NCBI GenBank assembly: GCA_026989175.1
Contig: JALSJT010000180.1
Coordinates: 1 to 45,647 of the forward strand
Source of the DNA: Thiomicrorhabdus sp.
Lineage (GTDB): Bacteria; Pseudomonadota; Gammaproteobacteria; Thiomicrospirales; Thiomicrospiraceae
Direction: 5' to 3'
DNA length: 45,647 nt
Shown here: positions 1 through 45,647 of the stretch, piece after piece
Position numbering within the stretch: the stretch's first letter is position 1
Layout: every line of letters begins with the position of its first letter
The notes under the pieces: model-generated
Seen by the model: only the letters and a program-made list of their open reading frames with translations
What the model was told of the DNA's origin: nothing
Database searches by the model: none
Translations under genes and position numbers: made by a program

Positions 1-1
1 C

Positions 2-484
2 GTATGTAATGGTTGTCAGATGCTCTCGAATTTAAAAGAGATTATTCCCGGTGCCGAAAGTTGGCCAGCGTTTGTGCGCAACGAATCCGAACAATTTGAA
101 GCACGTTTTTCACAAGTGGAAATTCAACCGTCACCTTCGATTTTATTACAAGGCATGGAAGGCACGCGTATCCCCGTCGCCGTGGCACACGGAGAAGGGC
201 GCATGGACTTTGGCACTGGTTCTGCCAGCGAGGTAGAGGGGTTGGTTGGCTTACGCTATGTCGATGCCACAGGTCAAGCAACCGAACGTTACCCGTTTAA
301 TCCAAATGGCACCGAAGGGGGAATGACTGGACTCACCACAACGGATGGTCGTGTCACAATTATGATGCCCCATCCTGAGCGCGTCTTTAGAACCGTGCAA
401 AATTCATGGGCTCCAGATGACTGGACAGGTGAAGATGCTCCATGGATGCGTTTGTTTAGAAACGCCCGCAAATGGGTTGGATAA
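2..484 (+). CDS. purL: Phosphoribosylformylglycinamidine synthase, C-terminal (glutaminase) part, truncated at window start
   Basis: Open frame from base 2 reads [17 protein letters not shown]...[11 protein letters not shown]...[10 protein letters not shown]...[21 protein letters not shown], characteristic of the PurL glutaminase domain. Confidence 0.95.
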
Positions 485-518
485 ACAGCCAATAAGCGAA
501 GTAAAGTTCAGAAGAAGA

Positions 519-563
519 GGGGGGAGAAAAAATTACATTGAAATTTTTCTCCCCCCTTTTTTT
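519..563 (+). terminator. Intrinsic terminator downstream of purL built from an inverted pair of the G6-AGAAAAAWTT motif
   Basis: GGGGGGAGAAAAAATT-acattg-AAATTTTTCTCCCCCC followed by TTTTTTT. Confidence 0.85.
541..556 (-). repeat. G-tract motif site (GGGGGGAGAAAAATTT)
   Basis: Inverted partner of the + strand site at 519-534. Confidence 0.8.
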
Positions 564-711
564 GTTTAAGTGGCTTGTACCACAAAAAAGTTCCCATTTT
601 AGTCCCTAGACACATGTCATAAAGAGATCATACAAACGACACTAAGTTTTCATAACTCCTGAATAGAATGGCTAAGATATTTTACTTAATCATTTATTCA
701 AAGGCACTGTT

Positions 712-2478
712 ATGAAACTTAAAGCACTTCCATTCGCCCTTATTTCTGTATTGTCTGCATCTGCACTTGTTGGTTGTATTGGAGAGGATAATGGTTTACA
801 AAATACCAGCCTAAGTGCACAAACCATTAGTTTGAGTCAGCAGGGACGCTATTTATCTGGGGTATTTGATCAAAGCGCAGCAGAGATTGTTACGTTTGAT
901 GAAACGACGAATCAAACCTTAGTGGTTAATGCCAACTCGGGACAAATTGATGTTTTAAGTAGTTCAGTCATCACAGATCCAGCCCTGAACCAGTCTTTAG
1001 ATTTAAGACAAGCTTTAGTTGATAGTGGTATTGTGACTGTCGTAACGGAAGTGGGAGCGGCCAACTCTGTCACGGTTCATAATGGGTTGATGGCGGTCGC
1101 TGTACAAGCCAATCCTAAAACCGATGTCGGCTGGATACTCTTCTACAAAACCTCCGATTTCTCTTTTTTAAAAGCGGTTGAAGTGGGCGCGCTTCCTGAT
1201 ATGGTGACCTTTACACCAGATGGTACAAAAGTCGTTGTCGCTTGTGAAGGGGAGCCGACTGCAGGTGATTATTCAATTGATCCAGACGGAGAAGTCTCTG
1301 TTATTGGTGTTGATTGGAATGGCGAAAAATTAATAACGTCCTTAACCTCAATTACTTTTACCGATTTCAATGTTGGTGGTGATCGTCATGCAGAATTACC
1401 AAACGAGTTACTGCTTAATGGTTATCAAGCAAGCGTTGCACAAGATCTAGAGCCTGAATACATTGCAGTCAGTGCAGACAGTAAAACTGCCTTTATTGGT
1501 TTTCAGGAGAATAATGGCTATGCGGAAATTAATTTAAGCACCAACACAATTACCTCACTTAAAGCCTATGGTTTTAAAGATCATGCAATTTTAGGAAATG
1601 GATTTGATGGTAACAATAAAGATGGTGAGGTGAATATTAAAAGCGAACCTGCCTTGGGAATGTATATGCCAGACTCCATTGCGAGCATGACTTATAACGG
1701 AAAAAACTATTTGATAACGGCGAATGAAGGCGATGACCGTTCAGATTGGGTTCAAAACTTAAGCCAAGCGAACTGTGAAGCGAATGACTTCTACTGGCAT
1801 CAACAAGATGCTATTTGTGCCGATGACATCACGTTAAAAGATGCGTTAGACCTTGCCGTTTATAACCCTGCTGATGCAACAACAAAATTAGATTTTTCTA
1901 ATTTTGATATAGGTGGCGCATTGGAAACGGCCGTACAACGTGTTAAATTTTCTCACAGCCTCACTAAGCAGTTTGGCGACATAGATGCGGATAATATCAT
2001 TGATAAAATGCTGACCTTTGGCGGGCGTTCGTTCTCTATTTGGGATACGACTGATGGCTCTCAAGTATATGATTCTGCCGACGACTTTGAACGTATTACT
2101 GCAGAACGTTATGGTTCCGACTTTAACCAAAGCAATGATAAGCTTAAAGCAGAGGATCGTTCTGATAACAAGGGACCAGAGCCAGAAGCGCTTACAGTGG
2201 GAGTTATTAACGGTCATACCTACGCGTTTATTGGTCTAGAGCGAATGGGCGGCATTATGGTTTATGATGTTTCTAATCCACTTAATCCGAACTTTATTGA
2301 GTATATCAATAACCGTGATATGACCGTTGCGCCTGCTGCGGGTGTTGATGCAGGTGATTTAGGGCCTGAGGGCATGGAATTTGTTTCTGCAGAGCAGAGT
2401 CCAACAGGCAAACCACTGTTGATTGTGTCGAGTGAGGTAAGTGGTACAACCACTTTTTATAACATTGACATTCAGTAA
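712..2478 (+). CDS. Choice-of-anchor I family lipoprotein (beta-propeller-like)
   Basis: Lipobox-like SALVGC near N-terminus; motifs LPDMVTFTPDGTKVVVACEGEP, DLEPEYIAVSADSKTAFIGFQENN, GPEPEALTVGVINGHTYAFIGLERMGGIMVYDVSNP. Confidence 0.8.
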   Translation: MKLKALPFALISVLSASALVGCIGEDNGLQNTSLSAQTISLSQQGRYLSGVFDQSAAEIVTFDETTNQTLVVNANSGQIDVLSSSVITDPALNQSLDLRQALVDSGIVTVVTEVGAANSVTVHNGLMAVAVQANPKTDVGWILFYKTSDFSFLKAVEVGALPDMVTFTPDGTKVVVACEGEPTAGDYSIDPDGEVSVIGVDWNGEKLITSLTSITFTDFNVGGDRHAELPNELLLNGYQASVAQDLEPEYIAVSADSKTAFIGFQENNGYAEINLSTNTITSLKAYGFKDHAILGNGFDGNNKDGEVNIKSEPALGMYMPDSIASMTYNGKNYLITANEGDDRSDWVQNLSQANCEANDFYWHQQDAICADDITLKDALDLAVYNPADATTKLDFSNFDIGGALETAVQRVKFSHSLTKQFGDIDADNIIDKMLTFGGRSFSIWDTTDGSQVYDSADDFERITAERYGSDFNQSNDKLKAEDRSDNKGPEPEALTVGVINGHTYAFIGLERMGGIMVYDVSNPLNPNFIEYINNRDMTVAPAAGVDAGDLGPEGMEFVSAEQSPTGKPLLIVSSEVSGTTTFYNIDIQ

Positions 2479-2536
2479 CAGGATAATCGAACCGTGAAAC
2501 CTGCCGAGGTAAATCGGTGCCATTTCATTAACTAAA

Positions 2537-2624
2537 TGCAAAAGGCCTTTAGTTTTAAAGGAGTGGCGCATATCTAACCCTAAAAAGGGACGCTACCCTT
2601 TTTAAAAAATGACTAATATTTATA
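2537..2624 (+). repeat. Direct repeat copy 1 (R1) flanking the MITE-like element
   Basis: tgcaaaaggccttt-agttttaaaggagtggcgcatatctaaccctaaaaagggacgctaccctttttaaaaaatgactaatatttata aligns with R2 at 2757-2844. Confidence 0.85.
2581..2604 (+). terminator. Possible intrinsic terminator hairpin in R1
   Basis: taaaaaggg-acgcta-cccttttta. Confidence 0.55.
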
Positions 2625-2768
2625 GAGACCTTTGCACGAAAGGATACACGGACAAGGTGAATTGAGCGTGCTCAAGAGAGGCTAGCCTCGGCTATTCCCT
2701 GTGATTTCTGCCTTAATCAGTCAAATTTACTCTCTTTTTTCGCGCGCGCCTTATCGTGCAAAGGCCTC
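2625..2768. mobile_element. MITE-like inverted-repeat element, copy 1
   Basis: GAGACCTTTGCACGA ... TCGTGCAAAGGCCTC terminal inverted repeats, ~144 bp, no ORF, internal palindrome GAGGCTAGCCTC; its reverse complement aligns with 39989-40147. Confidence 0.8.
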
Positions 2769-2844
2769 TTAATTTTAAAGGAGTAGCATAGGTCTAAACC
2801 TAAAAGGGGACGCTACCCTTTTAAAAAATGGTCAATATTTACAG
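2757..2844 (+). repeat. Direct repeat copy 2 (R2)
   Basis: tgcaaaggcctcttaattttaaaggagtagcataggtctaaacctaaaaggggacgctacccttttaaaaaatggtcaatatttacag; diverged copy of R1, overlapping the MITE right end. Confidence 0.85.
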
Positions 2845-2999
2845 GTTTTATTGTTGGTTTTTGGTAGGGCAAGAGGGGGGAGGTATTTCAATTTATGAGT
2901 GTTTAATGTTGTTTGGGATATCGAGTCTATTTTTAGGGAGCTTTCAGGAAAGAATATTGCGTATAAGTTTTTTCTAATATAGATATAACATTCCTTAAT

Positions 3000-3028
3000 T
3001 TGACATTTATAGGAAGAGCTTTTACATT
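3000..3028 (+). promoter_or_regulatory. Candidate sigma-70 promoter of soxB
   Basis: TTGACA-17 nt-TACATT upstream of the soxB start. Confidence 0.4.
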
Positions 3029-3085
3029 GGCTCCATGTGTTTAAACCTACACGGTTGTGTGGAACTATTAATAACGGAGAGCCCT

Positions 3086-4999
3086 ATGTCTTTAAATCGT
3101 CGCGAATTCCTTCATGTTATGTCTATGGCTGCTGCTGCTGGTATGTTACCCGGTACGGCAAGTGCCATGTCTGGTGGAGCCAATACTGTTGCTGCCTCAA
3201 AAGCTACGGCAGATATTTATAACCTTCCTTTAAAAGGTAAGGTTCGGTTGTTGCATATTACCGATACTCATGCACAGCTAAATCCTATCTACTTTCGTGA
3301 GCCCAATGTTAATTTAGGGATAGGGCCTGCCTACGGTAAACTTCCGCATATTGTGGGTACGAAGTTACTTAAAGAGATAGGAGTTAAAGAAAATTCACCG
3401 TTAGCGCATGCATTTACCTATCTGAACTTTCAAGATGCTGCGGAACAGTACGGCAAAGTGGGTGGGTTTGCACATATTAAAACCTTACTTGATAAATTAC
3501 GTGAGCAAGCGGGTGGACGTGATAATACCTTAACGATGGATGGTGGCGATTTATGGCACGGCTCAGGAACGGCGCTATTCACTCGTGGGATGGACATGGT
3601 AGAAGCTTCTAATATTTTAGGAGTGGATATTATGACAGGTCATTGGGAGTTTACCTATAAGCAGGCTGAAGTACTGAAAAACCTAAATGCCTTTAAGGGG
3701 GAGTTTTTAGCTCAAAATATTCGTATTAAAGAGGACGCTTTATTTGGTGATGAGTACCTCGACATGGTAGACGAGCATCAAGGCATGGGAATGTACGATG
3801 AAGACGAAGCCAGAGCCTTTAAGCCCTACACGATTAAGATTGTAAATGGTGAGCGTATTGCGGTCGTTGGGCAAGCTTTTCCTAGGACGGCGAATGCGAA
3901 TCCTCAATCGAACTTTCCAGACTGGTCGTTTGGCTTGCGTGAAGACGCTTTGCAAGAGACGGTGGATAAGATTCGAGCCGAAGAGAAGGTGGCAGCGATT
4001 GTTATGATTTCGCATAACGGAATGGATGTCGATTTAAAAATGGCCTCTCGCGTTAATGGAATCGATGCGATTTTTGGCGGACATACGCACGATGGTGTTG
4101 CTAAAACCATTCCCATTAAAACGCCGGAGGGTGGGGTTTGTCATGTAACTAATGCAGGCTCAAATGGTAAGTTTGTTGGTGTTATGGATTTAGATATTCA
4201 AAATGGAAAATTAAGAGACGTACACTATAACTTATTGCCGGTATTTTCAAATGTACTTGCTGCGGATGCAGAGATGGATAGCTTTATTAAGCATTTGTAT
4301 ACTAAAAAATATGATAAGAATATTGTCGAGTCGAGAGATCCATCACGCGCTTACAATAAAGATCGCTTAGGAAAAACCTATGGCGAAATTATGAGTGAAG
4401 AGTTGGCCGTGGCTGAAGATACGCTCTATCGTCGTGGGAACTTTATGGGAACCTGGGATCAAATTATCGTCAACTCACTAAGAGAGGAACACGATACCCA
4501 GATTGCTATGTCTGCTGGGGTTCGTTGGGGTACGTCTGTATTAGCTGGTGAGATGATTACCATGGAGCGTGTAATGGATGAAACGTCCATGACCTATGGT
4601 GAAACCTATAAGTCTGAAGTGACGGGCGCACAGATGAAGGATATTTTAGAGGGGATTTGTGAAAACCTCTTCCAAAAAGATCCTTACTTGCAATCTGGTG
4701 GTGACATGGTGCGCTTAGGTGGAATGGACTACACTTGTGAGCCAAATGCGTCGCTAGGTAATCGTATTTCAGAGATGCGTTTAGATGATGGTACGCCATT
4801 AGAAGCCAGTAAAACATATTCAGTTGCGGGTTGGGCACAGGTTGAGGCGGTCGGAGATGGTCGTTTAATGTGGGATGTGGCGGCGGATTATTTACGTAAC
4901 CATAAATCGGATATGAAACTGAAAAAAGTGAATCATCCTAAGCTGAAAGGGGTTAAAAATAACCCTGGTATTGAAGCGTACCCAGGGAAGATGGTTTAA
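3086..4999 (+). CDS. soxB: Thiosulfohydrolase SoxB (Tat-exported)
   Basis: N-terminus MSLNRREFLHVMSMAAAAGMLPGTASA is Tat-like; VRLLHITDTHAQLNPIYFREP, DGGDLWHGSGTALFTRG, GGHTHDG motifs. The ORF track starts at 3035, but ATG 3086 follows an SD-like ggagag. Confidence 0.93.
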   Translation: MSLNRREFLHVMSMAAAAGMLPGTASAMSGGANTVAASKATADIYNLPLKGKVRLLHITDTHAQLNPIYFREPNVNLGIGPAYGKLPHIVGTKLLKEIGVKENSPLAHAFTYLNFQDAAEQYGKVGGFAHIKTLLDKLREQAGGRDNTLTMDGGDLWHGSGTALFTRGMDMVEASNILGVDIMTGHWEFTYKQAEVLKNLNAFKGEFLAQNIRIKEDALFGDEYLDMVDEHQGMGMYDEDEARAFKPYTIKIVNGERIAVVGQAFPRTANANPQSNFPDWSFGLREDALQETVDKIRAEEKVAAIVMISHNGMDVDLKMASRVNGIDAIFGGHTHDGVAKTIPIKTPEGGVCHVTNAGSNGKFVGVMDLDIQNGKLRDVHYNLLPVFSNVLAADAEMDSFIKHLYTKKYDKNIVESRDPSRAYNKDRLGKTYGEIMSEELAVAEDTLYRRGNFMGTWDQIIVNSLREEHDTQIAMSAGVRWGTSVLAGEMITMERVMDETSMTYGETYKSEVTGAQMKDILEGICENLFQKDPYLQSGGDMVRLGGMDYTCEPNASLGNRISEMRLDDGTPLEASKTYSVAGWAQVEAVGDGRLMWDVAADYLRNHKSDMKLKKVNHPKLKGVKNNPGIEAYPGKMV

Positions 5000-5030
5000 C
5001 ACATTTATTTTTGATCGTTATACGGTTACT

Positions 5031-5059
5031 AAAAGCCAGCGTAATGCTGGCTTTTTTTG
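5031..5059 (+). terminator. Intrinsic terminator after soxB
   Basis: aagccagc-gtaat-gctggctttttttg. Confidence 0.9.
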
Positions 5060-5101
5060 TGTAAAGCGTCTGTATCTGTAGATAAAACTGAAGGAATAGC
5101 G

Positions 5102-5188
5102 ATGATTACAGTTCAAAATGTTTCTAAAATCTTATATAATTCTCTTTTTTCCACGCTTGAAAAAGTAGAGTGGAAATATCTTGTATAG
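5102..5188 (+). CDS. Candidate 28-aa leader ORF upstream of ilvI
   Basis: MITVQNVSKILYNSLFSTLEKVEWKYLV*, rich in Ile/Leu/Val, preceded by aagga; too short to be in the ORF track. Confidence 0.35.
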   Translation: MITVQNVSKILYNSLFSTLEKVEWKYLV

Positions 5189-5213
5189 TTTCTAAAAAAA
5201 GAGGATCAACGTT

Positions 5214-6917
5214 GTGGAAATGACTGGTGCCCAAATTCTGATCCATTATTTGGAAGATGAGGGTGTAGAACATTTATGGGGGTATCCCGGTGGAGCAGTA
5301 TTGCCGATCTATGATGCCCTAGATACGGACGCTAAAAACTTAAGCCATATATTGGTGCGTCACGAGCAAGCTGCGGTACATGCTGCTGATGGTTATGCTC
5401 GTTCTACAGGTAAACCAGGAGTGGTTCTTGTAACTTCCGGTCCAGGAGCGACCAATGCTGTAACAGGCATTGCCACCGCTTACATGGATTCAATTCCAAT
5501 GATTTGTATTACGGGTCAAGTTCCAACAGGAATGATTGGCTTGGATGCGTTTCAGGAAATTGATACGGTGGGTGTAACAAGACCAATTGTAAAACACAAC
5601 TTTTTGGTCAAGAATGTCGATGATCTTGCTAGCACGCTCAAAAAAGCGTTTTACCTAGCCACAACAGGCCGACCTGGCCCCGTTGTCATTGATATTCCAA
5701 AAGATGTACAAAACGCCAAAAGCACATATGCATTCCCTCAAGAAGTTGAAATGCGCTCCTATTTGCCGATAACAAAAGGACATGGTGGACAAATTAAGAA
5801 AGCGGTTGAAATGATGCTTTCATCCAAAAGACCTGTTTTATATACAGGCGGTGGTGTGATTTTAGGCGATGCCTCGGCTGAATTGGTTGAACTCACCCAT
5901 AAGTTAGGTTTTCCGATTACGCAAACCTTGATGGGGTTGGGTGCCTTTCCAGCCTCGGATAAACAATCCGTTGGGATGTTGGGAATGCACGGAACCTATG
6001 AAGCTAACTTATCGATGCACAACAGTGATTTGATTATCGCTATTGGCGCACGTTTTGATGATCGTGTGACGGGGAATTTAGAGAAATTTTGTCCCGATGC
6101 GAAAATCATTCATGTGGACATTGACCCCGCTTCGATCTCTAAAAATGTTTTAGTAGACATTCCGATTGTTGGCCCTGTTAAGCAGGTGTTAACGGAAATG
6201 TTGCGTATTTTGGATAAAACGGATTTAACCATGGATCAAGAGGCGTTGGATGATTGGTGGCTTCAAATTGAAGGTTGGCGTGCCACAAATTGCCTGCGTT
6301 ATGATAGTGCGGGGGTTAAAATCAAGCCACAGGCGGCTGTTGAAGCGGTTTGGAAGTCCACAAAGGGTGACGCATATGTGTCATCGGATGTAGGTCAGCA
6401 TCAAATGTTTGCCGCACAATACTACCCATTTGATAAGCCGCGTCGTTGGTTGAATTCAGGTGGACTTGGCACAATGGGCTTTGGTCTACCCGCCGCAATG
6501 GGTGCGAAGATGGCGTTTCCAGATGAAACGGTGCTTTGTATTACGGGTGAAGGTTCGATTCAGATGAATATTCAAGAGTTGTCAACCTGTTTGCAGTATG
6601 GTCTTTCGGTCAAAATAATCTGCTTAAATAATGGTTTTCTTGGCATGGTTCGCCAGTGGCAAGAGTTCTTTTATGAGCGACGCTACTCGATGTCTTATAT
6701 GGATTCGTTACCCGATTTTGTTAAGTTGACAGAGTCTTATGGGCACGTTGGTATTCGTATTGATGATCCAAAAACATTGCAAGCTCAATTGGATGAAGTG
6801 TTCTCAGAGAAGTATAAAAATCGCTTAGTTTTTGTCGATATTATTACCGATCAGCAAGAGAATGTGTACCCAATGATTCCAGCGGGTGCTGGTTTGAATG
6901 AAATGATTTTGGTATAG
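5214..6917 (+). CDS. ilvI: Acetolactate synthase large subunit (GTG start)
   Basis: [64 protein letters not shown], ThDP-binding [29 protein letters not shown]. Confidence 0.95.
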
Positions 6918-6926
6918 GAGAATAAG

Positions 6927-7418
6927 ATGAAACATATTATTTCTATGCTAATTGAAAATGAATCGGGTGCGCTCTCTCGTGTTTCGGGGCTGTTTTCAGC
7001 GCGTGGTTACAATATTCATGCTTTAACGGTTGCACCAACGGAAGATGACTCTTTATCACGCTTAACATTGGTAACGAGTGGAACGTCTCAAGAAGTTGAG
7101 CAGATTGTAAAACATTTGAATCGTTTGATTGATGTGGTGAAGGTATTGGATTTAACCGAAGGGTTGCATATTGAAAGAGAGCTTATGTTGATTAAGCTCT
7201 CTGCAACCGGTGATACGCGAGAAGAGTATAAGCGTTTGGTCGATATTTTTCGTGGTGATATTGTGGATGTAACCGCAACCACATATACCGTTCAAATGGT
7301 TGGGAAATCAACCAAGTTAGATGCCTTTATTGAGGTGATTGATCCGGGATTGATTCTTGAAACGGTTCGTTCAGGAACGGTTGGCGTCATGCGTGGCGAG
7401 AAGTGTCTGCACTTGTAA
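6927..7418 (+). CDS. ilvH: Acetolactate synthase small subunit
   Basis: MKHIISMLIENESGALSRVSGLFSARGYNIHALTVAPTED (ACT domain). Confidence 0.95.
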   Translation: MKHIISMLIENESGALSRVSGLFSARGYNIHALTVAPTEDDSLSRLTLVTSGTSQEVEQIVKHLNRLIDVVKVLDLTEGLHIERELMLIKLSATGDTREEYKRLVDIFRGDIVDVTATTYTVQMVGKSTKLDAFIEVIDPGLILETVRSGTVGVMRGEKCLHL

Positions 7419-7450
7419 ACAAGTTTTTAAAAAACACAATTAACAATTAA

Positions 7451-8485
<1,035 letters not shown>

Positions 8486-8538
8486 TTTGTTTAGAGGTTA
8501 TATCAAATAGGTATATCCTCTTACAGATAATGCTTTTT

Positions 8539-8564
8539 AAGCCCACTTTTTAGTGGGTTTTTTT
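8539..8564 (+). terminator. Intrinsic terminator after ilvC
   Basis: aagcccactttttagtgggtttttttat. Confidence 0.85.
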
Positions 8565-8591
8565 ATATCTATTCAAAAGGTTGCCATTTTT

Positions 8592-8620
8592 TTGACATTT
8601 GCTTTAAAGCCCTATATAAA
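8592..8620 (+). promoter_or_regulatory. Candidate sigma-70 promoter for the FleQ-like regulator
   Basis: TTGACA-17 nt-TATAAA, ~40 bp before the start codon. Confidence 0.65.
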
Positions 8621-8659
8621 GGGGGTTGAATTTGTAAATAATGAATGGCGGCTGGCTAA

Positions 8660-9760
8660 ATGTCTCAAGATATTTTTTCTTCTCTGGTGGGTGATGGTGT
8701 TGCGATGCAACAGGTCAAAACCCTAGTTCAGCAAGTTGCACAAACTGATGCAACGGTACTTATTCTAGGTGAGTCGGGTACGGGTAAAGAGGTGGTTGCA
8801 CAGGTGTTGCATGACCTATCTGAACGTTCAGATCGTGCATTTGTACCGATTAATTGTGGTGCCATTCCTGCTGAGTTGCTTGAAAGTGAACTGTTTGGTC
8901 ATGAGAAGGGGGCTTTTACAGGTGCGATTACGGCTCGAAAAGGTCGTTTTGAAATGGCAGAGAAGGGCACTATTTTTTTAGATGAGATTGGCGACATGCC
9001 ATTGCCTATGCAGGTCAAGCTATTAAGAGTCTTACAAGAACGAACCTATGAGCGGGTGGGGGGGAATAAAAGTTTTCAGTGTGATATTCGAGTGATTGCC
9101 GCGACCCATCGCAATTTAGAGGAGAGAATTGAAGCGGGTGAGTTTAGAGAGGATCTCTTTTACCGTTTGAATGTGTTTCCGATTGAGATGCCCTCTTTGC
9201 GAGAGCGACCAGAAGATATTGAGGCGTTGCTTGACTTTTTATTTAAGAAAATTCAAGAGGCTGGGCGAAAAGTCCCTACGCTAACAGAGAGAGCGATAAT
9301 CGCCTTGCAGCACTATCACTGGCCTGGAAATGTCAGGGAGCTGGGGAATTTGGTTGAGCGGCTCTCTATATTGTTTCCGGGGGTAACCGTTGATTACGAT
9401 AAACTCCCTAAGAAATACCAAATTCCTATCCCAGACGATGCTCAGTTAATCAAGCCTGCAAAAAGTTCAGAAGCGATCCCCGTTGACCCTGTGCAAGGGG
9501 GGGGAGAAAAAACGTCAACTGTTCAAACGCAGGATACGACAAAAGATGCTATTGAGGCGCAACCTGTCGCTACACCAGCCACGACACCTGCCGATTTAAA
9601 AGGTGGGATTGATTTAAAGTCGTATCTCGTTGACATGGAGGTACAACTGATTCAGCAAGCGTTGGCACAAACGGAGGGGAATGTCTCTCAAGCGGCAAAG
9701 TTATTGCAGACTAACCGGACGACACTGGTTGAAAAAATCCGAAAATATGAGCTGACTTAA
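8660..9760 (+). CDS. Sigma-54-dependent Fis-family regulator, FleQ/FlrA-like but without an N-terminal receiver-like domain
   Basis: AAA+ domain starts almost at the N-terminus; GESGTGKE Walker A, GAFTGA loop, C-terminal Fis [30 protein letters not shown]; followed by FleS/FleR-like genes. Confidence 0.88.
9058..9074 (+). repeat. G-tract motif site (GGGGGGGAATAAAAGTT)
   Basis: Inside FleQ-like CDS. Confidence 0.6.
9497..9514 (+). repeat. G-tract motif site (GGGGGGGGAGAAAAAACG)
   Basis: In the AAA+/HTH linker of the FleQ-like CDS. Confidence 0.8.
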
Positions 9761-9774
9761 GTTGGAGTTTGACG

Positions 9775-10923
9775 GTGCTGAATGAAGTTGAACAAGATCG
9801 ACTAAAGGAACTGGAGCAGGCGTTTGAGCTGTTTAATGCAACGTCTATGCAGTTGACCAATGCGTATGATGGTTTGCAAGAACAGGTGGTGCATCTACAA
9901 GGTCAGCTCGCAAAAAGTGATCAAGAAAAACGTCGTGTTGCAGACCGATTAAGTCGGTTGTTGAACCTATTACCCGCGGGTGTGATTGTCTTGAATGAAC
10001 GGGGACAGGTGGCTGAAATGAATCCAAGTGCGGAGGCTATTTTAGGCGCAGATGCTTTGGGTCGAGACTGGGATATTGTTGTGATGAATGTGTTTTTACT
10101 TGCCAACGATGCCGGTGAACTCATTACCCATGATGATGTGGTGTACCAACTGTCTGAAGCGAACTTGGATGAGGCGGTAGGTAAAATCCTGTTGATTCAA
10201 GATGTCACCTCGGCAAGGCAGTTACAAGCACATGTCAGTCGTCATCAACGGTTGCACTCAATGGGCGAAATGGCCGCTTCCTTAGCGCATCAGATTAGAA
10301 CTCCTCTCTCTTCAGCGCTACTGTATGTTTCGCAACTAAATTCAGAAAATATAACGGAAGATAAGCGAGAAAAGTTTGTTGGCAAGGCGTTACACAGTTT
10401 GAACCACCTTGAGGGGTTGGTGAAAGATATGTTGCAATATGCGCGTGGTGGGAAAGGCAGTGAGCAACCAATTGTGTTGCGAGAGCTGCTGGAGCAACTT
10501 GAAAAAAATGTGGAGACACAGGTCGCTTGTACCGAGAGTGAGGTCGCTTTTGAGCCAGTAGAAAAAGCACTGATGATTATGGGTGATAAGGATGCTCTGT
10601 TAACCGCGTTACAAAATCTCGTTGGCAATGCCATTGATGTGGTGGGTAAAGGCGCTAAAATTCAGGTATTGGTTAATCAGCTCTCAGAGAAGCAAGTCGA
10701 CTTGGTGGTGATGGATTACGGTCCGGGCATTGAGGATGCATTACTGGATAAAATTTTTGAACCTTTTTATACCAGTCGTGCAAAAGGGACTGGGCTTGGC
10801 TTGGCGGTGGTTCGTGCCATTGCTGAGGCACACGGTGGAACGGCTTGGGTAAAGTCGATCGCAGGACACGGTTCTCGATTTGGAATTCGGTTGCCATTAA
10901 TAACGGTTAGGGAGGTGGAATGA
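9775..10923 (+). CDS. Sensor histidine kinase, FleS/FlrB-like (PAS + HisKA + HATPase)
   Basis: HSMGEMAASLAHQIRTPLSSALLYVSQL H-box; NLVGNAIDVVGKG N-box; FEPFYTSRAKGTGLGLAVVRAIAEAHGG. GTG 9775 preferred over the tracked TTG 9769 because GGAG lies at 9764-9767. Confidence 0.88.
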   Translation: MLNEVEQDRLKELEQAFELFNATSMQLTNAYDGLQEQVVHLQGQLAKSDQEKRRVADRLSRLLNLLPAGVIVLNERGQVAEMNPSAEAILGADALGRDWDIVVMNVFLLANDAGELITHDDVVYQLSEANLDEAVGKILLIQDVTSARQLQAHVSRHQRLHSMGEMAASLAHQIRTPLSSALLYVSQLNSENITEDKREKFVGKALHSLNHLEGLVKDMLQYARGGKGSEQPIVLRELLEQLEKNVETQVACTESEVAFEPVEKALMIMGDKDALLTALQNLVGNAIDVVGKGAKIQVLVNQLSEKQVDLVVMDYGPGIEDALLDKIFEPFYTSRAKGTGLGLAVVRAIAEAHGGTAWVKSIAGHGSRFGIRLPLITVREVE

Positions 10924-12314
10924 GTATTGCAAAAATTTTAGTGGTTGAAGACGACACCGAACTGCAAGAAGCCTTGGTGGATACCCTCTCTTTAAATGAG
11001 TTTGAAGTCATTGCGGTAAGCAATGCTGAAGATGCACTGGTGGCATTGGATGATGATATCGGCATGGTGTTTAGTGATATTCGAATGGACGGCATGGATG
11101 GCTACACCCTAATGACTCGAATTCGTGCTATTAAACCGTATCTACCTGTTGTATTAATGACCGCTTATGGCACGATTGAGCAAGCCGTTGACGCGATGAA
11201 AGCGGGCAGTGTTGATTATATTGTAAAGCCTTTTGAAGCCCGTGTTTTAGTGGATAAAGCAAAGATTTATTTTAATCGTGATGCCTCTCGTGATGATGAT
11301 TTTGTGGTGGCAGATCCCGCTTCGAAACAGCTGAAAATCATGGCGAAAAAAGTGGCCGAAAGTGACGCCAGTATTTTAATTAGTGGCGAGAGCGGTACCG
11401 GAAAAGAGGTGCTCGCTCGCTATATTCACAGTCAGTCAACACGAGCCTCACAACCGTTTGTTGCCATTAACTGTGCCGCGATTCCTGAAGGGATGTTAGA
11501 AGCCATCTTGTTTGGCCATGAGAAAGGTGCGTTTACGGGCGCGGCTAAATCGATGCCCGGTAAGTTTGAGCAAGCACAACATGGCACCATCTTTTTGGAT
11601 GAAATTGGAGAGATGAAGCCTGAGTTGCAAGCAAAATTATTACGAGTATTGCAAGAGAAAGAGGTAGAGCGTATTGGAGGCACCAAGACTATTCAGTTAG
11701 ATGTGAGGGTGTTAAGTGCGTCGAATGTGAATATGAAAGAAGCGATTCAAGCAAGCCGTTTTCGTGAAGACCTCTTTTATCGTCTTAATGTCTTTCCAAT
11801 GCACTTACCCCCCTTAAGGGAACGCCCAAGAGATATCGCCGCGATTGCCGAACGACTCTTGCACCGTCATTGTGGTGCGACAAGAGTCGAACCAATGGTG
11901 TCTGCGCCCGCCATGAAGCGTTTAATTGAGTATCCGTGGCCAGGCAATATTCGAGAACTGGATAATGTGATTCAGCGCGCGTTAGTGATGATGTCGGGTG
12001 ATACCATACGAGAACATGATATTTTATTGGATAATGAGTGTTTATCCGCGTTAGGGGGGGAGGAGAAATTAAATGCATCTGCGGAAGAAGCATCGGTATT
12101 AGATTCTGCACCTCAAGCATCTCCTATCGCGCATGATTTTAAGCCAATTGAATACCCTTTGGATTTGAAAGCAAGAGAGACGCAGTTAATTTTAGAGACT
12201 CTTAGATCCAATGGCGGTCACCGACAAAAAACGGCTGAAACGTTGAATATCAGCCCTAGAACCTTGCGTTATAAGCTCGCAAAGTTAAAGGAACAAGGGG
12301 TCGACGTTCCATAG
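10920..12314 (+). CDS. Sigma-54-dependent response regulator, FleR/FlrC-like
   Basis: Receiver domain AKILVVEDDTELQEALVDTL...; AAA+ with GESGTGKE and GAFTGA; C-terminal Fis HTH. Confidence 0.92.
   Translation: MSIAKILVVEDDTELQEALVDTLSLNEFEVIAVSNAEDALVALDDDIGMVFSDIRMDGMDGYTLMTRIRAIKPYLPVVLMTAYGTIEQAVDAMKAGSVDYIVKPFEARVLVDKAKIYFNRDASRDDDFVVADPASKQLKIMAKKVAESDASILISGESGTGKEVLARYIHSQSTRASQPFVAINCAAIPEGMLEAILFGHEKGAFTGAAKSMPGKFEQAQHGTIFLDEIGEMKPELQAKLLRVLQEKEVERIGGTKTIQLDVRVLSASNVNMKEAIQASRFREDLFYRLNVFPMHLPPLRERPRDIAAIAERLLHRHCGATRVEPMVSAPAMKRLIEYPWPGNIRELDNVIQRALVMMSGDTIREHDILLDNECLSALGGEEKLNASAEEASVLDSAPQASPIAHDFKPIEYPLDLKARETQLILETLRSNGGHRQKTAETLNISPRTLRYKLAKLKEQGVDVP
12054..12070 (+). repeat. 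G-tract motif site (TTA-GGGGGGG-AGGAGAAATT)
   Basis: In the AAA+/HTH linker of the FleR-like CDS. Confidence 0.65.
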
Positions 12315-12325
12315 GAAGATGTCTT

Positions 12326-12341
12326 TGGCATATCAATTGCT
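12326..12341 (+). promoter_or_regulatory. Sigma-54 promoter upstream of fliE
   Basis: TGGCAT-ATCAA-TTGCT matches the -24/-12 consensus spacing. Confidence 0.85.
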
Positions 12342-12429
12342 GTTTTTGAAGGATGAACTATGTGATAATGACAGCTAATTATTTTTTTAAAAGAGTGGAA
12401 AGCCCTTTGTTTTGGAGGTTTAGATAGCC

Positions 12430-12768
12430 ATGAGTCAAATTGATACTCAAAGTTTAATGTTGCAAATGCGATCATTGGCTGCTCAGGCACAGGCAAAACC
12501 TGTCGAAGAATTGACGGAAACCCGCCAAACTGGGCAAGAAAAAGCCGATGGCTTTGCAGATTTGTTGGCAAAATCGGTTGAAGCAGTTAGTGCTGAGCAA
12601 CATAAATCAGGCGATATGAAAAAGGCGTTTGAAAAGGGGGAACCTGATATGGAACTTTCTGAAGTGATGTTGCAGGCACAAAAAGCCAGTTTATCTTTTC
12701 AAGCCATGACACAAATTCGTAACAAGCTGGTAGAAGCTTATAAAACGGTTATTAATATGCCAATGTAA
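12430..12768 (+). CDS. fliE: Flagellar hook-basal body protein FliE
   Basis: C-terminal [37 protein letters not shown]. Confidence 0.95.
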
Positions 12769-12862
12769 CTCTGCTTTTAATGGGGGGAGTCATAAATCAT
12801 GGACATTTTCCTAAAAAGAGCGCCTTTATTATGTCCTTACTGAGAACTGTAGAAGACTAACC

Positions 12863-14557
12863 ATGGCCGAACAGCAAGCCTCAATCAATAATACCCCCGA
12901 ACCTCAGGTGCCTGAAACACCTGGGTCTACTCTGTTAAACAATCTAACAGCGCTCTCTGTTGCAAAACAAATTAGCTTAGTCATTGCGCTGGCAGCCACC
13001 ATTGCTCTAATTGTGGGGTTATTGTTTTGGTCTCAAAGCAAACCTTATTCACTGCTCTTCGGAAGTATGGATCCTAAAGATTTAAGTGAAATTGTTCAAA
13101 CGCTCGAGCAGCAGGCGGTTGACTATCAAATTGATCATGCCAGTGGTGGTATTCTTGTTCCAACCGATTTAGTGCCTGCATTGCGTTTAAAAATGGCCGC
13201 CGCAGGCTACCCTAAAGAAGCAGCAACGGGCTATCAACTGTTAGATGTGGAGCAGGGGTTTGGCATCTCTCAATTTAAAGAGACCACGCAATATCACCGT
13301 GCTTTAGAAGGTGAACTCGCAAAATCAGTGGCCTCGCTGAATTCGGTTAAATCGGCACGCGTTATGCTTGGGCTTCCAAAACGCTCTGTCTTTGTTCGTA
13401 AACGTCAAAAACCCTCTGCTTCCGTTGTGGTCAAGCTTTACCCTGGCCGTTCGCTGAATGAAGAGCAGGTGAATGCGATTGTTCATATGGTCTCCTCTAG
13501 TGTGCCTAATATGGATCCTAAATCGGTAACGGTTGTGAATCAGCGAGGGAATTTGTTGACCAGCAGCTCGGCGAATACTGGGATGAACATGAGTATGAAA
13601 CAACTGGACTATACGCGTTCAGTTGAAGAGACCTTGTCGCATCGAATTATTCGGCTACTGTCTCCTATTGTTGGAGGAGAGCATAAGGTAAGAGCGCAAG
13701 TGACAGCAGAGCTTGATTTTACACAACAAGAGCAAACACGAGAGAACTATGAGCCTGACCCTGAAGCGATTCGTTCCGAGCAGTTTCAAAAAGAAGTTAA
13801 TCGAAATGAGGGGCCAACCGGTATTCCTGGTGCCTTAACCAATCAACCGCCAAGAGCGGGTTTAGCGCCAGAAGAGGGGTATACCGGTGCAGGACAAGAT
13901 CCGAATTTAAAAAGTTCCAGCGAAAAGAAGACCATTAACTATGAGATGGATAAAACCATCAGTCATATCAAAAGTGCGGTGGGAAATATTCATCGGCTGT
14001 CGGTTGCGGTGGTATTAGACGATAAAACGCATTTAGATGAAGAGGGAAATTTGGTTCGAACCCCATTGACTGAGGATGAGTTGTTGCGCTTTAGGCGATT
14101 GGTGAGTGATACGGTCGCACTGGATGAGGCGAGAGGTGACACCTTGAGTATTGTGAACGCCTCTTTTGTTGTTGCACAAGATGAGCCATTTGAGACGACT
14201 CCAATCTGGCAGGAGAGTTGGTTCTTAGACTTGGTTAAGCAGGTCTTGGCAGGGATTGCGGTGCTGATTATTATTTTTGGCGTGATTCGTCCTATGTTGA
14301 GAGACTTGTCTAAAAAGGAGGAGACCTATTTAGAGTATCCTGAAGAGGCGCTGGATGATGAGGAAGATTTAGAGAATGCCGATGAAATTGCTAAAGCTTT
14401 AGAGGATATGAATAAAGAAGTTGAGCAAACAGCGAATGAAACGGGAGCGGACTCTGAAGAGGAGCACTTGCTACTTGAACGAGTACGTACGTTAGCGGCT
14501 GAAAACCCAAAAATGGCCGCGCATGTTATTAAACACTGGCTTGCGGGAGATGACTAA
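12863..14557 (+). CDS. fliF: Flagellar MS-ring protein FliF
   Basis: LLFGSMDPKDLSEIVQTLEQQAVDYQI..., FKETTQYHRALEGELAKSVASLNSVKSARVMLGLP. Confidence 0.96.
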   Translation: MAEQQASINNTPEPQVPETPGSTLLNNLTALSVAKQISLVIALAATIALIVGLLFWSQSKPYSLLFGSMDPKDLSEIVQTLEQQAVDYQIDHASGGILVPTDLVPALRLKMAAAGYPKEAATGYQLLDVEQGFGISQFKETTQYHRALEGELAKSVASLNSVKSARVMLGLPKRSVFVRKRQKPSASVVVKLYPGRSLNEEQVNAIVHMVSSSVPNMDPKSVTVVNQRGNLLTSSSANTGMNMSMKQLDYTRSVEETLSHRIIRLLSPIVGGEHKVRAQVTAELDFTQQEQTRENYEPDPEAIRSEQFQKEVNRNEGPTGIPGALTNQPPRAGLAPEEGYTGAGQDPNLKSSSEKKTINYEMDKTISHIKSAVGNIHRLSVAVVLDDKTHLDEEGNLVRTPLTEDELLRFRRLVSDTVALDEARGDTLSIVNASFVVAQDEPFETTPIWQESWFLDLVKQVLAGIAVLIIIFGVIRPMLRDLSKKEETYLEYPEEALDDEEDLENADEIAKALEDMNKEVEQTANETGADSEEEHLLLERVRTLAAENPKMAAHVIKHWLAGDD

Positions 14558-15579
14558 TGCCTGAATCAGCGATAGAAGAGGTGAAGCCTGAAAAGGAGAT
14601 TCCCTCATTGGATAAAGCCGCAATTTTACTGCTCTCTTTAGGTAAAGATACGGCGGCTAAAGTGTTAAAAGAGCTTAACCCTAGAGAGGTTCAGCAGGTT
14701 GGCTCTGCCATGACATCGGTAGAAAATGTTTCTCATTCTGATATTCATACCGTGATGCAAAGCTTTTTAGAGGAGTCAGGAGAAGATGCGCTAGGGATTG
14801 ATCCAAGTGAGTATGCGCAATCTCTTATGGCAGATGCACTTGGTGATGGTGGAGGGCATCTAATGGATGCCGCCTTATTGGGCGATCAAGTGAAAGGGCT
14901 TGAAGCGCTTAAGTGGCAACACCCTTCGACTATTTCGAATATGTTACGTAATGAGCATCCACAAGTTGTAGCGATTGTTCTCTCCTATTTTGACTCAGAT
15001 CAAGCGGCCGAAGTTTTAAGAGGGATTCCTGAGCGCTTTCAAGCAGAAGTGGTTTACCGAATTGCAACCTTAACCACGATTCAACCTAGAGCACTGTTCG
15101 ATTTAAACAGTGTATTGGAAAATGCCTCCAGTGATGGAGAGGGCGGTAAATTAGCGACGATAGGGGGTGAAAAACGTGCGGCTGAAATTTTAAACTTGGT
15201 GGGCGGCGGGGTCGATACTCGTATTCTCGACGACATTGCGGCTGAGCACGAAGAGATTAGTAAAAATATTCAAGATAAAATGTTTGTCTTTGAAGATATT
15301 GCTGGTATTGATGATCGTGGTATTCAAACCATTGTGGCAGAAGTACCCAGTGACGTACTTATTGTTGCGCTTAAAGGGGCGGATAAAGACCTTAAAGAGA
15401 AGTTTTTGGGCAACTTATCCAAGCGTCAAGCCGATATTATGCGTGATGATTTAGAGACAGGGCCACCAGTCAAACTCAGTGCGGTAGAAGAAGCGCAGCG
15501 TGAAATTATTCTAACGGTAAGGCGTTTAGCGGATGAAGATAAAGTGATGATGCCAGGTGGTGCTGAGGAGTTCCTCTAG
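14557..15579 (+). CDS. fliG: Flagellar motor switch protein FliG
   Basis: DKAAILLLSLGKDTAAKVLKEL, HPQVVAIVLSYFDSDQAAEVL; overlaps the fliF stop. Confidence 0.96.
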   Translation: MPESAIEEVKPEKEIPSLDKAAILLLSLGKDTAAKVLKELNPREVQQVGSAMTSVENVSHSDIHTVMQSFLEESGEDALGIDPSEYAQSLMADALGDGGGHLMDAALLGDQVKGLEALKWQHPSTISNMLRNEHPQVVAIVLSYFDSDQAAEVLRGIPERFQAEVVYRIATLTTIQPRALFDLNSVLENASSDGEGGKLATIGGEKRAAEILNLVGGGVDTRILDDIAAEHEEISKNIQDKMFVFEDIAGIDDRGIQTIVAEVPSDVLIVALKGADKDLKEKFLGNLSKRQADIMRDDLETGPPVKLSAVEEAQREIILTVRRLADEDKVMMPGGAEEFL

Positions 15580-16365
15580 GTGGTTGATTCGAATACAGTG
15601 AAGGATGAGCTAGTTGATGAAAAGCAGGAGGCGCCTATTTTGACGCGTCTAGTCTCTTCGGATGGTCTTGCAAGTTCAAAAATAGAGGCTTGGCAGTTAA
15701 GTCAATTTGAGCAGTTTGATGCTTGTAAACCAGAAGTGGCTCCCGAAATTTCTGCAGAACTTTATCGACAAATACAGCAAAAAATAGAGCCAGAGCTTAA
15801 ACAGCAGGCGGAATTATTAAAAAAAGAGGCCTATGATGTTGCTTATCAAAAGGGTTATCAAGAGGGCTTTGATGAAGGGTCTGAAAAAGGGCGTGTTGAA
15901 GCCAAAGAGCTTGCCTTGAAATCTCATGATGAAGCGTTGTCCACAACCGTAACGCAACTTGATGCGCTACTTTCCATATTTAAACAGCCTTATGCACAGC
16001 TTGAAACACAAGTATTATCAGAGTTGACAGATTTGGCTCTGCATATTGCGCATGAGGTGACTAAAAAAGAGGTTTCTGCACATAAAGAGTGGGTGCTTGA
16101 AGCGGTTCAAGAGGCGATTCAGGTCTTGCCTGATGAATCGAAAGCCTTTTTTATCGAGCTCTCTTTAGAGGATTTTGAGTTATTGCAGTCGTTAGAATCC
16201 CCCATGGTTGCGCAGTGGGATTTGAAGGTCAATAACACCTTAGAGCAAGGAACGTGCCTTGTAAAACAAGGAAACTCTTCCGTGCTAAATAGTTGGAAAG
16301 CTCGTTTTGATGAGGTGGCGAATCAATTGTTGACGCATACCTCCGCTTCTGCTCGCTCTTCTTAG
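15580..16365 (+). CDS. fliH: Flagellar assembly protein FliH (GTG start)
   Basis: AYQKGYQEGFDEGSEKGRVEAKE segment and position between fliG and fliI. Confidence 0.88.
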   Translation: MVDSNTVKDELVDEKQEAPILTRLVSSDGLASSKIEAWQLSQFEQFDACKPEVAPEISAELYRQIQQKIEPELKQQAELLKKEAYDVAYQKGYQEGFDEGSEKGRVEAKELALKSHDEALSTTVTQLDALLSIFKQPYAQLETQVLSELTDLALHIAHEVTKKEVSAHKEWVLEAVQEAIQVLPDESKAFFIELSLEDFELLQSLESPMVAQWDLKVNNTLEQGTCLVKQGNSSVLNSWKARFDEVANQLLTHTSASARSS

Positions 16366-16368
16366 GGA

Positions 16369-17727
16369 ATGGTTATGGCTGATGCACACGATTTTAACCA
16401 GTTTCTGGTCTCCCGTCTTAAAACATTCCGTCACGCTTTAAATAAACCTGCACCACTTAATGTCGCGGGTCGTTTGGTTCGAATGGTTGGCATGACCTTA
16501 GAAGTGGTCGGTACATTTGCGCCCATTGGTTCTCGTTGTCAAATTTTAAATGGTAATAAATCACCTATTGAAGCCGAAGTGGTCGGGTTTCATGACGATC
16601 GACTGTTTTTAATGCCCATTGGCGATACGCATGGTTTGTCACCTAATGCTAAAGTGATCCCAGTAGAGGGGGGAATAAAAATTGGTGTGGGCAAGGGAAT
16701 GCTTGGTCGAGTGGTGAATGGCGCAGGGCAGGCCTTAGATGGATTGGGTGAGATTGAGGTTGATCAGTATGTATCTTTGGCAGGTGAACGCATTAACCCA
16801 CTGAATCGTCATCCGATTAATGAAGTGTTAGATGTCGGTATTAAGGCGATTAATGGATTATTAACCATTGGTCAAGGCCAGCGAGTGGGTTTAATGGCGG
16901 GTACCGGGGTTGGAAAAAGTGTTTTGCTGGGAATGATGACACGCTTTACCAGTGCCGATGTGGTGGTAGTAGGGCTGATTGGAGAGCGTGGTCGAGAGGT
17001 GAATGAGTTTGTAAGACATACCTTGGGTGAGGAAGGGTTAAAACGTGCGATTGTGGTTGCCACACCCGCGGATGATCCACCGCTGATGCGGTTGCATGGC
17101 GCCATGTTAGCGACCGCGATTGCGGAGTATTTTCGAGATCAAGGGGTCAATGTTTTACTGCTTATGGATTCGTTAACCCGCTTTGCACAAGCACAAAGAG
17201 AGATTGCACTGGCCGTAGGTGAGCCGCCTGCCAGTAAAGGATACCCCCCTTCGGTATTTGCAAAATTACCACAGTTGGTTGAAAGAGCTGGCAATGGGCA
17301 AGAGGGTGCAGGATCGATTACCGCGATTTACACCGTGTTAGCCGAGGGGGACGATCAGTCCGATCCCGTGGTGGATTCTGCACGAGGTGTGCTGGATGGT
17401 CATATTGTCCTCTCTAGAGAGATTGCGGACAGTGGACGCTATCCCGCGATTGATATTGAGTCGTCGGTCAGCCGAGTGATGGTTGATATTGTGTCTGATG
17501 ACCAGCTTGAAAAAGCGCGAGCATTTAAAAAACTGTATTCGAGTTACCAACAAAACAAAGATTTAATTAGTGTGGGGGCGTATCGAAAAGGAGCCGATCC
17601 TTTGATTGATTTAGCCATCGCCAAACAACCGGACTTAACCGCGTTTTTATCACAAAAAATGTCCGAGGCTTTTTCAGTTGAAGATTCGATTTCAGCGTTA
17701 AATAATACGCTCTCAGCGCCTTCTTAA
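16369..17727 (+). CDS. fliI: Flagellum-specific ATPase FliI
   Basis: GQRVGLMAGTGVGKSVLLGMM Walker A, LLLMDSLTRFAQAQREIALAVGEPPASKGYPPSVFAKLPQLVERAG. Confidence 0.97.
   Translation: MVMADAHDFNQFLVSRLKTFRHALNKPAPLNVAGRLVRMVGMTLEVVGTFAPIGSRCQILNGNKSPIEAEVVGFHDDRLFLMPIGDTHGLSPNAKVIPVEGGIKIGVGKGMLGRVVNGAGQALDGLGEIEVDQYVSLAGERINPLNRHPINEVLDVGIKAINGLLTIGQGQRVGLMAGTGVGKSVLLGMMTRFTSADVVVVGLIGERGREVNEFVRHTLGEEGLKRAIVVATPADDPPLMRLHGAMLATAIAEYFRDQGVNVLLLMDSLTRFAQAQREIALAVGEPPASKGYPPSVFAKLPQLVERAGNGQEGAGSITAIYTVLAEGDDQSDPVVDSARGVLDGHIVLSREIADSGRYPAIDIESSVSRVMVDIVSDDQLEKARAFKKLYSSYQQNKDLISVGAYRKGADPLIDLAIAKQPDLTAFLSQKMSEAFSVEDSISALNNTLSAPS
16668..16683 (+). repeat. G-tract motif site (GGGGGGAATAAAAATT)
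   Basis: Inside fliI. Confidence 0.6.
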
Positions 17728-17737
17728 AAGTAACATT

Positions 17738-18187
17738 ATGCAGTCAAGAATTAAGCGAATGCAAAAACTGGTTGAATTGGCAGAGATTGAATTAGACAAA
17801 GCCTCACAAACGCTTGCTGCGCTGCTTGAACAATATGAGCAAGAGAGGGAGCAGCTTAACTCTTTAGAAAATTATAGAAAAGAGTATTCTACGCTTTCGG
17901 TTAGTCAGTCGATTGTGACCACACCAATTCAGCTGCAAACGCGCCACTGTTTTGGCGATAAATTGCATCAAGCGGTTGAAGCGCAGACACAGCAAGTTGA
18001 TCGGTTGGATGAGGTGGTTGAAAAAGCACGTGAAGCGTGGCAAGCGAAAAAAATAAGAAAGGAGTCACTGTCTGCATTGTTAATGAAGCTAAAGCAGGCA
18101 CATCAATTTGAGTTGAATAAACAAGAGCAACGCATGTTGGATGAATTGGCGGCTCAGAAAGTGATAGCAAGTAGAGTAAGCAACTAA
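17738..18187 (+). CDS. fliJ: Flagellar export protein FliJ
   Basis: Coiled-coil protein of FliJ size directly after fliI. Confidence 0.8.
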   Translation: MQSRIKRMQKLVELAEIELDKASQTLAALLEQYEQEREQLNSLENYRKEYSTLSVSQSIVTTPIQLQTRHCFGDKLHQAVEAQTQQVDRLDEVVEKAREAWQAKKIRKESLSALLMKLKQAHQFELNKQEQRMLDELAAQKVIASRVSN

Positions 18188-18193
18188 ACGCTT

Positions 18194-18210
18194 AAAATTT
18201 TCCCCCCCCC
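18194..18210 (-). repeat. G-tract motif site (GGGGGGGGGAAAATTTT)
   Basis: fliJ-fliK intergenic. Confidence 0.75.
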
Positions 18211-18247
18211 TCTATTCTTATGACGAGTTATCGCACTCAATGATAAG

Positions 18248-18263
18248 TGGTATAGATATTGCT
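18248..18263 (+). promoter_or_regulatory. Sigma-54 promoter upstream of fliK
   Basis: TGGTAT-AGATA-TTGCT. Confidence 0.75.
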
Positions 18264-18305
18264 TTTTCGTGTTACAACGCGTTAATTTAAAAAATTCTGG
18301 GATGA

Positions 18306-19886
18306 ATGTTTATGATGTTAACAAGCAAGATACCTCAAGCAGAGTCGTCTTTAGAAGCACTATCTTTAGCTTCGGGGGGGCAGGAAACATCTGAGAATAG
18401 GGTGTTTTCTGGACTATTTTCTTCTATGGTTGCGGCACAAGAAGAGGGGACGTTAGACCCTTTGAGCCAAGTAGAAGTACCTGTTAGCCGTGAAACGGCT
18501 TTAAACTTGGTGTCAGAATCAAGCACAGAAACACAGATACTGTTCTCAGCGAGTGATATTGTTAACGGAGTGGTGACACAGTTAGAGTCATCGAGTTCAC
18601 CGCTGCTTAAAAGTGAATCGATCATTCGTCTTAATGCAAAAGTAGAAAGTGATGTTTTAAGCCTAGCGCAAGGGGAACTGAATCCTCCCAGTTTTTCAGC
18701 CGAACAGCCTATGTTGACTGAAAATTCAACGTTTATTTCAAACTCAGAATCGGCTATGAAAGATAGAGTCCCTCTTTCTGACGTGCCGCAACCTCTTTCA
18801 GTAATGGAACGTACAGAAGCCCCTTTAGTAGAGGTTGACTCATTAGATGAAATTTCTTCCCCCCCCCTTTCTACGCCTTGGATGCCAGATTCGGTGCGAA
18901 TGGGAGAGGAAAGCCCGTCGTTGGGTGATTTAAATGTAAATCAACCAATAACTTATCAACCAAGTCAGACAATGGAATCAGAGACGCTTAATGTAAATGT
19001 TTATACAAATACAGATGGTTTAATGCAAGGAAAGCAGGGAGTTGAGTTATTAAATGTGAGTGTGGCGCAAGAGAGAGCGGCAGTGCAAGGTACTTCTTTT
19101 GCCCAAACAGGAAGTTTAGCTTTTAATTCAAATAGCCAAACTAGCAACTCCGTACTGAATCAAAGTACCACAAGCTGGGGAACGCAACTTGTTGAGGGGC
19201 AAGCCTCTCAGTCCGCTGGACAGCAAGGCCACTCTTTTGGTCAGTCTGGTCAACAGACCTCTGGGCAAGCGGCACAGCAACAAGCGATGATCTTTACTCA
19301 AGGAAGCCAGGAAAACAGGCAGCGTTCACTAGAACAACAGATGGCGATAAGAGCGATGGATGAGGCCACTGCGAAGTCAGAAGGCAAGGAGTTATTAGGG
19401 GGGGCAGAAATTGCCTCTTTGGATCGGAAAGGGAGTTTGCCGACTGGGTTACAAACAATTAATATTCCTCTTAAGCACCCACAATGGGGGCAAGCATTAG
19501 GGCAACGTATTGTTTTTATGTCCAATAATAGTTTACAGCAAGCACAGATCACCTTAAATCCACAAAGTTTAGGTCAAATTCAAGTGACACTACAGTTGGA
19601 TAAAGACCAAAAAATGCACATCAGTTTGGCGGCACAAAATGGCATAACCCGAGAAAGTATGGAAAGTGCATTGCCTAAGCTTCGAGAGATGATGGAGCAA
19701 GCAGGAGTTCAGGTTGCATCGGTGGATGTGAGAGAACAAAAGCAGCATTTTTCAGAAAATGAATCCCGTCATGAAAAACATGAAAAAAACAGAATAGACA
19801 GCGCACTCGCTGAAGAGGGCTTGACTGAAGAGCCCCCTATGGCAACCGTTGGTTTAACCGATAATATTGTTGATTATTACGCTTAG
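18306..19886 (+). CDS. fliK: Flagellar hook-length control protein FliK
   Basis: Low-complexity N-terminus; C-terminal NNSLQQAQITLNPQSLGQIQVTLQLDKDQKMHISLAAQNGITRESMESALPKLREMMEQAGVQVASVDV. Confidence 0.92.
   Translation: MFMMLTSKIPQAESSLEALSLASGGQETSENRVFSGLFSSMVAAQEEGTLDPLSQVEVPVSRETALNLVSESSTETQILFSASDIVNGVVTQLESSSSPLLKSESIIRLNAKVESDVLSLAQGELNPPSFSAEQPMLTENSTFISNSESAMKDRVPLSDVPQPLSVMERTEAPLVEVDSLDEISSPPLSTPWMPDSVRMGEESPSLGDLNVNQPITYQPSQTMESETLNVNVYTNTDGLMQGKQGVELLNVSVAQERAAVQGTSFAQTGSLAFNSNSQTSNSVLNQSTTSWGTQLVEGQASQSAGQQGHSFGQSGQQTSGQAAQQQAMIFTQGSQENRQRSLEQQMAIRAMDEATAKSEGKELLGGAEIASLDRKGSLPTGLQTINIPLKHPQWGQALGQRIVFMSNNSLQQAQITLNPQSLGQIQVTLQLDKDQKMHISLAAQNGITRESMESALPKLREMMEQAGVQVASVDVREQKQHFSENESRHEKHEKNRIDSALAEEGLTEEPPMATVGLTDNIVDYYA
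18374..18387 (+). repeat. G-tract motif site (GGGGGGGCAGGAAA)
   Basis: fliK 5' region. Confidence 0.55.
18851..18867 (-). repeat. G-tract motif site (GGGGGGGGGAAGAAATT)
   Basis: fliK, antisense to the gene. Confidence 0.8.
19398..19412 (+). repeat. G-tract motif site (GGGGGGGCAGAAATT)
   Basis: Inside fliK. Confidence 0.75.
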
Positions 19887-19895
19887 GAGCACGAG

Positions 19896-20906
19896 ATGAA
19901 AGATTTTAAACGAGTAGTAGGGGCTTTGCTCTCAATAGGTGTGTTTTTGGGTTCGTCTCCAGTCTTTGCCGATTCAGGATCAGGTGGTATTCCAGTGCTG
20001 GGTGCAATTTTGATTACCGTGTTGATTACCGGTATCGTTGTCGGGGCACTGGTCTATCTGTTTTTCTGTGGCAAGTCGAGTGCTTGTGAGCAAGGTGAGT
20101 TGATTGCAGAGCTGGAAAAGGTCATTCAGACAGAAGATTTTTCAACACACCTAAAATCGGACTCTACAGATCCTAAGCTACTCTTCACGTTGAATTCATT
20201 ATTAGAGATGGCGGCAAATAAAATAACCGCACAGATGATTGAAACGTCTCAAGTTGAGTCAAAAGTGGCTGATTTTGAATCTCAAATTGAGGCGTTGAAT
20301 GAAAGTTTGGCCGCCTGTTATGCACAGCAGCAACAAACCCCCGTCGTTGCTGAGCCGAGTTTCGATAATTCAGCATTGGTTGGTTTGTCTTCACAGCTTG
20401 AAGGCTTTGTAAATCAGGTAAATCAACACTCAATGGACGTCATTGATGTTAATAGTCAGGTGATTTCAGAGGTGAGCAGTTTAACAGGAGAGGTCTCGAA
20501 TGCCTCTGGGGTGTTAAAAAAACTGGAAGCGGACAGTGGCAATATCGGAGCCGTGTTAGTGCTGATTCGAGATATTGCTGAACAAACCAATTTATTAGCG
20601 CTTAATGCGGCCATTGAAGCGGCACGTGCTGGTGAACATGGTCGGGGATTTGCCGTCGTGGCAGATGAAGTTCGTATTTTGGCAGGGAAGACGCAACAAG
20701 CAACCAAGGATATTCAAGGTATTATTGAAGAGTTACAGCAACATGCTAGAAATGCGGTACAGATGATGGAGGGTAGTCAGAACCGTGTTGCGCTAACGGA
20801 AGCGCAGGCAAATAAAGTCAATGAAGTATTAAACAGTATTGTTGAGAATGTTTCTGAGTTAAAATCAGCGCAAACGGAACTGTCGAGTGCGATTCAAAGT
20901 GCATGA
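19896..20906 (+). CDS. Short methyl-accepting chemotaxis-type signalling protein
   Basis: [53 protein letters not shown]; signal/TM segments but no obvious ligand-binding domain. Confidence 0.85.
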
Positions 20907-20957
20907 TATAAAAGCCGTCTGTTCTGCTAAGCGGTTACGAAAAGGGGTGAGTGAAAG

Positions 20958-21809
20958 ATGAAAGCCATTATTGGTACACTGGTTGTTATCGGGACTTTAT
21001 TGGGGGGGTATTTGCCTCACGGTGGATTTGCGATACTGGTTCAGCCATTGGAAGTACTTATTATTTGTGGTGGCGCGATCGGTGCTTACATTATTGCCAA
21101 CCCTGGCTGGGTGGTGAAAGCGGGTGTAACGGATAGTTTAGCATTGGCAAAGCCAGATCCATATACTCAAGAACTCTATATGGAGTTGTTAGGCTTGATG
21201 TTTAAGATCTTTAATAAAGCGCGTCGAGAGGGATTGATGTCGATCGAAGCAGATGTTGAAGACCCGCACACCAGTGAGTTGTTTAACAGTGCGCCAAAAG
21301 TGGCGGCGAACCATCATGCACTTGATTTTATTTGTGATTATTTACGATTGATGATCAGTGGTGCCAGTAACCCTTACCAGCTTGAAGATTTAATGATTTT
21401 AGAGTTAGATGCGCACCACCATGAAGCGATGATGCCCAGTGCAGCGATTGGAAAAGTTGCAGAAGGATTGCCAGCGTTTGGTATTGTAGCGGCGGTATTG
21501 GGGATTATTGTTACCATGGGCTATCTGGATGCTGGACCAATGGAAATTGCACATCATATGTCGGTCGCATTAGTGGGAACGTTTTTAGGGATTTTATTTG
21601 CATATGGTTTTGTGGCACCGATCTCTGCAGATTTAGCAAATCGTGCCGAGGCTGAAAGTGCTTTTTTTAGTGTGATTAAAACCAGTCTGATGGCAAACTT
21701 GAATGGGTACGCACCTCAAGTCGCAATTGAATTTTCTCGTAAAGCGATTCCAAGTAAAGCGAGACCAACGTTTGCTGAAGTTGATGAGTTTTTACAGTCT
21801 CAAAAATAG
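20958..21809 (+). CDS. motA: Flagellar motor stator protein MotA
   Basis: GTLLGGYLPHGGFAILVQPLEVLIICGGAIGAYIIANP; VAAVLGIIVTMGYLDAGP. Confidence 0.95.
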   Translation: MKAIIGTLVVIGTLLGGYLPHGGFAILVQPLEVLIICGGAIGAYIIANPGWVVKAGVTDSLALAKPDPYTQELYMELLGLMFKIFNKARREGLMSIEADVEDPHTSELFNSAPKVAANHHALDFICDYLRLMISGASNPYQLEDLMILELDAHHHEAMMPSAAIGKVAEGLPAFGIVAAVLGIIVTMGYLDAGPMEIAHHMSVALVGTFLGILFAYGFVAPISADLANRAEAESAFFSVIKTSLMANLNGYAPQVAIEFSRKAIPSKARPTFAEVDEFLQSQK

Positions 21810-21861
21810 TCCGTGTGATGCTTGAAAATAGTGCAGGGACTTAAAAAAGGGTTAAGTTACA

Positions 21862-22746
21862 ATGAGTGATGATGAATCCATAATCATAAAGCGGCTTAAT
21901 AAATGCCCGCATGTAGCTCATGGTGGGGCGTGGAAAATTGCCTTTGCTGATTTTATGACCGCTGCAATGGCCTTTTTCTTAATGCTATGGATTTTGGGAG
22001 GCGTGAATGATGAAGAGATGAAAGCGATGGCTGAGTTTTTTCGTGATCCAACCGTAATCGATGCCTCCCCTTCAACCTTGGTTGAATCCAAAGAAGCGGG
22101 GCAAACGGCCGATGCAATGATTGATATGGGCGGATTTAAAGATGCGCCAAAAAGTGCCGAGGATGGCGAGGGTGAGGGAGCAGGTAAAGCCCAAGAGATG
22201 GCTGATTTAGAAGCGATGAAAGCGGCATTGCAGCAAAAAATTAAAGAGAATTCTGAGTTGAGCCAGTTCAAAGATCAGTTGAAAATTGATATTACGCCGA
22301 ACGGGTTACAGATACAGATTTTAGACGATCGAAAACGCCCTATGTTTGGTTCAGGAGTGGATCTGCCAAAAGAGTACGCAGCAAATTTATTAAGAGAGGT
22401 GGGGTCTGTCTTAGCATATTCGAATAATAAAATCAGTGTTGCAGGGCATACCGACTCCTCTGGTTATCATGCGAGTTCGGAATACACCAATTGGGAGCTT
22501 TCCGCAGACAGAGCAAATGCCGCTCGTAGACTTCTGTTAGAAGGCGGGGTTGATTCCGGTAAAATTGCTCAAGCCGTTGGAATGGCAGATACCGTCCCTT
22601 TCGACAAAGAAAATCCGTATAATCCAAGAAATAGAAGAATTAGCATTATTGTATTAAATAAAGAGGCTGAAGCGCGTTTAAAAAGTTTAAGCGATGCGCC
22701 ACAGGTTGAAGATTTAAGTCAGCAAATGGACTTATTAGCGCACTAG
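21862..22746 (+). CDS. motB: Flagellar motor stator protein MotB
   Basis: GGAWKIAFADFMTAAMAFFLMLWILGG and OmpA-like ISVAGHTDSSGYHASSEYTNWELSADRANAARRLL. Confidence 0.95.
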   Translation: MSDDESIIIKRLNKCPHVAHGGAWKIAFADFMTAAMAFFLMLWILGGVNDEEMKAMAEFFRDPTVIDASPSTLVESKEAGQTADAMIDMGGFKDAPKSAEDGEGEGAGKAQEMADLEAMKAALQQKIKENSELSQFKDQLKIDITPNGLQIQILDDRKRPMFGSGVDLPKEYAANLLREVGSVLAYSNNKISVAGHTDSSGYHASSEYTNWELSADRANAARRLLLEGGVDSGKIAQAVGMADTVPFDKENPYNPRNRRISIIVLNKEAEARLKSLSDAPQVEDLSQQMDLLAH

Positions 22747-22771
22747 GAAAAAGGGAAACGAAGGAAAAATT

Positions 22772-23359
22772 ATGGCTGAAGAAGAAGTCGTTGAAGAAAA
22801 AAAGAAAGGTGGCAAGGGGTTAATTATTGCCTTAATTGTCTTAATCGTTCTACTATTGGTCGGTGTCGGTGCCTTGGCCTATTTGTTACTCGGTGCGAGT
22901 AGCGGAGACGAATCCAAATCTGATAATACTGAAGCACACGCACCAGCTGAGCACGGAGAGCCTGAAGAATTTAGCCATGCGAAAACCTACTCACCTAAAT
23001 ACAAACAATTTGAACCTCCTGGACCAGAAGCGGTTCCACTATATTTTGTAATGGATAAGTTTGTGGTGAACTTTAATGGCGAAGGGAAGGCTAAATTTTT
23101 GGCAGTCGATTTACAATTTTTATCGTACTATCCTCAAGTGGTTGGCCCTGATGGTGAGATGGAAAATTTACGCCCGATTTTAAAAAATGATATTCAACGG
23201 CTGCTTCGTAATCAAACGTTTACAACGTTAAACACCCCTGAAGGTCCCGATAAATTAAGGGCTGAAGTTCTTAAGGTGGTTCATAATGTGTTAGAGAAAC
23301 ATAATATTTATCCTGACTTAGTCGAAGATGTTTACATGACTCGTTTTGTGATGCAGTAA
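22772..23359 (+). CDS. fliL: Flagellar basal body protein FliL
   Basis: Single TM, FVVNFNGEGKAKFLAVDLQF, position before fliM. Confidence 0.9.
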   Translation: MAEEEVVEEKKKGGKGLIIALIVLIVLLLVGVGALAYLLLGASSGDESKSDNTEAHAPAEHGEPEEFSHAKTYSPKYKQFEPPGPEAVPLYFVMDKFVVNFNGEGKAKFLAVDLQFLSYYPQVVGPDGEMENLRPILKNDIQRLLRNQTFTTLNTPEGPDKLRAEVLKVVHNVLEKHNIYPDLVEDVYMTRFVMQ

Positions 23360-23368
23360 GGCATTGAT

Positions 23369-24385
23369 ATGGAAGATGTTTTAAGTCAAGATGAAGTCGA
23401 TGCCCTATTAAAAGGAATGGGGGGCGGAGACATTGATTCTGAAGATGATGCGATCGATGAAACGGAAGCGAGATCTTACGACTTTACCAATCAAGAGCGC
23501 ATTGTTCGAGGCCGTCTGCCAGCGTTAGATATTATTAATGAACGGTTTGCGAGAGGATTTCAAAGACACTTTAATGAGATGATCATGGCCAGTGTAGAGG
23601 TGACGGCTGGCGAAGTTAAAATCATTAAAATGATTGATTATTTACGCAATCTATTTGTACCCACCAGTTTAAATATTTATCGTATTGACCCTTTAAACGG
23701 GGTGGCACTGTTTATTTTAGACTCAAAGCTTATTTTTACTGCGGTGGATATTTATTTTGGCGGAACAGGTTTGTTGCCCTTTAAAATAGAGGGAAGAGAG
23801 TACACTCCGGTTGAAATGAGTATGGTGCGTAGTATTTTAGATATTACGACGGAAAACCTAGCAAAAGCTTGGGGGCCTGTGATGGATATCGATATTGAGT
23901 ATATGCACTCTGAGATGAATCCGAAGTTTGCTGGGATTGTTGATCCAACCGATATGATCGTGGTGAGTCAGATTAATGTGCGTTTTGAAGGGGTGGAAGG
24001 GCGCGTTGATATTGTTATGCCTTATGCTATGTTAGAGCCCGTTAGAGATAAGCTCGAAGAGGGTGTACAAAACCTACAGGGCGAGAGCGATAATCGTTGG
24101 TCAAGAACACTTAAGGAAGAAGCGAAAAATATTGAAATTGATTTGAGTGTCAACCTAACGGAATTACAGATGAGTATGGATGACCTGATGAAAATGGAAA
24201 AAGGCGATATTATTCCATTGGAAATGCCAAAACAGGTCACCATTAAAGCAGAAGGGATTGCCATTATGCGTGGCGCACTCGGCGAAAGTAATCAGAAAAA
24301 GGCGGTAAAAGTGAATCAGATTTTACACCACCCAGCTTATCAAGAGCGAACCGTAGACAATGCAAAGGAATGGTACAATGAGTGA
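23369..24385 (+). CDS. fliM: Flagellar motor switch protein FliM
   Basis: MEDVLSQDEVDALLKGM; YDFTNQERIVRGRLPALDIINERFARGFQ. Confidence 0.97.
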   Translation: MEDVLSQDEVDALLKGMGGGDIDSEDDAIDETEARSYDFTNQERIVRGRLPALDIINERFARGFQRHFNEMIMASVEVTAGEVKIIKMIDYLRNLFVPTSLNIYRIDPLNGVALFILDSKLIFTAVDIYFGGTGLLPFKIEGREYTPVEMSMVRSILDITTENLAKAWGPVMDIDIEYMHSEMNPKFAGIVDPTDMIVVSQINVRFEGVEGRVDIVMPYAMLEPVRDKLEEGVQNLQGESDNRWSRTLKEEAKNIEIDLSVNLTELQMSMDDLMKMEKGDIIPLEMPKQVTIKAEGIAIMRGALGESNQKKAVKVNQILHHPAYQERTVDNAKEWYNE

Positions 24386-24839
24386 AAATGAGGATTTAAG
24401 TGCGTGGGGGGATGCGTTAGCAGAACAGGCGGACTCTGAAGGTGAAGACGCTTCAGCAGAAGATCCTTGGGGAGATGCACTCTCTGAACAAGCAGATGCT
24501 GAAGCCGCTGTAGAGCCTGATGATGTCAGTTCTGCGGCATTTGACCAACTGAGCTCAGAGCGTGGCGATGGTAAAAACAAAGTGGATTTGGATGTTCTGC
24601 TTGATATTCCCGTAACGTTACAGCTTGAGATAGGGCGAGCGAAAGTGTCTATTCGAAACCTGCTCTCTTATACTCAGGGGTCGGTGGTTGAAATGGATCG
24701 TTTAGCGGGAGAGCCGTTAGACCTATTAGTGAATGGCACCTTAATCGCGCATGGAGAAGTGGTGGTTATTAATGATAAGTTTGGGGTTCGATTAACGGAC
24801 GTTGTGAGCCCTCAAGACCGAATAAAGAAATTAAAGTAA
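24378..24839 (+). CDS. fliN: Flagellar motor switch protein FliN
   Basis: LLDIPVTLQLEIGRAKVSIRNLLSYTQGSVVEMDRLAGEPLDLLVNG; ATG 24378 overlaps the fliM stop (the ORF track starts at 24360). Confidence 0.95.
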   Translation: MSENEDLSAWGDALAEQADSEGEDASAEDPWGDALSEQADAEAAVEPDDVSSAAFDQLSSERGDGKNKVDLDVLLDIPVTLQLEIGRAKVSIRNLLSYTQGSVVEMDRLAGEPLDLLVNGTLIAHGEVVVINDKFGVRLTDVVSPQDRIKKLK

Positions 24840-25273
24840 TGCTGAAGTCCACTTTTATTGTAGGCATTTTATTAAGTACGACCTTTTTTATGAACTCAGT
24901 GGCACTGGCTGAAACCACCGTGGCGATTGGCGATTCAGTCACCCGTCCCAGTGAATATTTTGGTCAGATTATGCTCTCTCTGGTTTTGGTCTTACTGATT
25001 ATTTTTTTAGCCGCTTGGATCTTACGCCGTTATAGTCGCTTTCCAGGCGTGGCCGATGGTAACTTGAAAGTGATTGGTGCGCTATCGGTTGGTCAGAGAG
25101 AGCGTATTCTGTTGTTACAGGTCGGACAAGAGCAAATTGTTGTGGGCGTGACCTCCAGTAAAATAACCACACTGCACCAACTTGAAGAACCCGTTCAAGT
25201 AAAGGATAATGCTCCCATGAGCAGTCAGTTTTCGAAACGACTGCAAGACGCTTTAAAATCTAGGAAACCCTAA
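24839..25273 (+). CDS. fliO: Flagellar biosynthetic protein FliO
   Basis: TM helix then [32 protein letters not shown]. Confidence 0.9.
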
Positions 25274-25281
25274 AACTCATC

Positions 25282-26034
25282 GTGCAGATTCTTAAAACGG
25301 CTTTTTTTCTACTTCTCGCTTTTTTCCCTATTTTCTCGTGGGCGATGCCCGGTATTCCCGCATTTACGGTAGAAACCGATGCCTCTGGTACGCAAGACTA
25401 TACCCTAACCATGCAGATATTGTTGCTGATGACAGGGCTTACCTTGTTACCGGCCGCACTGATTGCGACCACCTCTTTTTTAAGAATCGTTATTGTACTT
25501 GCTCTGCTAAGGCAAGCACTCGGTACGATGCAAACCCCTTCAAACCAAGTACTTATTGGGCTTGCCTTATTCTTAACCCTTTTTATTATGGGACCGGTAC
25601 TCGATAAGATTTATGATGAGGCCGTCAGCCCTTATTTAGAAGAGCAAATTCAGTTTAAAGAAGCGGTAGAGCGTGGCTCAAAACCGATGCACCAGTTTAT
25701 GTTGCAACAAACACGAGAAGATGACTTAGGTATGTTTGCTGAAATGGCGGACATTACTTTGTCCGATCCACAGGCCGTTCCCTTTAAAGTTTTGATTCCA
25801 GCCTTTATGGTCAGTGAACTTAAAACGGCGTTTCAAATTGGCTTTATGATCTTTATCCCATTTTTAATTATTGATTTGGTGGTTGCCAGTCTGTTGATGG
25901 CCATGGGAATGATGATGCTCTCGCCCATGATTATCTCTTTGCCCTTTAAACTCATGCTATTTGTGTTAATTGATGGCTGGGTATTGGTCACTGGTACCTT
26001 AGCCAATAGCTTTGTTGTCCCCGGAGGTATCTAA
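25282..26034 (+). CDS. fliP: Flagellar export protein FliP
   Basis: [54 protein letters not shown]. Confidence 0.97.
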
Positions 26035-26303
26035 TGCAACAAGAGTTTGTGTTAACACTCGGTCAAAGAATGTTAGAGATGGTGGCGATGATGTCCGCTC
26101 CCTTATTAATTCCTGCGCTATTGGTCGGTTTATTGGTCGGAATGTTTCAAGCGGCGACTCAAATTAATGAGATGACCTTGAGTTTTATTCCTAAACTCAT
26201 GATTGTTGGGGTGGCTTTGGTGGTTGCAGGGCCGTGGATGTTAACGACATTAATCTCTTTTACACGCGAGTTGTATTTAAATATCCCAGCAATGATTGGA
26301 TAG
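26034..26303 (+). CDS. fliQ: Flagellar export protein FliQ
   Basis: LLIPALLVGLLVGMFQAATQINEMTLSFIPKL. Confidence 0.96.
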   Translation: MQQEFVLTLGQRMLEMVAMMSAPLLIPALLVGLLVGMFQAATQINEMTLSFIPKLMIVGVALVVAGPWMLTTLISFTRELYLNIPAMIG

Positions 26304-26307
26304 TTGA

Positions 26308-27087
26308 ATGACTTTTAGCTATCCAGAATTCTTACAGCTGGTTGGTTTATACTTTTACCCCTTTGTGCGCATTAGCGCCATGTTTATGATCGTACCGCTT
26401 TTCTCTTATCGTTCTATTCCAGCACGTTTTAAGTTGATTTTTACCGTCTTTGTAACACTCGCCGTAGCCCCCTCATTATCGCTTCCTCCTCCAGTAGACC
26501 CTTTTACGTGGAAAGGGATTCTGTTTATCTCGCAACAAATATTAATTGGTCTTGCGATGGGATTAATATTTTTAGTGGTTTTTCAGGCGTTCGTTATGGC
26601 AGGGCACATGATTGCGATGGCAATGGGGTTAGCATTTGCATCCATGGTAGACCCCGGTTCGGGGTCTCAGGCACCAATTGTCTCGCAATATTTCTCGATT
26701 ATCGTGACCCTGTTATTTTTGGCGTTAAATGGTCATTTATTAGTGATTCAGGTGGTGGTTGATAGTTTTGAGTATTTACCGATTGGTATTGAGTTTTTGA
26801 ATCGAGAGAGCTTGCGGTTAATTTTTGAGTTTGGCAGTTATATCTTTTTAGCGGGCGTGCTCATCTCTCTACCTGCTGTGACGGCACTGTTACTGGTTAA
26901 CATTGCCTTTGGTGTGGTAACGCGAGCGGCGCCGGCATTGAATATTTTTGCCGTAGGTTTTCCGATTACGCTATTAGCGGGTTTGGTTTTATTATCACTC
27001 ATTACCCCTTTAATGTTGCCACACCTACAAGAGCTGATTGGGCATGCGTTAGATACGGTCAGTCGACTGAGTTTAACGGGAGCATAA
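26308..27087 (+). CDS. fliR: Flagellar export protein FliR
   Basis: Size, hydrophobicity, MAGHMIAMAMGLAFASMVDP; order fliPQR. Confidence 0.95.
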   Translation: MTFSYPEFLQLVGLYFYPFVRISAMFMIVPLFSYRSIPARFKLIFTVFVTLAVAPSLSLPPPVDPFTWKGILFISQQILIGLAMGLIFLVVFQAFVMAGHMIAMAMGLAFASMVDPGSGSQAPIVSQYFSIIVTLLFLALNGHLLVIQVVVDSFEYLPIGIEFLNRESLRLIFEFGSYIFLAGVLISLPAVTALLLVNIAFGVVTRAAPALNIFAVGFPITLLAGLVLLSLITPLMLPHLQELIGHALDTVSRLSLTGA

Positions 27088-27091
27088 GGTT

Positions 27092-28222
27092 ATGGCTGAA
27101 AATGCAGACGGCTCCGAAAAGTCCGAAGAACCCACCGAGAAGAAATTACGAGAGTCGAGAGACAAAGGGCAGATACCTCGCTCTAGAGAGCTAACCACGC
27201 TATTAGTAACCCTTTCAGCAGCACTGTTTCTGTTGTTTTATGGCGCTCAGATGATTGAAGATTTTGAGGTCATTATGATCAAAGGGCTGAGTTTTGATCG
27301 CTCTGTTGCATTTGATACGTTAAAGCTATTTGACTTGATTGGTGCCTTGGCGGAAACCGCCTTCTTCTTACTTTTACCCTTTTTACTCGTTATGACATTT
27401 GTGGCGTTAGTGGCACCGGTATTATTGGGGGGCTGGTCATTTAGTGTCAAAGCCATGTCACCTAAAATGAGTAAATTAAATCCTATTTCCGGCCTTAAAC
27501 GTATGTTTTCAACAAAGGCGCTATTGGAGCTGTTTAAAGCGTTTGCTAAATTTACGTTGGTCTTATCTATGGCGGTGTTTTTTATCTATACCACGTTTGG
27601 TGAAATTTTAGCATTGGGTGTTGAGCCATTAAGATCGGCTTTAGGTCATGCGGGTAGTTTGATTGTGGAAGCATTTATTTTTGTTAGCCTGTCTTTGTTG
27701 ATTGTTGCCGCCATTGATGTGCCTTTTCAGCTTTGGGATCACAACCGTCAACTGTTAATGACCAAACAAGAGGTGAAAGAGGAGCATAAGCAGCAAGAGG
27801 GTAATCCAGAAGTGAAAGGGCGAATTCGACAGGTTCAACGGGAGATGTCGCAACGTAGAATGATGGAAAAAGTTCCCGATGCCGATGTGATTATCACCAA
27901 CCCAACGCACTTTGCCATTGCATTAAAATACGATACCGAAACGATGCGAGAACCGATTATATTGGCGATGGGAGTAGACTTTATGGCGGCGCAAATTCGA
28001 ACCGTGGCGACGGAAAAAAATATTGCAATTATAGAAGCCCCGCCACTGGCGCGTGCTTTATACTATAATGCTGAGATTGATCAACCCATTCCGTATGATT
28101 TGTTTAAAGCGGTAGCCTCTATTTTAGCCTATGTGTATCAGTTAAAAGAGCATGGCAAGGCTGAACAAGTAAATTTTGCAGAGCTGCCAATTCCTGACAA
28201 TATGAAAACTGATATAGAGTAA
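27092..28222 (+). CDS. flhB: Flagellar export switch protein FlhB
   Basis: EEPTEKKLRESRDKGQIPRSRE; autocleavage NPTH in ITNPTHFAIAL. Confidence 0.97.
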   Translation: MAENADGSEKSEEPTEKKLRESRDKGQIPRSRELTTLLVTLSAALFLLFYGAQMIEDFEVIMIKGLSFDRSVAFDTLKLFDLIGALAETAFFLLLPFLLVMTFVALVAPVLLGGWSFSVKAMSPKMSKLNPISGLKRMFSTKALLELFKAFAKFTLVLSMAVFFIYTTFGEILALGVEPLRSALGHAGSLIVEAFIFVSLSLLIVAAIDVPFQLWDHNRQLLMTKQEVKEEHKQQEGNPEVKGRIRQVQREMSQRRMMEKVPDADVIITNPTHFAIALKYDTETMREPIILAMGVDFMAAQIRTVATEKNIAIIEAPPLARALYYNAEIDQPIPYDLFKAVASILAYVYQLKEHGKAEQVNFAELPIPDNMKTDIE

Positions 28223-28234
28223 ATTAAGCAACGC

Positions 28235-30331
28235 ATGGACTTTAAACAACTGTTTATTAAACTAAAAAATGCGCTACAGAGTGGTTTGGGTATTCCCATT
28301 GCGGTGCTCGCCTTGCTTGGTATGGTTACGATCCCCATGCCGCCTTTCTTGTTGGATATTTTCTTTACCTTTAATATCGCACTCTCTTTGGTTGTTCTGG
28401 CGTTAACCCTATATGCCAAACGGCCGCTCGATTTTGCGATTTTTCCAACCATAATTTTATTAGCCACCCTGTTTCGTCTCTCGCTTAATATTGCGTCTAC
28501 CCGAGTGATTTTACTGGAAGGGCATAATGGTGGCGCGGCGGCCGGTCACGTAATTGAGGCGTTTGGTGAGTTTGTTATTGGGGGTAATTTAGCTGTTGGT
28601 TTGGTTATTTTTGCGATTTTAGTGGTGATTAACTTTGTTGTGATCACCAAAGGAGCGGGGCGCGTAGCAGAAGTAAGTGCGCGTTTTACATTAGACTCTA
28701 TGCCTGGTAAACAGATGGCGATTGATGCCGATTTGAATGCGGGCTTAATTACACAAGAAGAAGCACAAGTTCGGCGCTCTGATATTGCGATGGAAGCCGA
28801 GTTTTATGGTTCGATGGATGGAGCGAGTAAGTTTGTAAGAGGGGATGCCATTGCGGGTATTTTAATTCTCTTTATTAACTTGATTGGAGGGCTGGCAATT
28901 GGAATGGTACAGCATGGGCTTCCATTTACGGAGGCGGGAGAGGTTTATACCATTCTTACCTTAGGTGACGGGCTGGTTGCCCAAATACCTGCACTGCTTC
29001 TCTCAACAGCAACGGCCATTATTGTCACGCGTGTCACCGGTGCCGATAGAAAAGATATGAACCAGCAGATGCAGGAACAGATGTTTGCAACACCGCAAGC
29101 ACTGGGAACGGCAGCTGGTATTATTGGTGTGATGGGGCTGATTCCTGGGATGCCAAGCTTTGCTTTTTTGACCTTTGCGGGCATTGCAGGAGGCGGGGCT
29201 TATTTGATCTATCGACGGCAAAAAGAGACCTCTGATGCTGATATTGATTTAGCGGCGATTGAGACCGAAGAAGAGGTAAAGCCAGCCGATTTAAGCTGGG
29301 ATGATGTTCAAAATGTTGATGTGTTAGGGTTGGAAGTTGGTTATCGTTTGATTCCAATGGTGGATCAGGCGCAAAATGGTCAGTTATTAGACCGAGTGAA
29401 AGGGGTGCGCCGTAAGGTCTCTCAAGAGTTAGGGTTTTTAGTCCCTCCTGTTCATATTCGTGATAATTTAGACTTAAAACCGAATCAGTATCGTATTATG
29501 TTAATGGGGGTTCCTTTAGGCTCAGGTGAGGTCTTTCCTGATAAAGAGTTAGCAATTAATCCTGGACAAGTGTTTGGAGAGATTGCGGGTATTGCCACCA
29601 AAGATCCAACATTCGGTTTGGATGCGGTTTGGATTAACCCGAGTGATCAAGATCAAGCGCAGGCATTGGGCTATACGGTGGTCGATGCAAGTACTGTGGT
29701 GGCAACGCATATTAGTCAGGTTATTCAAGACTATGCATACGATCTATTTGGACATGATGAAGCACAGCAGTTGCTGGATAAATTAAAACAAAGTTCGCCT
29801 AAGTTGGTTGAAGAGTTGGTGCCAGATAAACTCTCTTTAGCGGTTGTGGTGCGAGTATTACAAAACTTGTTACGTGAAAAAGTTCCGATTAAGGACATGC
29901 GAACGATTTTAGAGGCGTTAACTGAAAAAGCCACGACCACAAAAGATCCAAATGAGTTAACGATGTTTGTTCGAACCGCCTTAGGGCGAGCCATTGTGCA
30001 AAATATTGTTGGCAATGAGGATGAGTTGAAAGTTATTACCTTGGAGCCTAGTTTGGAACAAATTTTGCTACAAGCAACGCAAGGTGCACCAGACGGGCAG
30101 TTGGCGATTGAACCTGGGCTAGCAGAAAGATTGCACACGACATTAAAAGAGGAGTCTCAAAAATTAGAGGCGACAGGGCAGTCTCCTGTGTTATTAGTGG
30201 CGCCACAGATACGTGCACAATTAGCAAGGCTGTTTAAATATAGTCTTCCTGAGTTGTTTATTTTGGCGTATTCAGAGGTGCCAGAAAACCGACAGATTAG
30301 TGTGGTCGCGAATGTAGGGCAAGGGGGCTAA
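28235..30331 (+). CDS. flhA: Flagellar export protein FlhA
   Basis: PLDFAIFPTIILLATLFRLSLNIASTRVIL; RVAEVSARFTLDSMPGKQMAIDADLNAG. Confidence 0.97.
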   Translation: MDFKQLFIKLKNALQSGLGIPIAVLALLGMVTIPMPPFLLDIFFTFNIALSLVVLALTLYAKRPLDFAIFPTIILLATLFRLSLNIASTRVILLEGHNGGAAAGHVIEAFGEFVIGGNLAVGLVIFAILVVINFVVITKGAGRVAEVSARFTLDSMPGKQMAIDADLNAGLITQEEAQVRRSDIAMEAEFYGSMDGASKFVRGDAIAGILILFINLIGGLAIGMVQHGLPFTEAGEVYTILTLGDGLVAQIPALLLSTATAIIVTRVTGADRKDMNQQMQEQMFATPQALGTAAGIIGVMGLIPGMPSFAFLTFAGIAGGGAYLIYRRQKETSDADIDLAAIETEEEVKPADLSWDDVQNVDVLGLEVGYRLIPMVDQAQNGQLLDRVKGVRRKVSQELGFLVPPVHIRDNLDLKPNQYRIMLMGVPLGSGEVFPDKELAINPGQVFGEIAGIATKDPTFGLDAVWINPSDQDQAQALGYTVVDASTVVATHISQVIQDYAYDLFGHDEAQQLLDKLKQSSPKLVEELVPDKLSLAVVVRVLQNLLREKVPIKDMRTILEALTEKATTTKDPNELTMFVRTALGRAIVQNIVGNEDELKVITLEPSLEQILLQATQGAPDGQLAIEPGLAERLHTTLKEESQKLEATGQSPVLLVAPQIRAQLARLFKYSLPELFILAYSEVPENRQISVVANVGQGG

Positions 30332-30332
30332 G

Positions 30333-31511
30333 TTGAAAATAAAACGTTATTTTGCACCCTCCATGCGTTTAGCCATGAACTTAGTTCGTGAGGAGCACGG
30401 TGACGATGCTGTGATATTGTCCTCTAAAGATGTGGAAGGGGGGGTGGAGATTGTTGCCGCTTTAGACCCAGAAGCGGTGTACTATCAAGAGACGCAAGAG
30501 CGTCCTCCGACAACGGCAAGAAGCTCTTATCAAAGTCCAGAACACGCTGCGCCATCCCCAGTAGGGGGGGGAGAAAATAATCAAGCCTTAGCTGGAATGG
30601 CTGCAGAGATACAAGCAGTGAAAGCGATGCTTGAAAATCAGTTGTCTGGTTTGGCTTGGGGGCATGAAGAGCAGCATGACCCTCATAAAGTAGAGCTGAT
30701 TAAAAAACTATTGCAACTGGGGATTGGTTGGAATCTGAGCCAAAAACTGGTACAACGTATTGATGCAAAAAGTCACCAGGCATGGACGACAATTTTGGCC
30801 AATATGGAACGCGATATTCTCGTTGAAGAACGTGATATGATTGAGCGAGGTGGCATTATTGCCCTAGTGGGGCCTACGGGCGTGGGTAAAACCACTACCA
30901 TTGCAAAAATTGCCAGCCGTTTTGTGATGCGAAACGCCCCGCAAGAGCTTGCATTAATCACCACAGATTGTTATAAAATTGGGGCTCAAGCACAGCTAAA
31001 AACATTTGCTGATTTAATTAATGTTCCGGTGCATGTAGCCGCCACGCAAGGGGAGCTTTATGCCCTATTAGCCTCGTTAGGACATAAGAAAATGGTGTTA
31101 ATTGATACCGCAGGAATGAGTCAAAGAGACTTGCAACTGTCACAGCAATTAACCTCAGGGCATGAAGGCGCAACCAATGTACGTAATTATTTAGTCATGT
31201 CTGCTGCAACACAACTTAACGTTATGAGTGATATTGTGGACTCATTTGGTCGAATCGTGTTAAAGGGTTGTATTTTAACCAAAGTAGATGAAGCGTTGCA
31301 GTTAGGCAATATATTAACCCTATTAATTGAAGCACAACTTCCCATTGCATTGTTATCTAGTGGGCAACGAGTACCAGAGGATTTAGAAGTGGTAAGAAGT
31401 AGAGAGCTGATTGACCGAGCCATTGTGTTAGGACATCAAAACAAGCGTTCTTCTCAAGATGAACAAGCCTTCCGTATGGGAATGGGAAAGGAGGTCACGG
31501 ATGCTCAATGA
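30333..31511 (+). CDS. flhF: Flagellar GTPase FlhF (TTG start)
   Basis: MKIKRYFAPSMRLAMNLVREEHGDDAVILSS; IALVGPTGVGKTTTIAKIA; ITTDCYKIGAQAQLKTFA. Confidence 0.95.
   Translation: MKIKRYFAPSMRLAMNLVREEHGDDAVILSSKDVEGGVEIVAALDPEAVYYQETQERPPTTARSSYQSPEHAAPSPVGGGENNQALAGMAAEIQAVKAMLENQLSGLAWGHEEQHDPHKVELIKKLLQLGIGWNLSQKLVQRIDAKSHQAWTTILANMERDILVEERDMIERGGIIALVGPTGVGKTTTIAKIASRFVMRNAPQELALITTDCYKIGAQAQLKTFADLINVPVHVAATQGELYALLASLGHKKMVLIDTAGMSQRDLQLSQQLTSGHEGATNVRNYLVMSAATQLNVMSDIVDSFGRIVLKGCILTKVDEALQLGNILTLLIEAQLPIALLSSGQRVPEDLEVVRSRELIDRAIVLGHQNKRSSQDEQAFRMGMGKEVTDAQ
30564..30579 (+). repeat. G-tract motif site (GTA-GGGGGGGG-AGAAAATA)
   Basis: flhF linker. Confidence 0.8.
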
Positions 31512-32379
31512 TCAAGCTTCGGGTTTGCGAGCCATGCAGTCAAACCATGCCACAACACGCTCAGGTTCGAGCGCGCCAGTGAGAGTGATTGCGGTCGCCA
31601 GTGGAAAGGGCGGGGTAGGTAAAACCAACATTTCTGTGAACTTAGGTGTTTCACTCAGTAAAATGGGAAATCGAGTGTTACTCATGGATGCCGACATGGG
31701 GCTTGCCAATGTTGATATTATGTTAGGGTTACAAACCAAATATAATCTATTGCATGTACTTGAAGGTGAAAAAAACCTTGAAGAGGTGATTGTTGAAGGG
31801 CCGGCTGGCCTAAAAATTATTCCCGCCGCTTCGGGTGTAAGTAGAATGGCACAATTGACGGCCATGGAAAACGCTGGAATAATTAACGCGTTTTCAGCGT
31901 TAAGCGATCAACTGGATATTTTAATTGTGGATACTGCGGCTGGCATTGCGGATAGTGTGGTGAGTTTTTGTCGAGCCGCACAAGAGGTCGTGGTGGTGGT
32001 CACCGATGAGCCAGCCTCCATTACCGATGCCTATGCACTTATTAAAGTATTGAGTCGAGATCATCAGTTAACCCGTTTTAGACTGTTAGCGAATCAAAGT
32101 CGCTCTGCGTCACATGGTCGGCAACTTTATGAAAAACTCGCTAAGGTTTGTGAGCAATTTTTAGACGTAAGTTTAGACTATTTTGGCTCCATTCCATTTG
32201 ATCATGATTTACGTGATGCCGTGCAGAAACAGATTCCTGTTACGGTCTATAAACCACACAGTGAATCGGCTCAAGCATTTAGAGAGATCGCACGAAAGGT
32301 TGAAAAATGGCCAGTTCCGAAAGGCGCAACGGGGTATTTACAGTTTTTTGTTGAAAATTTATTTCAATCAGGGCATTAG
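31501..32379 (+). CDS. flhG: MinD-like ATPase FlhG/FleN
   Basis: VIAVASGKGGVGKTNISVNLGVSLSKMGNRVLLMDADMGLANVDIMLG; ATG 31501 with aggagg SD, overlapping flhF (the ORF track starts at 31459). Confidence 0.94.
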   Translation: MLNDQASGLRAMQSNHATTRSGSSAPVRVIAVASGKGGVGKTNISVNLGVSLSKMGNRVLLMDADMGLANVDIMLGLQTKYNLLHVLEGEKNLEEVIVEGPAGLKIIPAASGVSRMAQLTAMENAGIINAFSALSDQLDILIVDTAAGIADSVVSFCRAAQEVVVVVTDEPASITDAYALIKVLSRDHQLTRFRLLANQSRSASHGRQLYEKLAKVCEQFLDVSLDYFGSIPFDHDLRDAVQKQIPVTVYKPHSESAQAFREIARKVEKWPVPKGATGYLQFFVENLFQSGH

Positions 32380-32385
32380 AAGTCT

Positions 32386-33114
32386 ATGACGGGAACCACT
32401 GCATACGAAGATGTTCAAAAACAAGCCTCTAATGAACTATTGGAGCTGGAGCAGTACCTGCCGTTGGTTAAGCGGATTGCCTATCATCTAAAAGGGCGTT
32501 TGCCAGACAGCGTCTTTGTGGATGATCTTATTCAGTCAGGTATTGTTGGCTTAATTGAAGCGATGCAAAAATTTAATGCCAATCAAGGTGCCAGTTTTGA
32601 AACCTATGCCGGAATTCGAATTCGAGGCTCCATGTTAGATGAAATTCGCAAAGGAGACTGGACGCCACGTTCCGTGTATCGAAAATCGAGAGCCGTCAGT
32701 GAAGCGATTAATCAAGTGGAATCTAAGCTAGGGAGAGAGGCGCGTGATGAAGAGATCGCCACCCAAATGGAGGTTTCGATTGAGGAGTATCACCATATTT
32801 TACAAGACACCAATTCGGTTCATCTGCTCTCAATCGATCAACCCGATCACGATGAGCTGGCAGAAGACCGAATGGTGAGTAATCTTGCCACCCCATTTAC
32901 AGAGTTAATGGAATCCGGTTTTCAAGAGGCTTTGGTGAGTGAAATATCGAGTTTACCTGAAAAAGAAAAGCTGGTAATGTCTCTCTATTACGATGAAGAG
33001 TTAAATTTAAAAGAAATTGGTCAAGTGTTGTCCGTGAGTGAATCTCGAGTCAGTCAAATTCACAGTCAAGCCATTAAGCGAATTAGGTCGCGTATGGCCG
33101 ATTGGATAAAGTAG
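32386..33114 (+). CDS. fliA: Flagellar sigma-28 factor FliA
   Basis: YLPLVKRIAYHLKGRLPDSVFVDDLIQSGIVGLIEA; GIRIRGSMLDEIRKGDWTPRSV. Confidence 0.96.
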   Translation: MTGTTAYEDVQKQASNELLELEQYLPLVKRIAYHLKGRLPDSVFVDDLIQSGIVGLIEAMQKFNANQGASFETYAGIRIRGSMLDEIRKGDWTPRSVYRKSRAVSEAINQVESKLGREARDEEIATQMEVSIEEYHHILQDTNSVHLLSIDQPDHDELAEDRMVSNLATPFTELMESGFQEALVSEISSLPEKEKLVMSLYYDEELNLKEIGQVLSVSESRVSQIHSQAIKRIRSRMADWIK

Positions 33115-33130
33115 TTTAGGGAATAAAAAA

Positions 33131-33538
33131 ATGCAAATGAACAGAGATATGAATATTTTAGTGGTAGATGATTTCTCTACCATGAGACGAATTGTGAAAA
33201 ACCTACTGAAAGAGTTAGGGTTTCACAAGTTTGATGAAGCCGATGATGGCGCAACAGCCTGGCCAATGGTACAGACAGGTAAATACGACTTTATTGTCAG
33301 TGATTGGAATATGCCCGATATGACAGGGCTAGACCTGTTAAAACATGTTCGAGCCGATGCGAACTTGCAAAATACACCATTTTTGTTAATCACTGCAGAA
33401 GCGAAGCGCAGCCAGATTTTAGAGGCCGCGCAAGCGGGTGTGGATGGTTATATTGTAAAGCCTTTTACGGCCGCTACACTCAATGCCAAAATACATAAAA
33501 TATTTGAACGCGTTGCCGAAAGAGAAAATGCAAAATAG
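33131..33538 (+). CDS. cheY: Chemotaxis response regulator CheY
   Basis: NILVVDDFSTMRRIVKNLLKELGFHKFDEADDGATAW; SDWNMPDMTGLDLL. Confidence 0.96.
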   Translation: MQMNRDMNILVVDDFSTMRRIVKNLLKELGFHKFDEADDGATAWPMVQTGKYDFIVSDWNMPDMTGLDLLKHVRADANLQNTPFLLITAEAKRSQILEAAQAGVDGYIVKPFTAATLNAKIHKIFERVAERENAK

Positions 33539-33576
33539 GTCATCATGGTATAAAAAATTGTGATTAGTCTTGATGA

Positions 33577-33616
33577 AAACCCTATACGATAATGGATGTC
33601 GTATAGGGTTTTTTTA
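33577..33616 (+). terminator. Intrinsic terminator between cheY and cheZ
   Basis: aaaccctatacga-taatggatg-tcgtatagggtttttttat, 13-bp perfect stem. Confidence 0.9.
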
Positions 33617-33639
33617 TAGGAAAAAAGGAGTTGTCATTC

Positions 33640-34314
33640 ATGACGTGTAGTACCCAAATTGATATTGAAGTTGTTCAAGCACTGTTAACCGCACTGCAAG
33701 AGGATAATCAAGAACAAGCGGTTGAACTATTAGATAACTTAACCCAGTTAAGAGAGTCCGAGCTCTATCAACGTTTAAGTGGTTTAACCAATAATTTACA
33801 CGATACATTAGATGAGTTGGTGGATAATCAACTGTTACTACAGACCAAGCATGACATTCCGGATGTGGCCGAGCGCCTAGAGTATGTACTCTCTTCGACT
33901 GAAGAAGGCTGTGCGAAAACCTTGGCATCTACCGAAAAAGCGATGGATTTAAGTGAGTCCATTGGTGAGCTTATTCAAGGCTCGTTAAACGATGAAAAGC
34001 AGAAACTAATACAAGACTTACTGAGTGAATTAAATACCGAGTTAACCAATATCTTATTGGCACAATCTTTTCAAGATCTAACTGGGCAAGTATTAAACCG
34101 AGTGGCGTTAACCATCTCCTCGCTTGAGCAAAGTTTAATTCAATTGATTTCAGAGTCTCGTCATGACTATGATGCCATTCCTGACCGAACGGAGAGTGAA
34201 CAAAAATCCGCTGAAATGAAAGGTATTGGTCCTAATGTGACACAAAAATCAAAACAAGACTCTATTGATAGTCAGAGTGATGTAGATGACTTATTGGGGG
34301 AGCTTGGTATCTAG
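33640..34314 (+). CDS. cheZ: Chemotaxis phosphatase CheZ
   Basis: LAQSFQDLTGQVLNRVALTISSLEQSLIQLI; C-terminal QSDVDDLLGELGI. ATG 33640 preferred (aaggag at 33625-33630). Confidence 0.93.
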   Translation: MTCSTQIDIEVVQALLTALQEDNQEQAVELLDNLTQLRESELYQRLSGLTNNLHDTLDELVDNQLLLQTKHDIPDVAERLEYVLSSTEEGCAKTLASTEKAMDLSESIGELIQGSLNDEKQKLIQDLLSELNTELTNILLAQSFQDLTGQVLNRVALTISSLEQSLIQLISESRHDYDAIPDRTESEQKSAEMKGIGPNVTQKSKQDSIDSQSDVDDLLGELGI

Positions 34315-34366
34315 TCTCTTTTAGGATGAACCTCAAGCTACTTGGAAACAGAGGAAAGGGGTAAGG

Positions 34367-34382
34367 TGGCATAATAATTGCT
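34367..34382 (+). promoter_or_regulatory. Sigma-54 promoter upstream of cheA
   Basis: TGGCAT-AATAA-TTGCT. Confidence 0.85.
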
Positions 34383-34429
34383 TTTATTTTTAATAGGTTA
34401 AGCAATAATAATTGAGTGGAGTAAATGCT

Positions 34430-36469
34430 GTGGATGAAGAGATTTTACAAGACTTTTTAGTCGAAGCGGCAGATTTAGTTGAACAGTTAAATGAACAGCT
34501 AGCAGATCTTGAAAACTCTCCAACCGACAGTGATCTATTAAATGCGGTGTTTAGAGGGTTTCATACCATTAAAGGGGGGGCAGGATTTCTTGCCATTACC
34601 CCATTAATTGAAGTTTGTCATCGTGCTGAAAATGTTTTTGATAAAATTCGTAATGGCGATGTAGACTACGATGCTTCAGCTGCTGAGGTGATTTTGCGTG
34701 CCTTTGATGTCATCAGTGACATTTTAGAGCAGTTAAATGATGGCGAGCGCGAATTTGCTGAAAATGATCCAGAGCTACTGGCCGAGTTAGATGCCTTAAC
34801 AGGAAAAGCGCAAGTGCCTGTTGAAGCCCCTTCCGATGAGACTTCACCGACGAGTGAGCCTGTTTTGACCTTACCAGAAGGGGTTGATCCTGATGGCGAT
34901 ATGTCAGATGAAGAGTTTGAAGCGTTATTGAATCAACGAGATGGCGCATCGAATACGAATGGCCCTGCAACATTAACGCTTCCCGAAGGGGTTGATCCCG
35001 ATGGCGACATGTCAGATGAAGAGTTTGAAGCGTTATTGAATCAACGAGATGGTGCATCGAATGCGAGTAGCTCAGTAACATTAACGCTTCCCGAGGGCGT
35101 TGATCCCGATGGTGAGATGTCAGATGAAGAGTTTGAAGCCTTACTCAATCAACGAGATACTCAAACGTCCCCCCCTAAAGTTAAAAAATCAGTAGAGATG
35201 TCGTCCGTTTCTACACCAAAACCAACATCAACTCCCAAGCCCGCCCCACAGCCCAAAGCAAAAAAAATAGCAACGGCCAATAAAGCCAAGCCAGCGGCTA
35301 AAAATAGTACTGAATCAACAGTTCGAGTCGACACTAAGCGATTAGATGACATTATGAACTTAGTGGGGGAACTGGTCTTAGTTCGAAATCGTCTGTTGAC
35401 CTTAAAGGGAAAAAACAGCAATCGAGAAGATATTGCCAATGCGGTGGCAAATTTAGACCATGTCACAACCGACTTACAAGCTTCGGTATTAAAAACTCGA
35501 ATGCAACCCGTTAAGAAAGTGTTTGGACGCTTTCCACGAGTGGTACGTGATCTCGCCAGAAAACTAGGCAAAGACATTATCTTAGAGTTAAAGGGTGAAG
35601 AGACCGATTTAGATAAAAACCTAGTGGAGGCTTTAGCAGATCCATTGGTTCATTTGGTTCGAAATTCCGTCGATCATGGGGTTGAAATGCCCGATGTACG
35701 TGTTGCTGCGGGCAAGCCTAAAACAGGTACCGTAGTGCTTGCCGCACAACAAGAGGGCGATCATATTCTGCTCTCCATTACCGATGATGGTAAGGGAATG
35801 GATCCAGATGTCTTGCGTCAAAAAGCCGTTGAAAAAGGCATGATGGATGAACAGATGGCGAGCCAACTTGATGATAAATCCGCGTTTGAGTTGATTTTAT
35901 CCGCAGGGTTTTCAACCGCCGATCAAGTAAGTGATATTTCAGGGCGTGGCGTTGGTATGGATGTGGTAAAAAACATGATTACCAAACTGAATGGTAGCAT
36001 TGATATTCATTCCGTATTAGGCGAAGGCACTAAAATAAGCATTCGAGTGCCACTTACGCTTGCGATCTTGCCCACGTTAATGGTTGGTTTTAATGAAGAT
36101 AGCTATGCCATTCCACTGACCAGCGTACAAGAAATTTTTGATTTTAATCCTGAAAAAACCAATAAAATTGACGGACAGATGATGGTGCGTTTAAGAGAGG
36201 AGAGTATTCCGCTTTACTTCTTAAACGAATGGTTAGCTGCCGATAAGCCCAAAGATAACTATCGAGGCGATAAGGTCGTGATTGTTTCCGTGGGAAATCA
36301 ACGAGCAGGGCTGGTTGTAAGTCAAGTTAATGGTCAAGAAGAAGTCGTGATTAAACCACTTGGCGTGATGCTAAAATCAGCATTAGGCTACGCAGGTGCT
36401 ACCATTACAGGGAACGGTAGCATTGCTTTGATTTTAGATCTTCAAGGCGTGGTAAAACGCTTTCAATGA
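34430..36469 (+). CDS. cheA: Chemotaxis histidine kinase CheA
   Basis: Hpt NAVFRGFHTIKGGAGFL; HATPase LVHLVRNSVDHGVEMPDVR; GRGVGMDVVKNMI; CheW-like C-terminus. GTG 34430 preferred over TTG 34412 because ggag precedes it. Confidence 0.95.
   Translation: MDEEILQDFLVEAADLVEQLNEQLADLENSPTDSDLLNAVFRGFHTIKGGAGFLAITPLIEVCHRAENVFDKIRNGDVDYDASAAEVILRAFDVISDILEQLNDGEREFAENDPELLAELDALTGKAQVPVEAPSDETSPTSEPVLTLPEGVDPDGDMSDEEFEALLNQRDGASNTNGPATLTLPEGVDPDGDMSDEEFEALLNQRDGASNASSSVTLTLPEGVDPDGEMSDEEFEALLNQRDTQTSPPKVKKSVEMSSVSTPKPTSTPKPAPQPKAKKIATANKAKPAAKNSTESTVRVDTKRLDDIMNLVGELVLVRNRLLTLKGKNSNREDIANAVANLDHVTTDLQASVLKTRMQPVKKVFGRFPRVVRDLARKLGKDIILELKGEETDLDKNLVEALADPLVHLVRNSVDHGVEMPDVRVAAGKPKTGTVVLAAQQEGDHILLSITDDGKGMDPDVLRQKAVEKGMMDEQMASQLDDKSAFELILSAGFSTADQVSDISGRGVGMDVVKNMITKLNGSIDIHSVLGEGTKISIRVPLTLAILPTLMVGFNEDSYAIPLTSVQEIFDFNPEKTNKIDGQMMVRLREESIPLYFLNEWLAADKPKDNYRGDKVVIVSVGNQRAGLVVSQVNGQEEVVIKPLGVMLKSALGYAGATITGNGSIALILDLQGVVKRFQ
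34574..34589 (+). repeat. G-tract motif site (GGGGGGGCAGGATTTC)
   Basis: cheA Hpt domain. Confidence 0.45.
34865..35158 (+). repeat. 108-bp in-frame tandem repeat (2.7 copies) within cheA
   Basis: LTLPEGVDPDGDMSDEEFEALLNQRDGASN... repeated at 34865, 34973 and 35081. Confidence 0.95.
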
Positions 36470-36493
36470 TTGTGTACTAGAAGGATGATATAA

Positions 36494-37000
36494 ATGGACG
36501 TAGCAAATGAAATGCCTTCTTTTGGCAATGATATGGAAATAGAGGACTATAACGATGAGCCCGCTTATTTAGGTCCCAGTACGCGCTGTGTGCTTTTTAC
36601 ATTAGAAAACGAAGTGTACGGTATTCAAGTCCAAAAAATACGAGAAGTTTTAAGAGTGGGTACGATTCGTCAAGTGGCGGGAGCAAACTACGGGGTACTT
36701 GGTGTAATTAATGTTCGAGGCGTTATCGTCACTGTGGTGGACTCTCGCGTCATGTTTAATATGCCCACTCGAGAAGTGGACGACCTCTCCCGAATTATTA
36801 TTGTTGAACTGGATGAAGAACGCACCGTCGGCATCATGGTCGATTTTGTAAAAGAGGTAAAAGATATTCCAGACGATAAAATAGAGTCGCTTTCAGGCTC
36901 TAAAGAAAATGCTTCGCGTTACATTCAAGGGGTTGCACATTTTCAAGATAATGTGATTATTTTAATTGATGTTGACAACATGTTTATGGGCGTTGAATAA
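36494..37000 (+). CDS. cheW: Chemotaxis coupling protein CheW
   Basis: CVLFTLENEVYGIQVQKIREVLRVGTIRQVAGANYGVLGVINVRGVIVTVVDSR. Confidence 0.93.
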   Translation: MDVANEMPSFGNDMEIEDYNDEPAYLGPSTRCVLFTLENEVYGIQVQKIREVLRVGTIRQVAGANYGVLGVINVRGVIVTVVDSRVMFNMPTREVDDLSRIIIVELDEERTVGIMVDFVKEVKDIPDDKIESLSGSKENASRYIQGVAHFQDNVIILIDVDNMFMGVE

Positions 37001-37336
37001 CACTTATTCCCCCCCAAAAAAACATCCATCCATACTTGTCAGCATTAACGGTTGAAATAAATTTGCTTAAATCATCGACCTTAAACTCATGTTCATGCCA
37101 TGTAAGATCTGATTTCAAAAACTTCAGCACTTTCAGCAACCAACTTAAGTCCTAAATGCACTCCAAAACTCTTGATTTCATAGAAACTTAAAAGTAGACG
37201 ACGAACCTATGGGGTGCACGGGTAATGATGGAAAAATGGTATTTAGATTTGAAAAAAAATCATGATATGAACTGTCATCAACATACAACGGACGAACATA
37301 AACTACGCCCAAATATTTACAGGTTTGGATAAGATA

Positions 37337-37352
37337 GGGGGGGAATTTAAAA
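37337..37352 (+). repeat. G-tract motif site (ATA-GGGGGGG-AATTTAAAA)
   Basis: Intergenic between the convergent cheW and GGDEF genes. Confidence 0.55.
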
Positions 37353-37362
37353 ACCCAAAATT

Positions 37363-38286
37363 CTACAAAGTCCGAGTAATCTCCCGAGTCCCTTCTAACG
37401 CCTTAATCGCCTCATTCGCGCGCATAAACAGGGTTTGACTGTCCTCTTCGCTGTCGCGTAGTTCGGTGATGCCTGCGTGGCTGGTGAGGCAGGTGGTTAT
37501 GTTGTCTTCGAGTTTGATGGTTTGGGCGGCGATGGTCTCTTGCGCCAGTTTGGCGATTCGGAAGGCATCTACTGCTTTGACTTCGGGCAGGACAATCATG
37601 AATTGATCGCAACTTAATCGACCGATGTAACCTAAATCGTTCACCACGTTTTTAATGGCGTGCGCGGTGGATAAAATGGCTTTATCGCCCGCTTCGTGTC
37701 CGTAGGCATCGGTGATGCGTTTGAAGCAGTCTAGGTTGATTTTGATGAGTGACAAGGCTTGGTTATTTAACCGTGCCTTATTGAGCTCTTCGTCTACTAA
37801 ACCCAGAAAAAAATCTCGATTGTAAAGATCGGTGAGCGGGTCTTTGGAGGAGAGGTGTTCGATCTGCTCCTCCATGTGTTTGCGACTGCTGATATTGATG
37901 GCGAGCCAGATAACGGCAGGTTGGTCGTAAGTACCTTCTTTGATTGGGTACACCCGTGCTTCATACCATTGTCCGCCTTTGGGGCCTTCGATGACGCCAT
38001 CAATTTCGTTATTGGCGAGTTGGTATTCAATCTCTTGCAGGCGGTTGGCTTCAATGGCGCGTTGCACCACTTTTAAGAAGCGATCCGCCATCCCTTTGGG
38101 CAAAACATCATGATAATTTTTGCCTAATAAACTGGAGCCATCGGCATACAAACTGCGCTCTTGTCCGCCAATGATATCAAGGTAAGTGCCATCTTGACCC
38201 ATTACAAAAATAGGGTCAGGCATGGCATTGGCGATGGCTTCTAAATGCGATAAACTGGCGTGGGTTTCGGTCGTCGTGTCGCTCAT
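37363..38286 (-). CDS. PAS-domain protein with degenerate GGDEF domain (signature SCDQF)
   Basis: PAS segment DPIFVMGQDGTYLDIIGG; DPLTDLYNRDFFLGLVDEEL, DAYGHEAGDKAIL; RLSCDQFMIVLPE in place of RxGGDEF. Confidence 0.87.
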   Translation of the reverse strand: MSDTTTETHASLSHLEAIANAMPDPIFVMGQDGTYLDIIGGQERSLYADGSSLLGKNYHDVLPKGMADRFLKVVQRAIEANRLQEIEYQLANNEIDGVIEGPKGGQWYEARVYPIKEGTYDQPAVIWLAINISSRKHMEEQIEHLSSKDPLTDLYNRDFFLGLVDEELNKARLNNQALSLIKINLDCFKRITDAYGHEAGDKAILSTAHAIKNVVNDLGYIGRLSCDQFMIVLPEVKAVDAFRIAKLAQETIAAQTIKLEDNITTCLTSHAGITELRDSEEDSQTLFMRANEAIKALEGTREITRTL

Positions 38287-38289
38287 GGG

Positions 38290-39960
38290 TTAGCCCTTTG
38301 AAATTGGTTTGTACTTAATACGATGTGGTTGTGCGGCATCGGCACCTTTACGGCGTTTTAAGTCCGCTTCGTAGTCTGAGAAATTCCCTTCAAACCACTC
38401 AACGTGCGAGTCACCTTCAAACGCGAGCATGTGGGTGGCGATGCGATCTAAGAACCAGCGATCATGGGAGATCACTACGGCACAGCCTGCAAATTCCAAT
38501 AGTGCCTCTTCAAGGGCGCGTAAAGTTTCCACGTCTAAATCATTGGTCGGCTCATCCAGTAGTAGTAAGTTTCCGCCACTTCTCAGAGTTTTGGCGAGGT
38601 GAACACGATTGCGCTCTCCCCCTGAAAGAGTACCAATTTTTTTTTGTTGATCGCCACCTCTAAAGTTAAAGCGGCTGCAATAGGCGCGGGAGTTGACTTC
38701 GATGTTGCCCACCATAAAATTTTCATCCCCCCCTGATATTTCTTGCCATACAGTATTGTCGTCATTAAGCGAGTCGCGGCTTTGGTCAACAAACGAGAGC
38801 TGTACGGTTTCACCAAACTCAATGGTGCCTGAATCGGGTTGTTCTTGCCCAGTGAACATTTTAAATAGGGTCGATTTACCTGCACCGTTGGCACCCACGA
38901 TACCGACAATTCCCCCTTGTGGTAGTCTAAAAGAGAGGTCGTCAATCAGCAAGCGATCGCCAAAGCTTTTGGAAAGGTTGTTGACCTCAAGAACTTTTTG
39001 CCCAAGGCGTTCAGCAACGGGAATAAAAATCTCATTGGTTTCGTTCCGTTTTTGGTGCTCAACACTGCTGAGTTCATCAAAGCGTGCCATACGAGCTTTG
39101 GATTTTGCGTGTCGACCTTTGGCGTTGGAGCGTACCCACTCCAGCTCACTTTGAATCGTTTTCATTCGTGCCGCTTCGGACTTAGACTCTTGTTGCAGAC
39201 GCTTTTCTTTTTGCTCTAACCAAGAGGAGTAGTTGCCTTCGTAGGGAATTCCTTCGCCACGATCCAGCTCTAAAATCCACTGAGCGGCGTTGTCTAAGAA
39301 GTAACGATCATGGGTGATGGCGACCACGGTACCTGTAAAGTCGAGTAAAAAGCGTTCTAGCCAAGCGATGGATTCGGCATCCAAATGGTTGGTTGGCTCA
39401 TCCAATAACAGCATGTCGGGCTTTTCGAGTAGCAGTTTACACAGAGCCACACGACGACGTTCACCACCAGAAAGTTTACTCACATCGGCATCCCAAGGGG
39501 GAAGTCGTAATGCATCGGCGGCAATGTCTAAGGTACGTTCAATGTTGTGACCATCTTTGGCTTGAATGATGTCTTCGATTTCAGCCTGTTTTTTAGCCAG
39601 CGCATCAAAATCCGCATCGGGTTCGGCGTAAGCGGCATAGACAGCATCCAGTTCTGCCAGCGCATTGGTAACTTCAGACACCGCTTCTTCAATATTGCCA
39701 CGCACATCTTTGCTCTCATCCAACTGAGGCTCTTGGGCAAGATAGCCAATTTTAATCCCTGGTTGTGGACGTGCTTCACCAATAATATCAGTGTCTAACC
39801 CCGCCATAATTTTTAATAGGGTTGATTTACCTGAACCATTTAAGCCTAACACCCCAATTTTTGCCCCCGGAAAAAACGAGAGGGAGATGTCTTTTAAAAT
39901 TTGACGATTGGGTGGAACCACTTTTCCAACGCGGTTCATGGTGTAAACAAACTGAGCCAT
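38290..39960 (-). CDS. ettA: ABC-F ATPase EttA (energy-dependent translational throttle protein)
   Basis: MAQFVYTMNRVGKVVPPNRQILKDISLSFFPGAKIGVLGLNGSGKSTLLKIMAG; two Walker A motifs; start set at 39960 rather than the tracked 40092, which runs through the MITE. Confidence 0.95.
   Translation of the reverse strand: MAQFVYTMNRVGKVVPPNRQILKDISLSFFPGAKIGVLGLNGSGKSTLLKIMAGLDTDIIGEARPQPGIKIGYLAQEPQLDESKDVRGNIEEAVSEVTNALAELDAVYAAYAEPDADFDALAKKQAEIEDIIQAKDGHNIERTLDIAADALRLPPWDADVSKLSGGERRRVALCKLLLEKPDMLLLDEPTNHLDAESIAWLERFLLDFTGTVVAITHDRYFLDNAAQWILELDRGEGIPYEGNYSSWLEQKEKRLQQESKSEAARMKTIQSELEWVRSNAKGRHAKSKARMARFDELSSVEHQKRNETNEIFIPVAERLGQKVLEVNNLSKSFGDRLLIDDLSFRLPQGGIVGIVGANGAGKSTLFKMFTGQEQPDSGTIEFGETVQLSFVDQSRDSLNDDNTVWQEISGGDENFMVGNIEVNSRAYCSRFNFRGGDQQKKIGTLSGGERNRVHLAKTLRSGGNLLLLDEPTNDLDVETLRALEEALLEFAGCAVVISHDRWFLDRIATHMLAFEGDSHVEWFEGNFSDYEADLKRRKGADAAQPHRIKYKPISKG
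38716..38733 (-). repeat. G-tract motif site (GGGGGGGATGAAAATTTT)
   Basis: Inside ettA, on its coding strand. Confidence 0.7.
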
Positions 39961-39988
39961 GTAAATTTTCCTATTTTTTTGAAAAATA

Positions 39989-40147
39989 GAGACCTTTGCA
40001 CGAGAGGGGCGCGAGAGAAAAAAAGGATGAAATTTGGCTGATTGAGGCGTAAATCGTAGTGAATACCTAGGTATTCGCAAGATTTTCAACAAAAATCAGG
40101 CGTATTTCAGCCTTTTTTATCCGTGCATCCTTTCGTGCAAAGGTCTC
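39989..40147. mobile_element. MITE-like inverted-repeat element, copy 2
   Basis: GAGACCTTTGCACGA ... TCGTGCAAAGGTCTC perfect 15-bp ends, 159 bp, no ORF, central palindrome GAATACCTAGGTATTC. Confidence 0.88.
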
Positions 40148-40354
40148 AATAAATAATGAGGGTCACTTTACCTAAAAATAGGAGACAGTTAAAGAGGTAA
40201 ACCGCTAAGGAGTCTATTTATATGAATAAATCGGGGGATAACATGAGATGAATTCACGTTTAAGGCGAGTTTAAAATTGGTTATTTGGCTTGAAAAAAGG
40301 TAGAATTAGCCCTTTTAAAGACCCCTACTATTTCTGAAACGGAGAGCCTGAAAG

Positions 40355-41626
40355 ATGTTCACAAAATCTATGACAATTGCTGGTTATGATGACTTAATTG
40401 CCGATGCAATTAAAAATGAAGAGACGCGTCAAGAATCGCATATTGAATTGATCGCCTCTGAAAACTATACCAGCCCGCGTGTGATGGAGGCTCAAGGCTC
40501 TTACTTTACCAATAAATATGCGGAAGGCTATCCAGGAAAGCGTTATTACGGTGGGTGTGAGTTTGCCGATGTGGTGGAACAAGCGGCGATTGACCGTGCC
40601 AAAGAGTTGTTTGGTGCAGATTATGCCAATGTGCAACCGCACTCTGGTTCTCAAGCCAATGCAGCGGTTTACATGGCATTGGTTAAGCCGGGTGACACCA
40701 TTTTAGGAATGAGTTTGGCGCATGGCGGTCATTTAACACATGGTTCGCATGTGAGTTTTTCAGGTAAAATTTATAATGCAGTTCAGTATGGTATTGATCC
40801 TGTTTCAGGCCAAATTGATTACGATGAAGTGCAAGCGTTGGCGAATGAACATCTGCCTAAAATGATTGTGGCAGGTTTTTCAGCATATTCACAAGTGATT
40901 GATTGGGCACGTTTCCGTGAAATTGCCGATTCGATTGGGGCGTATCTGTTTGTGGATATGGCGCACGTGGCAGGCTTGATTGCGGGGGGCGAGTATCCGA
41001 ACCCGATCGAGTTCGCACATGTGGTAACCACCACAACCCATAAAACGTTACGTGGCCCGCGCGGTGGTCTAATTTTGTCGAAAGGTCATCCAGATCTTGA
41101 GAAAAAATTAAATTCAGCGATTTTTCCCGGTGGACAAGGTGGGCCATTGGTGCATGTGATGGCGGCTAAAGCGGTTTCATTTAAAGAGTGTTTAGAGCCT
41201 GAATGGAAAGCCTACTGCCAAAATGTCATTAAAAATGCCAAAGCGATGGCGGATGTCTTTATGGCACGTGGTTGTGATGTGGTTTCGGGTGGAACGGAGA
41301 ATCACCTGTTTTTAGTGAGCTTAATTAAAAAAGGCTTAACGGGTAAATTAGTGGATGCGGCATTGGATGCGGCACACATTACCATTAATAAAAATGCGGT
41401 ACCGAATGATCCAATGTCACCCTTTGTGACCAGTGGAATTCGTGTTGGAACCGCTGCGGCAACCACGCGTGGTTTTACCGAAGAAGATTGCGTTAATCTA
41501 GCGACATGGATGTGTGACGTGATTGATTCGTGTCATCAAGAAACTGAAAGCTGGGATGCCGATGTGGTGGCGGATGTTTGTCAAAAAGTGACAAAGCTCT
41601 GTGCAGATAAGCCTGTTTATAAGTAA
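40355..41626 (+). CDS. glyA: Serine hydroxymethyltransferase
   Basis: [66 protein letters not shown]. Confidence 0.97.
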
Positions 41627-41662
41627 TTCAATTGATGAGTGCGTAATGTACTCAAATAGATG

Positions 41663-41702
41663 AAAACCACCTGTGCAATGACTTGCAAGGTGGTTTTTTT
41701 AT
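41663..41702 (+). terminator. Intrinsic terminator after glyA
   Basis: aaaaccacct-g-tgcaa-tgac-ttgca-aggtggttttttta. Confidence 0.9.
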
Positions 41703-41717
41703 ATTTAGGAATGAGTA

Positions 41718-41734
41718 GGGGGGGGAGAAAAATG
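41718..41734 (+). repeat. G-tract motif site (GTA-GGGGGGGG-AGAAAAATG)
   Basis: Serves as the nrdR SD and reaches the start codon. Confidence 0.85.
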
Positions 41735-42232
41735 CACTGTCCATTTTGTAATGCGCCAGAAACCAAAGTCGTCGATTCGCGTTTAGCGACCGAAGGGGCA
41801 CAAGTTCGACGACGCAGAGAGTGTATGGGGTGTGGCGAGCGTTATACCACCTATGAAACCGCGGAACTCTCACTGCCCAGAGTGGTAAAAAGTGATGGAA
41901 ACCGTGAAAAATTTGATGAACAGAAGATTCGCAAGGGGCTGATTAAAGCGTTAGAAAAACGCCCCATTGAAAGTGATGAGATTGATCGCGTTGCCAGTCA
42001 AATTACCAAGCGTTTGATGACCGAAGGGGTACGAGAGATTCCGTCGAATACCTTGGGTGAGTGGGTAATGGAAGCGTTGCAAGAGCTAGATCAAGTGGCG
42101 TATGTTCGTTTTGCATCGGTCTACCGTTCATTTCAAGATGTGAATGCGTTTCAAGAGGAGATTGATAAATTAGTCAAAGCCACACGTGCGAAAAGTATGA
42201 GCGGCAATGCAAATAATGGTTATAAAAGTTAA
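41732..42232 (+). CDS. nrdR: Transcriptional repressor NrdR
   Basis: [45 protein letters not shown] 41732 preferred over the tracked start 41660. Confidence 0.96.
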
Positions 42233-43382
42233 TCCTGTGACAACTTGTAACGCATCCGTCGATGACCAGCACTATATGCAACACGCATTAACCTTAGCTC
42301 AAAAAGGGCGCTACTCTACAAAACCTAACCCCGCAGTAGGGTGTGTACTGGTGAATGCGGGAAAAGTGGTTGGCACAGGGTGGCACCTTCAAGCGGGGCA
42401 GCCCCATGCAGAGCGTCATGCGTTAGAGCAAGCGGGCGATTTAGCCATGGGTGCAACGGCGTATGTAACGCTCGAACCCTGTTCACACTTTGGTCGCACT
42501 TCGCCTTGTTCGAATGCGTTGATTGAGGGGGGGGTAAAAAAAGTTTGGGTGGCGATGTTAGACCCCAATCCACTGGTCTCAGGGCAAGGGGTTGAACAAC
42601 TTAAACAAGCAGGTATTGAGGTTGAGGTGGGGTTGTTAGAAGCGGATGCTTTGGTCTTAAATACAGGCTTTGTACGCCGAATGGAGCAAGGCTTGCCTTA
42701 TGTGATCTTAAAGATGGCGAGTAGTTTGGATGGTCGAACCGCACTGCAAAATGGTGAAAGTAAGTGGATTACCGGCGCAGAGTCGCGTTTAGAAGTGCAC
42801 AAGTTACGCGCGGCTTGTGGTGCTCTTATTACAGGCATTGGAACCGTGTTGGCAGACAACCCGAGTTTAAATGTGCGTCTGCCAGATGAGATGTTGGCAG
42901 AGATGAATTTGACGGTTGAAACCTGTCAACCGTTACGGGTAGTATTGGATGCGGAACTAAATATGCCGTTGAATGCTAAAATGTTGACCTGCTCTGGTCG
43001 AACGTTGATTGTGGTGAGTGAGGCGTGTTTAGAAAAACAAGCCGAGCGCACTGCGCTATTGAAAGCAAAAGGGGTTGAGTTTCTGGCGGTTTCATCGCTT
43101 GCGGGAAAATTGGATATTCAAGCTGTATTGCACTACCTTGCAAAACATGAACAAATTAATACCGCCATGGTAGAATCAGGCGCGACGCTCGCAGGGGCTT
43201 TTTTAGCGGACAGTTTGGTGGATGAGTTGCACAACTTTATCGCACCTTGTGTTTTGGGCGATCAAGCCAAACCGATGTTTGTTCTGCCTACGATTCAAAC
43301 TATGAACGACAAAATTCAATTGCAAATGGTATCTATTGAGCAATTTGGTGAAGACGTGAGAATCGTTTTAAAAAGGAAGTAA
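42207..43382 (+). CDS. ribD: Bifunctional riboflavin deaminase/reductase RibD
   Basis: [63 protein letters not shown]. Confidence 0.95.
42527..42545 (+). repeat. G-tract motif site (GGGGGGGGTAAAAAAAGTT)
   Basis: Inside ribD. Confidence 0.65.
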
Positions 43383-43384
43383 CC

Positions 43385-44035
43385 ATGTTTACAGGAATTA
43401 TTGCTGCCACAGGGAAGATCGCCAATATTGAACCGCAAAATGGCGATTGGAAAGTTACCGTTCATACGGGTCAGTTGGATATGGACGATGTGCAACTGGG
43501 CGATAGCATTGCCGCCAATGGCATCTGTTTAACCGCCATTGAATTTGGCAATGACTATTATGTTGCCGACGTGTCCGGTGAAACCTTAAAAGTGACTACG
43601 GCAGGCGACTGGAAAGTCGGCACGCCTGTGAATCTCGAAAAAGCATTACGCCTGCAAGATCGCCTAGGTGGTCATTTAGTTAGCGGTCATGTGGATGGTG
43701 TTGGCGTTGTGAAAAACATCAGAGAAGAGGGACGGTCGTGGCGTTATGACATTGAAGCACCACTGCCTTTGGCAAAATACATTGCCGCTAAAGGCTCTAT
43801 TTGTATGAATGGCATTAGCCTCACGGTTAACCAAGTGGATGCGTGTGTGTTTGATGTTAATATCGTGCCACACACTCGACAAGAGACCACCATTAAAGAC
43901 TTTACCGAAGGGACACGAGTGAACCTTGAAGTGGATCTGCTCGCGCGTTATTTAGAGAGAATGATGAGTGCACCACAAGCCGAAAAAAGTGCCAGTATCA
44001 CCCCACAATTTTTAGCAGAAAACGGATTTAAATAG
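43385..44035 (+). CDS. ribE: Riboflavin synthase alpha subunit
   Basis: MFTGIIAATGKIANIE; GGHLVSGHVDGVG; NGISLTVN duplicated lumazine-binding folds. Confidence 0.95.
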   Translation: MFTGIIAATGKIANIEPQNGDWKVTVHTGQLDMDDVQLGDSIAANGICLTAIEFGNDYYVADVSGETLKVTTAGDWKVGTPVNLEKALRLQDRLGGHLVSGHVDGVGVVKNIREEGRSWRYDIEAPLPLAKYIAAKGSICMNGISLTVNQVDACVFDVNIVPHTRQETTIKDFTEGTRVNLEVDLLARYLERMMSAPQAEKSASITPQFLAENGFK

Positions 44036-44037
44036 CC

Positions 44038-45153
44038 ATGCAGTTAAACACCATTGAAGAACTGATTGAAGATTACAAACAAGGTAAAATGGTCATCCTC
44101 ATGGATGATGAAGACCGAGAAAATGAAGGCGATTTATTGATTCCCTCTTCACTGGTTACCGCGGAAGACATTAACTTTATGGCGCGTTACGGACGGGGAT
44201 TAATCTGTTTAACGCTCACCCGTGAACGCTGTCATCAACTGCATTTACCATTGATGGTAAAAGACAACTCCGACCCACATGGCACGCCATTTACGGTTTC
44301 CATTGAAGCGGCAGAAGGCGTGACGACAGGTATTTCTGCAGCGGATAGAGCTGTGACCGTAAGAGCGGCCGTTGCTCCGGATGCTGGACCCGCAGACATT
44401 GTGACCCCTGGGCATATCTTTCCGTTAATGGCGCAACCCGGTGGTGTTTTAACCCGTGCAGGGCATACTGAGGCGGGCTGTGATTTAGCGCGTTTGGCAG
44501 GATTAGAAGCCTCCTCAGTCATTGTTGAAATCATGAATGAAGACGGTTCGATGGCGCGTCGTGATGACCTGGAAGGCTATGCCAAACAGCACAATCTAAA
44601 AATGGGTACCATCGCTGATTTAATTGAATATCGTTTGCAAAACGAGCAGACCATTGAGCGGGTCTCTGAGTGTAAACTGCCGACCGAATTTGGTGAGTTT
44701 AAACTTATTGGTTATCAAGATGTTTTAGAGCACAAAGCGCACTTTGCGTTGGTTTATGGCGCATTAAGTTCTGAGACTGCCGCACTGGTTCGAGTGCATA
44801 TGCTGGATACCTTATGCGATGCATTTGCCTCCAGTCGAGAAGAGTGCGGTTGGTCGTTGCGCTCTGCGATGAAGCAAATTACCGAAGAGGGTTCGGGCGT
44901 GATAGTGGTACTGCGTAAACATGAAGAAGCGACTGAACTATTGGATAAAATTCAGTCTTTTCATATGAAAGATTTAGGTATACATGCCCCCGAAATGTGC
45001 CATGAAGACGATATTAAAACCTTTGGCTTAGGCGCACAAATCCTGTCCGATTTAGGGCTGAAAAAGTTAAAAGTCATCGGCTCTGCGGCCAAAATGAATG
45101 GCTTAAGCGGCTTTGGCTTAGAGATTACGGAAGTGGTCGAAAAACAGTTATAA
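44038..45153 (+). CDS. ribB: 3,4-dihydroxy-2-butanone-4-phosphate synthase fused to a degenerate GTP cyclohydrolase II-like domain (RibBX type)
   Basis: RibB: MDDEDRENEGDLLIPSSLV, RAGHTEAGCDLARLAG; the C-terminal region VRVHMLDTLCDAFASSREECGWSL lacks the GCHII zinc-Cys pattern. Confidence 0.93.
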   Translation: MQLNTIEELIEDYKQGKMVILMDDEDRENEGDLLIPSSLVTAEDINFMARYGRGLICLTLTRERCHQLHLPLMVKDNSDPHGTPFTVSIEAAEGVTTGISAADRAVTVRAAVAPDAGPADIVTPGHIFPLMAQPGGVLTRAGHTEAGCDLARLAGLEASSVIVEIMNEDGSMARRDDLEGYAKQHNLKMGTIADLIEYRLQNEQTIERVSECKLPTEFGEFKLIGYQDVLEHKAHFALVYGALSSETAALVRVHMLDTLCDAFASSREECGWSLRSAMKQITEEGSGVIVVLRKHEEATELLDKIQSFHMKDLGIHAPEMCHEDDIKTFGLGAQILSDLGLKKLKVIGSAAKMNGLSGFGLEITEVVEKQL

Positions 45154-45155
45154 GT

Positions 45156-45530
45156 ATGAAAAAGTATTATAAAGTAGGGTATTTAAAATCGAGTATTGTT
45201 TTGGTCACGGCGCTGCTTTTTAGTGGCGTAACACTCGCCGCAGAGAAGCAAAAAGCTTGTGTAAAACAGCAACAAGAACAGGATTGGTCGAGTGCTCGTG
45301 CCGTGGTTACAACGGTCATGAGCGGTGCTGAACTCAATACGGTGGTAGGCAGTTATACCAAATTTAAAGCCTCACAAACTTATGCGGTGATGGTAGGCGA
45401 AGATAAGCAAGTCCATATTTTAACGTTATCGCCTCATGCAATGGGTCAGCTACCTTTTTTTGAACAAGAGGTGAAAGATCAGTTGGGTAAAAAGTGGAAG
45501 GTAAAAGCGGGGCATTGGTTCTGTTATTGA
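45156..45530 (+). CDS. Small exported hypothetical protein
   Basis: N-terminal signal-like SSIVLVTALLFSGVTLAAEKQ, ~124 aa, three Cys after the signal region. Confidence 0.6.
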   Translation: MKKYYKVGYLKSSIVLVTALLFSGVTLAAEKQKACVKQQQEQDWSSARAVVTTVMSGAELNTVVGSYTKFKASQTYAVMVGEDKQVHILTLSPHAMGQLPFFEQEVKDQLGKKWKVKAGHWFCY

Positions 45531-45542
45531 AGCGGAAGAATA

Positions 45543-45560
45543 GGGGGGGGAAGAAATTTA
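45543..45560 (+). repeat. G-tract motif site (ATA-GGGGGGGG-AAGAAATTTA)
   Basis: Intergenic downstream of the last CDS. Confidence 0.85.
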
Positions 45561-45647
45561 AAAAACCGCTTTAATTTTTTTATATTAGAGCGGTTCGTCT
45601 TTAATTTTTGGGGCTATTGCACCAAGTTCTTTTTAACATACGCCACA

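Follow-up and report, generated by a model that had tools for sequence, protein, structure and literature searches.

The described systems closest to the element studied here are the uptake sequences of two bacterial families, the only ones in which a review places such sequences (PMC5031613). The uptake sequence of H. influenzae (USS) is aaAAGTGCGGTnrwwwwwnnnnnnrwwwww, and Kingsford and colleagues reported, for both Neisseria and the Pasteurellaceae, +- pairs of uptake sequences with preferred separations and A/T tails; about 17-29% of terminators contain a USS, a share that reaches about 55% in Neisseria (PMC1852404). The Neisseriaceae counterpart, the DUS, comprises ATGCCGTCTGAA and its dialects (PMC3630211), occurs in thousands of copies and has a known receptor, ComP. 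Our literature search found no uptake sequence reported outside the Neisseriaceae and Pasteurellaceae, and no paper joining uptake sequences with Thiomicrospira or Thiomicrorhabdus. Here, we describe a hairpin 3' of purL in a Thiomicrorhabdus genome. The reading that we favour, and consider somewhat better than an even bet, is that it is an intrinsic terminator formed from two convergent copies of a dispersed repeat, and that this repeat is most likely a DNA-uptake-type sequence.

The window, i.e. the whole stretch of 45,647 nucleotides that was analysed, is part of a draft genome of 1.98 Mb in 212 contigs, whose nearest named relatives in a PurL comparison are Thiomicrorhabdus and Hydrogenovibrio. 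The contig start falls within purL, and the end of this gene is followed by the hairpin:

20 to 484, + strand: 3' part of purL, with the GATase_5 domain of phosphoribosylformylglycinamidine synthase (PF13507, E 2.9e-53)
482 to 484, + strand: purL stop codon TAA, read directly
519 to 534, + strand: 5' arm of the hairpin, the first copy of the dispersed G-tract motif GGGGGGAGAAAAAATT, which fits the motif consensus
519 to 524, + strand: G6 of the first arm, read directly
525 to 534, + strand: AGAAAAAATT of the first arm, read directly
535 to 540, + strand: hairpin loop ACATTG, read directly and seen in the RNA fold
541 to 556, - strand: 3' arm of the hairpin, the second copy in opposite orientation (GGGGGGAGAAAAATTT on the - strand)
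541 to 550: AAATTTTTCT of the second arm, read directly
551 to 556: C6 of the second arm, read directly
557 to 563, + strand: T7 tail of the predicted intrinsic terminator, read directly

Read directly, positions 519-563 thus hold two convergent repeat arms, a 6-nt loop and then T7, so that the structure claimed in the sequence-only reading (a stem of two opposed motif copies, the 6-nt loop and the T7 tail) was exact to the base. The second arm in full is AAATTTTTCTC6, facing G6-AGAAAAAATT, and the stem consists of 13 contiguous pairs, one A.A mismatch and 2 further pairs, with which the RNA fold concurs. The folding energy is -29.6 kcal/mol, compared with a mean of -14.3 for 200 dinucleotide shuffles (z -5.07), none of which folded as well. 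The hairpin lies in sense orientation, with a spacing of 34 nt from the purL stop codon to the G-tract, and combines a stable GC-based stem with an immediate U-run. Judged by position, strand and form, it would be a textbook intrinsic terminator of purL, which presumably ends transcription of the gene, and such pairs are presumably retained for that role. It shares the GC stem, the short loop, the T7 tail and the place directly 3' of a stop codon with ordinary intrinsic terminators but differs from them in that a repeat found throughout the genome supplies both of its arms and its upper stem is a long A/T segment. The hairpin is absent from the output of a simple terminator scanner. The purL pair was not present at the same place in any relative read, and in one of these (G018) that position holds a hairpin of the ordinary kind, unrelated to the pair and bearing a T-run. 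Separately, purL is divided over two contigs (window positions 1-484 and G000:C195:8439-8546); because these overlap by at least 108 bases, the split is most likely an assembly break rather than a biological duplication.

The repeat can be written as A-G(5-10)-A(G/A)AAAWTTT. Allowing at most one mismatch, GGGGGAGAAAA occurs 7 times in the window compared with 1.1 expected, a count attained in none of 100 shuffles. The genome has 130 copies (67 + 63 by strand) compared with 20 (9 + 11) for the reversed control, which bears out the dispersal of the motif proposed from the window's letters. Four single copies in the window illustrate its settings:

9497 to 9510, + strand: single copy, G8-AGAAAA, within a sigma-54 activator gene (8660-9760)
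18198 to 18210, - strand: degenerate single copy, G9-AAAATTTT
30564 to 30577, + strand: single copy, G8-AGAAAA, within a gene with an SRP54-type GTPase domain (30333-31511)
41718 to 41731, + strand: single copy, G8-AGAAAA, adjoining the likely true nrdR start codon (ATGCACTGTCC)

The gene at 30333-31511 appears flhF-like and seems to lie in a flagellar neighbourhood. The nrdR start was placed by the conserved MHCPFC start of NrdR and is likely correct at this position; because the adjoining copy sits directly 5' of it (AGAAAAATGCACTGTCC, within 41718-41740), the repeat probably doubles there as a ribosome-binding site, for which its GGAG could serve. Comparable AGAAAAATG arrangements were seen at further genes (L049:5676 and L048:11826). 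A general role of the repeat as a ribosome-binding site was dropped, since an ATG lies 3' of only some copies, even though the nrdR copy probably serves in this way.

Copies were aligned from 1.24 Mb of fetched contigs, which hold most copies and were partly picked for carrying the motif; because many were chosen for this reason, densities in this sample are inflated, while comparisons made within it are fair. The consensus opens with an A-rich lead, G5-10 (mode 8) and A(G/A)AAA; T prevails at +6..8, A forms a weaker peak at +11, and positions +18..22 are an A/T block. The G-tract spans 5 to 11 in individual copies. Hairpin partners were kept out by considering copies inside ORFs without a downstream C-run. 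In this unpaired genic set, A/T content is 87% at +4..8, dips at +14..17 and reaches 69.5% at +18..22, compared with 53.4% in the far flank (P 3e-12). G-tracts of the same sample that lack a following A(G/A)AA show no A/T block at +18..22. Since the unpaired genic copies keep the second block and other G-tracts are without it, the repeat is roughly 25 bases long from the core start, and its two A/T blocks are separated by roughly one turn of the helix. Tracts of G7 or longer, of which there are 326 in these 1.24 Mb of partly selected contigs, are rare in the relatives sampled.

Using gene models that were simple longest ORFs and not a curated annotation, 156 copies in the 1.24 Mb were assigned to ORFs (90) or intergenic regions (66), at 0.08 per kb in genes and 0.53 between them, so that the repeat is 6.7-fold denser in intergenic sequence of this sample. 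The copies in ORFs occupy all frames and both orientations, and neighbouring copies on the contigs, which do not form a closed genome, have no preference for co-orientation (41 of 80). The excess of the motif near gene ends expected from the sequence-only reading did not hold for single copies: regions between convergent (tail-to-tail) genes make up 12% of intergenic bases and contain 14.5% of the copies (8/55). The excess did hold for pairs, as all three exact pairs of this genome with a readable context lie 3' of a gene with T7 on the right strand. Between co-directed genes, intergenic copies run against the genes in 27 cases and with them in 10 (P 0.008), which places the C-run in the transcript; this bias perhaps represents avoidance of G-runs or of spurious ribosome-binding sites in mRNA.

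Defining an exact pair as GGGGGAGAAA, 4-30 bases and TTTCTCCCCC, we detected 12 convergent pairs among the six motif-bearing genomes of the genus, where the motif density, once corrected for intergenic clustering, predicts 0.63 (Poisson P about 4e-12), and none in the other 26. Divergent pairs number only 3. In all 12 convergent pairs the core-to-core gap is 10-17 nt, although 4-30 was permitted, and the loop sequence differs in every one, so the pairs arose separately and are not copies of one element. In 6 of the 12, at least one strand has T5 no more than 6 nt from the C-tract; a strong T-run is missing from the remaining pairs, so a terminator role need not apply to all of them. The genome studied here has 4 exact pairs, and the 3 that are readable in context (519-563, C15:6081 and C66:2529) are those noted above as lying 3' of genes, and in every one of them the sense strand carries the T7. 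The pairs therefore look like terminators made independently by reuse of the repeat. A genome-wide search for further inverted pairs, suggested along with the original proposal, had a positive outcome in this genome and its clade, and the proposal that the purL terminator was built from an inverted pair gains support from the spacing, the excess of pairs, the T-tails, the post-gene position and the independent origin in relatives. Divergent inverted arrangements, with the C-run first, also exist at L044:3454-3483, L050:70-101 and L031:15115-15165; when folded, those at L050 and L031 are very stable, but no T-tail immediately follows the stem.

The distribution of the repeat is narrow. GGGGGGGARAAAWTT is present in 41-73 copies in each of 6 of the 32 genomes of the genus and has no copy in the other 26, and elsewhere in the order a single copy was found in 1 of 31 genomes. 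The six motif-bearing genomes cluster on a tree of a single gene, purL, with support 0.80. When motif sites of relatives were aligned to this genome, at about 70-80% identity, 5 of 12 had kept the motif and 7 had not, the count being approximate because two loci overlap (self matches were excluded); sites therefore come and go individually. Viral contigs contained no exact match to an 18-base consensus. A different, palindromic word, ACCAGGCCTGGT(A), reaches up to 759 copies per genome in some Thiomicrorhabdus with zero for reversed controls. It is patchy in the genus, being seen in G001, G012, G029, G013, G008 and other genomes, and lies mostly inside genes. In a search of sister genomes for an alternative dialect, this word was recovered from G001 and G012 but not from G021; all six genomes with the G-tract motif have 0 copies of it. 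The word may belong to the iterated palindromes or represent a further uptake dialect.

Compared with the Pasteurellaceae USS, the repeat has the same order of parts: an A-rich lead, a rigid core containing G, a purine with an A/T block, a spacer and, about one turn of the helix further along, another A/T block, i.e. the phased blocks of that class. Like the USS, it is both genic and intergenic, occurs in both orientations and forms +- pairs at a preferred spacing that would make terminators with A/T tails. The parallel drawn in the sequence-only reading with paired uptake sequences acting as terminators in Neisseria and Haemophilus therefore holds in detail (PMC1852404), and by analogy the purL element would work like a USS-derived terminator. 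However, the USS core AAGTGCGGT or ACAAGCGGT is not matched by the repeat, whose core is G5-10 A(G/A)AA, and the repeat is therefore not a Pasteurellaceae USS. Its core is unrelated and homopolymeric, with a G5-10 of variable length; there are about 130 strict copies compared with 900-1,500; and its host belongs to another order of Gammaproteobacteria. As an uptake sequence, it is a candidate. With the Neisseriaceae DUS, it shares a clade-specific, dialect-like spread and inverted pairs at terminators, but its sequence is unrelated, the CTG-containing 10-12-mer core of the DUS is not matched, and the extended DUS motif of PMC1852404 lacks a second A/T block. Highly iterated palindromes of the HIP1 type are likewise clade-specific, over-represented short words; the repeat is not palindromic, however, and the ACCAGGCCTGGT word of the sister species would be closer to that class.

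G-run/C-run stems are common in bacterial terminators, and pairs 3' of genes bear T-tails, so the purL hairpin could be an ordinary terminator of this kind and the dispersed motif a mere reflection of many of them. This is very unlikely, given that the copies are mostly unpaired, with a C5 within +8..45 in only 10 of 156 and 90 of the 156 inside ORFs, and that close relatives have terminators but not the motif. The unpaired genic copies, which retain the A/T block at +18..22 and hence the extended motif, largely refute this explanation, and we rejected the view of the motif as a terminator artefact because the majority of copies have no partner and many are inside ORFs. A short, conserved, dispersed and clade-specific word could also be a site of the Chi, KOPS or matS type, bound by a protein that organises the chromosome or repairs DNA, with some of its copies recruited into terminators, and the draft state of the assembly precludes replichore mapping. 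Chi and KOPS are strand-biased, whereas neighbouring copies here show no co-orientation (41/80 on contigs, on which basis strand-polar sites were rejected) and the strands are equal (67/63); moreover, it would be unusual for such sites to reach about 100 copies in a single clade and be missing from sister species. We regard a protein-binding site as unlikely.

The variable tract length (5 to 11), together with G7+ tracts that are common here and rare in the sampled relatives, would suit a mutational product, that is, G-runs grown by slippage under altered repair or phase-variable contingency tracts. Slippage, though, is unable to make the 3' A(G/A)AAAWTTT and a second A/T block 18-22 bases off, or convergent pairs at fixed gaps, and the window's genic copies lie in housekeeping or flagellar regulator genes rather than in surface genes; such an origin is quite improbable. 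Still harder to credit is an origin as a small mobile element or as one end of such an element, even in a genome with a genuine small repeat family that has GAGACCTTTGCACGA ends and a palindromic ATACCTAGGTAT centre: the G-tract repeat is conserved over about 25 bases and no further, its flanks and the loops of the pairs all differ, and copies lie within ORFs in all frames and both orientations. The small dispersed element with GAGACCTTTGCACGA ends, whose palindromic centre also reads GAATACCTAGGTATTC, is found in the window at about 5573-5645, 40062-40133 and 43009 and on many contigs, with dozens of copies in the genome, and is probably a MITE-like family.

Our preferred reading, an uptake-type repeat whose convergent copies gave the purL terminator, suggests the following course. 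The repeat would accumulate by biased uptake and recombination within one Thiomicrorhabdus clade, and close convergent pairs would immediately form a GC-stemmed hairpin, the A-rich lead of one copy supplying a T-tail on the other strand. Because convergent copies would give the GC stem at once and the lead the T-tail, we infer that some pairs were then retained as terminators. The repeat has several traits of the uptake class: it is an over-represented short word with balanced strands (67/63) and both genic (90) and intergenic (66) copies, and its convergent pairs are in excess (12 vs 0.63), with gaps of 10-17 and T-runs in 6/12. The genome encodes ComEC/Rec2 (TIGR00361), DprA (TIGR00732), and PilT and PilU (TIGR01420), all above cut-off. 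A profile search for a FimT/GspH receptor (PF12019) found none in the clade, the model being a weak one with one marginal match in the ten genomes searched. Caution over the class comes mainly from the low copy number, 130 strict copies in about 2 Mb compared with 927-1,965 in known genomes (PMC1852404), a number that rises if degenerate G7+ tracts are counted. We hold with moderate confidence that the repeat may be spread and maintained by sequence-biased DNA uptake, and at this point we regard a new uptake sequence as a good hypothesis suggested by sequence comparison rather than a result. That it represents a third, independently evolved uptake-sequence system beyond the Neisseriaceae and Pasteurellaceae, built on a homopolymeric G-tract as core together with phased A/T blocks and confined to one Thiomicrorhabdus clade, seems to us an evenly balanced proposition. 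Given that sister species carry ACCAGGCCTGGT, which is fully missing from the motif clade, uptake dialects may have been exchanged within one genus.

The uptake-type reading gives a hint that a third group of bacteria has a DNA-uptake signal not reported so far. If true, a third case with shared architecture and an unrelated core would amount to convergent evolution of sequence-specific transformation, and the paired terminators would mark reuse of the tag in transcription termination as a general by-product, not a peculiarity of two families. The origin of an uptake tag and its receptor could then be studied within one genus, in which some sister species bear the motif and others are free of it.
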